Source: a virus. Taken from it: DNA of 61,521 nucleotides. Below the pieces are notes generated by a model, which worked only from the letters and a program-made list of their open reading frames with translations, had not been told where the DNA came from and did no database searches. This document shows, in pieces, positions 1 to 61,521 of the stretch (its first letter is position 1; each line of letters begins with the position of its first letter). The translations under genes were made by a program, and so were the position numbers. Where the stretch lies: IMG/VR virus record IMGVR_UViG_3300042465_003931, positions 1 through 61,521 of that record, one strand, 5' to 3'.

Positions 1-1
1 G

Positions 2-1159
2 ACGTTCTTCGACGAAACGGGCGTGCTAAGAACAGCAAACAACGATGTCCCACGCTTCGACTACAACCCTGCTACGCTGGCGGCTCAGGGGCTGTTGATT
101 GAGGAGCAGAGGACGAATCTGCTGTTGCAGAGTGAGGCGTTTAATACCACTTGGACGACTTCAAACGCAAGCATTACCGTTAATTCAACGACTGCACCCA
201 GCGCGACAACCACGGCGGATACGTTGGTTGAGGACATTGCGACCAACTTTCACTACGTTCAGCAAACCGTTTCCGGCACGACCAACACGAACAACTACAC
301 GATGTCGTGCTTTATTAAAGCGTCGACACGAACTGCCGCACGGATTGCAATCGTCGAAGGCACTACCTTCTCCCGGCAGGTTCGGGCAACTGTTGATTTG
401 TCGGCGGGCACTGTTGTTGGCGCTGCGCTGAATAGCGCGACCCTAACTGCCGCAACCATTCAGGCGGTTGGCAATAGTTGGTACAGGGTAACCGTTGCGG
501 GTGTTTTGGGTGGCACCGACACGAATATCCTTTGCGTTGTGTACGTCGGGCAAAACACGGCAACTTTTAGCTACACCGGCGATGGAACGTCTGGCCTGTT
601 CCTCTGGGGCGCTCAACTCGAAGCCGGAGCCTTCCCCACCAGCTACATCCCCACCACCACCACAGCCTTGACCCGTGCGGCAGATGTGGCGAGTGTGAAT
701 ACGTTGAGTCCTTGGTTTAATGCGACGGCCAGCACCATTTACGCGGAGTGGACGAACATTGCTGCGGCGATACCGACGGGCGCTTTGCAAACAGTTTCAG
801 AGATTACTGAAGCAACACAAAACAATTTTTACCGACTTTTCCAAAGTCAAGGCGCTGGAACGAAAGCATCCACCAATATGTTTTCTGGTGGCGTAAACCC
901 GGGGCGTATTGATGCAGGAGGCGCGTATTCAAACGCTACAATAAAAGCCGCATCTGCCTTCGCTGCGTCGGATCGAGCACTGTCAGCGAACGGCGGCGCT
1001 TCCGTTACTTCTGCAACGGGTGCTTTGCCTGTGGGAGTAACAGTATTTAATCTTGGTCATACTGGTTCTGGATTAAACAGCGTCAACGGCTACCTCCGCC
1101 GCATCGCCTACTACCCCGTGCGCTTGCCCGACGCACAGCTCCAAGCCATCACCGCCTGA
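2..1159 (+). CDS. Fibre/head-spike protein, allele A (5' end missing)
   Basis: The frame is open from base 2, so the start lies outside the window. Missing residues can be inferred from the paralogue at 60193-61443, whose positions 60300-60404 are identical to bases 1-105. The remaining protein has a conserved N-terminal block ending in LLIEEQRTN, a CBM-like beta-sandwich region (LLQSEAFNTTW and following, like head-spike-fibre domains), a conserved linker (PTTTTALTRAADVASV), a variable C-terminal domain and the closing motif LPDAQLQAITA. It is probably an externally displayed, glycan-binding virion protein. The next gene follows after 9 bp with a GAGGAG ribosome site. I think it is an allele of the 60193-61443 gene rather than a separate tandem copy. 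Confidence 0.8.
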   Translation, partial: TFFDETGVLRTANNDVPRFDYNPATLAAQGLLIEEQRTNLLLQSEAFNTTWTTSNASITVNSTTAPSATTTADTLVEDIATNFHYVQQTVSGTTNTNNYTMSCFIKASTRTAARIAIVEGTTFSRQVRATVDLSAGTVVGAALNSATLTAATIQAVGNSWYRVTVAGVLGGTDTNILCVVYVGQNTATFSYTGDGTSGLFLWGAQLEAGAFPTSYIPTTTTALTRAADVASVNTLSPWFNATASTIYAEWTNIAAAIPTGALQTVSEITEATQNNFYRLFQSQGAGTKASTNMFSGGVNPGRIDAGGAYSNATIKAASAFAASDRALSANGGASVTSATGALPVGVTVFNLGHTGSGLNSVNGYLRRIAYYPVRLPDAQLQAITA

Positions 1160-1168
1160 GGAGCACAC

Positions 1169-2449
1169 ATGAGTCTTTCACAGAACTACCCAACAACAAG
1201 ACCCACTCTGACGCTTGACTTTGCCAAGGCTAAGCGTGTTGATCCGCGTGTGACGTTCACCAGAGCCAGCACAGCGACCTATTTCGACGCCTCTGGCACG
1301 CTGCGTAGTGCTGCTGACAATGCTCCTCGCATTGACTTCAATCCGTCTACGCTGCTGTGTCAGGGGCTGTTGATTGAGGAGCAGAGGACGAATTCCATTC
1401 GGAATAACACGATGGTTGGGGCTGTTGCGGGGACGCCAGGGACTGCTCCGACGAATTGGTTTTTTTCCGTAGCAACGACTACTGGTTTAACCACAGAGGT
1501 AGTTGGAACTGGTGCCGAAAGTGGTATTACTTACGTTGACTTGAAGGTATCTGGAACTGCTGTTGGGGCTGGTTCACTTACGATTGCTTTTGAGCCGAAC
1601 ACGCAAACAGTTGCGTCACAAAATCAAGTCTGGACCGTTTCAATGTATCGTCGGCTTATGGCCGGATCATTTAATGGTTTAACTCCGACGATAACAAACA
1701 TTTTCTTAAATAGCTACACAGCAGTTGGCACATTTGATGCAGCCTCCACAAGTCAAGTACGAAGCGAAGCTACTCCAACCAGCGCTGCGCTGAATACGCA
1801 GCGCTCTACTCTCACAGGCACACTAAGCAGCGCCACAACCGCTAGAGTAAATGCGGGCATGTTTTTTAGCATTGCCAACGGCGCGGCCATCGACATCACC
1901 CTCCGCATCGGCCTACCCCAGCTAGAACTCGGCGCATTCGCCACCAGCGTCATCCCCACCACAACAACAGCCCTGACACGCAGTGCTGATGTTGCCAGTG
2001 TTACGACGCTGAGTCCTTGGTTTAATGCGAGTGAAGGGACGTTGTTTGCGGAGGCCCAGTGGTTTGGCCTTTCCACAAATGATTATTACGCGGCGTTAAA
2101 TGACGGCACTGCATCTAATCTAATTGGTATTGGTGTAGCGTCTTCAGGCTCTTGGCGGTTTTTAGTGAACAACGTCGGGAATATTGAAGCTAGTATTTCT
2201 TTTGGCGTTGTAACGGCAAACACTGTTTTTAAACATTCAGGAGCATATAAAGTAAACGACTTTGCTGCGTGCGTAAACGGGGGGTCTGTAGGAACGGACA
2301 CAAGCGGCGTGGTTCCGTCAGGAATTACTACACTGTCGCTTAACGCAAGCCACCTCACTACCAATCAATTTAACGGCTACCTCCGCCGCATCACCTACTA
2401 CAACACCCGTCTTCCCAACGCGCAGCTTCAAGCGCTAACAGCCCCGTGA
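1169..2449 (+). CDS. Fibre/head-spike protein B
   Basis: 426 residues with the same plan as its neighbours: conserved N-terminus (MSLSQNYPTTRPTLTLDF, then FTRASTATYFD), LLIEEQRTN, a variable middle, PTTTTALTRSADVASV, a variable LamG/CBM-like C-terminal domain and the end motif LRRITYYNTRLPNAQLQAL. The middle (SIRNNTMVGAVAGTPGT) belongs to the same family as the 60193 protein but not to that of the 2-1159 protein. GGAG lies 8 bp before the ATG. It is likely a virion surface protein that binds host or environmental glycans. The stop overlaps the GTG start of the next gene. Confidence 0.8.
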   Translation: MSLSQNYPTTRPTLTLDFAKAKRVDPRVTFTRASTATYFDASGTLRSAADNAPRIDFNPSTLLCQGLLIEEQRTNSIRNNTMVGAVAGTPGTAPTNWFFSVATTTGLTTEVVGTGAESGITYVDLKVSGTAVGAGSLTIAFEPNTQTVASQNQVWTVSMYRRLMAGSFNGLTPTITNIFLNSYTAVGTFDAASTSQVRSEATPTSAALNTQRSTLTGTLSSATTARVNAGMFFSIANGAAIDITLRIGLPQLELGAFATSVIPTTTTALTRSADVASVTTLSPWFNASEGTLFAEAQWFGLSTNDYYAALNDGTASNLIGIGVASSGSWRFLVNNVGNIEASISFGVVTANTVFKHSGAYKVNDFAACVNGGSVGTDTSGVVPSGITTLSLNASHLTTNQFNGYLRRITYYNTRLPNAQLQALTAP

Positions 2450-2652
2450 CTCCCGACCCCTTCAACGCCCTGATTGAGGAAACCGACCCCGCAGTGCTGG
2501 CTGAAGGGCATCGTTGGGTTCAACAACATTTTTACAACGAGTTGGCTGCTGAGGTGGCGGACCTAAAGCAGACCAGCGGAGAGCTTTGCGAAGTCTGCGG
2601 CTGGCGGTTTGTTGTGCCGGGGCGCGGATGCCTAAACTGTGAGAAAGGATGA
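2446..2652 (+). CDS. Small zinc-ribbon-like protein
   Basis: 68 residues. The GTG start overlaps the stop of the fibre gene (GTGA). The C-terminal half carries CEVCGW and GCLNCEKG, two CxxC pairs that could bind zinc. The N-terminal half is acidic and helical. The family is not recognised. It is translationally coupled to both neighbours, so it is probably made with the late virion genes. It could be a small structural or assembly protein. Confidence 0.6.
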   Translation: MTPDPFNALIEETDPAVLAEGHRWVQQHFYNELAAEVADLKQTSGELCEVCGWRFVVPGRGCLNCEKG

Positions 2653-2654
2653 CC

Positions 2655-2933
2655 ATGTACACCGATTACTTCCTGAAATTCAATGACGCCGATGAGGCCA
2701 ACGAAGTCTTGTTCGATGACGAGCGTCCAAAGTACGCTGCGATTGACGTCATTGGCCAGATGTACAAGGCCACGGGCCAGACCATCCAAACTGATGACGG
2801 TGAGAACTACTACACCAGCGACGTGATGGAGTCTGTCCCCGGCTGGCACGTAAACGTGCGCCACACCAGCGAAGCGCCTGAGCTGAAAAAATACCGGGTC
2901 TACCCGAAGACTCCGTCGAGGATGTGGGCCTGA
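2655..2933 (+). CDS. Conserved phage protein of unknown function
   Basis: 92 residues from the second ATG at 2655, chosen because GAAAGG lies 6 bp upstream. An ATG at 2649 overlapping the previous stop is also possible. The protein is acidic with a central part reading AAIDVIGQMYKATGQ and a PGWHVNVRH motif near residue 70. I recall this pattern from other phage tail/fibre regions, but the function is unknown. It closes the fibre cluster before a 118-bp gap. Confidence 0.65.
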   Translation: MYTDYFLKFNDADEANEVLFDDERPKYAAIDVIGQMYKATGQTIQTDDGENYYTSDVMESVPGWHVNVRHTSEAPELKKYRVYPKTPSRMWA

Positions 2934-3051
2934 GCCCTTTTCTTTGGCGCGGCGTCGTGGTATAACACGACCGATCCGAGACCCATCACAGCCCGCCGAC
3001 TGACTCGGCAGACCTCCCTCAAGGACGGCGGGTGCAGATTGAGGAGCCCCC
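2934..3051 (+). promoter_or_regulatory. Leader with hairpins before a structural gene
   Basis: This 118-bp gap contains an inverted repeat around a possible -10 (GTCGTG GTATAA CACGAC, 2954-2971), but no convincing -35 at the right distance. A second pair, CCCGCCG with CGGCGGG, lies closer to the gene. A GAGGAG ribosome site precedes the ATG at 3052. It may be a weak internal promoter or an RNA-stability leader. The promoter call is tentative. Confidence 0.35.
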
Positions 3052-3552
3052 ATGTCATTCTCGACCTTCTCCGGCCCGATCCGCTCAGGTACGCAACGCT
3101 ACGGCGCAGACCGCAACACGGGTCTGGTGCTGCTTACGCAGTCCGCTACCATCAACATGTCGGGTGTGGCGTTGACTTCTGCGGCTCCGGCTCAGAATTT
3201 GTTCACGCTGCCTGCGGGGTCGAAGATCGTCTCGATCATCGCCGACAAGACCGTGGCGCTGGCGGGCAACTCCATCTCGCAGGTTGCGATGATTGTGGGC
3301 AATGCGTCGGACGACAACCAGTATCTGGAGTCGGTGAATCTGGCAACGACCAAGGGCCGTGCGGCTCAGGCTACGGTCGACGCGGGGCTTCAAGTGGACG
3401 ACTGCGACAACATCGGCACCTCTGATGTCATGCTTCAAGCCACGTTCACGGCGACGACGGGCAACGCCACGTCGGGCCAGATCGTGGTCACGGTGAGCTA
3501 CGTCCAGCGTCAGCCTGATGGTTCAGTGAACCCGACCGAGTACCAGAACTGA
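3052..3552 (+). CDS. Virion structural protein (decoration-like)
   Basis: 166 residues beginning MSFSTFSGPIRSGTQRYG, then alternating beta-rich segments (LFTLPAGSKIVSIIADKT, QIVVTVSYVQRQPDGS). This start motif is typical of small structural proteins in podovirus-like phages. It has no enzyme motifs. It is probably a capsid decoration or spike component. A GAGGAG site is 5 bp upstream of the ATG. GC-rich palindromes follow the stop (3555-3590) before the next gene. Confidence 0.65.
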   Translation: MSFSTFSGPIRSGTQRYGADRNTGLVLLTQSATINMSGVALTSAAPAQNLFTLPAGSKIVSIIADKTVALAGNSISQVAMIVGNASDDNQYLESVNLATTKGRAAQATVDAGLQVDDCDNIGTSDVMLQATFTATTGNATSGQIVVTVSYVQRQPDGSVNPTEYQN

Positions 3553-3598
3553 TTCTGACGCCCCTCCGGGGGCGTAGCCCCCAGGGGCAGGAGTAGCT

Positions 3599-3862
3599 AT
3601 GGCCAAAACGAACTATTCCCCCACGTTCCCAATGTTCCCCGGGGATGCGGCTGCTGTCACGCCCAGTGATACGGTGGATCTACCTGAGCCGTCTGTCATC
3701 TATATCGGTACTTACGGTACAACGGGTGCGGTGAAGGTCACCACGGCCCAGGGTAGTGATGTCACTTTTGTCGGTGTGCCGCCCGGGTTCGTGATCCCGG
3801 TGCAGGTACGGCGCGTGTGGAGTACGGGCACTACGGCGTCTGACATCGTCAGGATCTTCTGA
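3599..3862 (+). CDS. Small beta-rich virion protein
   Basis: 87 residues. The sequence is beta-rich with no Cys, ending VPVQVRRVWSTGTTASDIVRIF-like strands. Proteins of this type (a short jelly-roll or collar with PPGFVIPVQVRRVWSTGT) occur beside fibre genes of podophages and probably add to the capsid or tail surface. The stop overlaps the ATG of the next small gene by one base. The function is inferred from context. Confidence 0.6.
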   Translation: MAKTNYSPTFPMFPGDAAAVTPSDTVDLPEPSVIYIGTYGTTGAVKVTTAQGSDVTFVGVPPGFVIPVQVRRVWSTGTTASDIVRIF

Positions 3863-4011
3863 TGTCGTTTTCTTACAGCTTTGCGCTCCCAGCATGGCGG
3901 TACGGTGCGGGCGCGTATGCCCCACCGTATAGCTTTTTGTTGCTCGAAAGCGGAGACTTCCTGCTTCAGGAAGACGGTTTCAAGATAGGTTTGGAGGCTA
4001 ACAATGGCTGA
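3862..4011 (+). CDS. 49-residue protein between structural genes
   Basis: Reads MSFSYSFALPAWRYGAGAY at the start and LLLESGDFLLQEDGFKIGL in the second half. The start overlaps the preceding stop (TGATG) and the stop overlaps the next ATG by 8 bp, so it fills the gap exactly, which supports a real gene. The short LLLESGDFLLQEDG pattern recurs in phage structural proteins and may form an exposed beta hairpin. The function is unknown. Confidence 0.6.
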   Translation: MSFSYSFALPAWRYGAGAYAPPYSFLLLESGDFLLQEDGFKIGLEANNG

Positions 4012-4906
4012 CGCAAAGATTTCCCAACTCCCGGTAGCTACCACTCCGCTGGCGGGCACTGAGCTTGTCCCTCTTGTTCAAGGCGGGGTGACTGTTCAGT
4101 CCACGGTTGACAAAGTCCTGACCGGCACGGTGCCTTCGGGCACCGCCAACGGCGTGCTGTTCCTCAACGGCAGCAAGGTGGTGACGAGCGGGAGTGGGTT
4201 GGTTTTTGACTCCTCCGGCAACCTCGGCCTGGGGGTGACGCCGAGTGCTTGGAGCGGGCTTAAAGCGTTAGAGATTGTAGGTGTTGGGTCAAGTCTAGCG
4301 TCTGCGTCAAATAACAACCTTTACTTATCAGCAAACGCTTGGTATGACGGAGCTAATTGGAAATACGGCACATCTGCTGAGGCGACTCAGTATCAGTCTT
4401 TCACAGGCTCTCACAAGTGGTACACCGCCCCCTCCGGCACCGCAGGCAACGCGATCAGCTTCACGCAGGCGATGACGCTGGATGCGAGTGGGAATTTGCT
4501 GGTGGGGACGACTATTCCAGCCTACCCGACTGCTGGCCGTGGTCTTATTGAACTCAATGGGTCTAGCACTTCTTTATACGCACTAAAAGTTGGAGATACG
4601 GCTTATGGTTACTTGGCTGCGTCTTCATCAATCACAGAATTGGCGGCTAATGGTGCTTCTCAGCCTTTAGTATTTACCACCAACAACACCGAACGCGCCC
4701 GCATCCCCGCCGCTGGCGGTATGGTAGTAGGTACCGCAGCCCTCACCACAACCGCCACAGACGGTTTCCTCTACGTCCCAACCTGTGCAGGCACGCCCAC
4801 GGGTACGCCGACGACGCAGACTGGCACTGCACCTATCGTCGTTGACACCACGAACAACAAGCTGTATTTCTACTCTGGCGGTCAATGGCGTGACGCTGGG
4901 CCGTGA
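4004..4906 (+). CDS. Tail/fibre protein with repeat-type shaft
   Basis: 300 residues. The N-terminal 30 residues (ISQLPVATTPLAGTELVPL) are typical of phage fibre attachment segments. Next comes GTANGVLFLNGSKVVTSGSGL, a block also present in the protein at 59228-60181. The middle (LGLGVTPSAWSGLKALEIVG) matches shaft repeats of tail fibres. The C-terminus (GFLYVPTCAGTPTGTP, then LYFYSGGQWRDAGP) is a common fibre ending. It is probably a trimeric appendage. No intramolecular chaperone domain is seen. Confidence 0.7.
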   Translation: MADAKISQLPVATTPLAGTELVPLVQGGVTVQSTVDKVLTGTVPSGTANGVLFLNGSKVVTSGSGLVFDSSGNLGLGVTPSAWSGLKALEIVGVGSSLASASNNNLYLSANAWYDGANWKYGTSAEATQYQSFTGSHKWYTAPSGTAGNAISFTQAMTLDASGNLLVGTTIPAYPTAGRGLIELNGSSTSLYALKVGDTAYGYLAASSSITELAANGASQPLVFTTNNTERARIPAAGGMVVGTAALTTTATDGFLYVPTCAGTPTGTPTTQTGTAPIVVDTTNNKLYFYSGGQWRDAGP

Positions 4907-4930
4907 ATCTAGCTTTGAAAGGAACTCACC

Positions 4931-5278
4931 ATGATCATCAACTGGACCATCGAGTGGATGAAGACCACTCCCACAACGGCAACACCGCCTGAATACGTCA
5001 TTTCGTGTGGCTGGCGCTGCACTGGCACTGACGGCCAATACACTGGCACGGTGTATTCGTCCTGCTTTTTTACGCAAGAAAGCGACACTTTTACCCCCTA
5101 CGCCGATCTGACGCAAGATCAAGTGCTGGGCTGGGTGCGGTCTTCTGGCGTCAACAAGGACGCCACTGAGGCTGCTGTCGCTGGTCAGATTGAGAACCAG
5201 ATCAACCCCCCGGTCATTCAACCTCCGCTGCCGTGGCTGGCCCCGGCCCTCACCAAGACCGTTACCACCAAGGCTTGA
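4931..5278 (+). CDS. Conserved phage protein, DUF7936-like
   Basis: 115 residues. The motif FTPYADLTQDQVLGWVRSSG at about residues 54-73 and the PxxxPLPW tail resemble a small family found next to fibre genes in cyanophages and podophages. It has three Cys in the first half. AAAGGA precedes the ATG. The family name is from memory and unverified. The function is unknown, but the position implies a virion or fibre-assembly role. Confidence 0.6.
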   Translation: MIINWTIEWMKTTPTTATPPEYVISCGWRCTGTDGQYTGTVYSSCFFTQESDTFTPYADLTQDQVLGWVRSSGVNKDATEAAVAGQIENQINPPVIQPPLPWLAPALTKTVTTKA

Positions 5279-5279
5279 C

Positions 5280-5447
5280 ATGCAAGACCTGAAACTGACC
5301 CTTTCTGACCTGTCTGTCAACGACGTCAACCTCATCATGGCGGGGCTGGGCAAACTCCCTCTGGAGGCCGTTGTCGACCTCTGGTCGCGCATCAAGGCGC
5401 AGGGCGAAGCGCAGATCAACCAAGAGCCCGCAGGGCTGACGGACTGA
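5280..5447 (+). CDS. 55-residue helical protein
   Basis: Begins MQDLKLTLSDLSVNDVNLIM and ends in a charged tail. The predicted structure is two helices. The start lies 1 bp after the previous stop. Short proteins with LTVNDVNLILAALGELPY-like sequence are common between tail genes of phages and have no known role. It is likely translated by coupling. Confidence 0.6.
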   Translation: MQDLKLTLSDLSVNDVNLIMAGLGKLPLEAVVDLWSRIKAQGEAQINQEPAGLTD

Positions 5448-5454
5448 GAACATC

Positions 5455-5709
5455 ATGGCTAAGACACCTGCTTGGTCTAGGGCTGAAGGTAAATCAGACG
5501 CCGGTGGTCTCAACGCCAAAGGCCGCGCCAGCTATAACAAAGCTAACCCCGGAAAGCCGGGGTTGAAGGCCCCACAGCCTGAAGGCGGGCCTCGTCGTGA
5601 CTCCTTTTGTGCCCGGATGAAAGGCATGAAGGCGAAGCTGACAAGCTCCAAAACGGCAAAAGACCCAAACTCTCGTATCAACAAAAGCCTGCGGGCGTGG
5701 AAGTGCTAG
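5455..5709 (+). CDS. DUF6321-like basic protein
   Basis: 84 residues, Lys/Arg-rich. It contains the conserved pattern GGLNAKGRASYNKANPGKPG followed by SFCARMKGMKAKL and SRINKSLRAWKC, which I recognise as the DUF6321 family of phage and environmental proteins. The strong basic charge suggests nucleic-acid binding, possibly packaged with DNA. It is the first of a run of small basic genes extending to 7722. Confidence 0.75.
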   Translation: MAKTPAWSRAEGKSDAGGLNAKGRASYNKANPGKPGLKAPQPEGGPRRDSFCARMKGMKAKLTSSKTAKDPNSRINKSLRAWKC

Positions 5710-5720
5710 GCGGAGCCGGT

Positions 5721-5966
5721 ATGGACGCAACTCTCCTATGGAACACCCTTCTGACTGTCCTTCTGGGCGTGGTGGCGTTCTTCATGGCCGCTAAGTTCCG
5801 TGAACTTGACCGGCTCAGTATCTTGCTCAACCGGACACGCGAGGAAGTTGCCCGGGACCATCTCACCCGCGCAGAGTTTCGTCAAGACATGAAAGAGCTG
5901 CTCGAACGCTTTGACAGGCTCGAAGTCAAGATCGACAATCTCAAGAACCGCCCCAACCTGGGCTGA
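5721..5966 (+). CDS. Small membrane protein with coiled-coil tail
   Basis: 81 residues from ATG 5721. Residues 6-24 (LWNTLLTVLLGVVAFFMAA) form one hydrophobic segment, followed by a charged helix (LTRAEFRQDMKELLERFDRL) likely to be a coiled coil. The plan resembles inner-membrane spanin or membrane-anchor proteins, but no partner outer spanin is evident nearby. The function is uncertain. Confidence 0.65.
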   Translation: MDATLLWNTLLTVLLGVVAFFMAAKFRELDRLSILLNRTREEVARDHLTRAEFRQDMKELLERFDRLEVKIDNLKNRPNLG

Positions 5967-5984
5967 CCCTCACTGGAGTTCAAG

Positions 5985-6182
5985 ATGGCAACGAAAAGCG
6001 GATCTGGATGGCAGATGGTCCCTGACCCGGACTACAAGGACGGCAAGCCGACCCCACCGCAGCCCCCTGCGCCACCCCCACCCAGCAAGCGCAAGCCTGC
6101 TCCCAAGAAGTACGCCAACGGCGGTGTGACCCGCGCCGACGGTTGCATAACCAAAGGCCCTACCAAGGGAAGGAAGGTGTGA
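5985..6182 (+). CDS. Proline-rich small protein with C-terminal GGVxRxxGC tag
   Basis: 65 residues. The middle is a Pro/Lys-rich linker (PPQPPAPPPPSKRKPAPKK). The end reads YANGGVTRADGCITKGPTKG plus RKV, closely similar to the end of the protein at 6323-7114 (YAKGGSVRGAGCETR). The function is unknown. Repeated use of this tail on otherwise unrelated proteins suggests a shared targeting or virion-incorporation signal. Confidence 0.6.
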   Translation: MATKSGSGWQMVPDPDYKDGKPTPPQPPAPPPPSKRKPAPKKYANGGVTRADGCITKGPTKGRKV

Positions 6183-6183
6183 G

Positions 6184-6315
6184 ATGATGAAGAAGCCCCC
6201 GATGTCCGCCAAGATGCCTCCCAAGGCGAAGGGCAAGAAGGAACTTCCGTTCTTCATGAAGAAGGACGCCAAAGCCAAGCCCAAGAAGATGATGGGCGGC
6301 GGTAGCTGCAAGTGA
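6184..6315 (+). CDS. 43-residue Lys/Met-rich protein
   Basis: Starts MMKKPPMSAKMPPKAKGKKE and ends KKMMGGGSCK. It begins one base after the previous stop and has the composition (Lys, Met, Pro, Gly) of its neighbours. It may be a small DNA-condensing or virion-internal peptide. It belongs to no recognised family. The tight spacing within the run supports expression. Confidence 0.55.
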   Translation: MMKKPPMSAKMPPKAKGKKELPFFMKKDAKAKPKKMMGGGSCK

Positions 6316-6322
6316 GGTAGAG

Positions 6323-7114
6323 ATGGTAAACCCCAACTACGCCAAAGATGCGGCGTCGACTCCTGGCGCGAAAAGGCTCCGGAAGGAGCTGGCAGACGTT
6401 CTTGAGCCCAAGAAACCGCGCTGGAAGTCGGAGTACAAGGGGCCCGATCCCGACCGTCAAAAGATCGACGGGAAAGCGGTTGTCAGCCGTGAGGAACTCG
6501 CGGACTTCCAGCGGCAGTACGGCGCTGCCAAGACGCTGCGCGATCTGTTGAATGTGGACGCGACCGGTAAGCTGCCTGCGCGTGTTGGTGCGGGCGCAGG
6601 TCGCGGTGCAGCCGAAGGTCGCAAGGCAACGGACCGCGATACCGCCCCGATGCGTAGTGAGAGCCCCTACAACGACCCGTCAAGGGCGAAGGAAGGGGCG
6701 GCTGCGCGCCGTCGAGAAATGATGCGGGACCCGGGCCGTGACGCCGTCGAGCCTATGCTGGGCCCGGAGGCGGGTGTCGCGGCGTTGGGGCGCGCAGGGC
6801 TTGCGGCGCTGGCGCGAGGCGCAGCGGGTGCGATGAAACGTCCCGCAGCCAAAGAGGCCTCCGAGCGCAACGCTCCCTCGTTGTACCCCGACCCGCCCAA
6901 GACCGGCGGGGTCTTCAGCAGCGCAAGGTACGGCACTCGCGGCGAGCAGCAAGCTGCGGGCCGCAAAGCCACGGAGGACTACGCCCGTGATGTCATGGAG
7001 CGCGGCGCAGAGATGGGCTTCAAGAAGGGCGGCAACGTCAAGTCCTACGCCAAGGGCGGCAGTGTCCGTGGTGCTGGGTGCGAGACCCGCAGCAAGAAGA
7101 CGAGGTACGTCTGA
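6323..7114 (+). CDS. Basic Ala/Arg-rich protein with YAKGGSVRGAGC tag
   Basis: 263 residues, low complexity, rich in Ala, Arg and Lys. It has a possible Ala-rich helix (VAALGRAGLAALARGAAGAM) near residues 152-172. The C-terminus, KGGNVKSYAKGGSVRGAGCE then TRSKKTRYV, repeats the tail of 5985-6182. The composition fits an internal virion or DNA-binding protein rather than an enzyme. The stop shares its A with the next ATG (TGATG). Confidence 0.6.
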   Translation: MVNPNYAKDAASTPGAKRLRKELADVLEPKKPRWKSEYKGPDPDRQKIDGKAVVSREELADFQRQYGAAKTLRDLLNVDATGKLPARVGAGAGRGAAEGRKATDRDTAPMRSESPYNDPSRAKEGAAARRREMMRDPGRDAVEPMLGPEAGVAALGRAGLAALARGAAGAMKRPAAKEASERNAPSLYPDPPKTGGVFSSARYGTRGEQQAAGRKATEDYARDVMERGAEMGFKKGGNVKSYAKGGSVRGAGCETRSKKTRYV

Positions 7115-7362
7115 TGCGCGCGTCCCGTGGCATGGGGTGCATCAACCCCGCCAAGATGCCCAAGGCGAAGGGCTACGCCAAGGGCGGCGAAAGCCGCGTC
7201 AACGAGGCGGGTAACTACACCAAGCCCGGGATGCGCAAGACGCTCTTTGAGTCCATCAAGGGGCAGGCTACGCAAGGTACTGCCGCAGGACAGTGGAGCG
7301 CCCGTAAGGCGCAACTGCTTGCCAAGCAGTACAAAGCGAAAGGCGGTGGGTATCGTGATTGA
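7114..7362 (+). CDS. Small basic protein, NEAGNYTKP family
   Basis: 82 residues from ATG 7114, overlapping the previous stop by one base. The conserved core RVNEAGNYTKPGMRKTLFES followed by QWSARKAQLLAKQYKAKGGG is a recurrent phage protein that usually sits beside DUF5872 genes, as here. It also contains KGYAKGGES, a relative of the tag in its neighbours. It is probably nucleic-acid binding, with no known function. Confidence 0.7.
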   Translation: MRASRGMGCINPAKMPKAKGYAKGGESRVNEAGNYTKPGMRKTLFESIKGQATQGTAAGQWSARKAQLLAKQYKAKGGGYRD

Positions 7363-7492
7363 CGACGGTAAACAACACGCTCCGACTTGTTTTGTACATG
7401 ACGACGGCCCATGCGATTGCGGCGTTGAAGAGTACATGACGGATGAAGATATTGATGCAGAGCTGTTTGCGAAAGCGATGGCTAAGGAATGA
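7355..7492 (+). CDS. 45-residue acidic Cys protein
   Basis: A GTG start at 7355 overlaps the end of the previous gene. The sequence contains CFVHDDGPCDCGVEEYMTD, with three Cys and a His that could bind a metal, then an acidic helix. Its stop overlaps the next ATG (4 bp). A GTG at 7346 is an alternative. The function is unknown. Coupling on both sides supports translation. Confidence 0.5.
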   Translation: MIDDGKQHAPTCFVHDDGPCDCGVEEYMTDEDIDAELFAKAMAKE

Positions 7493-7722
7493 AGTCCCCC
7501 CAAAAGTCCCTGAAGGACTGGACCGCACAGAAATGGCGGACCAAGTCAGGGAAGCCGTCGTCAAAGACGGGGGAGAGATACCTCCCCGAGGCTGCGATCA
7601 AGGCTTTGTCTCCTGCTGAGTACGCGGCGACAACCAAGGCCAAGCGGCAGGGCAAGGCCAAGGGCCAACAATTTGTGGCGCAGCCCAAGGGCGTAGCCCG
7701 AAAGACGGCGAGATTTAGATGA
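7489..7722 (+). CDS. DUF5872-like protein
   Basis: 77 residues. SLKDWTAQKWRTKSGKPSSK, then GERYLPEAAIKALSPAEYAA and GQQFVAQPKGVARKT, match the DUF5872 pattern known from phages and metagenomes. It is highly basic. AAGGA stands 6 bases before the ATG and overlaps the previous gene's 3' end. No biochemical function is known to me. It is the last of the basic-protein run before the adaptor gene. Confidence 0.7.
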   Translation: MKSPQKSLKDWTAQKWRTKSGKPSSKTGERYLPEAAIKALSPAEYAATTKAKRQGKAKGQQFVAQPKGVARKTARFR

Positions 7723-8459
7723 CTACCTCCGGCACCACGACATTCAACCTCGACCTCAACGAATGCGTTGAGGAAGCCTTCGAGCGCTGTGGTGCTGAGT
7801 TGCGCACGGGCTACGACCTGCGCACGGCGCGACGGTCGTTGAACCTTTTGCTTGCCGATTGGGCGTCGAGAGGGATCAACATGTGGACGTTCAACCAAGC
7901 GGTCATCAACCTGACCCAAGGCGTCAACACCTACCCCTTGCCCTCTGACACCGTCGACCTCCTTGAACACGTCATCAGGACCGGTGCAGGCAACGTCAGT
8001 ACGCAGGCTGACCTGACCATCACGCGCATTTCGATCTCTACCTACTCGTCCATCCCCAACAAGCTCCAGCAGGCGCGGCCCATTCAGGTACTGGTGAACC
8101 GGAACTCCAATGCGACGTACCCTGCGGGCAGCAGCTACTCGCCGGGGGCAACGGCTTCACCGAGCATCACCGTGTGGCCCACTCCGGACCAGACCGGCGT
8201 CTACCAGTTCGTCTACTGGTACTTGCGAAGGGTCCAAGACGCTGGTGCAGGCGGTGGCTACACGCAGGACATCCCCTTCCGCTTCCTCCCGTGTTTGGTC
8301 TCCGGGCTGGCGTACTACTTGGCACTGAAGATCCCCGGCGCGATGGAGCGTCTGCCGGTGCTGAAGGAGCAGTACGACGCGGATTGGGACCGCGCCAGTT
8401 CAGAGGACCGCGAAAAGGCAGCGGTGCGGTTCGTACCGCGTCAGATGTTCATCTCGTGA
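7719..8459 (+). CDS. Head-to-tail adaptor / connector protein
   Basis: 246 residues. An N-terminal helix bundle (ECVEEAFERCGAELRTGYDL, ARRSLNLLLADWASRGINMW) is typical of P22 gp4-like and tail-tubular-A-like adaptors that bind under the portal ring. The C-terminal part (FRFLPCLVSGLAYYLALKIP) is also characteristic. A second adaptor-like gene lies at 10681, so they may form successive rings. The ATG overlaps the preceding stop. Confidence 0.7.
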   Translation: MTTSGTTTFNLDLNECVEEAFERCGAELRTGYDLRTARRSLNLLLADWASRGINMWTFNQAVINLTQGVNTYPLPSDTVDLLEHVIRTGAGNVSTQADLTITRISISTYSSIPNKLQQARPIQVLVNRNSNATYPAGSSYSPGATASPSITVWPTPDQTGVYQFVYWYLRRVQDAGAGGGYTQDIPFRFLPCLVSGLAYYLALKIPGAMERLPVLKEQYDADWDRASSEDREKAAVRFVPRQMFIS

Positions 8460-8504
8460 ACTTTGCCCACGCCCCCTTGCGTTTCGCAGTGACATCTGCG
8501 AGAA

Positions 8505-8524
8505 TCCTGGCTTTCCAGCCAGGA
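8505..8524 (+). promoter_or_regulatory. RNA hairpin hiding the ribosome site of the homing endonuclease
   Basis: TCCTGGCT and AGCCAGGA form a perfect 8-bp stem around a TTCC loop. The downstream arm contains most of the AGGAG ribosome site (8521-8525) of the ATG at 8531, so the hairpin would block initiation. T4 homing endonuclease genes such as I-TevI are known to be silenced this way on read-through transcripts. A smaller stem (CGCAG/CTGCG) lies just upstream at 8485-8500. Confidence 0.65.
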
Positions 8525-8530
8525 GTTCGC

Positions 8531-9130
8531 ATGAGCGTGAATCAGTTTTCTGAGAACAATCTTTCCCACATCGACATGCCAAATGTCTGTGGAGTGTATT
8601 TGTTGACGGATACCATAACGGGCGGAACCTACGTTGGGTCTTCCCTGCGTACACGTTACCGGATAAGTCTGCACTTCCATGACATGAAGCGTAGGCCAGA
8701 GCAGCAAACGTACAAGCGTATGCTAGGAACGTTTCAGATACACGGAGCAAAAGCGTTTACTGTGCAACTGCTCCAGCAGTGTGCACCAGAAGAGTTGCTA
8801 GCGCTCGAAAAACAGTGGATTGAAAAGCTACAGCCTACCGAAAATCTGTACGTGTGCACAGATGGAAGAGATGTCTATACGGCGGCTACACACGCTAAAA
8901 AGGCAGCGGCGGCAGCGGCTCTCTGGAAAGATCCCGAGTATCGGGCCAAGGCAATCGCGGCGCGGGTAGGTAAAGGCGGTCCTGTCGGGTATAAGTGCAC
9001 CCCTGATCAAGTAGAAAACCGTAAACGCGCTGGACGCATCTCAAACATAAAGCGCAATTACGGCGCTAGCTGGAAAGAAGAATACATCCGTCGCTACCCT
9101 GAGCACGCGGAGGATGTAAATGTCAAATAG
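8531..9130 (+). CDS. GIY-YIG homing endonuclease
   Basis: 199 residues. The GIY-YIG domain is seen as GVY (21-23), ten residues, YVG (34-36), then arginines at 40 and 42, and the catalytic-helix region ELLALEKQWIEKLQP containing the expected Glu. The C-terminal half (AAALWKDPEYRAKAIAARVG) resembles NUMOD3-type DNA-binding motifs. It is a free-standing gene inserted between the adaptor and the Zn-ribbon/glycine-rich gene, overlapping the latter by 11 bp. It is less GC-rich than its neighbours, which fits a mobile origin. Translation is probably limited by the hairpin at 8505-8524. Confidence 0.85.
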   Translation: MSVNQFSENNLSHIDMPNVCGVYLLTDTITGGTYVGSSLRTRYRISLHFHDMKRRPEQQTYKRMLGTFQIHGAKAFTVQLLQQCAPEELLALEKQWIEKLQPTENLYVCTDGRDVYTAATHAKKAAAAAALWKDPEYRAKAIAARVGKGGPVGYKCTPDQVENRKRAGRISNIKRNYGASWKEEYIRRYPEHAEDVNVK

Positions 9131-10244
9131 GTTTGCAAATGGTCGGAAAGCACTGGCCTTCTGCGACGTCTGTGGCTTTCGCTTTGACCTGAAGCGACTG
9201 AAGAACCTCGTCGTCAAGACGAAAGAGACACAGATCAAGGCTTGTCCGCAGTGCTGGACGCCGGATCAGCCGCAGTTGCAGTTGGGCATGTACCCAATTG
9301 CAGACCCACAGGCTATCAGAGACCCCCGTCCGGACACCAACACTTGGTTCCAGTCCGGTGTCAACGCGTTGAACAACGTCAGCGAAGGGATGCTGGTCAT
9401 CCAGTGGGGTTGGGCTCCGATTGGCGGTGCGAGAGACTTCACTGACCCGTTGACACCGAATACGCTTGTTGGTGTAGGACAGGTTGGTCAGGTGACTTTT
9501 GCGCCGTGGACTTCCATACTCTTTACTACGCCGGGAACCTACTCTTGGACCGCACCTGTTGGTGTCACGCAAGTGTATGTCTTGTGCGTTGGTGGTGGAG
9601 GAAGCGGCGGGCCTAACAACGGTACGGGCGTTCTTGGCGGCAATTCCAGCTTTGACACTTTCTTTGCTGGCGGGGGCGGTGCTGGCGCGGGTGTTACGGG
9701 GATTGGCGGCACTGGCGGTACTGGAACTACGCTGAGCGCCACTGTCTTTGGCGGCAACGGCGGTGCAGGGGGTAACCGCTCGCTTATCGCCTCGGGATGT
9801 GGCGGCGGTGCGGGCGGCTACGCTGGCAACGGTGGCGCAGGCGGTCACGCAATTACGCTAAACGGTCAGCCGGGTAATGGTGGCGGTGGCGGTGGCGGTG
9901 GTAGAGGGGGTTTAGTAGCCGCTGTAGGCGGCGGCGGGGTCGGCCTAAACGGGCAAGGTGCAAACGGTGCTGGCGGAGATTTGGCCGTAAATGTTGGTGG
10001 CGGCGGTTCTGGCGGACAAACAGCGACTGGGCAAGGCGGTGGTTTGTATGGCGGCGGTGGCGGAGGTTCGGGCCTTGCAGTGACCGCAGGTAGCGGTGGC
10101 GGCGGTGGTGGACTTCGCTGGACATTCCTGACAGTCACCCCCGGAACTACGTATCCTGTTGTTGTCGGCGCAGGCGGTGTTGTTGCAAATTCGGGTAGCG
10201 GTGGCGACGGAGCAGTCCGCATCAACTATCTCCCAGTTCCCTAA
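9120..10244 (+). CDS. Zinc-ribbon virion protein fused to a glycine-rich adhesin-like domain
   Basis: 374 residues. The first ~75 residues hold CDVCGFRF and CPQCWTPDQPQLQLG, a zinc ribbon found in small structural proteins of podophages. From about residue 140 (FTTPGTYSWTAPVGVTQVYV) the protein becomes a glycine-rich domain with many GGGG and GGxG runs to near the C-terminus. Such domains occur in fibres, and polyglycine helices build the receptor-binding tip of T-even gp38 adhesins. It may be a tail-attached receptor-binding protein. The low-complexity DNA could promote length variation. Confidence 0.65.
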   Translation: MSNRFANGRKALAFCDVCGFRFDLKRLKNLVVKTKETQIKACPQCWTPDQPQLQLGMYPIADPQAIRDPRPDTNTWFQSGVNALNNVSEGMLVIQWGWAPIGGARDFTDPLTPNTLVGVGQVGQVTFAPWTSILFTTPGTYSWTAPVGVTQVYVLCVGGGGSGGPNNGTGVLGGNSSFDTFFAGGGGAGAGVTGIGGTGGTGTTLSATVFGGNGGAGGNRSLIASGCGGGAGGYAGNGGAGGHAITLNGQPGNGGGGGGGGRGGLVAAVGGGGVGLNGQGANGAGGDLAVNVGGGGSGGQTATGQGGGLYGGGGGGSGLAVTAGSGGGGGGLRWTFLTVTPGTTYPVVVGAGGVVANSGSGGDGAVRINYLPVP

Positions 10245-10295
10245 ACCGCTGGTCAGCGGTATCATTCACGCGGGCGCAGCCCGAAGGAGTTCAAG

Positions 10296-10493
10296 ATGAA
10301 AGACGCGATGAAGGCCCTCCGGGCGCATGCCAAGAAGCCCGCCAGTCAAGCCCACGGGCCAGGGGCCAAGCTCGCCATGGGCGGCATGGCGAAGTACAAC
10401 CAGGGCGGTGTCACCACGAAAATGGCGCAGGATATGGGCCGCAACATGGCCCGCGCACGCAACCAAGGCGCTGTCGGGCGCAAGAAGGGGTGA
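10296..10493 (+). CDS. Small basic protein with GGMAKYNQGG motif
   Basis: 65 residues: helical N-terminus (MKDAMKALRAHAKKPAS), then AMGGMAKYNQGGVTTK, then a basic tail ending VGRKKG. The composition and the A-x-GG motif link it to the small basic proteins at 5985-7362. GAAGGAG precedes the ATG. A hairpin (ACCGCT/AGCGGT) lies in the short gap before it. It is probably a virion-internal protein. Function unknown. Confidence 0.6.
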   Translation: MKDAMKALRAHAKKPASQAHGPGAKLAMGGMAKYNQGGVTTKMAQDMGRNMARARNQGAVGRKKG

Positions 10494-10497
10494 ACCC

Positions 10498-10677
10498 ATG
10501 ATGAAGGCCAAGCCGGTCCCTACGCCCGTTGTGGGCGTCGCTGAGCGCACTCCCCCGCGCCTTGTTGTCGGTGCTGAGTCGACCGCCCCCTGCCCGCCGG
10601 TGAAGACCTCCGGGATCAAGGTCCGGGGGGGCAAGGCTCAGACCAAGGGCTTCATGGCCCGAGGGCCGATGGCGTAA
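10498..10677 (+). CDS. 59-residue Pro/Lys protein
   Basis: Starts at ATG 10498 (a second ATG follows immediately). It contains a Pro/Val-rich stretch and the C-terminal KVRGGKAQTKGFMARGPMA, another Gly-Lys-rich end. It sits 4 bp after the previous stop and 3 bp before the next start, in an operon. It belongs to no known family. It could be a small virion component. Confidence 0.55.
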   Translation: MMKAKPVPTPVVGVAERTPPRLVVGAESTAPCPPVKTSGIKVRGGKAQTKGFMARGPMA

Positions 10678-10680
10678 GCC

Positions 10681-11334
10681 ATGAACTACGCCGCGCTCAA
10701 GGTTGCTGTCGAGGACGCTGTTGAGAATACATTCTCAACAGATGACTTTGCCACGCTGACTCGGCTTGCCGAGCAGAAGATCTACCAGTCCGTCCAGCTC
10801 CCGATCCTGCGGAAGGATGCGACGCTGGCCCTGACCAGCGGCGTGCAAACGCTGAGCCTACCGGCAGACTTCTTGGCGATGTACAGCCTCGCGGTGTACT
10901 CGACGTCGCCGGGCGGCGGAGACCGGGAGTTCCTCCTGAACAAGGATGTGAACTTCATGCGCGAGAGCTACCCCAACCCGACCTTCACTGCCACGCCACG
11001 GTACTACGCGCTCGACGGGACCAGCACGCCGCTGGTGCAGAAGATCATCCTCGGCCCCACGCCCGGTGCGAACTTCAGTGCGGAGTTGAACTACTTCTAC
11101 CAGCCGGAGAGCATCGTCACGGCCAGCAACACGTGGCTGGGCGACAACTTCGAATCGGTGCTGTTCAACGCGGTCATGGTCGAGGCTGCTCGGTTCATGA
11201 AGGAAGAGGCGGACATCGTCACGATGTACCAGAACCAGTTCAACGAGTCGTTCCTGCTGCTCAAGAACCTTGGTGACGCCAAGAACCGGGGCGATTCTTA
11301 TCGCAACGGGCAGGTCCGTAACCCGGTGAAGTGA
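10681..11334 (+). CDS. Second adaptor-like protein (SU10 adaptor type)
   Basis: 217 residues. The pattern FATLTRLAEQKIYQSVQLPI near the N-terminus, LPADFLAMYSLAVYS in the middle, and helices with LGDNFESVLFNAVMVEAARF then FMKEEADIVTMYQNQFNESF fit the phage adaptor family named for phage SU10, which joins portal and nozzle. Together with 7719-8459 this phage would have two connector-type proteins. A 24-bp inverted repeat lies inside its 5' end (10718-10741). Confidence 0.7.
   Translation: MNYAALKVAVEDAVENTFSTDDFATLTRLAEQKIYQSVQLPILRKDATLALTSGVQTLSLPADFLAMYSLAVYSTSPGGGDREFLLNKDVNFMRESYPNPTFTATPRYYALDGTSTPLVQKIILGPTPGANFSAELNYFYQPESIVTASNTWLGDNFESVLFNAVMVEAARFMKEEADIVTMYQNQFNESFLLLKNLGDAKNRGDSYRNGQVRNPVK
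10718..10741. repeat. 24-bp near-perfect palindrome inside the adaptor gene
   Basis: CTGTTGAGAAT and ATTCTCAACAG are perfect 11-base arms around AC. The inner TGAGAA...TTCTCA resembles the operator at 50855-50872 (TGAGAAC AAGC GTTCTCA), but with shorter spacing and without the GAAC/GTTC core. It may be an mRNA hairpin or a variant protein-binding site. It is inside coding sequence, codons 13-21. Confidence 0.5.
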
Positions 11335-11341
11335 GGTAACG

Positions 11342-11758
11342 ATGCCCATCCTCCAAGGCATGTGTTCGTCGTTTAAACAGGAGTCCTGGCTGGGCGTCCA
11401 TGACCTCGCCACTGACACGCTGAAGCTGGCGCTCTACACCGCTGCGGCAGACCTCAGTCAGTCCACGACGGTGTACACGGCAACCGGTGAGGTCGTCGGT
11501 ACGGGCTACATCGCGGGTGGCATCCCGCTTGTCAACGTCCAAGTCCTCCTGTCCGGGACCACAGCCTACGTCACGTTCGACAATCCGGTGTTCGCCAACG
11601 CCTCGTTCGTCTGCCGGGGCGGGCTGATCTACAACGAGACCGAGGCCAACCGCGCCATCGCGGTGCTGGACTTCGGTGCGGACAAGACGGCCAACGGCAC
11701 GTTCACCATCCAACTCCCTGCGGCCACAGCCGCGTCAGCGCTGCTGCGCTTCGCTTGA
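11342..11758 (+). CDS. Virion structural protein
   Basis: 138 residues. The start MPILQGMCSSFKQESWLGVH, the segment DTLKLALYTAAADLSQSTTVY and the later AYVTFDNPVFANASF are typical of a conserved phage structural protein found between adaptor and fibre genes. It is mostly beta-strand. The exact role is unknown; a tail-surface or collar protein is likely. Confidence 0.65.
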   Translation: MPILQGMCSSFKQESWLGVHDLATDTLKLALYTAAADLSQSTTVYTATGEVVGTGYIAGGIPLVNVQVLLSGTTAYVTFDNPVFANASFVCRGGLIYNETEANRAIAVLDFGADKTANGTFTIQLPAATAASALLRFA

Positions 11759-11765
11759 GGTCATC

Positions 11766-13121
11766 ATGGCAAGTTACACCGCACTACTCAAACTGACGCA
11801 GCCTGATCTGGGCGCTACGGGCTGGGGGACCACGGTCAACAGCGGTGTGACTGCGCTTGTTGAGCAGGCTGTTGCGGGTGCAATCAGCGTAGCGGTGACC
11901 ACCGCAGGACCGAACACGCTTAGTGCGATTGCCAGTGGCGCTTCATCTGATGCGCGGAATCAATTCATCGTCCTCACGGGCACCTTGTCGGGACCTGCCA
12001 CCCTCACCGTCCCCGCTGCGCCGGGTGCGACAAGCTCCAAGCTGTACTTCATCAAGAACAGCGCAGGAGATGCCGTCACGGTAACGACGTCTGGCGGCAC
12101 CAGCGTCAGCGTGCCCAACGGCAGATCGATGATGCTCAAGGTCACCACCGCAGGGGTGGAAGAGGCGATGACGCACGCGGCGTCGCTGACCCTTGGAACC
12201 GCCCTTGCCGCGACCTCAGGGGGCACTGGGCAGAGCAGCTACGCTGTGGGCGATCTGCTGTACGCGGGCACGACCACGACGCTGGCCAAGCTCGCCGCTG
12301 TCGCCACGGGCAGTGTGCTGCGCTCCAAGGGAGTGGGCACTGCCCCGGCCTATGAGCAGGTCGTCCTGACGACGGACGTGACTGGGGTGTTGCCGGTCGC
12401 CAATGGGGGGACGGGAGCAGCAACGCTGACCCTGAACAACGTCCTGCTGGGGAACGGCACTTCTGCGGTGCAGGTCGTGGCTCCGGGCTCCACCGGAAAC
12501 GTATTGCGTTCTGACGGCACGACGTGGACAAGCTCCGCGCTCGCCTCTGCGACGACGTCGGCTGAAGGCCTTGTCGAGCTTGCCACCGACGCCGAGGTGC
12601 GGACTGGCACCGACACCACGCGGGCGATCACGCCCGATGCGCTGCGGAAGGGTGCGTTGGTACTGGACACCGTCAAGGCAAGCACCAGCGGCACAGCGGT
12701 TGATTTCACGGGGATCCCGTCGTGGGTCAAGCGAATTACCGTGATGTTTGCTGGCGTGAGCACCAGCGGCTCCAACCCTGTAATTATTCAACTAGGGGAT
12801 GCAGGAGGTTTTGAAAACACGGGGTATTTAAGTTCTGCAAGCTACGGCGGTGTTGCTGGAAACTATGCGTCTTCGACCACGGGTTTTATAGTTGATGCCG
12901 GAAACACCGCTGCAGCAGCGACTACGCGTCGGGGAGTGGTTGTCATTGTCAACTTGAACGGCAACCAGTGGGTTTGCTCTGGAACTTCCGATGCGGGTAA
13001 CGTATCGGCATCAATAGCGGGAAGTAAAACGCTTTCTGACGTCCTTACACAAGTACGTATTACTAACGAGAATAGTGTAGATACTTTCGACGCTGGCTCC
13101 GTTAATGTCATGTACGAGTGA
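11766..13121 (+). CDS. Tail fibre protein
   Basis: 451 residues from ATG 11766 (just after TCATC). The N-terminus LLKLTQPDLGATGWGTTVNS is a common fibre head domain. Two collagen-like repeat blocks, TSGGTGQSSYAVGDLLYAGT and VANGGTGAATLTLNNVLLGN, match shaft repeats. GLVELATDAEVRTGTDTTRA then ITPDALR is a phage fibre repeat signature. The C-terminal ~120 residues (from about 12680) have different, more AT-rich codon use, which suggests an exchanged receptor-binding tip. Confidence 0.8.
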   Translation: MASYTALLKLTQPDLGATGWGTTVNSGVTALVEQAVAGAISVAVTTAGPNTLSAIASGASSDARNQFIVLTGTLSGPATLTVPAAPGATSSKLYFIKNSAGDAVTVTTSGGTSVSVPNGRSMMLKVTTAGVEEAMTHAASLTLGTALAATSGGTGQSSYAVGDLLYAGTTTTLAKLAAVATGSVLRSKGVGTAPAYEQVVLTTDVTGVLPVANGGTGAATLTLNNVLLGNGTSAVQVVAPGSTGNVLRSDGTTWTSSALASATTSAEGLVELATDAEVRTGTDTTRAITPDALRKGALVLDTVKASTSGTAVDFTGIPSWVKRITVMFAGVSTSGSNPVIIQLGDAGGFENTGYLSSASYGGVAGNYASSTTGFIVDAGNTAAAATTRRGVVVIVNLNGNQWVCSGTSDAGNVSASIAGSKTLSDVLTQVRITNENSVDTFDAGSVNVMYE

Positions 13122-13125
13122 TGTC

Positions 13126-13386
13126 ATGAACACCCTCGCCGTCGCGTTGCTGCTCGCAGTGGCTCCTGCCCCCGTAGCGGAGTACCGTGAAGGTGGTATG
13201 CGGGTGGAACTCTACGCCGAGGCAGGTCCTTGCGTGGGTAGCGCCCGGTGGGCGGTGTTTCTCCAAGGCCCGGTGCGTGTGCCGGGGTGCTGGCTTTGGG
13301 TGGGGGAGTCTGTTCAAATCGCGTGGCTAGACGGGGACTTCAGCAAAGTTCCTGCACGTGTGTTTCGCAAACCGGAGTTGTTGTGA
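13126..13386 (+). CDS. Small exported protein in the lysis region
   Basis: 86 residues from ATG 13126. The first ~18 residues (NTLAVALLLAVAPAPVA) look like a cleavable signal peptide. The mature part has two Cys (PCVGS, PGCWLW) that could form a disulfide in the periplasm. It has no lipobox, so it is not a typical Rz1 spanin. Its stop overlaps the GTG of the next gene. The position suggests an accessory lysis or envelope protein. Confidence 0.55.
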   Translation: MNTLAVALLLAVAPAPVAEYREGGMRVELYAEAGPCVGSARWAVFLQGPVRVPGCWLWVGESVQIAWLDGDFSKVPARVFRKPELL

Positions 13387-13796
13387 CGGAACCGATTGAT
13401 CTGAAGACCTTGAAAGCCCAGGCAGAGGTCGAACTCAACCGCCTGGAGGCCCAGGCCACAGCAAAGGAAGTTGCCGCCAAGGCTATAGGCAAGACAGCCA
13501 TCATCTGGATCTTCCTGCTGGTGCTGGTCGGCGTGGTGTCGTCAGCCTTCCTCGCATCCGAAGCGCTGCCTGCTGTCATCGGCCTTGTGGCAACCGCCAC
13601 GATGGCTCTGATCCAGATGGTCAACGGCATCGTCAACGAGACCAAGAAGGAAGAGAAGCCTGAGATCACCATCATCAAGGAGCTGATCGACCGACTGGAC
13701 AAGCCTGAGCGGCAGGAGCCGTCCATGAAGGTCAATGTGGAAGGTGACAAGGTCACTGTTCAGCGTGGCGATGATGTGATCACGACCAAGGGGTAA
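13383..13796 (+). CDS. Holin-like membrane protein
   Basis: 137 residues from a GTG overlapping the previous stop. A charged N-terminal helix (residues 5-30) is followed by two hydrophobic segments near residues 38-55 (AIIWIFLLVLVGVVSSAF) and 61-80 (ALPAVIGLVATATMALIQMV), then a long charged tail with a beta end. The class II-like arrangement beside an endolysin fits a holin or antiholin. Which of this and 13799-14302 triggers lysis cannot be told. Confidence 0.6.
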   Translation: MTEPIDLKTLKAQAEVELNRLEAQATAKEVAAKAIGKTAIIWIFLLVLVGVVSSAFLASEALPAVIGLVATATMALIQMVNGIVNETKKEEKPEITIIKELIDRLDKPERQEPSMKVNVEGDKVTVQRGDDVITTKG

Positions 13797-13798
13797 AC

Positions 13799-14302
13799 AT
13801 GCTGAGTCTTTTCTCCACCCTCGGCGGCTTGCTCATCAGCGGCCTGCCCAAGCTGCTGGAGTTCTTCCAGAACAAGAGCGATCAGAAGCACGAACTTGCG
13901 CTGACCCGCGTCCAGATGGAGCGCGAGTTGCAGCTCGCGGCTCAGGGATATGCCGCCCAAGCCAAGATGGAGGAGATCCGCACTGAGCAGGTAGCGATGC
14001 AGACTGAGGCGCAGATGACCGAAGCTGCGCTCAAGCATGACGAAAAGGTGTTGGAGAAAGCCAGCCGCTGGGTTGCAAACTACGTGGGGACCGTGCGCCC
14101 CACGGTGACCTACATCTTCATCATTGAGCTTGTGCTGATCAACGCTGCGCTGACGCTCTATGTCTGGAAGCACCCTGGCCTGATCCAAAGCGTTGACGAC
14201 CTGATCCGCGTGACTGCGATCATTTTCAGCGAGGACGAGATGGCGATGTTGGGCGGGATCATCGGGTTCTGGTTCGGCAGCAGGCAGTGGAGCAAGAAGT
14301 GA
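13799..14302 (+). CDS. 3TM-holin-like protein
   Basis: 167 residues. An N-terminal hydrophobic stretch (LFSTLGGLLISGLPKLLEFF), a long charged coiled coil (residues 28-95), then YVGTVRPTVTYIFIIELVLI and a last segment (AMLGGIIGFWFGSRQWSKK). The RPxVTY and GFWFGSR motifs match the GTA/phage 3TM holin family. The endolysin GTG overlaps its stop. It probably forms membrane lesions or acts as pinholin partner. Confidence 0.7.
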   Translation: MLSLFSTLGGLLISGLPKLLEFFQNKSDQKHELALTRVQMERELQLAAQGYAAQAKMEEIRTEQVAMQTEAQMTEAALKHDEKVLEKASRWVANYVGTVRPTVTYIFIIELVLINAALTLYVWKHPGLIQSVDDLIRVTAIIFSEDEMAMLGGIIGFWFGSRQWSKK

Positions 14303-14802
14303 AGGTGAGTCCAGAGGGGAGTGCTTTGATGCACAGGTATGAGGGCTACAGGACAAAGCCCTACCTGTGCCCTGCGCACATCTGGACTATTGGCTACGGC
14401 CATGTCTTGTATCAGGATCAGATCCGCCTACCTATGGTTCGGAAGGATGAATATGCCGGGCTCATCAGGAAGGACTACCCTCTTCGCCCAGAAGACAACC
14501 GTGTCTGGTCCAAGGAAGAGATCGAGAAACTATTCTCGATGGATGTCGCTGCTTTTGAACGAGGTGTTCTTCGTCTGGTTCCCGGCTGTGTTGGTCATCA
14601 AGGGCGCTTCGACGCTCTGGTCAGTTTTTCGTTCAACGCAGGGCTAGGCAATCTACAGCGTAGTCAGATCCGCATGAAGGCCAACCGTGGGGATATTGGA
14701 GGTGCCGCTGATGCGTTCATGCAGTGGACAAAGGGTGGCGGTAGGGAACTCCCGGGTCTTGTCAAGCGGCGCAAAGATGAGCGTGCGCTGTTTCTGAGGT
14801 AA
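14299..14802 (+). CDS. Endolysin, glycoside hydrolase family 24 lysozyme
   Basis: 167 residues. The GTG at 14299 was chosen because GGAG lies 7 bp upstream and it overlaps the holin stop as GTGA. The catalytic triad is visible as E15, C24, T30 with the classical spacing E-8-C-5-T followed by IGYGH. Cys replaces the Asp of T4 lysozyme, as in several lambdoid endolysins. SFSFNAGLGNLQRSQ and the GGGRELPGLVKRR end are family motifs. No N-terminal membrane anchor is seen, so release probably depends on the holin. Confidence 0.85.
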   Translation: MKVSPEGSALMHRYEGYRTKPYLCPAHIWTIGYGHVLYQDQIRLPMVRKDEYAGLIRKDYPLRPEDNRVWSKEEIEKLFSMDVAAFERGVLRLVPGCVGHQGRFDALVSFSFNAGLGNLQRSQIRMKANRGDIGGAADAFMQWTKGGGRELPGLVKRRKDERALFLR

Positions 14803-14806
14803 CACC

Positions 14807-16789
14807 ATGCCGCTGAAAGCGCTACGCCTCAAGCCAGGGATCTTCCGGGAGAACACGCGCTACTCCGCAGAAGGCGGATGGTATGAGTGCGACAAGGTGC
14901 GCTTCCGCTCGGGGCAACCTGAGAAGATTGGCGGCTGGCAGCAGGTCAACAACGACCAGTTCCTTGGTTTTGCACGGGCGCTCTGGCCTTGGGATGTCTA
15001 CCTCGGTCTGGGCACCGAGGTTAAGTACTACGTCTACTACGGCGCGTACTACGACATCACGCCAATTGACACCTATGCGCTGACCAACCCGTTCAGTGCG
15101 GTTGACGGCTCTGCCGTCATTACCGTGGCGCACACCAGTCACGGTCGGCTTGAAGGGGACTACGTTCAGTTCGACAACGTCACAGGCCTTGGCGGCAACA
15201 TGACGCAGGCTGTGCTTGAGCTGGAGTACCAAGTAGCCACGGTCATCAACGCCAACAGCTACACGTTCAACGCTCGGGACCCGAGCACCGGACTGGCGGT
15301 AACGGCAAACCCAACAGACGCCTCCGGCTCTCCCGGCGGCGGCTCCGTCACGGCGCAGTATCAGCCTAACATCGGCACGCCGATTCAGTACCCACCTCCG
15401 GGTATTCTTACGGGCTGGGGCGGCGGCACTTGGGGTAGCGGCGTCTGGGGCGGCAGCTTGACGCCTTTCGTACCTACGCAGATCAACCTGTGGAACGCGT
15501 ACAACTTCGGCGAGGATTTGATCTACGGACCCAGGGGCGGCGGGGTGTACTACTGGGACGCCTCGGCGGGGTTTACCACACGAGGCGTCAACATCTCCAC
15601 GCTTGTCGGTGCTAGTGACACGCCTTCTGCGGCCTTGTTCCGCGCCGTCTCCGACGCTTCTCGCTTCGTGTTGGTCTTCGGCACGACGGACTACGGCTCC
15701 TCGGCGCTCAACCCAATGCTGATCCGCTGGTCGGATCAGGAGACAGCAGCCAACTGGACCCCGGCGGCGACGAATCAGGCCGGAAGCCTGCAACTGTCCC
15801 GGGGCTCCGAGATTCGCGCCGTGGCGCAGACCCGGCAGGAGTTCCTCGTCTGGACAGACATCGCGCTGTACTCACTCCAGTACCTCGGCCCGCCCATCGT
15901 GTGGGGTTCGCAGATCCTCGCGGACAACATCACCATCGTCAGCGACCGTGCATGGGCAGTGGCGGCGGGCGTCACCTTCTGGATGGGGGATGAGAAGTTC
16001 TACATGTTCGACGGGCGCGTGCAAACGCTCAACTGCGACATCCGCAAGTTCATCTTCGACGACTTCAACGCGAACCAGAACCTTCAGGTCTTCGCCTCTA
16101 CCGTGGAGCAGTTCAGCGAGGTGTGGTGGTTCTACTGCTCCATCACTGGCCCAGACGGCACGGGCACGCCTGCCAACCCCAACACGGTGGTCGACCGCTA
16201 CGCGGTCTTCAACTACGCTGAGCGCATCTGGTACTACGGCTCCTTGGGGCGCACCGCGTGGCTCGACGCCAGCGTCCTCTCCAACCTGCCCATCGCTGCG
16301 GACTACAACCGCCGCCTGCTCAACCACGAGACAGGGTGCGACGACGCGTCTACACCAGAGGCTGCGCCCATCGAGGCCTACATCACCTCGTCCCAATTCG
16401 ACATCGACGACGGGCACAACTTCGGGTTCGTGCGCCGGATGCTGCCCGACGTGACGTTCACGGGTTCGACGGCGACGGTGGCCAACCAGTCCATCACGAT
16501 GGCGCTGCTGCCGCTCCAGAACTCGGGCTCGGGCTACACGCGGGGCGTGGAAAATGTTGGCCCTGAAGCCAACATGTCGGTGGCACTGACCAACGAGGCA
16601 ACCGTACAGCGCGATGCGGACAACGGCATCGAGCGCTTCTCGGGAACAGTCACGCCGTACGACGGCAACCTGTACATCCGCGTGCGCGGCAGGCAGATGT
16701 CGCTCCGCGTTGCGTCGACCGGGCTGGGGGTGCAGTGGCAACTGGGCGTACCGCGCATGGATGTGCGGCCTAGCGGGCGCAAGTCATGA
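14807..16789 (+). CDS. Tail nozzle protein (P22 gp10-like)
   Basis: 660 residues. The N-terminus (LRLKPGIFRENTRYSAEGGW, KVRFRSGQPEKIGGWQ) is a signature of large tail proteins in short-tailed phages. Repeated propeller-type strands are visible: FGTTDYGS, IRWSDQETAANWTPAATNQ, RGSEIRAVAQTRQEFLVWTD, LADNITIVSDRAWAVAAGVT. This pattern fits the beta-propeller of P22 gp10 and the SU10 nozzle, which close the tail tube below the adaptor. The next gene overlaps by 4 bp. Confidence 0.7.
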   Translation: MPLKALRLKPGIFRENTRYSAEGGWYECDKVRFRSGQPEKIGGWQQVNNDQFLGFARALWPWDVYLGLGTEVKYYVYYGAYYDITPIDTYALTNPFSAVDGSAVITVAHTSHGRLEGDYVQFDNVTGLGGNMTQAVLELEYQVATVINANSYTFNARDPSTGLAVTANPTDASGSPGGGSVTAQYQPNIGTPIQYPPPGILTGWGGGTWGSGVWGGSLTPFVPTQINLWNAYNFGEDLIYGPRGGGVYYWDASAGFTTRGVNISTLVGASDTPSAALFRAVSDASRFVLVFGTTDYGSSALNPMLIRWSDQETAANWTPAATNQAGSLQLSRGSEIRAVAQTRQEFLVWTDIALYSLQYLGPPIVWGSQILADNITIVSDRAWAVAAGVTFWMGDEKFYMFDGRVQTLNCDIRKFIFDDFNANQNLQVFASTVEQFSEVWWFYCSITGPDGTGTPANPNTVVDRYAVFNYAERIWYYGSLGRTAWLDASVLSNLPIAADYNRRLLNHETGCDDASTPEAAPIEAYITSSQFDIDDGHNFGFVRRMLPDVTFTGSTATVANQSITMALLPLQNSGSGYTRGVENVGPEANMSVALTNEATVQRDADNGIERFSGTVTPYDGNLYIRVRGRQMSLRVASTGLGVQWQLGVPRMDVRPSGRKS

Positions 16790-17595
16790 GCTTCTTCAAC
16801 TTTCTCAAGAAGCCCAACAACCCAGCGTTGCCGTTGCCGACGGAGTTGTACTCGCGCACGTTCCTCGACAATCACAACAACGTCCTGCGGTTGTTCTTCA
16901 ACCAATTGACGAACATCTTCGACAACATCCTCGGCCCCAACGGCGGGCAGTTCATCGACTGCCCGAGCGGGCTGTTTTTCAATACCCAGGATCAAATCTA
17001 CGCCGCCAACGACATCGCGTATCCCGTCGAGTTTGACAACACGTACTTGAGTAACGGGGTGGCGCTAGAAGCCGTAACCGTTACTGCCGGGTCTTTCGTT
17101 GTTGGCGTCAGGTACACCATAGTGTCCGTAGGCAGTACAAATTTTACGCTAATCGGCGCGGCGTCTAATACTGTCGGAGTGGTTTTTGTTGCAACCGGCG
17201 TCGGCACGGGCTCAGGAACTGCCAGCACAAAGTCGCGAATTAGAGTTTCTGTCAACGGCGTGTACAACTTCCAGTACAGTGGTCAGATCTTGGCGTCGAC
17301 GGGTAGCAAGACTGAAATTGCGTTGTGGATAGCGCGTAACAACACGGACATTTCGTACTCGACGCGTATCAGTACAATCGCATCCAACGGCCATTATTTC
17401 GAGATAGCCTGGAACTTTGATATTGATATGGCGGCGGGCGACTACATCGAGCTACGCACGTCCATCGACGACCATGCGCCAAGCATCAAGCTCGACGCGT
17501 TTGCCGCAACCTCTCCCTACCCCGCTGGGGCCTCATCGGTGCTGACGGTCAACTTCGTCGCGCCGCTGCCTGACCCCAGACCGACTCTTCCGTGA
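16786..17595 (+). CDS. Jelly-roll tail protein with an inserted domain
   Basis: 269 residues. The N-terminus (SFFNFLKKPNNPALPLPTEL then LYSRTFLDNHNNVLRLFFNQ) likely binds the nozzle. The C-terminal part is a TNF/C1q-like jelly roll: PVEFDNTYLSNGVALE, then SRIRVSVNGVYNFQYSGQIL and GDYIELRTSIDDHAPSIKL. Between GVALE and SRIRV about 50 residues are inserted (YTIVSVGSTNFTLIGAASNT and following), a module common in phage structural proteins; its DNA is less GC-rich. The role is probably a tail-tip knob or fibre. Confidence 0.7.
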   Translation: MSFFNFLKKPNNPALPLPTELYSRTFLDNHNNVLRLFFNQLTNIFDNILGPNGGQFIDCPSGLFFNTQDQIYAANDIAYPVEFDNTYLSNGVALEAVTVTAGSFVVGVRYTIVSVGSTNFTLIGAASNTVGVVFVATGVGTGSGTASTKSRIRVSVNGVYNFQYSGQILASTGSKTEIALWIARNNTDISYSTRISTIASNGHYFEIAWNFDIDMAAGDYIELRTSIDDHAPSIKLDAFAATSPYPAGASSVLTVNFVAPLPDPRPTLP

Positions 17596-17604
17596 GGACT
17601 CATC

Positions 17605-18696
17605 ATGGGTATTTTGGACTCCATCTTTGACTTTGCCGGTTCATCCAAGGGACTGGTAAGCATCCTCGCGGCGCTTGCGAGTGCCAAAGACCGAGAGCGC
17701 GCTCGTCCCGCTACGGGCGGGGGTGTGAGCTACGCCATGCCCGGACCACGCCGCCTGCAAGCGGTCAAGAACCTGGGGCGCTACACCGACGTCGTGGGGC
17801 TTGCCAACGGCGGCACGGCAGACGAGGAAGAGGCGATCAAGGCGTTGCTCTACGGCATTGCGCAGGGGCCCTACGGCCCGCTGCTGGCCTACGACATCCC
17901 GGAGCCGAACCTTGCGCCGGTCGCACCCAAGCCGGAGCCCGAGAAGCCGCGTGTCACGCAGCCGACGAAGGCGACGATTGACGATTACGGGTATGAGTAC
18001 ACGCCACCTACAGGGCCTGTCGGTACTTACAACCAGCAGATCAACGACTTTTTGACCGACATGGTCGCGCGTGCGATGACGCTTTCGCCCACGGCGCTTG
18101 TTACAAAAGGTATCGGTACCGGGCTGCAATACGGGCTCGGCAAGGCGCTGAATGAGCTGCACGGGCCGCGTGCCGAACCTGCGCCGCTGGAGTCCGCAGG
18201 CCCTCCGACTGTTGTGGGCGGTGGCGGGCTGTACACCATGACGGGGGCCTTGCCAGACATTCAAGACACGAACGCGGTGTTCAATGAGTCTTCTTATTCT
18301 GGAGAAGGCAGTTATGGAGGCGGTGTTTCTGGCGAAACAGGCGCACCGGGCGAGTCCAGTTACGGGCTAGATCGAAAAAACGGCGGAGAGGTTTACTCTT
18401 ACGCCCAAGGTGGCCCCGTCCACATGGAAGACGGCGGCTTCGTTCTCACCGAACGGGCCGTCAAGGGAGCTGGCGGGCCTCGCGGTCTGGCGGCGGCGCT
18501 GCCTCAAGCACGCATGATTCGTGGTCCGGGGACTGGCACAAGTGACAGCATCCCAGCGACAATCAGTGGGCCCAGAGGACAGACTCCGGCCCGGGTGTCG
18601 AACGGCGAAGCCTACGTCCCCCGACGTGCAGTGCAGGATGCTGGCGGTCCCAAACGCATGTACGGGCTGATGAGCGCCCTTGAGAGGAGAGCGTGA
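17605..18696 (+). CDS. Probable internal virion protein with SDSIPA motif
   Basis: 363 residues. A hydrophobic N-terminal helix, a Pro-rich linker and a C-terminal Gly-rich domain. The last ~120 residues contain YAQGGPVHMEDGGFVLTERA, RGPGTGTSDSIPATISGPRG and ARVSNGEAYVPRRAV; this GTGTSDSIPA...SNGE signature is shared with the ends of many tape-measure and ejection proteins. It is the first of four consecutive internal-protein candidates. Its stop overlaps the next ATG. Confidence 0.6.
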   Translation: MGILDSIFDFAGSSKGLVSILAALASAKDRERARPATGGGVSYAMPGPRRLQAVKNLGRYTDVVGLANGGTADEEEAIKALLYGIAQGPYGPLLAYDIPEPNLAPVAPKPEPEKPRVTQPTKATIDDYGYEYTPPTGPVGTYNQQINDFLTDMVARAMTLSPTALVTKGIGTGLQYGLGKALNELHGPRAEPAPLESAGPPTVVGGGGLYTMTGALPDIQDTNAVFNESSYSGEGSYGGGVSGETGAPGESSYGLDRKNGGEVYSYAQGGPVHMEDGGFVLTERAVKGAGGPRGLAAALPQARMIRGPGTGTSDSIPATISGPRGQTPARVSNGEAYVPRRAVQDAGGPKRMYGLMSALERRA

Positions 18697-19574
18697 TGGT
18701 TACCACTACCACCCCACCGCCCGCTATCGACCCGTCCCAGTCGACGCTGAGCCCCAACTTCGCGCCGTTCGTCTACGGCATGTTGGGCAAGGGGTTCGAA
18801 GCGGCGAACATGCCGTACATGCCCTACACCGGCCAGCGCTTCGCGTTTGGGCAGATGGACCCCACCACGGGTCAGTACGGTGCAGGGTACTCGCCTCTGG
18901 AGTCTCAAGCCTTCGCGGGGCTCGGTGCACTTGGTCAGTACGACCCGACGCAGTTCAACACCGGCCTGGGGCAGATTGGCTCCGTGCAGGACTACATGTC
19001 GCCCTACATGTCGGCGGTGACCGACATCGAGGCTCGGGAAGCTCGACGCGAAGCGGACATTGCACGCCAAGCGGAGCAGGGGCGGCTCGCCCGTGCCGGG
19101 GCTTACGGCGGCAGCAGGCAGGCCATCATGGAGTCCGAGCGCCAACGCAACCTCGGGACACAGATCGGGGACATTCGCTCCAAGGGCTTGCAGTCTGCTT
19201 ACGACCGGGCGATGGAGCAGCGGATGAAAGAAGCCACGCTCGGCCTCACCGCGCAGAAGTACGGGGACGAGTCGAAGCAGTTCGGTGCCGAGTACGGGCT
19301 CAAGTCCCTCGCCGATCAATTGGCCGCAGGCAAAGAGCAGCGCCGGATCGCACAAGAGCCGTTGGACTTCGGCTTCAAGCAGTTCGAGGAGTCGGTGGCC
19401 GCGCCTCGGGGGGCGGCGACGTTTATGTCGTCACTGTTGCAAGGACTTCCCGTGCGGGCCAATATGTACCAGCCCGGTACGGAGGGTCAGTCAGCGATTT
19501 CCGCAGGGCTCCAAGGTGGACTTGGTGCGTACAGCCTGATGGACTATTTCTCTAGGCCCAGGAATCAACCATGA
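18696..19574 (+). CDS. Internal virion (ejection) protein
   Basis: 293 residues. The N-terminus is Pro/Tyr-rich. From residue ~105 there is a long Ala/Arg/Gln helix (YMSAVTDIEAREARREADIA, RQAEQGRLARAGAYGGSRQA) with coiled-coil character. This arrangement is typical of the small ejection proteins that accompany a giant internal protein in podoviruses. It overlaps both neighbours by 1-4 bp. The function is inferred from position and composition. Confidence 0.6.
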   Translation: MVTTTTPPPAIDPSQSTLSPNFAPFVYGMLGKGFEAANMPYMPYTGQRFAFGQMDPTTGQYGAGYSPLESQAFAGLGALGQYDPTQFNTGLGQIGSVQDYMSPYMSAVTDIEAREARREADIARQAEQGRLARAGAYGGSRQAIMESERQRNLGTQIGDIRSKGLQSAYDRAMEQRMKEATLGLTAQKYGDESKQFGAEYGLKSLADQLAAGKEQRRIAQEPLDFGFKQFEESVAAPRGAATFMSSLLQGLPVRANMYQPGTEGQSAISAGLQGGLGAYSLMDYFSRPRNQP

Positions 19575-21328
19575 TGAACGCAGGACTTGGGGCTTTGATG
19601 CCCGGGCAGTCGGATCAGAGCTTTAACTTCCCGGCAAAGCAGCCCATGACGCCAGGAGACATCGTCAAGTCTCTGTCAAACCTCAGCGTCCCAGAACTGG
19701 TTCAGATTGGCAAAAGCCAACCAACCGGGGTGCCTCTCTGGGCTGTGATCACGGCGATCTCTGAGGCTCAAAAGAAGGCGCAGATCGGTGCTGCAAATCA
19801 GCGGCAAACTGCTATGCAACAAGGGGCACAACTCGCCCAAAAACCAACCGTTGCCCAAGAGGTTCTGGGCAGCGCCAATTACACAGACGACACCGTTTAC
19901 GCAGCCAACGGCGGCGAGATGCGCGTGCCGGGGTTTCAATTTGGCGGCGCATCCCGTGCAGACATGCTCTTTTCTGTGGACGATGTGCCCATCTACAAGC
20001 CTCGGGAGGGCCCTGAGCGCGGCGAATCCCGAGAAGAATATGAGACACGCAAAAAGCGTGAGGCAGAAGAAGCTGATGAAGTGGCCAATCGCCCGCTTCG
20101 CCGCGCCGCAAGATCGGCATACGAATTCTTGCGGTCTTTGTCAGAAGGGCCTCGTCAGTTTGGTGAGAAGGTCGCTCGGGATGAAGCGCTTCGTTCCACA
20201 ACAATGCCCGCCGCACAACGAACGCAAGAGCCTACGCGCACCACAGCACAGACCGATGTTCAAACAAGGCCTGCTGTTGTTGCAGTAGACACGGCTGTCC
20301 CTGGGCCGAATGCAAGTCAAAGACCCACGGCAGTTCCTGTAGATCGTGTTGCGGAGTCTAGGCGAACAGGGGCCGGTGCCGCTGTCGACATCCCGTCGGC
20401 AGATAGAACTGGCATTGCTGCATTCAGTCCTCAATCTGAGCTTGTCAAGCGTTTGCAAGATATTAGAGAGGCAGCCAAGGGAGAGCAGGACGTTTTGCGC
20501 GGGCAGACGGATGTTCCGCAATCTGTCCTTGATGCGCGTAAACGGATTGACGACATACTGGCGCTGACCGGCACACAGTATGAGACTGAGCGTGGGCGCA
20601 TGGCCAAGTCCGCCGAAGGCGCAAGGCAAAGGGCACAAGAACGGGCAGCGTTGAACCCGTTTGCTGATCCGGCGACTTTGGGTAGGATGGTTGCTGCCAG
20701 TTCAGGCAAAAAAACCCTTGGCGAAACGCTTGCAGCGATGGCTGGGGCGGCAGGAGAGTCTCAACAAGAGCGCGACAAGGCTCTAAGAGATGCGGAAGAC
20801 CGCTATGATCTTCGTCAAAGCGAACTGTTCAAGATGGATCAGTTGCGCACGCAGATCAATCTGGAGTCCGCGAAGTTGGTTGAGGCACGCGCTGATGGAG
20901 ACTTCAAGCGCGCCAAGGACATCGAGGAAAAACTTCAGAAACTCAAGCGCGAGGCTGCTATCCAGCAGTCCAACATCCTGATTCAGATGATGGATGCGCA
21001 GGTAAAGGGAGGGGCCACTCAGGCGCAGCTTGAAGCAACCAAGCTCGCAAGAGAATCTCAAGCATTGCATACTGCCCAACTACGTGTTGCTCAAGCAGAA
21101 GAGACCGTAATAAAAACGCTTCAAAAAGAATTTGGCCCACAGCTTAGTTTGCTAAACATGGACGAAAAAGAATTTGCCAAAGCAAATCCAGATCTTTATG
21201 CAAGGATTAAGCGCAGAGAAGCTGACCTTCGCAAAACAGTTATTGATCGCGCTGTACAAGAACGTGATCGATTGCAACTAAATGCGACCGGACTCCCATC
21301 TGGTGTGACTGTTACTGAAAAGAAGTAA
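19571..21328 (+). CDS. Coiled-coil internal virion protein
   Basis: 585 residues. Residues ~110-125 carry YAANGGEMRVPGFQFGGAS, the AxGG motif seen in other virion proteins here. Residues 300-560 are predicted long helices rich in Lys, Glu, Gln and Ala (LRDAEDRYDLRQSELFKMDQ). It is probably part of the channel or scaffold ejected with DNA. Codon use is less GC-biased than in the upstream fibre genes and matches the next giant gene. Confidence 0.6.
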   Translation: MMNAGLGALMPGQSDQSFNFPAKQPMTPGDIVKSLSNLSVPELVQIGKSQPTGVPLWAVITAISEAQKKAQIGAANQRQTAMQQGAQLAQKPTVAQEVLGSANYTDDTVYAANGGEMRVPGFQFGGASRADMLFSVDDVPIYKPREGPERGESREEYETRKKREAEEADEVANRPLRRAARSAYEFLRSLSEGPRQFGEKVARDEALRSTTMPAAQRTQEPTRTTAQTDVQTRPAVVAVDTAVPGPNASQRPTAVPVDRVAESRRTGAGAAVDIPSADRTGIAAFSPQSELVKRLQDIREAAKGEQDVLRGQTDVPQSVLDARKRIDDILALTGTQYETERGRMAKSAEGARQRAQERAALNPFADPATLGRMVAASSGKKTLGETLAAMAGAAGESQQERDKALRDAEDRYDLRQSELFKMDQLRTQINLESAKLVEARADGDFKRAKDIEEKLQKLKREAAIQQSNILIQMMDAQVKGGATQAQLEATKLARESQALHTAQLRVAQAEETVIKTLQKEFGPQLSLLNMDEKEFAKANPDLYARIKRREADLRKTVIDRAVQERDRLQLNATGLPSGVTVTEKK

Positions 21329-21330
21329 TC

Positions 21331-24300
21331 ATGCCGACCTACGAAGTTGAGATCCCCGGAAGAGGTACTTTTCTTGTTGAGTCACCGTCACCACTAAGTG
21401 ACATTCAGGCCTATCAAGCGGCCATTTCTCAGCAACAAGAGCCCGCCGAAGAGCCTCAACTTGTTCAAACGTCGGCCCCGGCGGAGGCTGGCTTTTTCCC
21501 TTCTGTCAAACGAGGCTTTCTTCAAACGCAAATGCTGGGAGGAGACATCCTTCCAGCGATGGTTGGGCGTCTGTTTGGAGCGGATGAGTTTGCGGAGCGT
21601 CAACTCAGGGAAGCCGCTGAGACGCAGCAGCGTATCCAGCGGGAAGTTCCGGTAGGTATTGAGTCCTACAAGGACATTGGCAGCATCTCTGACGCTTGGT
21701 TGTATGCCAAAGAGGCTGTTGGTGAGTCTCTTGCCTCCATCATCCCATCCTTGATCACTGGTGGTGTCGCTGGTGTGCTGGCCCGTCCGGCGATGGCTGC
21801 TGCAAACACAGCGGCGAAGGAAGCTGCTGAACGGACGCTAATGGGCGCGGCCATGGGCATGGGTCCGCCTACCCAGGCCGCTTTGCAGAAGGCAAAGACT
21901 GAAGCTATTCAGGCCGGTGTTCAGGCGGCAGAAAAGGTTGCGCTTCGGTATCAGGCAATAGGCGGCTTTGCCGGTTCTGCCGCGATGAACGTGCCAGAGG
22001 TCTACCAGAACGTCCTTCAGGAAACAGGCAAAGAGAGCATTCCCGCCGCGCTGATCGCTGGTGGTTTCAACGCTGCGCTTGATGCAATTCTGCCAATCAG
22101 CCTTCTGGCAAGGGCAAGAAAAGCAGGGATTCCTGAAAATGAACTGATGGCTGCGTGGTACAAGCGCGGCGCTGCTGGACTTGGCAAGGGGTTCCTTGTT
22201 GAAGGTGCCACTGAAGCCGCGCAAGAGGCTTCTTCGATTGCAGCCGAAAACTTCGTCGCTGAAAACAGTGACGTCTTCAACAGCAAGAATCTTGAGCGCG
22301 TCATAAACGCCGGTATCAGGGGCGGTATTGGTGGTGGCGTCATCTCTGGCGCGGCGGACATTGCGCTTGGCAAAGCCCCTCCCGCAGAGATCAGTGACCG
22401 GCAGAGGGCCGAACAACTGCAACGCGACATTCTTGGAGACATCCAGAAGGCGCGGGCAGAGCAGACCCTTGAAGAACAAAAGGTCGCAGAAAAGGCTCGA
22501 TTGGAGGCAGAACGTCCTCCATCCGTTGATCAATTGGTTGACGAAGCTCGTCAGTCAGATGGATACGGCAGGCTTGAGCGGGTCAAACAACGTCTGTTGA
22601 CGTTCAAGTCCACTCCTGAAATCAAGCAAAGTCTTGAGGTCATCAAGGAGCTTCAAAAACGGATGGTTGTGGAGGATGTCCAAAGAAGGGCTCCTGCCGA
22701 ACCGACGGTCATGGACGACAAGATGATCCGCTCACTTGGGTTTGTCCCGGGCGGAGAAAAGAGCGTTTACGCGCAGTTACTTGGACGAAGTATTGCGGAC
22801 CCGGAAGCGCTTGCGTTCTTGTCGAAGTACGCTCAGACACGGGCCAAGCCTCAAACCAAGCAACGCATTGAAAGTTTCCTTGCTGTAAACCAAGCCAGGA
22901 CGGCTCCTCTCACTGCGGAAGAAATCGCAGGGACTCAGCCGACCGGCGAGATTGTCATTGGTGGGCAGAGAAAAGAGAAAGAACCCAAAGCTCCAACAGA
23001 ACCCAAGGGCCCGACAGAGCGCCAGGAAGCTACTGAGTTTGGCAAAGCCATCGGAGCCACAGGTGAAGATGCTCTTCGCGGACGGGTAAACGTCAAGGCT
23101 CAGTCTGCGGCGAAGCAGGGAGACCTTCCCGGCGTCGTGGAAGCTCTCTCGGAAAGCAAGAGCCCGATTGTCCGAGAGGTTGCGGCTCGGTCTCGTGAAC
23201 TGGATACCGGCATCGTCATTGATGAAAACGCCAGCGAGCAATACGAAGGCAAGAGCGCTGTCATTCAGCAGTTGTCGATAGACGGCGCAAAGATGCACTT
23301 GGACGCACTGAGCAAGGTGCGCGAGTTGTCTGCCCAGGTTGATGCTTTGCCGGATGGCGCACAACTGCCGGATGACGTCATCCTGGCGCGTATTCCTGCT
23401 GTGGATAACGGTCAGGATGTTGGATCGCTGACGCTGGACGACATCTCCCGCAGCGGCAACAGCATGTTTGATGACCTTCCCAGTGGATCCTACCCGCTGA
23501 GAACCAAGGAAGACTTCGTCAAGCTGCGTGATGATTTGGAAGGCTTGACGCAAAGGCTTGGTGAGGAAAAACTGACCTTGACCTCTACCGGCTCTTCAAA
23601 GATGGTCGGTGTGTCTGGTGTGTATGACGCAGCCAATGACGTCATTCGGGTTCCCACTTATTCCGCCAAGGATGAGCGGGTTCTGGCCCATGAGCTTGTT
23701 CATGCTCAGGCGCTGAAGGCAATCGCCAATCCCACGCCAGCACAAAAGCCTGCGGTGGAACGACTGCAAAAGCTGTATCAGCATGTCAAAAACGTACTGA
23801 GCGCGAAGGAAAAGGTTCCTTATGGCATCTCTAGCGTTCAGGAGTTTGTGGCAGAAGGCTTGTCCAATCCTCGCTTCCAGTTCCAACTGAAGAGGATCAA
23901 GTACGAAAACCAATCCGCGTGGTCTTCGTTTGTTGAGTCGATTGCAAAACTGCTTGGCCTAAAGAAGGACAACGCCTTCACCGAGCTTCTATCGATCTAC
24001 TCCGAACTTGCCCCGCCCGCGACGCCCGCAAAGCCCGGTAAGCCAAAGGGCGCGATCATGGGATCGGCCCTGCTCAGGGATGTAAACGAAGCACTTGGCG
24101 GGCTCAGTCCATCTCTGTTGTCGGAGTTCTCATTTCGGGTCGAGACAAAGCGCAGAGACAAGAAGGGTCGTGCCATCACGCAATGGCGCAATCCTTTGAC
24201 TCCCAAGGGACCACTGTTCAGGTCCGGCGGAGAGGGTGACTACATCGAGATTGCACGTGCTCTTGAGGAGAGGGGATACCTTGAGCCCGGATCTGTTGAG

Positions 24301-27300
24301 CGCGATCCAACCGACGCCGGAGAACGCGCAAAGGATCTGATCAAGTCCGCATTGTCTGGCGACGAAGTTCTGACCATTGATGAACAAACGGAACAGGGTC
24401 GACTGTTTGCAGAGCGCAGGGATCGGGAAGAGCAAAAGCGTCTGGACGCTCTCAGGGAAAACGGCGAGTATGACTCGCTGGATGATGACTCTGCGCTTGA
24501 GGCAGAGAACGAGCGGCTTGCAATCATCGAAGAGGCAGATCTCTCTGCTTCTGATGTAAACAGTCTCGAAGACGACGACATTCCGTTCGACTTCACCCTT
24601 GAGGACATTCAGAATGAACAAAAGCAAGTTTCTGGAAAAGCTGCTGAAGCTGCCAGCAAAGAGGGCGCTGCGGCTCCTGAAGCTGGAGAAGCTGCGCCGG
24701 GGGCTGTAAGCGAGCCTCCATTCACCCTGGCAGAGGCTCAGAAGCCAAAGCCCATCAAGTTGTCCAAGGAGACCGAAGCCAAGATCGATGAACTTGGCAA
24801 GATCCTTGAGCGAATCATGTCCAAGATGGGCATGAAAAATGTCGCGTTAAGCATTGTTCAGGATCTGCGTGCAAACGGTGAGTACGCAAACAGGCTGATC
24901 AAGTTGGCCTTGGACGCAGAAAGCCCTGTCAGGGATCTGAGGCATGAGTCTCTCCACGCGATGAAGGAGCTTGGCTTCTTCAGTGATGCTCAATGGGCAG
25001 CGCTGGAGAAGCAGGCCCGCGACAAGTGGATCGACAAGTACCTCAAGAAGAGAACCTCTACCATCGACGGTCAGCAAATGTCGCGCTATGACGCGTACAT
25101 GAAGCTGTACAACAACAACGAAGATCGGGTGATCGAAGAGGCAATCGCTGATGCGTTTGGTGACTTCGACATCACCAAGCCTCCTCCAGGCCTAACGCAG
25201 GCCATCCTTCGCCGGATGCGCGACATGTTCCGCGCCATCAAGGAAGCGATGGGGATGGCGAACATCGACAACGCAGAAGACATATTCCGTCGAGTTGAGA
25301 AGGGTGAGCTGAAGGAGCGTATGCCTGCGGTTCAGCGGCAGGCGATGGCAAGTCTGAGAGAAGGGGCAGAACAAACCTCCGTCGGGATCATGGACGGCAG
25401 GATCAAGGTTGACCTTGGGAAGAATGTCACCGTCGACAAGGTTGGCGGGTACTTCGACAACTTGATCAAGGAACAGTTTGGTAAGTCGCTGGATTACAAC
25501 GACAAGGCCGCGATGGATCGCGCCATCAAGATTGCAACCGACGAAGTTGCCCTTCAGATGAAGGAGCGGAAGTCGGGTCTTGATTGGTACGAACAGGACG
25601 TCAAAAAAGCGTTCAAACAGACCATCGAGATCATCCCGGAGCTAAAAACTGCTCAAAAGCGCATTCTGTTTAGCGTTGTTGCGGGGATCATGTCCCCACA
25701 AACGATTGCGCGAGACAACTGGTTCATTGCAGCAAAGGCGTTTGAACATTACATCAAGACCGGGGACATCCCTGGTATCAATCCAGACAACGGCAATCTC
25801 TGGATGGGCGGCACGCAGTCAGCGAACAAAAAGGTTCAGCTTGATTTCCTCAACGCAATGGTCAAGGCGATGGGGGAGAAGAAGGCCGTCAAGTGGCTGA
25901 TGGAAGATCACACGGTCAAAGAGATCAACCAGTTTCGTAAGCAGTACGGTGGGATCGTTAGCGGCATCGAAGGAAAACTGACCGACACGCGCCCAGGCTT
26001 GTATGCCTTTGGCCCGAAGATTGGCCCGTTTGTTTCAAACCTAAACGGCATTCACGATGTCACCGTTGATAAGTGGATGACCAGATCCTTCAACCGTTAC
26101 TTCGGGACAATGACAGGCCCGGACGGGAAGATCATTGATGCGCCCACCGAACCACAACGGCGGGCGGTCAAAGCACTTGTAAACGAGGTTGCAAAGAATG
26201 CAAACATCAAGCCCTATCAAGTCCAGTCTGTCCTCTGGTTCTTCGAGCAGCGCCTCTTCACCAAGCTCGGAGCGCAATCTCCGTCCTATGGGTTCAGCGA
26301 CGGATCAAAGCGATTCCAAGACTACGCAAGAGATCGAAGCGGTAAGGAGAGTGTGCAACCTGCTGCTGGAGCAGATGGAGCAAGACTGAGCCTGCGCGGT
26401 CCCCAACCAGACATCCGCTACAGCCTGCGCGACAAACTGGGGATGTACTCCGAGCTTGAGAACAAGATCGAGGTCGGTTCAAACAAGGCGCCGGCAGCAT
26501 CTTGGAAGGCATACATCAACGGTCTTACCCAAAAGGGTGTCAAGCCAGAAGAGATCGAATGGTCTGGCGTGAAGGATTGGCTGGATCTCCAAAAGGGCAT
26601 GGTCACCAAAGAAGAGCTTCTCAACTACCTGAAGCAGGGTGGCGTGCGGGTTGAGGAGACGGTGCTGGGTACACCTCTCAAATACGAGGGGCGCAAACTT
26701 CTCAACAAAAAGTATTCAGATGCTGTAGATGCGGCAGAAGCTGCGGGCGTATCTATCAATCCCATTTACATCGAAACACTTCCAGCCGATCAAAGAGCGC
26801 CAGAGGAGCAGTCTGTTCTTGATGCGTTCAACGCAATCAAAGAGAATCAGGATGAAGTATCTCTTGAGGACTTGGATCGGCCAGCAAAATACAGCACTTA
26901 TGTCCTGCCCGGCGGTGAAAACTACCGGGAGTTGCTGCTGACGCTGCCGAGCGAATCTAGAGGCAAACATGAGCTTGCCAAGCAAACTTGGATTAAATTC
27001 CAAGAGCAGATGCGAGAAAAGTACAACGGATCTTTTGCGTGGCGGCGCAAAGCCACAAAGGAAGAAAAGGCCGAAGCGGATCGCCTTGTTGCTGAGCTTG
27101 ACAAAGCCGTTTATGGAATTGTGGACTACAAGTCTCGCCACTGGGATCAGTCCAACGTAATTGCCCACATCCGTCTAAACGACCGCACCGATGCCAATGG
27201 CAATAAGGTTTTGTTTGTAGAGGAGATCCAATCTGACTGGGGGCAGGAAGGAAAGAAGAAGGGGTTTAAGCGCGGCGAGCGGATGGAAGAAGGTCAGCTT

Positions 27301-30300
27301 ATATACGACCCTGGAGAGCGCGAGCGCATTCCCGTTGCTCCCTTCGTCACCAAGACCGAAGGCTGGCTGAACCTCGCCCTCAAGCGCATCATGGTCATGG
27401 CCGCAGAAGGTGGCTATGACAAGGTGGCTTTTGTAAGCGGCAAGCAGTCTGCTGAGCGGTATGACCTGAGCAAGCAGGTTGACAGCATCACCTACGAGCC
27501 CACATCGAAAGGGTACTACATCAACGTCATGGCGGGCGGCCAGAACATCAAGAACGGCGACTTCACGACTGCCGAGCTTGAGGACATTGTGGGCAAAGAA
27601 ATTGTCCAGAAGATGGAAGCTCGCGAGGGCAAGCAGGAATTTGACCCAGAAGTCGAGCCCGACTTGGCAGAGACGCGATCCTTGTCAGGCCTCGACCTCA
27701 AGGTCGGCGGCGAAGGCATGAAGACCTTCTACGACACCATCGTCCCGACAGCAGTGAAGAAGCTGTTGCCGAAGGTGGACGGTGGGCAGATGGAGATGGT
27801 TGATGTGCAGGTGCCGCCCGCATCAGCTATGTATCCAGACAAAACGACACTGCGTGAAACTATTCAGCAGTCTGGCTTCGATGTCACTCCCGACATGAAG
27901 CGCAAGGTTGAAACAACTGGCCTGCCAAGGTTTAGTCTGCGTGAACCCGGTCAGCCGACAACGCGCACAAATGTTATTGCAGCCATGAATGCCGCGCAAG
28001 AAAAGCAGCCGTATATGAACTGCCAGCTATGCGTGCAAATGGCAACTGGAATCCCAAAACTTCGTGAGTTGCCAAAAGTTAAAACGGCCAAGATTGGAGA
28101 TATTTACACGTTTGGCGAGACTAAAGATTCGGCTTTGCATTACGCCGTAGATATTGGTGAAGGAGATGTTGTCGAGGTTGAAGGGTGGGGCGAGCCAGTT
28201 CGTATTGTTCCGCTGCGCGATGTTGTCGCAGAATACGATCAACCGTCCGCAATTCGTCGCCCGCCCGATACTGCTTACAGTGCAAACGCATTTTCCAAAT
28301 ACAGCCTGCGCGAAGGCCCGCGCATGAACCTGCGGGATCAGACCGATCCTGCTATCCGCGCTCGTGTTGCGCAGACCATCACATCCCGGGAAGAGAAGAC
28401 GTTCGCTCAAAGGATCTTGGAGGCAATCTCTCCGAAGTCCTTCAGCACCTTCCGGCAAAACGCTCTCAACAGGTACAACTACCTGAGCGTTCTTGGCAAG
28501 AAAAAGGTTGCCATGATGGGTGGTGCCGATCTTCTGGCTGACGCAGATGCTGAGGCGGCGGCTCTTCTGTCCGATCTTGCTGCCGGTGTTACCGCCTCTG
28601 CTCTTGGTGTCAATGATCGCAAGGGCGGATCACCTGTTTACAAGCACTACTTCGTTGTCGAGGCAAACGGTCAAACACTGTCTCAGAAGTACACCAGCCG
28701 GTCAGCAGCCGAAGCAGCCGCCGCGAAGGTAAACGGTGTTGCGAAGGAGCGCGGCTACACAACGGTCGACAACTTCAATAACACCGTCAAAGGACCGGCT
28801 GCGATCTTTGCTCCGCTTGCCAAGTACAACGACCCGTATGCCTACGAACTGTTCAGCTTCTACTCCGGCGTGAAGCGTGGCAATCGGTTCATGTACAAAA
28901 TTGATCCGAAGACCGGCAAGCCTGTTGAAAAGCTGTTTGAACCTGCCGACGTCCAAGAGGCGGCAAAGCTGGAGATCCAATACCCGGAGTTCAAGGACAT
29001 CCACAAGGAGTGGATCGCGTACAACGACAAGCTCGTTGACTTCATGCGCGACACTGGGATCATCAGTGCTCAGAACGCGGCAGAGTTCAAGGCTCACGGA
29101 GACTACTTCCCCTTCTACCGGCAGATCGATGGCGATCCAGATGCAGTTGGACCGAAGATCTTCCAATCGATTGCTGCCGTCAAGCCGCCGAAGAAGCTCA
29201 AGGGCTCCGAAGCTCCTCTCGGAGACTTCCTTGAGAACATCGTGCGCAATACTCAATCCGCTGTTCAGGCGGGGATGAAGAACGTTGCTGCCCGCCGCGC
29301 TGCTGAGCTTGGTATGGATGTGGGCGTGGTCGATGAGATTGGTCCTGGCATCACGCCTGACCCTGTCACCTCGTTCTATGTCTTGGAGAACGGTCTCAAG
29401 AAGCACTACGAAACCAGCGATCTTCTGTTTATAAACGCCATCAAGAGCCTGAACATGCCGGATCTTCCGTTCATTGGCATGTTTGCTGGTCCGGCCAATC
29501 TGCTGCGGACGTTGGTGACGAAGGATCCTGGATTCATTCTGGCGAACCTGATGCGAGACTCCATGTCTGCCTGGGTGACTTCAGGCGTGAAGATGACACC
29601 AATCGTTGACACGGTCGCCAACTTTGGTCGAGCGTTGGCAAAGAAGTCTGGCGATTACGAAGCCCTGCTCAACGCTGGTGTCATCGGCGGGTATGAGTTT
29701 GCCCAGAACGTTGAAACAAGCGGCAGAGAGTTTGGTGGAGAGCTTCGCCGTCGGGCTGGAACCCCAACCGTTCGGGAGCAGATCACAAAGCCGATCACCT
29801 CTTTGTGGGGCGCTCTGGAACAAGCGAGTACAGCTTCTGATGCAGCAACTCGGATGGAGGTCTACAAGAAGACTCTTGCAGAGACCGGCAACGAGGCAGA
29901 GGCTTTGTTCCGCGCTCTTGAGGTGATGAACTTCAACCGCAAGGGATCGTCTGCTGTGGTCCGTATCTTGACCGCTGGGGTTCCGTTCCTCAATGCTCGG
30001 ATGCAGGGCTTGGACATTCTGTACCGGGCGGCAATCGCTCCATCGTTGGACAAGTCGGCAAGTGATCGCGCAAAGCAGATCCAGAAGACCTTCTTTGTGC
30101 GTGGCTCCATGATCATGGCAATGTCAGCCATGTACTGGCTGATGACGCATGACGACGAAGAATATAAGAAGCAGGAGCAAGAAACCAAGGATAACTACTG
30201 GCTTCTTCCTTCGTTGGGTGTGAAGATCCCGATCCCGTTTGAAGTGGGTGTTCTCTTCAAGGTAATCCCGGAGCGGATCATGGCCTACACAATAGGCACC

Positions 30301-31017
30301 GATACCGCGAAGGATTTCAAAGACTCGATGATCCGACAGGTCACAAACACGTTGGCGTTCAATCCAATCCCTCAGACGTTTATACCAATCATCGAGACCT
30401 ACACCAACTTCTCGTTCTTCACCCGTCGACCCATCATTCCTCAAGGCCTGGAGAACGTTGCCCCGGAGTATCAAGTTGGGCCGGGCACATCAAAGTTGGC
30501 AGAAGGTATCGGGAAGACCATTGGCATGTCTCCGATGCTCATCGATCAGTTGATCGGCGGGTACACCGGGACGATGGGCATGTACGCGGTTGACCTAATG
30601 GACTCCATCTACAACACGATGGCAGACTCTCCAAAGCCGTCTAAACGCTTTGAGCAAATGCCGGTTATTCGCAGATTTTCGGTCGATCCGGAAGCGCGTG
30701 GAGCGGTAACCGCTTACTACGATCTCCGCAATGCTGTAGACGAGGCGGTTCGTACCACGAACCTTCTTGAAAGGACGATGGACTACAAGAACTACGGCGA
30801 GTTCATGAAGGACAACATGAAGCTCCTTGCCGCCAAGGACTACGTAAGCGACATGGACAAGACGCTGAAGGAACTTCGAGAGATGAAGACTCAGATCCGC
30901 ATCTCCACATTGAGCGCGGATCAGAAGCGGGACAACATCACGTCCATCAACAGGATGGAAAACGCTCTAGTCAAGAACATCCAAGAACTCAAGAAGATGT
31001 ACCAGTCAGAATCTTGA
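21331..31017 (+). CDS. Giant polyvalent internal virion protein (3228 aa)
   Basis: It occupies about one sixth of the genome. Visible parts: N-terminal MPTYEVEIPGRGTFLVESP common to ejection proteins; hydrophobic helices near 130-180; zincin-like HELVH at 787-791; a second, HESLH, at 1205-1209 with downstream EEAIADAFGDF; a polyvalent-protein domain (1345-1680); a domain containing EEIQSDW at 1964-1970; a papain/NlpC-like module with NCQLC (2230-2234) and HYAVDIG (His 2270); a C-terminal LPD38-like region (from ~2340) with FLANLM-type membrane-interacting helices near 2740. Modules are bounded by xSLR[E/D/G] at 1340, 1686, 1697, 2201 and 2324. It probably enters the host cell with DNA and protects or remodels it. 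It overlaps the convergent HNH gene by 29 bp. Confidence 0.75.
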   Translation: MPTYEVEIPGRGTFLVESPSPLSDIQAYQAAISQQQEPAEEPQLVQTSAPAEAGFFPSVKRGFLQTQMLGGDILPAMVGRLFGADEFAERQLREAAETQQRIQREVPVGIESYKDIGSISDAWLYAKEAVGESLASIIPSLITGGVAGVLARPAMAAANTAAKEAAERTLMGAAMGMGPPTQAALQKAKTEAIQAGVQAAEKVALRYQAIGGFAGSAAMNVPEVYQNVLQETGKESIPAALIAGGFNAALDAILPISLLARARKAGIPENELMAAWYKRGAAGLGKGFLVEGATEAAQEASSIAAENFVAENSDVFNSKNLERVINAGIRGGIGGGVISGAADIALGKAPPAEISDRQRAEQLQRDILGDIQKARAEQTLEEQKVAEKARLEAERPPSVDQLVDEARQSDGYGRLERVKQRLLTFKSTPEIKQSLEVIKELQKRMVVEDVQRRAPAEPTVMDDKMIRSLGFVPGGEKSVYAQLLGRSIADPEALAFLSKYAQTRAKPQTKQRIESFLAVNQARTAPLTAEEIAGTQPTGEIVIGGQRKEKEPKAPTEPKGPTERQEATEFGKAIGATGEDALRGRVNVKAQSAAKQGDLPGVVEALSESKSPIVREVAARSRELDTGIVIDENASEQYEGKSAVIQQLSIDGAKMHLDALSKVRELSAQVDALPDGAQLPDDVILARIPAVDNGQDVGSLTLDDISRSGNSMFDDLPSGSYPLRTKEDFVKLRDDLEGLTQRLGEEKLTLTSTGSSKMVGVSGVYDAANDVIRVPTYSAKDERVLAHELVHAQALKAIANPTPAQKPAVERLQKLYQHVKNVLSAKEKVPYGISSVQEFVAEGLSNPRFQFQLKRIKYENQSAWSSFVESIAKLLGLKKDNAFTELLSIYSELAPPATPAKPGKPKGAIMGSALLRDVNEALGGLSPSLLSEFSFRVETKRRDKKGRAITQWRNPLTPKGPLFRSGGEGDYIEIARALEERGYLEPGSVERDPTDAGERAKDLIKSALSGDEVLTIDEQTEQGRLFAERRDREEQKRLDALRENGEYDSLDDDSALEAENERLAIIEEADLSASDVNSLEDDDIPFDFTLEDIQNEQKQVSGKAAEAASKEGAAAPEAGEAAPGAVSEPPFTLAEAQKPKPIKLSKETEAKIDELGKILERIMSKMGMKNVALSIVQDLRANGEYANRLIKLALDAESPVRDLRHESLHAMKELGFFSDAQWAALEKQARDKWIDKYLKKRTSTIDGQQMSRYDAYMKLYNNNEDRVIEEAIADAFGDFDITKPPPGLTQAILRRMRDMFRAIKEAMGMANIDNAEDIFRRVEKGELKERMPAVQRQAMASLREGAEQTSVGIMDGRIKVDLGKNVTVDKVGGYFDNLIKEQFGKSLDYNDKAAMDRAIKIATDEVALQMKERKSGLDWYEQDVKKAFKQTIEIIPELKTAQKRILFSVVAGIMSPQTIARDNWFIAAKAFEHYIKTGDIPGINPDNGNLWMGGTQSANKKVQLDFLNAMVKAMGEKKAVKWLMEDHTVKEINQFRKQYGGIVSGIEGKLTDTRPGLYAFGPKIGPFVSNLNGIHDVTVDKWMTRSFNRYFGTMTGPDGKIIDAPTEPQRRAVKALVNEVAKNANIKPYQVQSVLWFFEQRLFTKLGAQSPSYGFSDGSKRFQDYARDRSGKESVQPAAGADGARLSLRGPQPDIRYSLRDKLGMYSELENKIEVGSNKAPAASWKAYINGLTQKGVKPEEIEWSGVKDWLDLQKGMVTKEELLNYLKQGGVRVEETVLGTPLKYEGRKLLNKKYSDAVDAAEAAGVSINPIYIETLPADQRAPEEQSVLDAFNAIKENQDEVSLEDLDRPAKYSTYVLPGGENYRELLLTLPSESRGKHELAKQTWIKFQEQMREKYNGSFAWRRKATKEEKAEADRLVAELDKAVYGIVDYKSRHWDQSNVIAHIRLNDRTDANGNKVLFVEEIQSDWGQEGKKKGFKRGERMEEGQLIYDPGERERIPVAPFVTKTEGWLNLALKRIMVMAAEGGYDKVAFVSGKQSAERYDLSKQVDSITYEPTSKGYYINVMAGGQNIKNGDFTTAELEDIVGKEIVQKMEAREGKQEFDPEVEPDLAETRSLSGLDLKVGGEGMKTFYDTIVPTAVKKLLPKVDGGQMEMVDVQVPPASAMYPDKTTLRETIQQSGFDVTPDMKRKVETTGLPRFSLREPGQPTTRTNVIAAMNAAQEKQPYMNCQLCVQMATGIPKLRELPKVKTAKIGDIYTFGETKDSALHYAVDIGEGDVVEVEGWGEPVRIVPLRDVVAEYDQPSAIRRPPDTAYSANAFSKYSLREGPRMNLRDQTDPAIRARVAQTITSREEKTFAQRILEAISPKSFSTFRQNALNRYNYLSVLGKKKVAMMGGADLLADADAEAAALLSDLAAGVTASALGVNDRKGGSPVYKHYFVVEANGQTLSQKYTSRSAAEAAAAKVNGVAKERGYTTVDNFNNTVKGPAAIFAPLAKYNDPYAYELFSFYSGVKRGNRFMYKIDPKTGKPVEKLFEPADVQEAAKLEIQYPEFKDIHKEWIAYNDKLVDFMRDTGIISAQNAAEFKAHGDYFPFYRQIDGDPDAVGPKIFQSIAAVKPPKKLKGSEAPLGDFLENIVRNTQSAVQAGMKNVAARRAAELGMDVGVVDEIGPGITPDPVTSFYVLENGLKKHYETSDLLFINAIKSLNMPDLPFIGMFAGPANLLRTLVTKDPGFILANLMRDSMSAWVTSGVKMTPIVDTVANFGRALAKKSGDYEALLNAGVIGGYEFAQNVETSGREFGGELRRRAGTPTVREQITKPITSLWGALEQASTASDAATRMEVYKKTLAETGNEAEALFRALEVMNFNRKGSSAVVRILTAGVPFLNARMQGLDILYRAAIAPSLDKSASDRAKQIQKTFFVRGSMIMAMSAMYWLMTHDDEEYKKQEQETKDNYWLLPSLGVKIPIPFEVGVLFKVIPERIMAYTIGTDTAKDFKDSMIRQVTNTLAFNPIPQTFIPIIETYTNFSFFTRRPIIPQGLENVAPEYQVGPGTSKLAEGIGKTIGMSPMLIDQLIGGYTGTMGMYAVDLMDSIYNTMADSPKPSKRFEQMPVIRRFSVDPEARGAVTAYYDLRNAVDEAVRTTNLLERTMDYKNYGEFMKDNMKLLAAKDYVSDMDKTLKELREMKTQIRISTLSADQKRDNITSINRMENALVKNIQELKKMYQSES

Positions 31018-31258
31018 TGGTGTCATTGAGGACGGTCATCTCGTCCTTCTTGTAAACAGACCAGATGCGAGCCTGTCCATGGATCCCATTGAAGGATCCC
31101 TGATGGCAATCCTTGCATAAGGGGATGCAAAGATACTGAAGTCCTTGCTTGATGTGATGAGCGTCACTCGGCCCTGCGGCACCACAAACACCGCAGGGCA
31201 TTTCTTTTATAAACGCCAGATGACGCTTTTCGTCAGCCTTTAGATTCTTGCTGTTCAT
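30989..31258 (-). CDS. HNH-type nuclease (Ref/DUF968-like)
   Basis: 89 residues. Zinc ligands C22, C25, C48, C51 surround the AHHI motif (H34, H35), with CHQGSFNGIHGQ following. The spacing resembles the P1 Ref / DUF968 family of HNH nucleases, some of which act with RecA. It is the last gene of the leftward operon and its 3' end overlaps the convergent giant gene. No clear ribosome site is visible before the ATG at 31258. Confidence 0.75.
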   Translation of the reverse strand: MNSKNLKADEKRHLAFIKEMPCGVCGAAGPSDAHHIKQGLQYLCIPLCKDCHQGSFNGIHGQARIWSVYKKDEMTVLNDTIKILTGTSS

Positions 31259-31311
31259 GTCTTGTCAATCAAACTGACTCCAGCTAGTGGCTCTGTAGTT
31301 CCATGTGTCCT

Positions 31312-31377
31312 TTACTCTTTCCAAAGCAAGAGTACAAGTGTGATAACGATGTTGGCGATAGCGATAAGCTCGATCAT
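31312..31377 (-). CDS. 21-residue membrane micropeptide
   Basis: Translates to MIELIAIANIVITLVLLLWK plus E: a single hydrophobic helix with an acidic N-terminus and Lys-Glu end. The ATG overlaps the stop of the upstream winged-helix gene (ATGA), and AAGGA lies 6 bp before it, so translation is plausible. It would insert in the inner membrane. Compare the similar micropeptide at 45553-45627. Confidence 0.5.
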   Translation of the reverse strand: MIELIAIANIVITLVLLLWKE

Positions 31378-31598
31378 GGTTTGTCCTTCGTCGGCCGATT
31401 CCAGACCCATATGGTGGCCTTGGCGTCTGTTCTTCCGCATTGGGAGATAAGGCCTTCATCCTCTAACACCTTGCGCCAGCGATAGATGACACCTCTGTCG
31501 AGGCCGGTCAGTGAAGAGAGTTCGTCAACGGTTCTCGGGGCCTTGACCCACAGGGCCAGCATGTCAGCCCACTTCTTGATGTTGTCAGCTCTTGCCAC
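31374..31598 (-). CDS. Small winged-helix DNA-binding protein
   Basis: 74 residues from a GTG at 31598 preceded by GGAGAGAAG. The pattern RTVDELSSLTGLDRGVIYRW followed by LEDEGLISQCGRTDAKATIW is a winged-helix: recognition helix then a wing ending in a Trp-rich strand. It is a likely transcription regulator. The start region (GTGGCAAGAGCTGA with its ribosome site) is almost identical to that of the gene at 31585-31866, pointing to a local duplication. The 5' end overlaps that gene's 3' end. Confidence 0.65.
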   Translation of the reverse strand: MARADNIKKWADMLALWVKAPRTVDELSSLTGLDRGVIYRWRKVLEDEGLISQCGRTDAKATIWVWNRPTKDKP

Positions 31599-31866
31599 CT
31601 TCTCTCCTTTGGGGTTCGCCGTCCCAGCGCACGTTGCGCTCTTCCAAAATTGTTTCCAGCACATGCAGGAAATGGCGGTTGAGATCCACATAAATGTACC
31701 GCGTGGGGTTATTGACGGCGTTGTCGTGAGTGAGGAACGTATCGCCGGGGTCTATTTCTTCCACAAGCCGTTGTTGTGCCGAAAGCGCGGTGCGAACACG
31801 CTCCTCGACTGTTTGCTTTGACCAAAGTTTACCGGCGGGCCTGTCGGTATTTTCAGCTCTTGCCAC
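31585..31866 (-). CDS. Hypothetical protein with duplicated junction
   Basis: 93 residues from GTG 31866. It contains TVEERVRTALSAQQRLVEEI and a helical DLNRHFLHVLETILEERNVR region, and ends PQRREGGKS. The upstream DUF3310 gene ends IQRREGGKS, so both ends of this gene carry the same junction sequence. The family is not recognised. It is translationally coupled with its neighbours. Confidence 0.6.
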   Translation of the reverse strand: MARAENTDRPAGKLWSKQTVEERVRTALSAQQRLVEEIDPGDTFLTHDNAVNNPTRYIYVDLNRHFLHVLETILEERNVRWDGEPQRREGGKS

Positions 31867-32065
31867 CTTCTCTCCTCTGAATTTCTCTGTCGATATACCA
31901 CCGGGCCTTCTTGAGATCCTCGATGGCGTCGTGTTTCAGGTCTGCACGCCAGATGTACTTGACGGCGTTGCCAAGACAAAAGCTCATGTGCTCGGTGATC
32001 TGGATGCACTCGACACCTGAAGGATGTCCAGTGTAGTGCTGGGGGTGATTGACTGGGTCGTGCAT
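31853..32065 (-). CDS. DUF3310 family protein, copy 1
   Basis: 70 residues. VNHPQHYTGHPSGVECIQIT, then LGNAVKYIWRADLKHDAIED LKKA is the DUF3310 pattern (HPxHY...IE...N..KYI.R...K....DL.KA), a small phage protein often labelled nucleotide-kinase-like without proof. A second member is encoded at 32214-32387. The N-terminal part overlaps the preceding gene by 82 bp in another frame. Confidence 0.75.
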   Translation of the reverse strand: MHDPVNHPQHYTGHPSGVECIQITEHMSFCLGNAVKYIWRADLKHDAIEDLKKARWYIDREIQRREGGKS

Positions 32066-32217
32066 ATGGGTATCCTCATTTCACAGGGAACGCCTTCGAG
32101 TTCCCACGGGCCTGTCCACACTTGCCGATCATGCGGCGGGTCGGTGCGGCGGCGGCAGGTTGCGCACTCCGACAGGTCAGTGCCGAGGCAACGGGCTACG
32201 TCGGCGGGAAGGGTCAT
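31984..32217 (-). CDS. Cys-rich small protein
   Basis: 77 residues. The conserved start MTLPADVARCLGTDLSECAT then CRRRTDPP with four Cys is known from many phages of Burkholderiales and may bind zinc. After residue ~50 the frame continues 82 bp into the next gene, and that extension (TTQSITPSTTLDILQVSS) looks non-native, so an ancestral stop may have been lost. The ATG overlaps the upstream stop (ATGA). Confidence 0.55.
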   Translation of the reverse strand: MTLPADVARCLGTDLSECATCRRRTDPPHDRQVWTGPWELEGVPCEMRIPICTTQSITPSTTLDILQVSSASRSPST

Positions 32218-32387
32218 GTCTTACTCCTCTCCAGGTCAGCCAGGCCACCCTTGGCCCGCCAGCGGCTGACGTACTTGATCACGTTGCCCTCGAAGTAGCC
32301 GATGCCGTTCGCGTGGATGTACTCCACCGGCTGGATCTTCAGGTCCTTGTAGTGGCCACCTGCCACCTGCACGTCGAGTGCGCTCAT
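32214..32387 (-). CDS. DUF3310 family protein, copy 2
   Basis: 57 residues, start ATG 32387. QVAGGHYKDLKIQPVEYIHA then NGIGYFEGNVIKYVSRWRAK GG-LADLER gives the full DUF3310 signature. Both ends overlap neighbours as ATGA. Two diverged DUF3310 copies within 400 bp are unusual. The function is unknown; it is often found with nucleotide-metabolism and early phage genes. Confidence 0.75.
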   Translation of the reverse strand: MSALDVQVAGGHYKDLKIQPVEYIHANGIGYFEGNVIKYVSRWRAKGGLADLERSKT

Positions 32388-32704
32388 GCGTTCGTTCCTT
32401 CTGCTTTGGCGATGGCGGCGCGAACGACGTCGTGATTTCTACGCGCCGTGTCCGCTCTGCTTTGCACAAAGTTGCTCCCGTAAGCGCAGTCAGCGTACTG
32501 AAACTTGAGCCGCTCCAATGTTGGAAGCACGAGTTTCAATGCCGTCAGCAGTTCAGCGTTCAGCAGTTCCGCCTTCAGCCGCTCGGCTGCGGCGGCCCAC
32601 CGAGCGTAGTTCTCTGCACGCTCAGCGAACTCTGCCGGTACACCAAAGTCTTTGGCGTTGATCGGCGGATCTGGTCGGTGTACGGCTTTGGATTGGTCAG
32701 CCAT
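32384..32704 (-). CDS. Hypothetical helical protein
   Basis: 106 residues beginning MADQSKAVHRPDPPINAKDF with a long helix (ENYARWAAAAERLKAELLNA). It starts just inside the end of the upstream paralogue-family gene, and that junction is copied at 34170-34181, where the downstream gene also starts MADQ. Not assigned to a known family. Coupled to the DUF3310 gene downstream. Confidence 0.6.
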   Translation of the reverse strand: MADQSKAVHRPDPPINAKDFGVPAEFAERAENYARWAAAAERLKAELLNAELLTALKLVLPTLERLKFQYADCAYGSNFVQSRADTARRNHDVVRAAIAKAEGTNA

Positions 32705-33242
32705 GATTCTTCTCCTTCAGCTTGGCCTCGATGGCGCGGGCGAGTTGCGTGTAGCGGTTGGGTTCGCTGTCTTCTAACGTCCAGCCCCGCTGCCAATCCA
32801 AGTCAGACTCGCGCACCGCGTCGATGATCTCCTCCTCGCTCAACGACCGCCACTCGCGGCGGGGTGGGGCGGTGTAGAGCTTTGTACCGATTGGTAGCTT
32901 CCAGACTAATGTCGGGTCGATAAACGGCTTGCTGCCCTCATAGAAATGCCCACGGCTCATGTAGTCTGGCTCTTTTTCTACGACCAACACCGGCTCGGCC
33001 TGCTCCTGCTGCGCCAGCGCGGCGCGCAGGGCGATGCGTGCCACGTGCTCAAACTCATAGCTGCGATGCGTGTCGTCTAGCCCGCATTGTTCCAACGCCT
33101 CCAGCGCCCCTTCATCAGCACAGGGTTTGCAATAGACGACGTAGCTGATGTAGGGGCCATGTGTGTCGCTGTAGCGCTTCAACACAATAGCGGCTGTGTC
33201 GGAGTGATGTTCTGCTGTGTGACCACATGTACACACTATCAT
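32697..33242 (-). CDS. PPRREWxxLSEEE family protein, copy 1
   Basis: 181 residues. The N-terminus has two CxxC-like pairs (CTCGHTAEHH, YCKPCADE) suggesting zinc binding. The C-terminal half (ALRAALAQQEQAEPVLVVE, LYTAPPRREWRSLSEEEI, ARAIEAKLKEKN) is shared with the genes at 34174-34527 and 34524-34991. The family is widespread in phages of Burkholderiales with no known function. Its stop region and the next gene's start repeat a sequence at 34170-34185. Confidence 0.65.
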   Translation of the reverse strand: MIVCTCGHTAEHHSDTAAIVLKRYSDTHGPYISYVVYCKPCADEGALEALEQCGLDDTHRSYEFEHVARIALRAALAQQEQAEPVLVVEKEPDYMSRGHFYEGSKPFIDPTLVWKLPIGTKLYTAPPRREWRSLSEEEIIDAVRESDLDWQRGWTLEDSEPNRYTQLARAIEAKLKEKNHG

Positions 33243-33433
33243 AGCTGTTTAGCCTCATCAATAAGCCTGTGTGTTTTCTTTACTATATTGCTGTGGAAAG
33301 TGGTGTCAATCCAACCATCAGAATCAAAGACGATTTCATTCAACAAATCAATGAGTTTGTCTTGCATGTCAGCGTAGTCGCTGATGCGCTTCTGAAGAGT
33401 TAGCCAATCGAGTGGATTATTCATTTCTGCCAT
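33239..33433 (-). CDS. 64-residue acidic protein
   Basis: Reads LDWLTLQKRISDYADMQDKL and TFHSNIVKKTHRLIDEAKQL, two amphipathic helices. The start is ATG 33433 or 33424. It overlaps the downstream gene as ATGA. More AT-rich than its neighbours, like 33452-33727, so the pair may have been acquired together. Function unknown. Confidence 0.55.
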   Translation of the reverse strand: MAEMNNPLDWLTLQKRISDYADMQDKLIDLLNEIVFDSDGWIDTTFHSNIVKKTHRLIDEAKQL

Positions 33434-33451
33434 TTCATTGGAAACAAAGGT

Positions 33452-33727
33452 TCACGTCTCTTGATTGTCAGCCAAAACAGTGACGACTTTGATTTGACTG
33501 CACATGGCATCGTGGGCGCTCTCAAGCGTCCTAAATAGAGCACGCATTGTTGGAGTTTGCTGCTCAGGTTGAATACACTCTTGTCTATATTTGAGGGTGG
33601 AATAGTCATAGATGTGAACCCAGAGTGGTTTGTTGAAATATCCTGCACCAGTAATGGTTTCAGGAATGACAGCGACAATGCGTTCACTGCCTTTCAAATC
33701 TATCTGACATTGTGGAGGATGTTTCAT
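33452..33727 (-). CDS. Hypothetical protein
   Basis: 91 residues: CQIDLKGSERIVAVIPETIT and PLWVHIYDYSTLKYRQECIQ indicate a mixed alpha/beta fold, followed by a helix (TMRALFRTLESAHDAMCSQI). The ATG overlaps the stop of the upstream membrane protein. The DNA is AT-rich for this genome. No family recognised. An alternative overlapping frame (33421-33687) has poorer composition. Confidence 0.55.
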   Translation of the reverse strand: MKHPPQCQIDLKGSERIVAVIPETITGAGYFNKPLWVHIYDYSTLKYRQECIQPEQQTPTMRALFRTLESAHDAMCSQIKVVTVLADNQET

Positions 33728-33897
33728 ATTCCTACCAATAGAAGTGCTGCAACAGTGCCTAATACTACACCAATGGTGCAGCAGACGGCGACAACAAAGA
33801 ATGGCTCACGCTTGTAAACAAGCTCGATGCAATAGGGATGACGGGCTGGCCAGGCTTCCACGGTAGAGCGTGGAAAACGGCGTGTGGTGGTGTTCAT
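33724..33897 (-). CDS. 57-residue single-pass membrane protein
   Basis: Start ATG 33897, overlapping the upstream gene. A basic N-terminus (TTTRRFPRST) is followed by EPFFVVAVCCTIGVVLGTVA then ALLLVGI, one hydrophobic segment at the C-terminus. Both junctions are ATGA-type overlaps, which supports translation. Possibly a superinfection-exclusion or anchoring peptide; the role is unknown. Confidence 0.55.
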   Translation of the reverse strand: MNTTTRRFPRSTVEAWPARHPYCIELVYKREPFFVVAVCCTIGVVLGTVAALLLVGI

Positions 33898-34181
33898 ATC
33901 TTCCCCATCGCCGCGTCGATAGCGGCATCAGCGTCTTCGCCGGTGAGAAGCGTCAACACCCCGTTTTCGTCGTCGCAGTCGATCCACACCCCTGCGGCAT
34001 TGCCGATGACAGGAAGGATTTCTTGCGGATTGCGGTTGCGCAGGTAGCGGTAGCGCTCGGCGTCAGCGTGCAACCGGCGCAGTTCAGCGGCTGCTTGTTG
34101 CATAGCGCTGTAAGTTGACTGCGTGCCAACAGGCGCTTCTAATTCATCAGCCAACCGCAGGGCGGTAGGTTGGTCAGCCAT
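33894..34181 (-). CDS. Conserved phage helical protein
   Basis: 95 residues: ALRLADELEAPVGTQSTYSA then QQAAAELRRLHADAERYRYL RNRN is a recognisable phage family with helical N-terminus, followed by a small beta domain and DADAAIDAAMGKI. It starts with MADQ, as does 32384-32704, and follows the same kind of upstream gene. Function unknown. Confidence 0.65.
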   Translation of the reverse strand: MADQPTALRLADELEAPVGTQSTYSAMQQAAAELRRLHADAERYRYLRNRNPQEILPVIGNAAGVWIDCDDENGVLTLLTGEDADAAIDAAMGKI

Positions 34182-34527
34182 TGTTCTTCTCCTTTAGCGC
34201 GGCCTCGATGGCGCGGGCAACGGTGCGTGAAAAGTGCGTGTCTTCTTGGTCTACCGCCCACCGTATGGCAGTGTCGCGCTCCTCCTCGCTCAACGACTGC
34301 CACTCGTGGCGGGGTGGGGCGGTGTAGAGGGGAACAAAATCAGGATGAGGCCGGTCCACGGAAACAAACCGCATTCCAGAATCATCTGTCAGCATCCAGG
34401 CTTTCGGCTTCTGCTCCTGCTGCGCCAGCAGCTTGCGGAAACGCTCGGCATAGGCCGCGAAGTGACCGCACCCGCCGCTCTCGTAGTCGGCCACAAACTG
34501 CTGGGCAGCTTCACGCAGTGTTGTCAT
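34174..34527 (-). CDS. LREAAQQ / PPRHEW family protein, copy 2
   Basis: 117 residues from ATG 34527. MTTLREAAQQFVADYESGGC opens, KLLAQQEQKPKAWMLTDDSG follows, then YTAPPRHEWQSLSEEERDT and ARAIEAALKEKNNG. It is a paralogue of 32697-33242 (C-terminal half) and 34524-34991 (throughout). Starts just before the stop of the upstream copy. No function known. Confidence 0.65.
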   Translation of the reverse strand: MTTLREAAQQFVADYESGGCGHFAAYAERFRKLLAQQEQKPKAWMLTDDSGMRFVSVDRPHPDFVPLYTAPPRHEWQSLSEEERDTAIRWAVDQEDTHFSRTVARAIEAALKEKNNG

Positions 34528-34991
34528 GCGTTCTTCTCCTTCAGCGCGGACTCGACTGCGCGGGCGAAAGCTAGATTCCACCCACCCTGCTGCCCAGGCG
34601 TCTCGATGCCCATGCGTCGAATCTCCTCCTCGCTCAACCCCTGCCACTCGCGGCGAGGTGGATGGGTGTAGAGGGGCACGTCGTCCTCGCTTGTTTTGCG
34701 TCGCCAAATCGTTCCGCCGACGGCCATCCAAGCGTAGGGCGCCACCGGTTCCGGCTCCTCCTGCGGTGCGTTTACCCACTGCTCAAAAGGCACGCCGTTT
34801 GGATGCTGGGCATCAACCACAGTACATTTGTAACGCACTGTTGGCTCGTGCTCCTTCTGCGCCAGCGCGGCGCGGAGGGCGGTGATGGCGTCCATAACCT
34901 GCAATCGCTGTTTTTCAGCGGAACCAACGTCGTAATGCGTTGCCTCCAACGCCTCCAGCGCCTGCTGGGCGGCTTCACGCAGTGTTGTCAT
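34524..34991 (-). CDS. LREAAQQ / PPRREW family protein, copy 3
   Basis: 155 residues from ATG 34991, preceded by GGAAGGGG. It starts MTTLREAAQQALEALEATHY and has ALRAALAQKEHEPTVRYKC, PLYTHPPRREWQGLSEEEI and ARAVESALKEKN, the complete version of the family. The middle differs between copies, suggesting exchange of the central segment between constant ends. Confidence 0.65.
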   Translation of the reverse strand: MTTLREAAQQALEALEATHYDVGSAEKQRLQVMDAITALRAALAQKEHEPTVRYKCTVVDAQHPNGVPFEQWVNAPQEEPEPVAPYAWMAVGGTIWRRKTSEDDVPLYTHPPRREWQGLSEEEIRRMGIETPGQQGGWNLAFARAVESALKEKNA

Positions 34992-35212
34992 TCCATCCCC
35001 TTCCACGCTGCCGCCGCCAGGACGGTGGTGAAGATCGCGACGACCACGACCCAGAACCACATCGTGTCCTCCTTCGGGTCCTCGTTCTCCTGCCCGATGT
35101 CGGTGCAGGACTCTGCTGCCTCGGGATAGCGCCCCTGCTGGTCCGCACCTTTGGGGAGTCGACGCACTGTCGGCTCGGTGCCATCGGAAAACTCAGTGTC
35201 TTCGTACTTCAC
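34988..35212 (-). CDS. Tail-anchored small membrane protein
   Basis: 74 residues. The first 50 are charged and soluble (EFSDGTEPTVRRLPKGADQQ). Residues 52-69 (WFWVVVVAIFTTVLAAAA) form one membrane segment near the C-terminus, so the bulk would face the cytoplasm. ATGA overlap with the downstream gene. Function unknown. Confidence 0.6.
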   Translation of the reverse strand: MKYEDTEFSDGTEPTVRRLPKGADQQGRYPEAAESCTDIGQENEDPKEDTMWFWVVVVAIFTTVLAAAAWKGME

Positions 35213-35463
35213 AATACCTCCTTGGGGATGTGGAGTAGGTCCTCCTTCAGCCGCTTGTGAAACGTCTCTTCGCTGTCGTCACTAGAGAGCAGGAAGTCGA
35301 TACGTTCTAGGTACACCGCTGCCGCCGTGAGCAGCACGAGTCCCTCGCGGAACTCTGCCAGAGTCTCCTTGCTGAACTCGTCATTGGTCTCGATGACGGA
35401 CGCAAGTCGGTCCGCCATGTTCTGCATGCGACACTGCTCGTAGTCGAAATACCCACCGCTCAT
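35209..35463 (-). CDS. MSGGYFDY family phage protein
   Basis: 84 residues from ATG 35463, preceded by AAGGAG. MSGGYFDYEQCRMQNMADRL is a common beginning of a phage protein family found in Gram-negative phages; the rest is helical (FREGLVLLTAAAVYLERIDF). A longer frame upstream lacks a ribosome site, so the shorter start was used. Function unknown. Confidence 0.7.
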   Translation of the reverse strand: MSGGYFDYEQCRMQNMADRLASVIETNDEFSKETLAEFREGLVLLTAAAVYLERIDFLLSSDDSEETFHKRLKEDLLHIPKEVL

Positions 35464-35615
35464 ACCAACTCCTTTCTCGGCACATGCTGTGCCAGCAGCC
35501 ACTTGTCACCCAGCCGACGGAGGGCGCGTACCCATGCCCGCTGATTGTGCCGATCTAGGCGGCGGTCGCCCGAGGCCCACAGAGCCCGGGCACGGCGAAG
35601 TATTTTGGTGTTCAT
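35460..35615 (-). CDS. 51-residue Arg/Trp-rich protein
   Basis: Starts at ATG 35615 (MNTKILRRARALWASGDRRL) and ends LAQHVPRKELV. It is strongly basic with three Trp, which could suit RNA or DNA binding. It overlaps both neighbours (ATGA at 3', TGATG at 5'). No family recognised. Confidence 0.5.
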   Translation of the reverse strand: MNTKILRRARALWASGDRRLDRHNQRAWVRALRRLGDKWLLAQHVPRKELV

Positions 35616-35920
35616 CAATCTTCCTTCACAAACGTTCCGTCCGGCATCAAGGTTCCTTTGCGGTCTTTGATCTGCTCGTAAGCATGTGCAAGGCAATCTT
35701 CCAACTTCATGTCGTGTAAAGCGGAGTAGTTGATTAAACAGACCAGAACGTCTCCGATGGCGTCCTTGATAGCCTCTCGGTCGCGTTTTCCCTCCGCATC
35801 GGCAAGCTCTCCCATCTCGGAGACCGCCTTCAGCAGTTGGCTTGCGGCTGTGGCGTTTGGGATGATCCGTCGAGCTTCCGCCCATCGGATCACTTCAAGT
35901 TCCAATGTGTTCCAACTCAT
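35615..35920 (-). CDS. MazG-like nucleotide pyrophosphohydrolase
   Basis: 101 residues from ATG 35920, with AGGAG 6 bp upstream. The motif SEMGELADAEGKRDREAIKD then AIGDVLVCLINYSALHDM contains the EExxE-like and DxxxD metal-binding acidic residues of the all-alpha MazG/dUTPase-like superfamily. It would hydrolyse nucleoside triphosphates, perhaps ppGpp or non-canonical dNTPs. First gene behind the promoter at 35945-35972. Confidence 0.75.
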   Translation of the reverse strand: MSWNTLELEVIRWAEARRIIPNATAASQLLKAVSEMGELADAEGKRDREAIKDAIGDVLVCLINYSALHDMKLEDCLAHAYEQIKDRKGTLMPDGTFVKED

Positions 35921-35944
35921 CACTTCTCCTTGATGTGTCTTGCG

Positions 35945-35982
35945 ATTGTAGCGCAGTCCTGTTCGCTGTCAATAGCGCTATT
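35945..35982 (-). promoter_or_regulatory. Strong sigma-70 promoter with palindromic operator
   Basis: On the minus strand TTGACA (35972-35967), a 16-bp spacer and TACAAT (35950-35945) drive the leftward operon from 35920. The palindrome AATAGCGCTATT (35971-35982) abuts and partly overlaps the -35, as expected for a repressor site. Transcription would start near 35938, leaving a short leader before the MazG-like gene. Confidence 0.75.
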
Positions 35983-36011
35983 ACCATGAAGAAAACCACA
36001 CTCATCTATTG

Positions 36012-36239
36012 TTAGATCTCGTGTGATTTATTTGTTGTTTGGCGCAATTCATGCTCACGCAATCCTCTCCAGGGGAGGTTTTGAAAGCGAGACTCTGTGC
36101 TAAATAGCATAGCGTCTCTTATGGTTTTTGCGCCAAAATTCCATGACGTTCCGTTCCAATATGCGTATTCAATGGTTCCATAGTGGTCCCTTTGATAGAC
36201 GCCTATCCTGACTGGAGGATCTGTAAACCACGGAGTCAT
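36012..36239 (-). CDS. Hypothetical protein
   Basis: 75 residues: MTPWFTDPPVRIGVYQRDHY then GTIEYAYWNGTSWNFGAKTI suggests a beta-rich small domain with many aromatic residues, followed by a basic tail. The start overlaps the stop of the upstream gene (ATGA). It is AT-rich. It is the last gene of the leftward recombination operon. Function unknown. Confidence 0.6.
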   Translation of the reverse strand: MTPWFTDPPVRIGVYQRDHYGTIEYAYWNGTSWNFGAKTIRDAMLFSTESRFQNLPWRGLREHELRQTTNKSHEI

Positions 36240-36418
36240 CGCTTGATATTCTTTTCGCTCTTAACGGGAGCACGCGATTGTTCTTGAAATGTCGGAGCCT
36301 TAGTGGCGATGCCTCTGTCAGATGCCCAAGCGCGCAATGCTTGCGCTTTCAGCCTCTGACTCTCCCGCATGGATTCGGGAGACAAGCTCTTTGGCAGAGG
36401 GGAAGATTTCTTTTTCAT
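36236..36418 (-). CDS. 60-residue basic protein overlapping the RHH gene
   Basis: Reads KKKSSPLPKSLSPESMRESQ and ALRAWASDRGIATKAPTFQE. It overlaps the 3' 101 bp of the ribbon-helix-helix gene in another frame and meets the next gene at ATGA. The ribosome site is weak. Composition is plausible but the overlap makes it less certain. Function unknown. Confidence 0.4.
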   Translation of the reverse strand: MKKKSSPLPKSLSPESMRESQRLKAQALRAWASDRGIATKAPTFQEQSRAPVKSEKNIKR

Positions 36419-36701
36419 TTGAGATCACCAGTTGGTTGATGTCTTCTGTAAACACATCTCCGAAAGTCTTGCCGGACGGGAAAGACATTTTGGAAACGCG
36501 GTTCATTTTGATGATTGCGATGCAGTCTTCTATCGCCTTGTTGTACCCGGCAACAAATTTGTCCCCACCTGAAAGACGAGAATCGATTCCCTCCCTTACA
36601 AGTTGAGACATGGCAATCTCTGTTTCTTCCGAGACCTTCTTCAAGCGCTCATGTTGCTCGGGAGACAAGTAGGCCATAAACGGTTTCAGCCTAGAAATCA
36701 T
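36318..36701 (-). CDS. Ribbon-helix-helix DNA-binding protein
   Basis: 127 residues from ATG 36701. Residues 5-43 (LKPFMAYLSPEQHERLKKVS and TEIAMSQLVREGIDSRL) form the strand-helix-helix of MetJ/Arc-type repressors, which bind DNA as dimers. The remaining 80 residues are a helical C-terminal domain. It probably regulates phage promoters; the palindrome at 35971-35982 is one candidate site. It overlaps 10 bp with the upstream gene. Confidence 0.7.
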   Translation of the reverse strand: MISRLKPFMAYLSPEQHERLKKVSEETEIAMSQLVREGIDSRLSGGDKFVAGYNKAIEDCIAIIKMNRVSKMSFPSGKTFGDVFTEDINQLVISNEKEIFPSAKELVSRIHAGESEAESASIARLGI

Positions 36702-37074
36702 CTTTTTCTCTTTCAAAGGCTTCGATGATTTCATCGAAAGCGGCTTGAGCCAGCCTGTTGCCATGTAGTTCGGTTCGAGATTCAATCCCGCACCGTTTAC
36801 ATAGCTCTTCGGCTGCTGCCATTTCGTTGGTCACCATCATGAATGTTTGGAACTTGGGATCTTTGCATATCATCCCGGCTCTTTGAACCCTGTTGTTGTA
36901 TGGCGTGGGAGACTCATCATCTTGGATTCTGACGAGAGCACACGCATACCTTGCCCCAACAAAATCCCGAATCAACTCTTCCGGGATTTCATCCGGGTGC
37001 AGGGACAGGCTCAATATAAAGCCTGTCCTGTCCTGCTTCAGGGCGATCTTGCGTGCTTCAAACTGAAGCGCCAC
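36691..37074 (-). CDS. Conserved phage hypothetical protein
   Basis: 127 residues from a GTG at 37074 overlapping the AT-hook gene. FEARKIALKQDRTGFILSLS LHPDEIP then FVGARYACALVRIQDDESP is a pattern seen in early regions of phages, sometimes beside annealing proteins. Two Cys occur in CKRCG. Function unknown; its place in the recombination operon suggests a DNA-related role. Confidence 0.6.
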   Translation of the reverse strand: MALQFEARKIALKQDRTGFILSLSLHPDEIPEELIRDFVGARYACALVRIQDDESPTPYNNRVQRAGMICKDPKFQTFMMVTNEMAAAEELCKRCGIESRTELHGNRLAQAAFDEIIEAFEREKDDF

Positions 37075-37384
37075 GGACCATGCCCTTCAGGATCTTGATG
37101 GAGTTCTCCATCAGCATCATTTCCATCCGAAGTTCATCGATCTCGCGCTGGAGAGAGACCGCATCCCGGCGCGGCACCTCAATGATGGCCGTGGTGATGG
37201 TGCTCTTTGCGGGCCGACCGCGCTTCTTGGGTGCATTCATCTTGCGGCTCTTGAGATCGTAGATGTACTGCTTGGAGGTTCCAAGCGCTTTTGCCACCTC
37301 GGCGGCAGTAATTCCGGGCTGTTGTTTCAACATTTCCATAGCACGGGCGGCTTTGGAGGTGTTGGCGTCTTGTTGCTGTTCCAT
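37058..37384 (-). CDS. HTH protein with AT-hook
   Basis: 108 residues. A helix-turn-helix (ITAAEVAKALGTSKQYIYDL) is followed by APKKRGRPAKST, a classic AT-hook (RGRP) that binds the minor groove, then a C-terminal helix. It may be a nucleoid-type or transcriptional regulator. Upstream gene ends 9 bp away. Confidence 0.7.
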   Translation of the reverse strand: MEQQQDANTSKAARAMEMLKQQPGITAAEVAKALGTSKQYIYDLKSRKMNAPKKRGRPAKSTITTAIIEVPRRDAVSLQREIDELRMEMMLMENSIKILKGMVRGASV

Positions 37385-37393
37385 GTTTACCTC

Positions 37394-37675
37394 TTAAAAG
37401 GAAAAGTCGTCTTCGTCGGTTTGCGGCTTCGGCTTGGGTTGTGGAGCTTCGTCCCGCTTCTCATAGCGGTCGACAGCGATGGACAGGAACGTCTTCCCGC
37501 TTCGACCTTGCCTCTTCCACCCGGAAAGGCGGAAGATATGGAGCCCGCCCTCTTGTCTGACGGCGGTCAGGTTGCGAAGGTCGATGGCAATCTCCCCGGA
37601 GTAGTCCGGGCTCTTTTCGCTGCGCTTGTTGTCCTTTGCAAACAAGACACCAGAGTCTGGTCTTTGATCAGGCAT
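37394..37675 (-). CDS. Small ssDNA-binding-like protein
   Basis: 93 residues from ATG 37675, chosen over 37681 because GGAG lies 7 bp upstream. The core (SPDYSGEIAIDLRNL, FRLSGWKRQGRSGKTFLSIA) fits a short OB-like fold. The end, PQTDEDDFSF, mimics the acidic aromatic tail by which SSB proteins recruit partners. Downstream of the annealing protein, it likely coats single strands during recombination. Confidence 0.65.
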   Translation of the reverse strand: MPDQRPDSGVLFAKDNKRSEKSPDYSGEIAIDLRNLTAVRQEGGLHIFRLSGWKRQGRSGKTFLSIAVDRYEKRDEAPQPKPKPQTDEDDFSF

Positions 37676-38387
37676 TTGCATTCTCCAGTTCAGCCTTCTT
37701 GTCGGCCATGACGGCCTTCACATGCTGGAACAGGTCAGGCCTTACCGTTTCCAGCTTTTTCAGGGACTCGATGTTCTTCTTCCAGTAAGAGCGCAGTCCG
37801 TCCAAGGACTTCACAATGATGACGTAGTTGACCATCAGTTGTGCAAAGTCCTCGGCGGCAAAACCCTCTTCTTCCTTTTTGTTTTCCAACTCTTTCTTGA
37901 CCTCCGGTTCCTTCTTGACCTCCGGCTTTGTCTCCGGCTCTTCATCATCGAAGGTTGGCGGCAGATCTTCGCCCTTGTAGATGTACAGACCCAACCCGAA
38001 CAAGCTCAGGCACTTGGTCATACACCGCATGATCGCGGTGTTTACATTGAACGCATCCAGCTTTTCAATGCGATCTTTGCCGAACTTGTCCTTGAGTGTT
38101 TTTCCCTCGACGCTGATGGGCTCGTTGCGCGAGTTCATAACCGGCAGCATGCACGCCCGGGTTGTGCCCTGGAGGGTCACCCGAACCCAAACTAGGGCGG
38201 TTCCGTTGACATCCATCCAGCATTTGACGTTGCCGTTCTCGTCTGTCCACGACTCAACATGGAACTGGGCATGAGGGTCGATCCTCAGCGCCTGCTCCCA
38301 GGCGTGTGACCACGACAAGTACGACAGGCCATTCTTCTTCTCGACGTACTTGTTTACATCGAGGGCGATAAGTTCGTTCGTGTTCAT
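37668..38387 (-). CDS. DUF1071 (Sak3-like) single-strand annealing protein
   Basis: 239 residues. NGLSYLSWSHAWEQALRIDP, CWMDVNGTALVWVRVTLQGT, RACMLPVMNSRNEPIS and DAFNVNTAIMRCMTKCLSLF GLGLYIYKGEDLP match DUF1071 annealing proteins. They form Rad52-like rings and pair complementary strands. The C-terminal half is a charged helix. The exonuclease gene is immediately upstream (4-bp overlap), a typical SynExo pair. Confidence 0.85.
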   Translation of the reverse strand: MNTNELIALDVNKYVEKKNGLSYLSWSHAWEQALRIDPHAQFHVESWTDENGNVKCWMDVNGTALVWVRVTLQGTTRACMLPVMNSRNEPISVEGKTLKDKFGKDRIEKLDAFNVNTAIMRCMTKCLSLFGLGLYIYKGEDLPPTFDDEEPETKPEVKKEPEVKKELENKKEEEGFAAEDFAQLMVNYVIIVKSLDGLRSYWKKNIESLKKLETVRPDLFQHVKAVMADKKAELENANA

Positions 38388-39244
38388 TCAACGGTTTCCT
38401 GAATGTATTGACTGCACCACTTTGCGACGCCGCAGAAGTTGCCAACGCAACGGCGCGGTTCTCCGGGTCTTGTTTCGACGTACCCCTTCTCTTTTTCTGC
38501 AAGCTCCTGCGCTTCATCAAGGCTCTTGAAGACGCGGATAGCGGTCTTCCTGCCCTCTCTGCGAACAGCGTAAGTGGTTTCGGACGCCCACCGCTCTTCG
38601 TCTGAGCACAGGTTGATGTCTTGGCCGAGCGCTGCTGCAAACTTGCTCTCTTCGTGAGCCTCCATCCGCTGGCGGATGTAGATCTCGGCATCCGAGTTGC
38701 TCCACATCGGGATGTTGACCATGACGATGGGGGCCTGGGGGTAGCCCTCCCGGTAGTCATGCCGGTTGTAGTCTCTGATCAATGCGCAGATCTTCAGGCC
38801 CACAACCTTCTGGTTCTTCTGCGTTTCAACGAGCCACTTGTAGATGTTCAGTTGTGTTGTCCAGTCGGACTTGTCGTTCATCACCGACCACGCAGAGGTG
38901 AACTTGTAGTCGATGATGACCACCCCGCCCTCGGTCTGCTGCTGGACATCGATGGCACCAGAGATGGTGATACCGTCGATCTGGGCGAAGATCCGCTCCT
39001 CTTGGATGTGGTCATCAAGCTGACCGCGCTCCATCACGACATGGAGGGCAGACCCCATAAGGGACCACAGCATCTCGCTGACATCCCTCTCCATTTCTTC
39101 TTTGTAGCGCTCCTGAAGCCTGCGAACGCGCACGGGAGACATCAGCTCCGTCACGCTGTACTCGGCCTTGCCCTTGCTGTAGTATTCCCGCGACGCCAGG
39201 GCGACTAGCGTCTCAGGCACCCCGAACTTGTTGGTGATCTTCAT
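38384..39244 (-). CDS. PD-(D/E)XK exonuclease (RecB/Cas4-like)
   Basis: 286 residues from ATG 39244 preceded by GGAGG. Catalytic residues: H68 (SALH), D99 in GAIDVQ, and D112-x-K114 in IDYKFTS, with the trailing QLNIYKWLV. The C-terminal CVGNFCGVAKWC cluster resembles the Fe-S cysteines of RecB/AddB/Cas4 enzymes. It resects DNA ends for the annealing protein encoded next. Confidence 0.85.
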   Translation of the reverse strand: MKITNKFGVPETLVALASREYYSKGKAEYSVTELMSPVRVRRLQERYKEEMERDVSEMLWSLMGSALHVVMERGQLDDHIQEERIFAQIDGITISGAIDVQQQTEGGVVIIDYKFTSAWSVMNDKSDWTTQLNIYKWLVETQKNQKVVGLKICALIRDYNRHDYREGYPQAPIVMVNIPMWSNSDAEIYIRQRMEAHEESKFAAALGQDINLCSDEERWASETTYAVRREGRKTAIRVFKSLDEAQELAEKEKGYVETRPGEPRRCVGNFCGVAKWCSQYIQETVE

Positions 39245-39254
39245 GGAACCTCCG

Positions 39255-39704
39255 ATGTGTCCGCATGATAGCGCAAGCGAACAGCCCTTGCAATCCCTAT
39301 CGCTGATAATTTTTGGTGAGCCCGCATCGAAGGCCAACAGTCGGCGGGTGGTCAGGATTGGCGGCACCTCTAGGCTGATCAAGAGCCAGAAGGCCTTGAC
39401 CTACGCGGAGTTGTTTAGACAGCAGGCGGGGGAGGACAGGTGCATGGACGGTGACGTGCGGGTCACCCTACACATCTGGTACGCGTCCAGAAGGCCGGAC
39501 CTTGATGAGTCACTTATCTTGGATCTGCTCCAGGGAGTTGCCTACCGCAACGACAGGCAGGTCAAAGAGAAGCACATCTACTGGCATCTCGATCCATCGA
39601 ACCCGCGAACCAACATCGTTGTGGAGCAGATGGAAAAAAAAGACCCCGAACACGGTCGGGGTCGAAAGCGGCTCACGGGCCGCACAGGAGGGAGACGCAC
39701 CTGA
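39255..39704 (+). CDS. rusA: RusA-like Holliday junction resolvase
   Basis: 149 residues from ATG 39255; ATG 39243 is an alternative, and no strong ribosome site marks either. The fold signature is IIFGEPASKANSRRVVR then RPDLDESLILDLLQGVAYRN DRQVKEK, giving the acidic residues of RusA that bind Mg2+ at junctions. It is divergent from the exonuclease operon and overlaps its promoter. A leftward terminator lies in its 3' end. Confidence 0.8.
   Translation: MCPHDSASEQPLQSLSLIIFGEPASKANSRRVVRIGGTSRLIKSQKALTYAELFRQQAGEDRCMDGDVRVTLHIWYASRRPDLDESLILDLLQGVAYRNDRQVKEKHIYWHLDPSNPRTNIVVEQMEKKDPEHGRGRKRLTGRTGGRRT
39265..39293 (-). promoter_or_regulatory. Leftward promoter for the recombination operon
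   Basis: Minus strand TTGCAA (39293-39288), 17-bp spacer, TATCAT (39270-39265). Transcription would begin about 39258, giving a very short leader with the GGAGG of the exonuclease gene. The TGCGCTA around the -10 also occurs at the same place in the 35945-35972 promoter, so the two may share a regulator. It lies inside the 5' end of the divergent rusA. Confidence 0.6.
39634..39663 (-). terminator. Leftward intrinsic terminator inside the end of rusA
   Basis: On the minus strand GACCCCGA and TCGGGGTC form an 8-bp stem around 6 bases, followed by eight Ts. It would stop transcripts coming from the non-coding region to the right (39700-40440) from entering rusA antisense. No leftward gene lies directly upstream, hinting at leftward transcription from that region. 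Confidence 0.75.
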
Positions 39705-39731
39705 TTGATGCGTAGTGTAGCACCGGAAGGT

Positions 39732-39832
39732 GGACAGGTTGGACAGGATGGACGCCCTTTTGGATAAATCCTTCCGAACGGGCACCGGAGACAAGGGGTC
39801 GCAAAACGTCGATCATCCTGTCCAACCTGTCC
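39732..39832. repeat. 18-bp perfect inverted repeat with internal 9-bp repeats
   Basis: GGACAGGTTGGACAGGAT (39732-39749) and its exact complement (39815-39832) flank 65 bp. Each arm is itself a tandem of GGACAGGTT/GGACAGGAT. In RNA this could form a long hairpin; as DNA it could be an array of four binding sites. It lies between rusA and the rightward promoter. The region 39705-39919 holds no gene. Confidence 0.65.
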
Positions 39833-39889
39833 AAAACATGCGTGTAAACCACATGATCGGCGACTGGTACGGCATGTAAACGCAAAAAA

Positions 39890-39947
39890 TGTCGCGTTAG
39901 CGACAAAGCCCTATAGAGCTTGACAACCGCTGTGGATGTGGTACAGT
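39890..39947 (+). promoter_or_regulatory. Rightward promoter for leader RNA and replication operon
   Basis: TTGACA (39920-39925), 16-bp spacer, TACAGT (39942-39947). A 6-bp-arm palindrome TGTCGC GTTA GCGACA (39890-39905) sits 14 bp upstream of the -35 and may be an operator. The start of transcription would be near 39954, just before the first structured element. Confidence 0.7.
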
Positions 39948-39960
39948 GGATCTTGTTGGC

Positions 39961-40346
39961 GTGAGAACCGACGTTCGGAGCCCTTGCTCATCGACCCGCC
40001 CCCCAGCCCCCGGGGGGTTCTCACCGGGTCGAGTAGCAAGGGCTTTGTCGTTTCTGCACCAACCGTACTCCGCACGACAGCAAGGGGTCTAGAGTGCCTG
40101 CGCGGAAGAAAAGCTCTACACGGTAAGCCGTGGGCTTGATGATGACGATGTGTGTGACAAGTCTTGCTGTGGCTCCCTTAAGTGCAGCCGTCTGGCTACA
40201 GCAAGGCTCTGCTAAATGGGTGCGACTCCCTGTGTCACTCCGAGTCGCCGTCATCATCAAGCCTATGGCCGGGGGCAGTTCCCGTAGAACCCGTGCGGCT
40301 AGCCGTAACCTCAAGCCGGGGGGTGTCTGAAAAGGCACATGAGGTT
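39961..40346 (+). ncRNA. Candidate structured RNA / long 5' leader with pseudoknots
   Basis: Perfect complementary segments fill this gene-free stretch. Element 1: GTGAGAACC (39961) with 40016-40024; AGCCCTTGCT (39979) with 40035-40044; TCGACCCG (39991) with 40025-40032; the first crosses the other two, a pseudoknot. Then TAGAG (40090)/CTCTA (40114) directly followed by CACGG/CCGTG (40119-40132), directly followed by a 15-bp stem 40133-40147/40249-40263. Inside it are CTTGCTGT (40163)/40198-40205, GCGACTC (40222)/40242-40248 and a crossing pair GTGACA (40154)/40233-40238. A last pair is AACCTCA (40307)/40340-40346. It may be a regulatory leader or a separate RNA. No protein-like frame fits. 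Confidence 0.65.
39962..39976. promoter_or_regulatory. LexA-type operator (copy 2)
   Basis: TGAGAACCGACGTTC contains GAAC-N4-GTTC and matches 12 of 15 bases of the operator before the LexA-like gene at 50855. It lies about 10 bp after the predicted transcription start, where a bound repressor would block elongation. It overlaps the first strand of the RNA pseudoknot. Confidence 0.5.
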
Positions 40347-40449
40347 CCCGAAAGGGGGTGATCCTCTCCGTACTTCACTGTTTACAGTGGGGTAGGGGGA
40401 GCCTTTGGGTGATCTCCGCCAACTGGTGGGGTGTTTTGTGGAGATGCAC

Positions 40450-40665
40450 ATGGAAGAAGGAAAAGATGAAGCAATGGAGTTTCTCCGGAAACTACCGGAG
40501 GACATTGCGTCAGGCCGTCGCAGGTCTGTTCTTGTGTCTGTGATGGATGGTCATTTGGTCCTCAGTCAGTTTGGCGTGCCTGATGAAGAGGCGCTGTCCA
40601 TGCTGATGCAGGCCATTCAGGTCTACCAGCTGGTCATGCTGGTAGACGAGACAGAGGTTCATTGA
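40450..40665 (+). CDS. Hypothetical 71-residue protein
   Basis: ATG 40450 chosen with GGAG 6 bp upstream; ATG 40444 is possible. It contains MEFLRKLPEDIASGRRRSVL and LVLSQFGVPDEEALSMLMQA, acidic helices around a small strand. It is the first gene of the rightward replication operon. Not recognised. Confidence 0.6.
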   Translation: MEEGKDEAMEFLRKLPEDIASGRRRSVLVSVMDGHLVLSQFGVPDEEALSMLMQAIQVYQLVMLVDETEVH

Positions 40666-40676
40666 AAGGGTAGATC

Positions 40677-41003
40677 ATGAGGATGGACGCTGAACGTAGC
40701 GCCCTTGGGAGAGACCAGGGCATTGCCATCGCGGAAGAGAACGCGGGCATCACGTGGAACCAGAGGGCGACTCAGATCGCCCTTTCCTTTTTCAGAGCCG
40801 CCGGTTCCGAAGGCGCTTTGTTTGAAGACGCCCGGGCGTATGCGGAGTTCCTTGAACTGCCGCCGCCACCATCGCCGAACGCCTGGGGGGCGGTAGCAAA
40901 CTGGTTGAGCAGGAACAACCTGATCGTGAAGACTGGCGTTTACAGGAAGAGCCGGTCGATCAGGAGTCACGCAAGAGAACAACCTGTATGGAGGGTGAAG
41001 TGA
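40677..41003 (+). CDS. Conserved phage protein, helical/winged-helix-like
   Basis: 108 residues. RDQGIAIAEENAGITWNQRA followed by SFFRAAGSEGALFEDARAYA and PNAWGAVANWLSRNNLIVKT GVYRKS is a widespread early phage protein, with a wing-like C-terminus SHAREQPVWRV. Probably DNA-associated near replication genes; function unproven. Confidence 0.65.
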   Translation: MRMDAERSALGRDQGIAIAEENAGITWNQRATQIALSFFRAAGSEGALFEDARAYAEFLELPPPPSPNAWGAVANWLSRNNLIVKTGVYRKSRSIRSHAREQPVWRVK

Positions 41004-41416
41004 ACCTCGATGCAATGGAGACCCTGTACAAGAAGGTTGGACGTAGGTACATCCCTGTAGGTACGGCCATCCGTTTGCACGACCATTACGACAACTTCCT
41101 CAAGGCCGGTCAATGGAGGATGGAGTACTGCCCCAGAGATGGGCGGGGCAGGTTCTGGTATAGGGTTTCCCCTGATTGTGCAAGCTGGTCGGCGGCGGCT
41201 ATGCTGGCCGAAGACGCAATGATCGAGGCGATCAACAAGGCGGGAACAGCCAAGCTACATGGCAGCATTCCTATGAGCAAGAAACAGCAGGATGCCGTTG
41301 CCAAAGCTACAGAGATCCTGAAAGAGGTTGGTCTGCTTCGGCCTTTGTGGTGGGAACACAGTTCTGCCTATGACATTGCTCAGGCAGGCATAGACGCAGT
41401 GAAGGAGTGGAAATGA
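41000..41416 (+). CDS. Hypothetical replication-operon protein
   Basis: 138 residues from GTG 41000, coupled to the previous stop, with GGAGGG 4 bp upstream. The sequence (LYKKVGRRYIPVGTAIRLHD, HSSAYDIAQAGIDAVKEW) is mixed alpha/beta. A related pattern YKKVGRRYVPV is common in phage early genes. Function unknown. Confidence 0.6.
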   Translation: MNLDAMETLYKKVGRRYIPVGTAIRLHDHYDNFLKAGQWRMEYCPRDGRGRFWYRVSPDCASWSAAAMLAEDAMIEAINKAGTAKLHGSIPMSKKQQDAVAKATEILKEVGLLRPLWWEHSSAYDIAQAGIDAVKEWK

Positions 41417-41685
41417 GCACGCCGGGTCCGTGGAAGTGGTTTGAGACTGAAGATGGCAGATGCCGCATCAATCCAAAGGGCGGCGGTCTTGTGATTGCCG
41501 AGTGCGCGGTGATGGAGCCATTCAGCGAAGAGCAGCGTTCAAACGCTCGCTTGATCGCTGCCGCGCCGGATTTGCTGGAGGCATTGCGCAGTCTGGAGCT
41601 ATCGGCTGATTTGCCCGCCATGTTCAACGATCCAGTGCGAGTTAAAGCCCGCGCCGCCATTGCCAAAGTACATGGCGACGCATGA
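41413..41685 (+). CDS. Conserved phage protein, TPGPW family
   Basis: 90 residues from ATG 41413, overlapping the previous stop, with GAAGGAG upstream. STPGPWKWFETEDGRCRINP, then SNARLIAAAPDLLEALRSLE and RAAIAKVHGDA define a very common phage family of unknown function. Overlaps the next ATG by 4 bp. Confidence 0.7.
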   Translation: MSTPGPWKWFETEDGRCRINPKGGGLVIAECAVMEPFSEEQRSNARLIAAAPDLLEALRSLELSADLPAMFNDPVRVKARAAIAKVHGDA

Positions 41686-42167
41686 GAAAGAAGAAGGCCA
41701 CGCCACGCGGGCACATCAACCCGATGGCACACCTGACAACCATGATGGGCGTATCCCTGCTGTCAAAGGATGACAGGACCGTGTGGGCACTTGAGATGAG
41801 GGCGGCTCTCGATGCGGTGCGGGAAGCCAAGGCGACCAGGGATCACTGGAACACCATTTTCAACTCGGTCAATCTGGCAGAAGAATTTTCCCGGATGGGG
41901 CTGGTGACCGATCCTGACGGCATTCTGAAGGATGCCGAGAAAGCATGCGAACAGATCATCAAGCGGCAAAAGACAGGGGTGCTATCTGTAAGGGCAAGTG
42001 AACTTGCTGCTCTTCGTGCTCTTGAGTCGGCAATGATCGACGTGCTTGGTAGCGTCACAAACTCAGAGCGTTTCAACGCAGAAGAACGCGTGCGGGCAAG
42101 GACGCAGGCCGCTTTGAACGGATCTGTTCCCGGCGCAATCGTGTTGGAGTATCAAGATGAGCGATGA
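41682..42167 (+). CDS. Conserved phage hypothetical protein
   Basis: 161 residues: a basic N-terminus (RKKKATPRGHINPMAHLTTM) and then helical region (DRTVWALEMRAALDAVREAK, RASELAALRALESAMIDVLG). The pattern of NPMAH and MRAALDAxRxGxAT is known from phages of Gram-negative bacteria. No function known. Coupled on both sides. Confidence 0.6.
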   Translation: MRKKKATPRGHINPMAHLTTMMGVSLLSKDDRTVWALEMRAALDAVREAKATRDHWNTIFNSVNLAEEFSRMGLVTDPDGILKDAEKACEQIIKRQKTGVLSVRASELAALRALESAMIDVLGSVTNSERFNAEERVRARTQAALNGSVPGAIVLEYQDER

Positions 42168-42480
42168 AGACAAGACCCTTCAACTGATGAATCAGACCTC
42201 TGGCGCACATTGGGGAGATCATGCCCACTTCCTGCGCTTCGCCAAGGCTCTCAATGATCAGGCGTGGGTGGAGCAGATGAGGCTGCGTCACGCCATGAAC
42301 GATCAGGTACTCAAGTCCTACAACAACGGTAGGCAGGACGAGGCTTTTCAGTGGGGATTGCTTTTCGATCAACACATTTACACAGACTGCCCGAACATCG
42401 AGCATCCCGGGCGTCGACGGCCAGACTGTCCTGTCTGCCAGGAAATGGAACCAAATTGGATGCCATCACTTAAGGAGTAG
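42157..42480 (+). CDS. Hypothetical protein with CPVC motif
   Basis: 107 residues. Helical N-terminus, then YTDCPNIEHPGRRRPDCPVC, with three Cys and a His possibly binding zinc. GGAG lies before the ATG, which overlaps the previous gene by 11 bp. Family not known. Confidence 0.6.
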   Translation: MSDEDKTLQLMNQTSGAHWGDHAHFLRFAKALNDQAWVEQMRLRHAMNDQVLKSYNNGRQDEAFQWGLLFDQHIYTDCPNIEHPGRRRPDCPVCQEMEPNWMPSLKE

Positions 42481-42482
42481 TC

Positions 42483-42743
42483 ATGCCATCGTCACCAGGG
42501 TACAAGAGGAACTACGAGCAAGAGTACAAAACGCAAGTAGGTAGGGAAGAGCATCCGAGCAGGATGGAAAGACAAAAAGCCCGCCGAAAGATGGATGCAA
42601 ACGGCGTTGACCGGGCGGGCAAGGATGTCTCTCATAAGAAAGCTCTATCCAAGGGCGGCAAGAACAATGACGGGGTGAAGCTCCAATCCCCATCCAAGAA
42701 CAGGAGCTTCCCGAGAACCAAGTCTGGAGCGATGCGTGATTGA
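42483..42743 (+). CDS. HNH-related small protein
   Basis: 86 residues. VDRAGKDVSHKKALSKGGKN NDGVKLQSPSKNRSFPR follows the D-x-H-x-x-x-L-S-x-G-G-x-N-x8-N-R outline of HNH folds, but the first Asp-His pair is VSH, so catalysis is doubtful. Similar proteins are found in phages near replication genes. AAGGAG precedes the ATG. Confidence 0.6.
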   Translation: MPSSPGYKRNYEQEYKTQVGREEHPSRMERQKARRKMDANGVDRAGKDVSHKKALSKGGKNNDGVKLQSPSKNRSFPRTKSGAMRD

Positions 42744-44412
42744 GGCACTGGTTGAAGGCCTTGGCTTCAACGATCACGCGAGAGTGGCGTGTCCTTTTTG
42801 CACGCCCGACCGGAAGAAAAGTAGATCAAAGGACATGAGCCTGACCCGCTCTGACGGCGCGGTGCTGTACTTTTGCCACCACTGTGGTGAAAGGGGCTCA
42901 GTTCAAAACAGGAGAAAGATCTTGTCAGTGGTTCCAAGCCCGAAGGTTTTGCAGAACAAGTTGGATCTGACGCACCGCCAATGGCTACAGGGTCGAGGCA
43001 TTTCAGAGGCCACAGCAGAGAAGGCAAAGCTGTTCTCGGCCCGCAAGTGGTTCGACAAGTTGAACCGGGAGGAGGCTTGTGTTGGCTTTCCCTACTTCAG
43101 GGACGGATCGTTGGTCGCGGTCAAGTACCGCGCCATCTCTGAGAAGGCATTTACACAAGACTCCGGTGGGGCGCATGACTTCTTTGGCGCGGATCTCGTA
43201 GATCCATCGAAGCCTCTCGTCATCGTTGAGGGGGAGGTGGACGCTCTGTCTCTGATGGAGGCAGGAGTTGAGAATGCGGTGTCAGTACCGGGCGGTGCGC
43301 CGGTCAAGGTGGCAGACGGCAAGGTACGCCCAAGCGAAGACAAGAAGTTCGCGTTCGTCTGGAATGCAAACGCCCTGCTTGAGAAGGTTCCCTACGTCGT
43401 TCTCGCCACGGATCAAGACGGACCCGGTCAGGCTTTGGCCGAAGAATTGGCAAGACGGATAGGCAAAGAGAAGTGCCGCCTTGCAAAGTTCTCCGGAAAA
43501 GATCTGAACGACGTACTCAATGACCCCTCACGGGGATCGCAAGCGGTACGGGACATCATCGATGCGGCCCAGCCTTACCCGATCAGCGGTCTTTCGGACG
43601 CGTCGACATACAGGGACAGGCTGGACGATCTGTTCTCCAAGGGAACGGGCAAGGGATCAAGCACCGGCTACCAATCGCTCGACGGCATTTACACAGTCGC
43701 GCCGGGGCAGTTGACCGTGGTCACTGGGTATCCATCCAGTGGCAAATCAAACTTTGTAGATCAGTTGATGGTCAACCTTGCCAAAGGGGAAGACTGGAAG
43801 TTTGCCATTTGTAGTTTCGAGAACCAGCCGGAGATCCACATCAGCAGACTGATGGAGATTTACACGCGCAAAAGATTCTTCGACGGGCGGGACAGGATGA
43901 CAGACCAAGAGAAGGACGACGCCTTTGAATGGGTCCAAGAGCACTTTCTGTTCATTGATTCTCAAGGAGAAGAGCCAAGCACACTCGACTCCATCCTTGA
44001 TCGAGCGCGGGCGGCTGTCAAACGAATGGGCGTAAGAGGTCTGGTGATCGACCCTTACAACTACATTGACCTCAACAAGGGAGAAGACTCCGAAACAAAC
44101 GCAATCAGCAACATGCTGACCCGGGTGCAGAAATTCTGCAAAGCGCACGATGTACACGTCTGGTTCGTTGCTCACCCATCCAAGATGTCCCGGTCAGGAA
44201 ATGACCAACCGAGACCGGACGGAATGAGCATCAGCGGATCAATGGCATGGTGGGCAAAGACAGATTGCGGATTGACAGTCCACAGAGCGGAGAAGTGTGT
44301 GGAAATAGCGGTGTGGAAGTGCCGCTACAGATGGGTTGGAACGCAGGGCGAAACGTCCCTGCTCTACAACAAAGTGGCAGGCACCTACTCTGAAGACCTT
44401 GACAAATTTTGA
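42736..44412 (+). CDS. Bifunctional primase-helicase (T7 gp4-like)
   Basis: 558 residues from a GTG at 42736 overlapping the preceding gene by 8 bp. Zinc-binding C19, C22, C47, C50 (ACPFC, FCHHC); TOPRIM motif PLVIVEGEVDALSLMEAG near 160-178 and ATDQDGPGQ; Walker A GYPSSGKS at 331-338; later RGLVIDPYNYIDL (Walker B) and the SGSMAWWAKTD motif. It primes and unwinds DNA at the fork as a hexamer. It is the main replication enzyme; no DNA polymerase gene is seen in the window. Confidence 0.9.
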   Translation: MIEALVEGLGFNDHARVACPFCTPDRKKSRSKDMSLTRSDGAVLYFCHHCGERGSVQNRRKILSVVPSPKVLQNKLDLTHRQWLQGRGISEATAEKAKLFSARKWFDKLNREEACVGFPYFRDGSLVAVKYRAISEKAFTQDSGGAHDFFGADLVDPSKPLVIVEGEVDALSLMEAGVENAVSVPGGAPVKVADGKVRPSEDKKFAFVWNANALLEKVPYVVLATDQDGPGQALAEELARRIGKEKCRLAKFSGKDLNDVLNDPSRGSQAVRDIIDAAQPYPISGLSDASTYRDRLDDLFSKGTGKGSSTGYQSLDGIYTVAPGQLTVVTGYPSSGKSNFVDQLMVNLAKGEDWKFAICSFENQPEIHISRLMEIYTRKRFFDGRDRMTDQEKDDAFEWVQEHFLFIDSQGEEPSTLDSILDRARAAVKRMGVRGLVIDPYNYIDLNKGEDSETNAISNMLTRVQKFCKAHDVHVWFVAHPSKMSRSGNDQPRPDGMSISGSMAWWAKTDCGLTVHRAEKCVEIAVWKCRYRWVGTQGETSLLYNKVAGTYSEDLDKF

Positions 44413-44419
44413 GGGCACC

Positions 44420-44989
44420 ATGATTGATCTATTGGCAACACGACCCCACACGGATGTGCAAAGCCGTGCATGCGCGAGGCTGCTGACGGCGGTGATCGCG
44501 GATTCGATCCGCTCCATCGGAACCAAACCGTCCGCCATGGAGCAGCGTTTATACGAGTCCATGGGTGACTCGCACCTGTCCTTGAATTTCCTGTTTAACC
44601 CGACGTCACCGTTTGATGCCTATTGCAAGTTGATCGGACTCGACGCGGACCTGATCAGGCGGGCAATTTCGGGCAACGCGGAACATGGTCCGACGTCGAT
44701 CAAGGTCTGGAGCGAATCGGAGCAAAGGAACGCGCAAGCCAGGATCCGCTGGTTCCTTGCAAAACCAATGGTGCCCATGGCCCCCAAAAGAGATGAGCCC
44801 GCCGAAGCGGGCCCTTCTTTGTCAACGAGATCAGCGAGCGTAAAAGATAGCCCGTTTACATGTTGGGTATCGACCGACGAATCGGGGAACCCGCTCGATG
44901 GTCATCAGGTAGACAGACCACCCTTGCCGACTCCATTTGATGTACTTCTCCGCATGCCGGACAAATCCGTCGTGCGGGATAAGGTCTAG
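44420..44989 (+). CDS. Hypothetical protein, last gene of replication operon
   Basis: 189 residues from ATG 44420 (GAGGG upstream). The first ~115 residues (LLTAVIADSIRSIGTKPSAM, FDAYCKLIGLDADLIRRAIS) form a helical domain seen in phage early proteins. After about 44797 the frame continues across a terminator and overlaps the convergent gene 44831-45085 by 155 bp, so the C-terminal 60 residues may be non-native. Function unknown. Confidence 0.55.
   Translation: MIDLLATRPHTDVQSRACARLLTAVIADSIRSIGTKPSAMEQRLYESMGDSHLSLNFLFNPTSPFDAYCKLIGLDADLIRRAISGNAEHGPTSIKVWSESEQRNAQARIRWFLAKPMVPMAPKRDEPAEAGPSLSTRSASVKDSPFTCWVSTDESGNPLDGHQVDRPPLPTPFDVLLRMPDKSVVRDKV
44797..44821 (+). terminator. Intrinsic terminator inside the 44420 gene
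   Basis: GCCCGC and GCGGGC form a 6-bp GC-only stem with a CGAA tetraloop, followed by CCTTCTTTG. It acts rightward. Its position 170 bp before the stop of the open frame is odd, suggesting that the ancestral gene ended near here or that transcripts lack a stop codon. Confidence 0.55.
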
Positions 44990-45085
44990 GTCGTCCTCCT
45001 TGTAGGCCTCTTGAAGGAATCCAGGGTCACGGTCAGTGATGCACTTGACCCTGGGCTCATGGTGCATTGGGTTGCTGCGGCTCAT
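44831..45085 (-). CDS. Hypothetical basic protein
   Basis: 84 residues from ATG 45085. RHAEKYIKWSRQGWSVYLMT then RVPRFVGRYPTCKRAIFYAR is basic and aromatic. The ATG overlaps the stop of the bL12-like gene. It converges with the replication operon. Function unknown. Confidence 0.6.
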   Translation of the reverse strand: MSRSNPMHHEPRVKCITDRDPGFLQEAYKEDDLDLIPHDGFVRHAEKYIKWSRQGWSVYLMTIERVPRFVGRYPTCKRAIFYAR

Positions 45086-45390
45086 TGGAGCAATCTCTCG
45101 ATCATTTGGCGCTCGGTCGCGCCGTTCATCTGGCCGATCTCGTCCGCGATGTCCTTGGACTCCTTCAGCCCGAGCCCCCGGTGCATCCGAATGATCTTGA
45201 TCGCCTCGATCTTCATACCCCTGCGCAGGGCGTCGAGCGCCTCGATTGCCCAACCGGGCGCGTCGATCACGTTGGCTGCGCGGATCAGCGCGTCCGGGTC
45301 GATCCTGGCCAATGTAAACAGCAGGCCCAGGGCGTCTCGTTTGCCCTCGGCCACGTCTTGCAGGATCTTGATGGCGTCTTGATAGTTCAT
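45082..45390 (-). CDS. bL12 C-terminal-domain-like protein
   Basis: 102 residues. Residues ~66-90 (KIEAIKIIRMHRGLGLKESK DIADEI) match the C-terminal domain of ribosomal protein L7/L12, the part that recruits translation factors (I-K-x-x-R-x-x-x-G-L-G-L-K-E-x-K). The N-terminal half is a helical domain unlike the bL12 dimerisation domain. It could interact with host factors or simply reuse the fold. The preceding 162 bp (45391-45552) hold no gene but a CCCCTGCAGGGG palindrome. Confidence 0.65.
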   Translation of the reverse strand: MNYQDAIKILQDVAEGKRDALGLLFTLARIDPDALIRAANVIDAPGWAIEALDALRRGMKIEAIKIIRMHRGLGLKESKDIADEIGQMNGATERQMIERLLQ

Positions 45391-45552
45391 GCGTCCCCCG
45401 ACCCGTCACCAAGTCCGGCGCGGGTATTGGTCCCGGTGATCAAAGGCGGCGCGGTCGCCCGGGATGGCGCGGGCCGTGCCGATGCGCGTTCGTTGACGCG
45501 TTTACATTTGTGCGAATGCTTCCCTTCCCCTGCAGGGGATGGACTACTGGTC

Positions 45553-45627
45553 TCAAATCACGCCGGTCAGCATCAGCGCCGCGATCACGGCGCAGAGGAT
45601 CAGCAACAGTCGGTCGTCGTCGTTCAT
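45553..45627 (-). CDS. 24-residue membrane micropeptide
   Basis: Translates to MNDDDRLLLILCAVIAALML plus TGVI: acidic N-terminus and one hydrophobic helix. The ATG overlaps the stop of the CobT-like gene (ATGA), and AAGGGGG is about 5 bp upstream. Its layout is the same as the micropeptide at 31312-31377. Confidence 0.5.
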   Translation of the reverse strand: MNDDDRLLLILCAVIAALMLTGVI

Positions 45628-47432
45628 CGTGCCCCCTTCATCTGCCCGAATGCCACGCGGCCCAGGTCCTCCAGTCGGTCGACCTGCACGGCTGAATCCC
45701 CGTAGGTCTCGCTGACGTTGTGCCCAATCCCCACGCCGATCACGCGGATCCCAAGCCCCCGGGCGGCGTCTAGTTGGCGGGCGGTGGTCCATACGTTGCC
45801 GTCCCCGTCGCTGATGCTGATCAGGATCTTGCGCTGCGCGGGGTGCGCCATCAGTGCTTCGGTCGCGTACCGTGCGGCGGCGTAGTCGTTCGTGTCACCC
45901 TGGCCATGCAGGCGGCGCAGGTCGGGCAGCGCCTTGCGCCACGGTTGGCCCCATTGCTTGAGGACCGTCGAGTCGGTGCCGAACGTGAGCAACAGGGACT
46001 CGCCTCGGGCCTGGGCGATAGCGTCGAGCAGGGCGGTGCATGTGGCCACTGCCAACCCAATTCGGGAAGTCGCCACGCGGTCGCGAATCATCTCCAGTCG
46101 GTGCGTGTCGCGCACATTGCAGCCGCCCGTGGGGAACATCGATCCGCTAACGTCCAGCATGATTGCCACTGCTGAGTCAACTCCATCCGTCGAATGACGG
46201 CGGGCGAACACCTCGCGCCTGCCTGTCGCCACGCTGGCGAGTGCGGGCCGGTGCAGGGTGCCGGACCGATAGCCGCCCTCGCGCCACTCGGTCGCGCTGT
46301 TCTCCAGCAGGCGGCGGACCTCCAGGCGGAGGCGGGCCGGGACCGCTGCCTCTGTGGGCCAGATGTCCATCGGCGCGCAAGAGGGCAGGCGGGCCCGCAG
46401 CACGGATTCCCGGGTGTAGGTTCCGCCCGGCGCGCTCTCCTCGGGCCTGGGTTGAGAGGGCTCGACCTCCCGTGCTTGCTGGTGCCCGCTGGGGGCCCTG
46501 GCGGGGCCTGTGGGCTCGTCCTGTGGTTCACCCTTGCCCTGGCCTTCGGCTGCGCCTTGCGCGTCTCCTGCGCCTTCCTGGCCGTCTTCCTGGCCGTCGC
46601 CCTGGCCTGCGCTCTGGCCTTGCTGGCCGTCCTGGCCTTGTCCTTTGCCCTGGCCTTGCGCGTCTCCTGCGCCGTCCTGTCCGTCCTGTCCGTCCTGGCC
46701 GTCGTCCTGGCCTTGCTGGCCGTCCTGGTCCTGGTCGCCTTGTCCCTGGTTCTGTTGGTTCTGTTGGTTCTGCTGGTTCTGTTGGTTCTGCTGGTTCTGT
46801 TGGTTCTGCTGGGGCGGCTGTTGCAGTTGATCGAACACCCAGCGGGCAAGCTCTAGGGTGTCGGCGGTCGAGTGGCAGGCGTCGAGCCGTGACGCGGCGG
46901 TGCGCCAGATCGGCAGCAACTCGGCGGGCGTGGGCACGGTGTGCCCGTAGCCGCGCAGGTAGACCGCCAGACTGAAGGGGTACTGTGCCGGGTCGGACCA
47001 GTCATTCACCGCCTCGCGGGCCTGGGTGACCATGGTACCGAGTAGCTCCCTCAGCAGGTTGCCAATGTTCCCGGTCAGTCCCTCGCGGATGGCGCGTCGC
47101 TCGATCCAGGCGTCCTCGATTGCGTTGTGGAGCGTGTCGACGTAGGGTCGACCGTCGGACCATGTGAACGTGGTGAGCTTTCGGTGCAGTAGCTCGTGCA
47201 CCACATAGCCCGCGTAGTGGTGGATCGTGGCGCGGGTGACGGTGGCGGCGTCGCCGATATCGGACAGGATCATGTCGCCGCTGGAGTTAATCGCGGCGGT
47301 CTGGATTCGGCTCGACCACTGGACCGTGATCGGCTGCAATTCGAGCGCCTTGCACAGTCGATGCGCGAACGCCTCGAGCCCTGCGCGGGCCTCGATGCCG
47401 CGCATGGTGCGGCTCATAAGTAGATCGGTCAC
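45624..47432 (-). CDS. CobT-like VWA-domain protein with HExxH motif
   Basis: 602 residues from GTG 47432 overlapping the ATPase stop. N-terminal metal site HELLH (79-83) with NAIEDAWIE (103-111) as possible third ligand. Residues ~206-340 are a Gln/Asn repeat (QQN) then Gly/Gln/Asp low-complexity linker. The C-terminal VWA domain has MIDAS DVSGSM (427-432) and later SISDGDG. The plan is that of CobT, the cobaltochelatase partner of CobS; phage versions have no proven substrate. It probably works with the ATPase upstream to remodel or metallate a target. Confidence 0.8.
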   Translation of the reverse strand: MTDLLMSRTMRGIEARAGLEAFAHRLCKALELQPITVQWSSRIQTAAINSSGDMILSDIGDAATVTRATIHHYAGYVVHELLHRKLTTFTWSDGRPYVDTLHNAIEDAWIERRAIREGLTGNIGNLLRELLGTMVTQAREAVNDWSDPAQYPFSLAVYLRGYGHTVPTPAELLPIWRTAASRLDACHSTADTLELARWVFDQLQQPPQQNQQNQQNQQNQQNQQNQQNQGQGDQDQDGQQGQDDGQDGQDGQDGAGDAQGQGKGQGQDGQQGQSAGQGDGQEDGQEGAGDAQGAAEGQGKGEPQDEPTGPARAPSGHQQAREVEPSQPRPEESAPGGTYTRESVLRARLPSCAPMDIWPTEAAVPARLRLEVRRLLENSATEWREGGYRSGTLHRPALASVATGRREVFARRHSTDGVDSAVAIMLDVSGSMFPTGGCNVRDTHRLEMIRDRVATSRIGLAVATCTALLDAIAQARGESLLLTFGTDSTVLKQWGQPWRKALPDLRRLHGQGDTNDYAAARYATEALMAHPAQRKILISISDGDGNVWTTARQLDAARGLGIRVIGVGIGHNVSETYGDSAVQVDRLEDLGRVAFGQMKGAR

Positions 47433-48979
47433 AGTGCGGACTCCCTGGCCACGAGGGCCTCATCGATGCAGGCGCTGTAAACGGCGGCGAGTGCGGCCTC
47501 CGACTCGGCGGGCTGGCGGGCAGCGATTGCCGACCTCCAGGCCTCGGCCACCGGCAGGACCTGGGCGGCTTCGATGAACGCGACCATCTGCCGGATGCTG
47601 GGGGCGTCGATGATGTCGCCGCTATCGACCTTCGACCGCAGCACGCCCATGCCCGCGACTAGGTGCGCTGCCAGGGCAGGAGTGCATCCGGTGTGCCGGG
47701 TCAGTGCCTCGGCCTCAGTGGCCGGGTCGAGGTAGCGGAACGGTACGACCAGCGAGAACCGCTCGGAGAACGCCACATTCATGGGCTGGACCCCGGCGTA
47801 CCGGCCCGACGGGTCGCCCTGGGTCAGATCGTTCGATGCGGCTAAATACATGGTCCCTGGGGCGCGGTGCCAGACCTGCCCCGCGTAGGCCACTTGTGCC
47901 TGTCGTTCCAAAAACGCGTTCAGCGCCGACAGTGCGCCGGGCTGGCCCATGCCGACCTCGTCGAGCAAGCAGACCGCGCCCGGTGTGGTGTACGCGGCCA
48001 GGACCGCGCCGGGTTCGAACACGGTCGACCCGTTGCTGAGGCCGGTCGCGCCCAGGAAGTCGTCGCGGGTACTGAAGCGGTCGAACACAAACCGCCGGAA
48101 CATGCGCCCGGTGCGGGCCGCGAACTGCTGCGCGGTCTGGGTTTTGCCGGTGCCTGCCGGACCTCCGAGCCACAAGTTGCGACCGTGGGTCGCGGCAACA
48201 TGCAAGTGCCGCACGATGGACTCAGACCAAATGAAACACGGGTCAACGGCGGGGGCCTCGGGGTGACCGTAGGTGTCGAACACGAGGGGTCGACCCTTGG
48301 CGTCGGACAGATCTAGGCCAAAGAGGGTAAGCGCCGATTCACGCCCGGTCGGGCCGGACTCGGCCACTGCTACCGCCTGCGCCTGGGTGCCTGCTGTTTC
48401 AACGGCGGCGCGGTACGGTTCCCAGGCGGCCAGGACTTGATCTCTGATCGCGGCCTGGATTGACGCATCGTCTGCCCGCGGTGCGCGGGTCAGTGCCTGG
48501 GAGAGGCGGCGCAGTTCTGCGTCGGTGTCGTCTGCCCTCTGAATCGCGCCGTCGAGTCGGCCCTTGTGGTACTCGATCACGGTCCAGTGGCTGGCCAGGG
48601 TGTCGCCCAGTTTGCCGACCTCGTGGCAGGCTTGGGTGGCTAGTTGATCGGCGCGGTTGGCCGTTGTCTCCACCGCCTGGAGTCGACGGAGTGCCTCGCG
48701 GGCGGTTTCCTCTGCCCGGTCGGCGGCGGCGCGGGTGGCCGCGACGTCCGGGGCCTGGGGGCGGGGAGAGAAGGCGGGTTGTGGTGCGCCAAGGGATGCG
48801 GTGACGTTCAGCGGCTGGCTGGTCAAGTCGGAGATGGTCCACCGTCCCCGGTTGATGCCCGCCAGCAAAGCGGATTGCATCGTCGAGCGGGGTTGGGGTG
48901 ACGCGTCGCCGGTCAGTCGTTGATACGCCAGCGACAGATCGCGCAAGGGTAGGCCAGATACGTGTTGTAGGGGGGTCAT
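47429..48979 (-). CDS. MoxR/CobS-like AAA+ ATPase
   Basis: 516 residues from ATG 48979 (GAGGAG 8 bp upstream). Coiled coil at 80-165, then the AAA+ core: Walker A GGPAGTGKT (272-280), RFSTRDDFLGATG, Walker B CLLDEVG (337-343), sensor LAASNDLTQGDPSGRY and arginine-finger region NVAFSERFSLVVPF. The match is to MoxR/CobS ATPases that pair with VWA proteins. Encoded between SprT-like and CobT-like genes in one unit. The long N-terminal coiled coil is unusual for CobS. Confidence 0.85.
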   Translation of the reverse strand: MTPLQHVSGLPLRDLSLAYQRLTGDASPQPRSTMQSALLAGINRGRWTISDLTSQPLNVTASLGAPQPAFSPRPQAPDVAATRAAADRAEETAREALRRLQAVETTANRADQLATQACHEVGKLGDTLASHWTVIEYHKGRLDGAIQRADDTDAELRRLSQALTRAPRADDASIQAAIRDQVLAAWEPYRAAVETAGTQAQAVAVAESGPTGRESALTLFGLDLSDAKGRPLVFDTYGHPEAPAVDPCFIWSESIVRHLHVAATHGRNLWLGGPAGTGKTQTAQQFAARTGRMFRRFVFDRFSTRDDFLGATGLSNGSTVFEPGAVLAAYTTPGAVCLLDEVGMGQPGALSALNAFLERQAQVAYAGQVWHRAPGTMYLAASNDLTQGDPSGRYAGVQPMNVAFSERFSLVVPFRYLDPATEAEALTRHTGCTPALAAHLVAGMGVLRSKVDSGDIIDAPSIRQMVAFIEAAQVLPVAEAWRSAIAARQPAESEAALAAVYSACIDEALVARESAL

Positions 48980-48984
48980 GGTCG

Positions 48985-49554
48985 TCACTCCTCGGTGGTT
49001 TCTTCAGCGATAAAGGCGGTGCCGTCGTAACAAACAGGGACACCGGCGGCCAACCATTTACGGGTTGTCCTCACGGTGTAGCCGCAGCCCGGGCAGACAA
49101 GCTTCAGCATGCGGGTCGTCTGGGTCTGCCTCTTCCCGGCCAGGATCGGCGCATGGGGGTAGTCCCCAAGATCGGCAAGGACCGTGGCCCATAGGTCCGG
49201 GAAGTCGGGGCCCGGGGCGGTGGCCTTGTAGCTGTCATCCATGGGCATCAGGCCCAGGTCAGCGACGGCGGCGCGGAAGGTGTTGCTGCCGCTGGTGGCT
49301 GCGCCTGGGAGTGAGTGGGCAAGCTCCCGCAGGAGCAAGCAGAGAACCTCGGTCGGGTCCGCGACGGTCGGGGAGATGAGGATCTCCCAGGTTCCGTCAC
49401 CGGACGCGGTGTCGGGCCAGGACTCGGACAACGTGCCGGACCGGGTATAGGTCGAGGGGAATCCACAAGCGGCGCGGATGGCCGTCGGGAAGGGGGCGTG
49501 TATGCGCGCAGCCTGGATGGCGGCGCTCAACCACGATTCGCGGGTTGGGTGCAT
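48985..49554 (-). CDS. SprT-like zinc protein with degraded active site
   Basis: 189 residues. The family layout is LLLxELxHxLPG near residue 75, then a C-terminal zinc ribbon (CPGCGYTVRTTRKWLAAGVP then VCYDG) and LGDYPHAPI. The HExxH helix reads RELAH here, and the usual GHG(K/x)xF motif is SGSNTF, so protease chemistry is probably lost while the ribbon is intact. First gene of the leftward ATPase operon; AGGAGA precedes the ATG. Confidence 0.7.
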   Translation of the reverse strand: MHPTRESWLSAAIQAARIHAPFPTAIRAACGFPSTYTRSGTLSESWPDTASGDGTWEILISPTVADPTEVLCLLLRELAHSLPGAATSGSNTFRAAVADLGLMPMDDSYKATAPGPDFPDLWATVLADLGDYPHAPILAGKRQTQTTRMLKLVCPGCGYTVRTTRKWLAAGVPVCYDGTAFIAEETTEE

Positions 49555-50046
49555 GGTCTCTCCTGTTTCCTCGCAGCACTAGCGCTGCGGGTCGCCTCGC
49601 GGGCGAGCCCTGAGCGTAACGGTGCAAACGGACCATGTCAATAGGGTCCAACGTGGGGCTAGTGCAAGCGCCGTGGGGTATGGGCGAAGCCGGACGGACT
49701 GACTGACAACGTGTACGCCCGCACGCGTAGCACAAGACAAAAGAAACACAAAGCCCGAGCAAAACAGAGGGTCAGGGCTGTATGAAGGTACATGCCCCTA
49801 GAACGCGTCAGAACGGCCCAGGAGCGACGCAAGGTGGTGGTACATGCCCTGGCCTTCAAAAATATAGATCTCGCCTTCCAGCGAGTTCTGCACAAGTTAT
49901 CCACAAGCGCCCAGAGGGACTGCACAAAAAAGAGGCAGTTCTAAAGGTTATCCACAAGTTTTCCACAGTATGATGCGAACAAAGCCCAGGCGGGCAACGT
50001 ATGCCGGGTGACGGTGCGGGACAGATCATCAGATACGGGGTAGGGT
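49555..50046. promoter_or_regulatory. Divergent intergenic region with DnaA boxes (possible origin)
   Basis: No gene in 492 bp between the leftward ATPase operon and small terminase. Two perfect DnaA boxes TTATCCACA (49897-49905, 49948-49956) and a third, TTTTCCACA (49959-49967), lie on the same strand. A direct repeat GGTACATGCCC occurs at 49788 and 49840. A hairpin CGCAGC/GCTGCG and another CTCGC/GCGAG lie near 49580-49610. It could be a replication origin or a DnaA-regulated promoter region. No clear sigma-70 pair was found. Confidence 0.55.
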
Positions 50047-50667
50047 ATGGGAACGATCAGCAGCGAGGAGTATCTGAGGGCGCTCGAGGACGTAGACCAG
50101 GAAGAGGAATGTGTAAACGATGAAGAGCCGGAGGCCGGGGCCGATGAGGAAAGCGAAGCGGAACAGTTGGCGGGGGCAGCAGAACCGCCAGGAGAGAGAG
50201 CAGGACTCAGGATCCAAACGCCAGAAGGATGGCGAAGGGTCCGACGGTTAACACCGGCACAAGAGGCGTTCGCCAGGGGGGTTATAGAGGGGAAAAGCTA
50301 CCGCCAAGCCTACCGTGACGCATACCCGGGAGCGCAGGGACAACCGGGGTCAATCGCATCGAGCGCGTACAAGTTGAGTAGGGATCCGAGGATCCAGGCT
50401 CTCATACAGGCGGGTGATGACGAACACCAAGATGCGGTCGCGGAGGATCTGGCTGCGACTAAACGTTATGTGATGAGAAGGTTGGTGGAGATGAGCAAAG
50501 CAGGCAAGCAGGAAGGATCGAGGCTCAAGGCCCTGGAGCTACTCGGACGCGTAGCCGGTATGTGGCGTGACACTCAACCGACCGCAGATGAGAAGCCGTT
50601 GACGGCGGCGGAGTTGAAGGCGGCGCTGGCCGGACACTTGAGGCTGGTGCAGGGGCGCAAGGCGTGA
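50047..50667 (+). CDS. terS: Small terminase subunit
   Basis: 206 residues. After an acidic N-terminal ~50 residues, RLTPAQEAFARGVIEGKSYR QAYRDAYPG forms the HTH DNA-recognition domain of Terminase_2-type proteins, followed by a helical oligomerisation region (YVMRRLVEMSKAGKQEGSRL) and a C-terminal helix for large-subunit contact. It recognises the packaging start. The large subunit is separated from it by the LexA-like gene. Confidence 0.8.
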   Translation: MGTISSEEYLRALEDVDQEEECVNDEEPEAGADEESEAEQLAGAAEPPGERAGLRIQTPEGWRRVRRLTPAQEAFARGVIEGKSYRQAYRDAYPGAQGQPGSIASSAYKLSRDPRIQALIQAGDDEHQDAVAEDLAATKRYVMRRLVEMSKAGKQEGSRLKALELLGRVAGMWRDTQPTADEKPLTAAELKAALAGHLRLVQGRKA

Positions 50668-50729
50668 CCCACCCCTCCGGGGGGAGGGCCCTGTGTGCGG
50701 CTGACCACCCTCCTGCGCCTTACGCTCAA

Positions 50730-50787
50730 ATCCGCTCATTCCATCATTGTTCCGGTTGATCCGCTCATTCCACCACTTTTCCAGTTG
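50730..50787. repeat. Two tandem 29-bp repeats
   Basis: ATCCGCTCATTCCA occurs at 50730 and 50759, and the second halves (TTCCGGTTG / TTCCAGTTG) are also alike, giving two 29-bp units directly before the parS-like site, with a partial third (TTCCA at 50797). They could be iterons or regulator sites. The rest of 50668-50729 has only a GC-rich stem (CCCTCC/GGAGGG). Confidence 0.6.
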
Positions 50788-50793
50788 ACCCCC

Positions 50794-50809
50794 CGTTCCA
50801 CGTGAAACA
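50794..50809. promoter_or_regulatory. parS-like ParB-binding site
   Basis: CGTTCCACGTGAAACA matches the bacterial chromosome parS consensus TGTTNCACGTGAAACA at all defined positions but the first; the 14-bp core GTTNCACGTGAAAC is perfect. No parA or parB gene is seen in the window, so host ParB would be the ligand. Placed in the intergenic region between terS and the LexA-like gene. Confidence 0.6.
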
Positions 50810-50849
50810 CTACCCCCCCGGGTATATATATATTTTGCGTAAACACAAG

Positions 50850-50872
50850 TACAATGAGAACAAGCGTTCTCA
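50850..50872 (+). promoter_or_regulatory. -10 element and LexA-type operator (copy 1)
   Basis: TACAAT (50850-50855) is followed, sharing a T, by the 18-bp palindrome TGAGAAC AAGC GTTCTCA (50855-50872) with a GAAC-N4-GTTC core, like Gram-positive LexA boxes. The ATG of the LexA-like gene follows at once. No good -35 sits 16-18 bp upstream (the sequence is TATATATA). Autoregulation is likely. Confidence 0.6.
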
Positions 50873-51109
50873 ATGATAGCGGTTATGACGCGTAAACAAA
50901 GGAGGCTGTATGAGTTCATACAGGCGTACATCAAGAGGTACGGGCTGAGCCCTTCGTATCATGTGACGGCCAAGGCGTTGGGCTTGAGGTCGAAGTCCAA
51001 TATTCACAGGATGGTGTGTGATTTGATAGCGCAGGGGTTCTTGGAGAAGGATCCCCGGAAGTTTTATGCGATCAAGGTGAAGAATGCTTCTGTCGAAACA
51101 GGAGATTGA
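50873..51109 (+). CDS. LexA DNA-binding-domain-only regulator
   Basis: 78 residues; ATG 50873 or, in the same frame, ATG 50885, which begins with MTRKQRRLYEFIQAYIKRYG. The whole length matches the LexA winged helix: LSPSYHVTAKALGLRSKSNI HRMVCDLIAQGFLEKDPRKF YAIKV. The S24 autoprotease domain is absent, so it cannot self-cleave. No ribosome site is visible, so translation may be leaderless or coupled. It lies between terS and terL, overlapping terL by 26 bp. It is probably a repressor of itself and of the promoter at 39920. Confidence 0.75.
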   Translation: MIAVMTRKQRRLYEFIQAYIKRYGLSPSYHVTAKALGLRSKSNIHRMVCDLIAQGFLEKDPRKFYAIKVKNASVETGD

Positions 51110-52577
51110 GAAGTACTTGTCTGCGGTGGACAAGTTGCCGGAGTCTGAGAGGGCGAAGGTTCATGCGTTGCTGGGGCTTGATCGTCTTCAGCGGTGCAAG
51201 GATTCGTTCTTGTTTTTTGTGAAGCAGATGTGGCCTGGGTTCATTTCGGGCAAGCATCATCAGATCATGGCGAATGCGTTTGAGAGGATTGCGGAAGGGA
51301 AGTTGAAGAGGTTGATCATCAACATGCCTCCAAGACACACGAAGAGTGAGTTTGCGTCGTATCTGCTTCCGGCGTGGTTCTTGGGGAAGTTCCCGCATAA
51401 GAAGATCATTCAGACGTCACACACATCTGAACTGGCAGTGGGGTTTGGCCGGAAGGTTCGGAACTTGGTTCAGAGTGATGATTACAAGAAGGTGTTTCAG
51501 ACGAAGTTGTCTGCGGACTCGAAGGCGGCAGGAAGATGGAACACGGACAAGGGTGGGGACTACTTCGCTATCGGTGTTGGAGGCGCTGTAACGGGTAAGG
51601 GCGCGGATCTGTTGATCATTGATGATCCGCACAGCGAACAAGAAGCAAAGCAGGGAAACCCTGCGGTGTATGACGCTGTTTATGAGTGGTACACATCTGG
51701 CCCTCGACAGCGTTTACAGCCGGGTGGGGCGATTGTCATTGTGATGACAAGATGGTCCAGCAGAGATTTGACGGGGCAGATTCTCAAGGGAAGCTCGAAG
51801 GATGGGACAGATGATTGGGAGGTGATTGAGTTTCCGGCGATTCTTCCTTCTGGGAATCCGTTGTGGCCTGGGTTCTGGAAGTTGGAGGAGTTGCGGGTTC
51901 TGAAGTCGGAACTGTCGGTTTCCAAGTGGGAGGCTCAGTACCAGCAGAATCCGACCTCTGAAGAGGGTGCGATCATTAAGAGGGAGTTCTGGAAGATCTG
52001 GCCGGACGAGGATCCTCCTTCTTGTTCTTACATCATTCAGAGTTGGGACACTGCGTTTGAGAAGCACAACCGGGCAGACTTCTCTGCTTGCACGACATGG
52101 GGCGTGTTTGACAGGGAAGATCGGCACGGAAACATGGTGCCGAACATCATCCTTTTGGATGCGTTTCAGGACCGGATGGAGTTCCCTGATCTGAAGAAGA
52201 AAGCGCTGGAGAAGTGGAAGGAATGGAACCCGGACTCATTGATCATTGAGAAGAGGGCCGCTGGCGCTCCTCTGATCTATGAGATGAGGAAGATCGGCGT
52301 TCCGCTGTCGGAGTACACCCCCTACAAGGGACAAGACAAGATCGCCCGGGTCAACTCGATTGCGGACCTGTTTGCCTCCGGGATCGTTTGGCGGTCTGAT
52401 CATCGATGGGCAGAAGAGGTCATGGAGCAGATGGCTGCGTTTCCCAACGGGGACCATGACGACCTTGTAGACTCAGCAAGTCAGGCCCTGATGCGGTTTA
52501 GACAGGGTGGGTTCATTGCCATCGAATCAGATGAGAAAGATGAACAGTTTGATCGCAGGCCGATGGCCTACTACTGA
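51084..52577 (+). CDS. terL: Large terminase subunit
   Basis: 497 residues. ATPase: Walker A PPRHTKS at 82-88 and Walker B LLIIDDPH at 176-183, with the coupling region VIVMTRWSSRDL. C-terminal nuclease: IQSWDTAFE, ILLDAFQDRMEFPDL and FPNGDHDDLVDS provide the acidic metal ligands. It packages DNA through the portal. The start overlaps the LexA-like gene. Confidence 0.92.
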   Translation: MLLSKQEIEKYLSAVDKLPESERAKVHALLGLDRLQRCKDSFLFFVKQMWPGFISGKHHQIMANAFERIAEGKLKRLIINMPPRHTKSEFASYLLPAWFLGKFPHKKIIQTSHTSELAVGFGRKVRNLVQSDDYKKVFQTKLSADSKAAGRWNTDKGGDYFAIGVGGAVTGKGADLLIIDDPHSEQEAKQGNPAVYDAVYEWYTSGPRQRLQPGGAIVIVMTRWSSRDLTGQILKGSSKDGTDDWEVIEFPAILPSGNPLWPGFWKLEELRVLKSELSVSKWEAQYQQNPTSEEGAIIKREFWKIWPDEDPPSCSYIIQSWDTAFEKHNRADFSACTTWGVFDREDRHGNMVPNIILLDAFQDRMEFPDLKKKALEKWKEWNPDSLIIEKRAAGAPLIYEMRKIGVPLSEYTPYKGQDKIARVNSIADLFASGIVWRSDHRWAEEVMEQMAAFPNGDHDDLVDSASQALMRFRQGGFIAIESDEKDEQFDRRPMAYY

Positions 52578-52588
52578 AAGGCTCAAGA

Positions 52589-55024
52589 ATGGCTACCAAC
52601 ATTGACTCCGCTTTGGTTCCGATGGAGATCCAAGAAGGCCCCGGGATTGAGATTGAGATCGAGGATCCTGAAGCGGTCAGGATTGGGATCGATGGTCTTG
52701 AGATTGAACTCACCAAGGAGTCTCCAGAGGAAGAGTTTGACGCCAATTTGGCGGAGTTCATGGATGAGTCTGTCTTGCAAGGGTTGGCGTCTGAGTTGAT
52801 TGAGCTTGTCGATTCGGACATGAACAGTCGAAAGGACTGGACGGAGATGTATGTCAAGGGGCTAGAAGTCCTTGGCATGAAGTACGAAGAAAGAACAGAG
52901 CCCTGGTCTGGCGCTTGTGGTGTTTACAGCCCTCTTCTGACGGAAGCGGCGATTCGTTTTCAGTCGGAAATGATTACCGAGACGTTCCCGGCGCAAGGCC
53001 CGGTGAAGACTCAGATCATTGGGGCAATCGACAAGTACAAGGAAGAAGCGGCAGAGCGCGTCAGGGATGACATGAACTACCGTCTGACGGAACAGATGGT
53101 GGAGTACCGCCCGGAGCATGAGCGGATGCTGTACTCCCTCGGTCTGGCAGGCGCTGCCTTCAAGAAGGTCTACTACGACCCGAATCTTGAGCGGCAAGTT
53201 GCTGTTTACATCCCCGCCGAAGAGGTGGTGATTCCCTACGGCGCAAGCAACATTTACGTGTCAGAGCGCGTGACTCACATCATGCGCAAGACCAAGAACG
53301 AGATGAAGCGGCTACAGGTGGCAGGCTTCTATCGTGAGGCAGAACTTGGAGAGCCGGTCAGGTTCTTCAACGACATTGAGAAGAAGAAGGCAGAAGAACA
53401 AGGCTACTCTCTGAACGATGATGATCGGTATCAGGTTCTGGAGGTTCATGTCGATTGGGATCTGCCGGGGTATGAAGACGATTTTCCGCTGCCGTATGTG
53501 ATTACGGTAGAGCGCGGAACTCAGAATGTCTTGGCTATCCGGCGGAACTGGAGGCAGGATGACTCGAGAAAGCTGAAGAGGAATCACTTTGTCCAGTACA
53601 CCTATGTCCCAGGCTTTGGGGCGTATGGACTTGGCTTCATCCACATCATTGGTGGATACGCGAGGGCAGGAACATCAATCATTCGGCAGTTGGTCGACGC
53701 CGGAACATTGAGCAACCTCCCTGGAGGCCTGAAGGCAAGGGGCCTGAGGATCAAGGGAGATGACACCCCGATTGCGCCGGGCGAGTTCAGGGATGTCGAT
53801 ATTCCGTCAGGCGTTGTGCGTGACAACATCATGCCGCTTCCATACAAAGAGCCCTCTCAGGTTCTGGCGGCCCTTCTGGAACGCATTACAGAGGACGGAA
53901 GGCGGCTTGCTGCCATTGGAGATCTGAAGATCGCTGATATGTCAGCGCAAGCTCCGGTTGGAACCACACTGGCAATTCTTGAGCGAACCCTCAAGACCAT
54001 GAGCGCGGTACAGGCTCGGATCCACTCCAGCCTGCGCACGGAGTTCAAACTTCTCAAGGAGATCATCCGGGATTACATGCCCGCCGACTACCCCTACACC
54101 CCAGAAGGAGGGGATAGGGGCGTCAAACAAGACGACTACGATCAAGTCGAAATTATTCCTGTCAGCGATCCAAACGCTGCCACGATGGCTCAGAGGATCA
54201 TGCAGTATCAGGCGGCCATTCAACTGGCCCAAGGTGCTCCGCAGATCTATGACTTGCCGCAACTACACAAGCAGATGCTTGAAGTGTTGGGCATCAAGCA
54301 TGTGGAAAAGCTGATCCCTGCGGCAGAAGATCAAAAGCCAAGAGACCCGGTAACGGAAAACATGAGCGTTTTGATGGGCAAGCCAGTCAAGGCCTTTGCC
54401 TACCAAGACCACGAAGCTCATTTGGCAACGCATCAAGCGTTCATGCAGGATCCAAAGATTGCCGCGACCATTGGACAGAACCCAATGTCTCAGCAAATGA
54501 TGGCTGCACTGATGGCACACATTGCCGAACACGCAGCGTTTGCGTATCGCGCTCAAGTTGAGATGGCTTTGGGTGTGCCTTTGCCTACACTGGATGACGA
54601 CAACGAAGCGCCAATCGGCCGCAACGATGAAAGAGCGCTTGCCCCGCTCATTGCTGCTGCCGCTCAGCGCACGATGGTTCAAAACCAAGCTATGGCTGCG
54701 CAAATGCAGGCTCAACAGCAGGCGATGGATCCTGCCCTTCAAATGCAGCAGGCAGAACTGAACCTCAAAGCTCAGGAGTTGCAGCGCAAGGAAGCAGATA
54801 GTCAACGAGATTTTCAAATTGCACAACAAAAACTGCAACTAGAATCTCAGCGACTAATGATGGACGCACAAAAAAGCGGCGATCCAGCATTAAAGGCTGT
54901 CATGGCTAGACAAGACATGGCGCATAAAGAGCAAAAACATCAACAAAATATGCGTCAAGCGGCGCAAAATCAAGCGATTAAATTTAGTCAACAAATGGCG
55001 AAGCCGCCAAGGAGTAATAAGTGA
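52589..55024 (+). CDS. Portal protein (P22/SU10-type)
   Basis: 811 residues. An acidic N-terminal region with EIEIEDPEAV repeats is followed by the portal core: MKYEERTEPWSGACGVYSPL, FVQYTYVPGFGAYGLGFIHI, SNLPGGLKARGLRIKGDDTP and DNIMPLPYKEPSQVL. The C-terminal ~130 residues are Gln/Ala/Met-rich helix, as in barrel-type portals. It forms the dodecameric DNA gate. The stop overlaps the next GTG. Confidence 0.88.
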   Translation: MATNIDSALVPMEIQEGPGIEIEIEDPEAVRIGIDGLEIELTKESPEEEFDANLAEFMDESVLQGLASELIELVDSDMNSRKDWTEMYVKGLEVLGMKYEERTEPWSGACGVYSPLLTEAAIRFQSEMITETFPAQGPVKTQIIGAIDKYKEEAAERVRDDMNYRLTEQMVEYRPEHERMLYSLGLAGAAFKKVYYDPNLERQVAVYIPAEEVVIPYGASNIYVSERVTHIMRKTKNEMKRLQVAGFYREAELGEPVRFFNDIEKKKAEEQGYSLNDDDRYQVLEVHVDWDLPGYEDDFPLPYVITVERGTQNVLAIRRNWRQDDSRKLKRNHFVQYTYVPGFGAYGLGFIHIIGGYARAGTSIIRQLVDAGTLSNLPGGLKARGLRIKGDDTPIAPGEFRDVDIPSGVVRDNIMPLPYKEPSQVLAALLERITEDGRRLAAIGDLKIADMSAQAPVGTTLAILERTLKTMSAVQARIHSSLRTEFKLLKEIIRDYMPADYPYTPEGGDRGVKQDDYDQVEIIPVSDPNAATMAQRIMQYQAAIQLAQGAPQIYDLPQLHKQMLEVLGIKHVEKLIPAAEDQKPRDPVTENMSVLMGKPVKAFAYQDHEAHLATHQAFMQDPKIAATIGQNPMSQQMMAALMAHIAEHAAFAYRAQVEMALGVPLPTLDDDNEAPIGRNDERALAPLIAAAAQRTMVQNQAMAAQMQAQQQAMDPALQMQQAELNLKAQELQRKEADSQRDFQIAQQKLQLESQRLMMDAQKSGDPALKAVMARQDMAHKEQKHQQNMRQAAQNQAIKFSQQMAKPPRSNK

Positions 55025-55212
55025 CCACTGCGCTTTCCGTGGTACTAAGAGATGTAGAAGATCGCAGACAAATCATTGCAGAAGCCCTCATTGCGGGCTC
55101 TGCAAAAGATTTTGCAGAATACAAGTCCATGACCGGCGAAATCCGAGGTCTTTCGCTGGCTCATTCCATGGTCACTGACCTTGTGCGAAAACTGGAGAAT
55201 GATGATGAGTGA
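55021..55212 (+). CDS. Small helical head protein
   Basis: 63 residues from GTG 55021, coupled to portal. LRDVEDRRQIIAEALIAGSA then DFAEYKSMTGEIRGLSLAHS is a recurrent small protein between portal and head genes of podophages. Probably an assembly cofactor. Its 3' end overlaps the GroES-like gene start. Confidence 0.65.
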   Translation: MTTALSVVLRDVEDRRQIIAEALIAGSAKDFAEYKSMTGEIRGLSLAHSMVTDLVRKLENDDE

Positions 55213-55606
55213 ACTGCTCCTGGCAAATGCAGATGGAAGTACGTCTGTTTTGCCTCCAACTGATGCCGAAAAGGCCCGTCAAGTGCCCGATCCGGCGACT
55301 TACCATATTCTGTGCATGGTGCCAAAGGCGGAAGAAGAGTACGAGAGTGGTCTGGCCAAGGCCGGACAGACGATGCAGTACGAAGAAGTGCTGTCCCCCG
55401 TGCTGTTCGTCGCCAAAATGGGCCCGGATTGCTACAAAGACCCTTTGCGCTTTCCTTCTGGGCCTTCGTGCAAGGTCGGAGACTTCGTGCTCGTGCGCCC
55501 AAACTCGGGCACTCGACTGAAGATCCACGGCACTGAGTGGCGGATCGTCAATGATGACTCCGTCGAAGCAGTGGTTCAAGACCCGCGTGGCATCAAGCGC
55601 GCATAA
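55205..55606 (+). CDS. GroES-like co-chaperonin
   Basis: 133 residues from ATG 55205 (GGAG 7 bp upstream; ATGs at 55199 and 55202 also fit). The Cpn10 beta-barrel pattern is FVAKMGPDCYKDPLRFPSGP, then CKVGDFVLVRPNSGTRLKIH and WRIVNDDSVEAVVQDP. Such phage co-chaperonins can replace GroES so that host GroEL folds capsid protein. A mobile-loop-like stretch (KAGQTMQYEEVLSP) precedes the barrel. Located in the head operon before scaffold and capsid. Confidence 0.8.
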   Translation: MSELLLANADGSTSVLPPTDAEKARQVPDPATYHILCMVPKAEEEYESGLAKAGQTMQYEEVLSPVLFVAKMGPDCYKDPLRFPSGPSCKVGDFVLVRPNSGTRLKIHGTEWRIVNDDSVEAVVQDPRGIKRA

Positions 55607-55617
55607 GGAGCAGACAC

Positions 55618-56553
55618 ATGGCTGATTTTAAGTTCCCGGACGAGATTGAGTCGAAGTCCGAGCAGGAAAACGGCGTCTCTAGTGATGTTGAAACAGAACT
55701 TGAGACCGAAATCGAAATTGTTGACGACACTCCAGAAGAGGATCGCAATCGCGCTCCTATGAGGGAGCCTCCGTCGGATGTGACGGACGAAGAACTGGAG
55801 CAGTACAGCGACGGCGTCAAGAAGCGCCTCCAACACTTCTCCAAGGGCTACCACGAAGAGCGGCGGGCCAAGGAGGCAGCTTTCCGTGAGCGCGAAGAAG
55901 CTCTAAAACTGGCTCAATCGCTGGCAGAAGAGAATAAGCGTTTGCACGGAACCCTTGGTCAAGGGCAGAAAGCCCTGATTGAGCAGGCAAAGCAAGTCGT
56001 TGGAAGTGAAGTTGAGGACGCCAAGCGCGAGTATCGAGCCGCGTATGAGGCTGGGGACGCTGAAGCGTTGGTCGCGGCGCAGCAAAAACTGACTGCCGCC
56101 ACCATCAAGATGGATCGAATCAATTCGTTCCGTCCCCCAGTTGCACAACCTCAACAGAATGTGGTACAAACGCCGCCGTCAACTGTTGAAACGCAGGTTC
56201 CAAAGCCTGACGCCAAAGCCATTGCGTGGAAAAACGCCAATCCGTGGTTTGGTTCGGACGAGGAAATGACTGCGCTTGCAATGGCGGTACATGAAAAACT
56301 TGTGAAGCAAGGTGTAGACACCTCCAGTGATGACTACTACGGGCGGATCAACGCTCGGATGCGTCAAGTGTTTCCAGATGCGTTTACCTCTGCGAAACCG
56401 AGCAAAACTGTGGTGGCACCGGCAACGCGCAGCACAGCGCCCAAGAAGATCGTGCTGACGCAAACGCAAGTGAATCTTGCAAAACGTCTTGGCCTGACGA
56501 ATGATCAATATGCCAAGGCTGTGGCGGAAGAAATGAGGAAGCAAAATGGCTGA
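55618..56553 (+). CDS. Scaffolding protein
   Basis: 311 residues. Acidic N-terminus (ETELETEIEIVDDTPEEDRN), a long coiled coil (KRLQHFSKGYHEERRAKEAA then FREREEALKLAQSLAEENKR), a Pro/Gln linker and a conserved C-terminal helix pair (LTQTQVNLAKRLGLTNDQYA). This composition and the location before the capsid gene fit a scaffold. AAGGAG precedes the ATG. Confidence 0.8.
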   Translation: MADFKFPDEIESKSEQENGVSSDVETELETEIEIVDDTPEEDRNRAPMREPPSDVTDEELEQYSDGVKKRLQHFSKGYHEERRAKEAAFREREEALKLAQSLAEENKRLHGTLGQGQKALIEQAKQVVGSEVEDAKREYRAAYEAGDAEALVAAQQKLTAATIKMDRINSFRPPVAQPQQNVVQTPPSTVETQVPKPDAKAIAWKNANPWFGSDEEMTALAMAVHEKLVKQGVDTSSDDYYGRINARMRQVFPDAFTSAKPSKTVVAPATRSTAPKKIVLTQTQVNLAKRLGLTNDQYAKAVAEEMRKQNG

Positions 56554-56998
56554 ACGAATCTCCCGTGATATGGATACTCGTGCTCGTACCGAGCGTCCGA
56601 AGCAATGGATGCCGCCGGAACTACTTCCCTCCCCCAACCCGGAGGAAGGTTATGAGTTCCGCTGGATTCGCATCAGCACGTTGGGTCAGAACGACCCAAC
56701 CAATGTGACCTCAAAGCTCCGCGAGGGTTGGGAGCCCGTCAAGGCATCCGAGCACCCCGAAATCATGCACATGGGCAGCAACAACGCTCGCTTCCCGGAC
56801 TGCATTGAAGTGGGTGGCCTCATGCTTTGCAAAACCCCCAAGGAGTTTGTCCAACAACGCAATGTTCACTTCCAGAAGATGGCGGACGGGCAGATGCAGT
56901 CGGTGGACAATTCGTTTATGCGCGAGAATGATCGTCGGATGCCGCTGTTCCGTGAACGCAGCACCGAGGTGAAATTCGGGCGCGGTGCAGCAAACTAG
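56546..56998 (+). CDS. Head-assembly-associated protein
   Basis: 150 residues, start overlapping scaffold by 8 bp. YEFRWIRISTLGQNDPTNVT and LREGWEPVKASEHPEIMHMG occur in phage head-region proteins of unknown role that lie between scaffold and capsid. Many charged residues; no catalytic motif. Confidence 0.65.
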   Translation: MAERISRDMDTRARTERPKQWMPPELLPSPNPEEGYEFRWIRISTLGQNDPTNVTSKLREGWEPVKASEHPEIMHMGSNNARFPDCIEVGGLMLCKTPKEFVQQRNVHFQKMADGQMQSVDNSFMRENDRRMPLFRERSTEVKFGRGAAN

Positions 56999-57007
56999 GA
57001 GTTTTGA

Positions 57008-57874
57008 ATGTCTTATCCCTCTGTTGATCGGCCTTACGGCCTGATTCCGCAGAACCTGATCGGCGGACAAGTCTTCGCAGGTTCGACGCGGATGATCCCG
57101 ATTGCCTCCGGCTACACCACAGGTGTGTCTGGCGGCGGTCTCTTCTTTGGTGACCCGGTGAAGTTCACCAACACCGGCACGCTGATCACCTCTGGTCTGG
57201 CGTATAACACGGCTGCGGCGGAGACGGGCGGCACGCTCGGCATCTTCCTGGGCTGCGAGTACAGCCCTGCCGGTGGTCCGATCTACGGCAAGATCCGCTC
57301 CCAGTACTGGGCCAACGGTACGGTCGCCCCGGACGCCGTGGCTTACGTCTGCGATGACCTCGATGTCATCATGAAGGCAGCGGTGATCAGTTACACCACC
57401 GGCTCGACCATCGCCCCCGGTGCGGTCAGCGCTCTGTCGCTGGGCACGAACGTGTCCTCGATGGCCACCAACACCGCCAACACGGGTGTGAACGCCAACA
57501 CGGCGGGCAACTCGAACGTCGGTGTGATGGGCGGCTCGGGCAACGCTCGCCTGCTGACCACGACCCCGTTCCGCATCGTCCAGTTGGTGGAAGACACCAA
57601 GATGGTCACGCAGTCCATCGGGGCCACGACCAACGCCAACACGGCTGTCACGCTGACTGCGGCCAACGCCGACGTTCGCACGGGCATGCTCGTGACGGGT
57701 GCTGGTATTGCAGCGGGTACGGTGGTGGCTGCTGTCTCGGGCACGTCGGTCACCCTATCGGCCAACGCCACTGCAACGGCCACGGGCGTCACGCTGACTT
57801 TCGTCGGCTACCCCGAAGTGTTGCTGAAGTGGAACTTCGGCTACCACGCCTACCAAGTCGCCGTGGCGATCTGA
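57008..57874 (+). CDS. Capsid decoration/cement-like protein
   Basis: 288 residues. The start SYPSVDRPYGLIPQNLIGGQ and VFAGSTRMIPIASGY are typical of a protein encoded just before Mu gpT-like capsid genes in podophages; the middle holds FFGDPVKFTNTGT. Residues ~205-270 (ADVRTGMLVTGAGIAAGTVV then AAVSGTSVTLSANATATATG) are a small beta module that recurs as an insert in many virion proteins. Probably a decoration protein. Confidence 0.65.
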   Translation: MSYPSVDRPYGLIPQNLIGGQVFAGSTRMIPIASGYTTGVSGGGLFFGDPVKFTNTGTLITSGLAYNTAAAETGGTLGIFLGCEYSPAGGPIYGKIRSQYWANGTVAPDAVAYVCDDLDVIMKAAVISYTTGSTIAPGAVSALSLGTNVSSMATNTANTGVNANTAGNSNVGVMGGSGNARLLTTTPFRIVQLVEDTKMVTQSIGATTNANTAVTLTAANADVRTGMLVTGAGIAAGTVVAAVSGTSVTLSANATATATGVTLTFVGYPEVLLKWNFGYHAYQVAVAI

Positions 57875-57886
57875 GGAGTCTGAATC

Positions 57887-58798
57887 ATGGCAATTTCTCG
57901 CGCACAACTTCTCAAGGAACTGCTGCCCGGCCTGAACGCTTTGTTCGGTCTGGAGTACAAGAAGTACGGCGAAGAGCACAAGGAGATCTACGAAACGGAG
58001 ACCTCCGACCGCTCGTTTGAAGAGGAGACCAAGCTCTCCGGCTTCAGCGCTGCTCCGGTGAAAAACGAAGGCCAAGCTATCGCGTATGACAATGCGCAGG
58101 AAGCCTGGACCGCTCGTTACAACCACGAGACCATCGCAATGGGCTTCTCCATCACCGAAGAGGCGATGGAAGACAACCTGTACGACAGTCTGTCGGCGCG
58201 GTATACCAAGGCCCTGGCTCGGGCAATGGCTTACACCAAGCAGGTCAAGGCAGCGTCCATCCTGAACAACGGTTTCAACGCCGCTTTCACTTACGGTGAC
58301 GGCAAGAGCCTGTTTGCGACGGATCACCCGCTGGTCTCTGGTGGCACCAACAGCAACCGCCCCACGGTGGCCTCGGACCTCAACGAGACCTCCCTGGAGA
58401 ACGCCGTCATCCAGATCGCTGGCTGGACTGATGAGCGTGGTCTGCTGATCGCTGCCAAGCCCCGGAAGCTGATCGTTCCTCCGGCCCTGATGTTCGTTGC
58501 GACGCGCCTGCTGGAGACCAACCTCCGCGTCGGCACCACCGACAACGACATCAACGCGCTGAAGAACAATGGCAGCATCCCGGAAGGCTACACGGTCAAT
58601 CACTTCTTGACCGACACAAACGCTTGGTTCCTCAAGACCGACGTCCCCAACGGTCTGAAGCACTTTGTGCGTGTAGCCATGTCGACGTCGATGGACGCCG
58701 ACTTCGACACCGGCAACAGCCGGTACAAGGCCCGCGAGCGCTACAGCTTCGGGGTCAGCGACAGTCTGGGCGTGTACGGCTCCCCCGGCGCAAGCTGA
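57887..58798 (+). CDS. Major capsid protein (Mu gpT-like HK97 fold)
   Basis: 303 residues. LSGFSAAPVKNEGQAIAYDN, NHETIAMGFSITEEAMEDNL, YTKALARAMAYTKQVKAASI LNNGF and LFATDHPLVSGGTNSNRPTV are hallmark stretches of Mu gpT-type capsid proteins. C-terminal FRVAMSTS-like MDADFDTGNSRYKARERYSF is also typical. It is followed by a strong terminator. Likely folded with the GroES-like protein's help. Confidence 0.9.
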   Translation: MAISRAQLLKELLPGLNALFGLEYKKYGEEHKEIYETETSDRSFEEETKLSGFSAAPVKNEGQAIAYDNAQEAWTARYNHETIAMGFSITEEAMEDNLYDSLSARYTKALARAMAYTKQVKAASILNNGFNAAFTYGDGKSLFATDHPLVSGGTNSNRPTVASDLNETSLENAVIQIAGWTDERGLLIAAKPRKLIVPPALMFVATRLLETNLRVGTTDNDINALKNNGSIPEGYTVNHFLTDTNAWFLKTDVPNGLKHFVRVAMSTSMDADFDTGNSRYKARERYSFGVSDSLGVYGSPGAS

Positions 58799-58850
58799 GC
58801 CAAAACAAACCCCGCACGCCTCTCAACGATGCGCACCAGCGGGGTTCCTC

Positions 58851-58876
58851 AAGGCCCCTTCGGGGGCCTTTTCTTT
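58851..58876 (+). terminator. Strong intrinsic terminator after the capsid gene
   Basis: AAGGCCCC TTCG GGGGCCTT, an 8-bp stem with UUCG loop, then TTCTTTT. Just upstream AACCCCGC...GCGGGGTT forms a longer hairpin. It separates the highly expressed capsid gene from the fibre genes and would lower their expression. Confidence 0.85.
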
Positions 58877-58933
58877 TGCCTCAGCCTGTGCTAGGCTCGG
58901 GCAAGGCCCGAGAGGTCAAGCCGAGGACATCCT

Positions 58934-59218
58934 ATGTCAAATTTCATCGAGAACTCCAACCGTGCACCTGAGCTGCTGGAGTCGAATCTCAAGTCGCTGA
59001 TCACACCGGTGGCGAACTTCGTTGCCACGCTGACAGCGGGGGCAGGGTTGACCGTCGAGATGTTGGGCGACGATGGGGTCAATTACGGCACCTTCACGTT
59101 GACCGCACTGAATGTGCCGGTGGGGTCTGGTCTGTTGACTGCCTTTCCCGCCCGGATGCAGTTCCGTGTGACTGCGGGCACGGGTTCGTTCAACATCAAG
59201 GTCGTCATCACACCGTAA
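58934..59218 (+). CDS. Small virion protein
   Basis: 94 residues. PVANFVATLTAGAGLTVEML then GTFTLTALNVPVGSGLLTAF and QFRVTAGTGSFNIKVVITP suggest a compact beta sandwich. No family identified. A stem (CTCGGGC/GCCCGAG) and GAGGACATCCT lie before the ATG. First gene after the capsid terminator; probably decoration or fibre-associated. Confidence 0.6.
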   Translation: MSNFIENSNRAPELLESNLKSLITPVANFVATLTAGAGLTVEMLGDDGVNYGTFTLTALNVPVGSGLLTAFPARMQFRVTAGTGSFNIKVVITP

Positions 59219-59227
59219 GGACACATC

Positions 59228-60181
59228 ATGAGCACGTTTACCCCCGGTCCGGGCACCAAGTATCTTCTCTATTCTGGTGGAACCGTACCAACGGGTTCTG
59301 CTAATGGTGTCCTATATCTTGACGCAAACAAGGTAATTACCAGCGGTACTGCGTTGGCCTTTAACGGCACGACGCTGAGTGCCCCTGCTGTACAGGTTGA
59401 CAACCTCAACTTGGATGGCAACACGCTCCTTGCCACCGATACCAATGGTGGCATAAACCTTACTCCCAACGGTACAGGACGTGTCACTGTTACCAATCTG
59501 ACGACGACGTCGCCTCGGATTGTTACCGGCATCAACGACACGAATGGCAACGAGCTGTTCTTGTTCACTGCCACAGCTTCAGCGGTCAATGAGGTGACGC
59601 TGGCTAATGCTGCCACTGGTTTTGGTCCCCGGTTTACAGCGACGGGCGGTGACATCAACATCAATTTGGTGTTTGAGGCCAAAGGCACTGGTCAGGTGCA
59701 AGAGCGCATCACGTCCACCAACTATGCGCTGGCTTCTCAGTTTGACGTTGGCACAGAGCCCAACGACATTTCGCTGAACCAGTATCTTGGCACGCTGGCG
59801 TTCCAGAGTGCTGAAGCGGTGTCGGTGGGTTTCATTAGATCTAACGCAACCAATGGTTCGGGCTATGCGTTGGGCGCTGGTGGTGCCATCACGCAAGCGA
59901 CTGGCCGCACCACTGGTGTCACTGTCAATGCTGCCTGCGGTGCCATCACGCTGGTGTCTGCTGCCGGGTCTACGTCGCCTTCTAGCTTCACTGTGACGAA
60001 CAGCAGCGTAGTGGCGACGGACGTCATCATCCTCAGCCAGCGCAGCGGCACAGACAAGTATGTGTTGTTGGTGACGGCGGTTGGTGCTGGCTCGTTTGAA
60101 ATTACGGCATACACCACTGGTGGCACGACGACGGAACAGCCTGTCATCAACTTTGCCGTCATCAAAGCTGTTGCTGCTTAA
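59228..60181 (+). CDS. Fibre/appendage protein
   Basis: 317 residues. The N-terminus FTPGPGTKYLLYSGGTVPTG then SANGVLYLDANKVITSGTAL is closely similar to part of the protein at 4004-4906. The middle (GINLTPNGTGRVTVTNL) is shaft-like, and GTLAFQSAEAVSVGFIRSNA is a common fibre stretch. It probably forms a trimer with the fibre/spike gene next to it. Confidence 0.65.
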   Translation: MSTFTPGPGTKYLLYSGGTVPTGSANGVLYLDANKVITSGTALAFNGTTLSAPAVQVDNLNLDGNTLLATDTNGGINLTPNGTGRVTVTNLTTTSPRIVTGINDTNGNELFLFTATASAVNEVTLANAATGFGPRFTATGGDININLVFEAKGTGQVQERITSTNYALASQFDVGTEPNDISLNQYLGTLAFQSAEAVSVGFIRSNATNGSGYALGAGGAITQATGRTTGVTVNAACGAITLVSAAGSTSPSSFTVTNSSVVATDVIILSQRSGTDKYVLLVTAVGAGSFEITAYTTGGTTTEQPVINFAVIKAVAA

Positions 60182-60192
60182 CAGGGGGCAAT

Positions 60193-61443
60193 ATGAGTCT
60201 TTCACTAAACTATCCCACCATCAGCCCTTCGTTGCTGCTGGACTTTGCCAACAGCGGCAGGCTTGATCCTCAAGTCACTTTCACTCGTAGCAGCACGGCG
60301 ACGTTCTTCGACGAAACGGGCGTGCTAAGAACAGCAAACAACGATGTCCCACGCTTCGACTACAACCCTGCTACGCTGGCGGCTCAGGGGCTGTTGATTG
60401 AGGAAGCACGCACCAATTCCATTCGGAATAACACTGGTGTGGGGGCAGTGGCTGGTACGCCGGGGACAGACCCGACTAATTGGGTAAATACTATTGCGGC
60501 TGGTATTACGCAGCAAATTGTCGGAACAGGAACTGAAAACGGCATTACATACATCGACTATAAGTTTTCTGGAACTGCTGCTGGCGCTACCGTTATTCGT
60601 TTTGATGGAGAGACACAAGTTGTTGCGTCATCTGGTCAGGCGTGGACTGGCAGCACTTACGTCAAACTTGTAGCGGGGTCTCTTACAAACCTTGGTTGCT
60701 CGTTAAATATGCGTCAAGGTCTTGCCGCTGGTGGCCTTGTGTTGAATACAGACGTAGCTTTTACGCCAACCTCTGCCGCGCTAAATACTCAACGAATTGT
60801 CAACTCCGTTGCCAGTATGCAGGTAACAACGGAACGCATAATTAACCGCATCATTATTAATAGCACTGGTGCCATCGACATCACCCTCCGCATCGGCCTG
60901 CCCCAACTCGAACTCGGTGCCTTCGCAACTTCCGTCATCCCCACCACCACCACAGCCCTGACCCGTGCGGCAGATGTGGCGAGTGTAAATACGTTGTCGC
61001 CTTGGTTTAATAGCGCGTCTGGTACGATTTACGTTGAAGCGTCAATTCCTTTTACAACAGCAAATAGTCGCGGTCCAATTCGTTTTGATGATGGAACTGA
61101 CAGCAATCGCATCATGATGCGCAATGGCGGCGCAAATTCACGTTTTGACGGACGTGTAGTGTCTGGTGGCTCGAGCGTAGCAAACTTAGAGTCTGCTGCA
61201 ACTGCAATCACTGAAAACACAACTTTTAAGGCTGCTTTGGCATATGCGGTAAACGACTACTCGATGTCACTCAACGGCGGTACGCCACTAACAGATACAA
61301 GCGGAGCATTGCCCATTGGTTTAAGCAGGCTTTTGATTGGCAACGCAGAAAACACAACAAACCCTGCTGGATCGCTAATCCGCCGCATCGCCTTCTACCC
61401 CGTGCGCTTGCCCGACGCACAGCTCCAAGCCATCACCGCCTGA
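60193..61443 (+). CDS. Fibre/head-spike protein, allele C
   Basis: 416 residues: N-terminus MSLSLNYPTISPSLLLDFAN, FTRSSTATFFDETGVLRTAN, LLIEEARTN, middle of the B type (SIRNNTGVGAVAGTPGT and LRIGLPQLELGAFATSVIP), then PTTTTALTRAADVASVNTLS PWFN as in allele A, and the end YLxRIA-FYPVRLPDAQLQAITA. DNA identical to allele A at its 5' end (60300-60404) and to 1111-1237 from 61395 on. It looks like a chimaera of A-type ends with a B-type middle. Likely a surface glycan-binding protein. Confidence 0.8.
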   Translation: MSLSLNYPTISPSLLLDFANSGRLDPQVTFTRSSTATFFDETGVLRTANNDVPRFDYNPATLAAQGLLIEEARTNSIRNNTGVGAVAGTPGTDPTNWVNTIAAGITQQIVGTGTENGITYIDYKFSGTAAGATVIRFDGETQVVASSGQAWTGSTYVKLVAGSLTNLGCSLNMRQGLAAGGLVLNTDVAFTPTSAALNTQRIVNSVASMQVTTERIINRIIINSTGAIDITLRIGLPQLELGAFATSVIPTTTTALTRAADVASVNTLSPWFNSASGTIYVEASIPFTTANSRGPIRFDDGTDSNRIMMRNGGANSRFDGRVVSGGSSVANLESAATAITENTTFKAALAYAVNDYSMSLNGGTPLTDTSGALPIGLSRLLIGNAENTTNPAGSLIRRIAFYPVRLPDAQLQAITA

Positions 61444-61521
61444 GGAGCACACATGAGTCTTTCACAGAACTACCCAACAACAAGACCCACTCTGACGCTT
61501 GACTTTGCCAAGGCTAAGCGT
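61395..61521. repeat. 127-bp terminal overlap with 1111-1237
   Basis: The last 127 bases are identical to 1111-1237; the base before differs (T at 61394, A at 1110). A match of exactly this length at a contig end fits an assembly-graph overlap. With 1-105 equal to 60300-60404, it implies a closed circle of about 60.28 kb with two alternative sequences between these anchors. Confidence 0.8.
61453..61521 (+). CDS. Start of fibre protein B repeated at the right end (partial)
   Basis: 69 bases from ATG 61453, identical to 1169-1237 (MSLSQNYPTTRPTLTLDFAK). This is the same gene as 1169-2449 met again after going round the circle. It is an assembly overlap rather than a second gene. Confidence 0.75.
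   Translation, partial: MSLSQNYPTTRPTLTLDFAKAKR

What the first reader, a model, noticed from the sequence alone, without database searches (positions are those of the whole stretch)
39961..40346. Undescribed highly structured RNA with two pseudoknots before the replication operon
Nearly 400 bp without a coding-like frame carry at least nine perfect complementary segment pairs of 5-15 bp, several directly abutting, and two sets that cross (9-bp 39961/40016 against 18 bp of 39979-39998/40025-40044; 6-bp 40154/40233 against 7-bp 40222/40242). A good promoter lies just upstream. Alternative pairings are also possible: CAGCAAG recurs at 40078 and 40198 and can pair with CCTTGCTG-like strands, so the RNA could switch. 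I do not recognise tmRNA, RNase P, 6S or group I intron signatures.
Basis: partly seen in the sequence, partly recalled or inferred. Interest (0 to 1): 0.8.

Follow-up and report, generated by a model that had tools for sequence, protein, structure and literature searches.

The report
Phage RNA copying its own end
Upstream of this phage's replication genes lies a large, intricately folded RNA unknown to Rfam, found once per genome in many uncultured phages, and a few of its loops always match the DNA just beyond its own end, as if the RNA were built to grip the gene it is copied from.

Summary
The structured RNA is real, larger than reported (window 39920-40414), and absent from Rfam 15, the phage and plasmid records searched, and all prokaryotic genomes searched. 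It has a conserved sigma70 promoter and two modules. D2 (40059-40414) is a ~250-nt core with three pseudoknots: 95% of cells paired, 36 of 45 pairs with two-sided changes, 13 base pairs beyond a tree-simulated null. Unexpected: internal segments Q1 and R1 are identical to, and change in step with, the sequence at the RNA's own 3' end (R1=R2 in 138/152 distinct D2s, 12 variants). An unrelated RNA (extended Rfam Betaproteobacteria-1) occupies the same genomic slots and shows the same rule (50/54). No complementary RNA partner was found, so by elimination the shared partner is probably the template DNA strand. Best mechanism: a leader RNA that re-pairs with its own template behind RNA polymerase, making a local R-loop, perhaps a ColE1-like replication primer. 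The family and structure are well supported; the mechanism is inferred (about 0.33).

The parts
39920..39947 (+). sigma70-type promoter: -35 TTGACA (39920-39925), -10 TACAGT (39942-39947), TG before the -10
   Evidence: promoter-like pairs upstream of D2 in 158 of 189 loci against 19.6 in shuffles; visible in alignments
39955..40053 (+). module D1: hairpin P1 (39955-39972) whose loop 39961-39969 pairs with 40016-40024 inside hairpin P2 (39978-39989/40032-40044); in most relatives P2 ends in a T run (intrinsic terminator), degenerate here (TTTGTCGTTT)
   Evidence: perfect covarying pairing in 32/32 homologues; T run of 5 or more in the last 70 nt before D2 in 124 of 156 loci
40059..40414 (+). 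module D2: conserved core RNA with about 140 nt of inserted sequence in one arm
   Evidence: covariance model R1: 158.5 bits, E 1.3e-55 (the window row is in the model); structure counts
40064..40076 (+). helix S1 (CGU/ACG); its loop (40069-40072) pairs with 40103-40106: pseudoknot 1
   Evidence: helices 1 and 2; AU/GC exchange
40092..40116 (+). pseudoknot 2: 40092-40095 with 40113-40116, crossing hairpin S2
   Evidence: helix 4; GC/CG exchange
40119..40295 (+). helix S3 (40119-40123/40291-40295) enclosing arm S4 and hairpin S5
   Evidence: helix 5
40130..40266 (+). insert in the S4 arm with a long basal stem (40132-40147/40249-40263); multi-arm, cloverleaf-like in 15 loci; absent from most relatives
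40296..40346 (+). pseudoknot 3: S6 (40296-40300/40314-40318) crossing S7 (40308-40312/40341-40345)
   Evidence: helices 8 and 9
40301..40304 (+). Q1 (AGCC), identical to Q2 at 40400-40403
40357..40362 (+). R1 (GGTGAT; with flanks GGGTGATC 40356-40363), identical to R2
40364..40399 (+). hairpin S10; its 3' strand is the nearly invariant G cluster GGGGTAGGGGG
40400..40414 (+). 3' boundary: Q2 (40400-40403), position matching 40346 (40405), R2 (40408-40413; GGGTGATC 40407-40414)
   Evidence: only copy in the window with up to 3 mismatches
40450..40665 (+). first gene downstream (ATG 40450, GGAG 40440-40443), small protein of unknown family

Best explanation
A promoter-driven RNA (D1+D2), one per phage genome, folds into a multi-pseudoknot core that displays short segments (Q1, one linking base, R1) identical to the last about 14 nt of the element. 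When RNA polymerase has copied the G cluster and Q2..R2, these segments re-pair with the template DNA strand behind it and hold a local RNA-DNA hybrid (R-loop) at the boundary between the G cluster and the AT-rich stretch. The likeliest use is RNA-primed start of phage DNA synthesis at that site, a ColE1-RNA-II-like preprimer or origin, with D1 acting as a pseudoknotted attenuator of primer synthesis. SHOWN by comparative sequence: the RNA, its helices and pseudoknots, the promoter, single copy per contig, and identity-coupled segments in two unrelated RNAs. INFERRED: that the shared partner is template DNA. SPECULATIVE: that the hybrid primes replication.
For: Identity covariation: R1=R2 over 6 columns at constant spacing 52 (180-232 TT/AA/GG, 182-234 AA/GG, 181-233 GG/TT), Q1=Q2 (GGTC, GGCC, GGGT, GGCT; AGCC in the window), 164=227 (TT/AA). 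The top scores 0.76, 0.70 and 0.57 exceed every same-base pair in 20 tree-simulated nulls (largest 0.52). A T is inserted in both copies in L034, L066 and L079. Reverse complements of R within 900 nt are rare and scattered. Unrelated D2' shows the same rule: 6-nt match in 50 of 54, same-base pairs at spacing 75. Never more than one copy per contig. GC skew +1.0 at the G cluster, then a GC trough of 0.26 against 0.50 background just past R2, as expected of an R-loop-prone site; ColE1 and mitochondrial CSBII primers also use a guanine-rich stretch and an R-loop (PMC6317783, PMC5043065). No protein family in the scanned flanks (up to about 6 kb) is shared by all carriers, consistent with use of host enzymes.
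Against: No transcript, R-loop or replication start has been measured. Six to eleven matched bases is short for a stable hybrid without a protein. In some phages the element lies behind terL rather than at replication genes. The first ORF begins within about 75 nt of R2 in 120 of 150 loci, which also fits a regulatory leader. GC skew of the window turns near 39-40 kb, but gene direction turns there too. The inserts and D1 have no clear role in a primer model.
Confidence: 0.33

Rival explanations
1. cis-acting transcription-control leader, working like HK022 put RNA: D1/D2 act on RNA polymerase at the head of the operon, and Q1/R1 contact the template or bubble to suppress pausing or to pass terminators.
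For: Promoter, then D1 with an intrinsic terminator in most relatives, then D2, then an ORF start within about 75 nt in 120 of 150 loci; put RNA acts on RNA polymerase without a dedicated protein (PMC9378689).
Against: One copy per contig, whereas HK022 has putL and putR of about 70 nt; the D1 terminator precedes D2, and terminator-like sites right after D2 were almost never found (1 of 151 by a strict scan); put needs no self-copy.
Confidence: 0.22
2. trans-acting noncoding RNA or RNP guide: the split guide is loaded on a protein encoded elsewhere, and the cis copy is its DNA target or processing site.
For: The identity signature is the one used to find bridge-RNA guides that pair with the bottom strand (PMC11208160); dense unpaired conservation; independent of the downstream gene.
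Against: No protein family shared by all carriers in the scanned flanks; the only window match with up to 3 mismatches is its own 3' end.
Confidence: 0.2
3. A regulatory protein (RNA- or DNA-binding) recognises both R copies and coevolves with them.
For: Two copies of a short motif, with purine-rich, Shine-Dalgarno-like R2 in D2' often 8-22 nt before the start codon.
Against: R changes among close relatives in both copies at once, including a shared insertion; Q and the linking base follow the same copy rule; no shared regulator gene nearby.
Confidence: 0.12
4. Template-switch signal: a cDNA or nascent DNA strand copied from Q2..R2 jumps to Q1/R1, as in reverse-transcriptase systems.
For: Requires exactly the observed identity.
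Against: No reverse transcriptase was recognised among the recurrent neighbour families I inspected; the rest of each genome was not scanned.
Confidence: 0.06

Closest known systems
ColE1 RNA II preprimer
   Same: promoter-driven structured noncoding RNA; guanine-rich stretch and persistent hybrid at a defined site (PMC5043065, PMC6317783); from my own knowledge, a G-rich loop pairs with template DNA near the origin, i.e. a repeat of the nascent sequence
   Different: no sequence or structure homology that I know of; split 4+1+6-nt self-copy; phage; priming not shown
Rfam RF02932 Betaproteobacteria-1 (here apparently part of the larger RNA D2')
   Same: replaces D2 in the same genomic slots, also behind D1, also with R1'=R2' at its 3' boundary
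   Different: no homology with D2 (covariance model R1 does not hit it); different fold
IS110 bridge RNA
   Same: RNA segments that covary with DNA by identity (bottom-strand pairing)
   Different: bridge loops pair with both strands and need a DEDD recombinase; here only identity and no shared recombinase found in the scanned flanks
GOLLD / ROOL large phage RNAs
   Same: large ornate RNAs of phages and metagenomes
   Different: no match at curated or relaxed thresholds; different size; no self-copy reported that I know of
HK022 put RNA
   Same: structured RNA at the head of an early operon
   Different: about 70 nt, two stem-loops, two per genome, no pseudoknot core

Membership tests
Any of 4227 Rfam families (incl. 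GOLLD, ROOL, tmRNA, RNase P, 6S, group I intron) | covariance-model score at or above gathering | tested here: not met
   only abiF elsewhere in the window; best relaxed hits in the region are chance, E 3.8 or higher; relatives L101/L171 show no hit to D2 itself
Betaproteobacteria-1 (RF02932) | RF02932 model match | tested here: not met
   window none; hits only L049, L075, L080, which carry D2' instead of D2
ColE1-type RNA-primed origin | host-type promoter and structured transcript over the site | tested here: met
ColE1-type RNA-primed origin | RNA segment matching the nascent sequence at the hybrid site, plus G-rich stretch | tested here: met
ColE1-type RNA-primed origin | persistent RNA-DNA hybrid, RNase H cut, RNA-to-DNA junction | not testable with these tools
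   needs in vitro transcription and nascent-strand mapping
IS110 bridge RNA | guides pairing with top and bottom strand of target and donor | tested here: not met
   only identity pairs (one strand) found
IS110 bridge RNA | adjacent DEDD recombinase | tested here: inconclusive
   no family shared by all carriers in the scanned flanks; whole genomes not scanned
HK022 put antiterminator | about 70-nt two-stem RNA, two per genome | tested here: not met
HK022 put antiterminator | terminator read-through in cis without protein | not testable with these tools
   reporter assay needed

The most novel reading that the evidence does not exclude
Viruses carry interchangeable, unrelated large RNAs that work by one rule not described before as far as I know: the folded RNA carries a split copy of its own 3' end and invades its own template DNA there, giving a programmable, single-site R-loop that serves as an RNA-primed replication origin or polymerase control point.
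Probability: 0.3. Interest if true: 0.92.

Novelty: categorically new. Interest (0 to 1): 0.77.

Why it matters
It adds a widespread viral RNA class seen only in uncultured phages, with a structure supported to the level of individual pseudoknots, and a covariation signature (identity instead of complementarity) that recurs in an unrelated scaffold. If the template-pairing reading is right, it would be a self-targeting R-loop device in phages, testable with one in vitro transcription experiment, and it would give a function to Rfam's orphan Betaproteobacteria-1 RNA.

Tried and rejected
Chance fold: rejected (z -5.9; covariation). Coding region: the recurrent ORF 'family' overlapping D2 is a spurious reading. 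Terminator at the end making D2 a free ncRNA: a strict scan finds almost none, though a few loci (L101, L164, L187) look by eye to have one. Third RNA partner complementary to R: no such covarying columns; reverse complements of R within 900 nt are rare and scattered. Second target elsewhere in the window: none. Cos/pac site: 23 contig ends fall inside the element but at scattered positions, as expected of assembly breaks in conserved sequence. Cellular copies: four chance 18-mer hits only, none with the family; the model over family and class samples of a betaproteobacterium found nothing, so the host stays unknown. tRNA in the inserts: ARAGORN finds none in the inserts of the loci scanned, though arms look tRNA-like. 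D2'' (L005-L016) holds another long intergenic stretch with no Rfam match and no obvious self-copy. Direct BLAST to phage isolates and plasmids: no match.

Full report
WHAT IS THERE. The window is a 61.5-kb IMG/VR virus record. Between a RusA-like resolvase gene (39228-39704) and a run of plus-strand genes that includes a primase-helicase (42736-44412) lie a promoter (TTGACA 39920, TACAGT 39942) and about 460 nt without a recognised gene. The transcript 39953-40440 folds to -231 kcal/mol, z -5.9. Rfam 15 has no family for it, and INPHARED has no similar DNA.

RELATIVES. Searching IMG/VR with the primase-helicase gave 80 loci; nhmmer found a homologue at the same place in more than half of them. 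A scan of 84,980 prokaryotic species genomes found four 18-mer hits, none with the RNA, and a covariance model found none in a family sample of 100 and a class sample of 369 genomes. I therefore take it as a phage RNA; the hosts are unknown.

MODULES. D1 is a hairpin whose loop pairs with a bulge in a second hairpin. That pairing is perfect over 6-10 bp in all 32 aligned members with many different sequences. In most relatives the second hairpin runs into a T tract (5 or more T in 124 of 156 loci), so D1 looks like an intrinsic terminator or attenuator; in the window the tract is poor. D1 is exchangeable: other loci have different structured D1 types, also with promoter and T tract. D2 is the conserved core. 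In some relatives it is replaced by an unrelated RNA, D2', whose short forms match Rfam RF02932 Betaproteobacteria-1, and in the closest primase relatives by another unnamed long intergenic stretch (no Rfam match). D2 and D2' also share a second slot, directly behind terL. In 40 contigs the D2 signature occurs once (33) or not at all (7), never twice.

STRUCTURE. For 157 D2 sequences (effective number 94) I scored column pairs by mutual information and compared them with 20 alignments simulated on the tree. Thirteen Watson-Crick pairs pass E 0.05; they include pairs from all three pseudoknots. On a 29-sequence alignment the 11-helix model has 95.2% of cells paired and 36 of 45 pairs with changes on both sides; shifting the 3' strands by one column drops pairing to 43-47%. 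G-U pairs argue that RNA is the folded molecule. The covariance model built from it scores the window at 158.5 bits over 40059-40414 (the window row is in the model) and does not hit the D2' and D2'' loci tested.

THE SELF-COPY. R1 (columns 178-183) and R2 (230-235) carry the same six bases in 138 of 152 distinct sequences, with 12 variants. Among the 64 loci whose R1 is not the majority form, 57 match, against 10.9 if R2s are dealt among them. The other unequal cases differ by one base or are partly alignment shifts; an extra T appears in both copies in L034, L066 and L079. Q1/Q2 (GGTC mostly; GGCC, GGGT, GGCT, and AGCC in the window) and one base between them (columns 164 and 227) follow the same rule. 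In order, Q1, base 164 and R1 equal the contiguous 3' end Q2-T-N-TG-R2 of the element. Same-base scores for R exceed all same-base pairs in the simulations; Q and 164/227 taken singly do not. D2' behaves alike: 6 identical nt in 50 of 54 sequences, same-base pairs at spacing 75. No column pairs with R as a complement, and reverse complements of R nearby are rare. Two segments that must be identical and have no RNA complement share, by elimination, the complementary strand of the DNA itself, or else a protein.

MECHANISM. Just before R2 lies a nearly invariant G cluster (GC skew +1.0), and just after R2 GC drops to 0.26 against about 0.50 around. G-rich non-template DNA followed by easily opened DNA is where R-loops form; ColE1 and human mitochondrial primers work this way (PMC5043065, PMC6317783). 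I therefore commit to: RNA re-pairing with its template at Q2..R2, probably to prime DNA synthesis, at 0.33. A put-like polymerase-control leader is the main rival, since an ORF begins within about 75 nt of R2 in 120 of 150 loci. A trans guide RNA is next; bridge RNAs show how identity covariation reveals bottom-strand pairing, but they also pair with the top strand (PMC11208160), which is not seen here.

LIMITS. The alignment was made by MAFFT and inserts were removed. The null has only 20 replicates. Many loci were chosen by exact patterns in Q2/S10 or S5, so conservation there is overstated; the R and structural signals lie mostly outside those patterns, and Q2 lies inside one of them. Loci from the primase search do not have this bias. 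The searched paper library lacks most subscription journals, so a prior description cannot be excluded.

Noticed in passing
window 58810-58845 (+): abiF RNA (RF03085, 44.6 bits, above gathering): a possible AbiF-type defence RNA carried by the phage.
   Followed up: no
window 40130-40266; L089, L093, L226, L138, L091 and others: Insert in the S4 arm of D2 in 15 loci: multi-arm, with tRNA-like D-arm (GTGTAGCTCA) and T-arm (GGGTTCGATTCCC) sequences in some; not called as tRNA by ARAGORN in those scanned.
   Followed up: partly
L026, L042, L268, L270 and others: Rfam RF02932 Betaproteobacteria-1 appears to be only part of a larger RNA (D2') with its own 3' hairpin and the same self-copy rule; very common in IMG/VR.
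   Followed up: partly
L005, L006, L010, L012, L016 (about 300-700 nt after the RusA gene): A further long conserved intergenic stretch, probably another structured RNA, in the same slot (D2''), with no Rfam match.
   Followed up: partly
L171 929-1002: int-alpA RNA (RF02996, 35.5 bits, just under gathering) directly 3' of D2, ahead of an O-like replication gene in related loci.
   Followed up: no
L106, L114, L121 upstream of D2; L268, L274 upstream of D2': A different D1 module (GTCTGGAGTGGCATCCAGGCGA...GGGGTTTTTGC), apparently pseudoknotted, precedes both D2 and D2'.
   Followed up: partly
window 45624-47432 (-): 602-aa protein with a Q/G/D-rich repeat region and a CobT/VWA-like C-terminus.
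   Followed up: no
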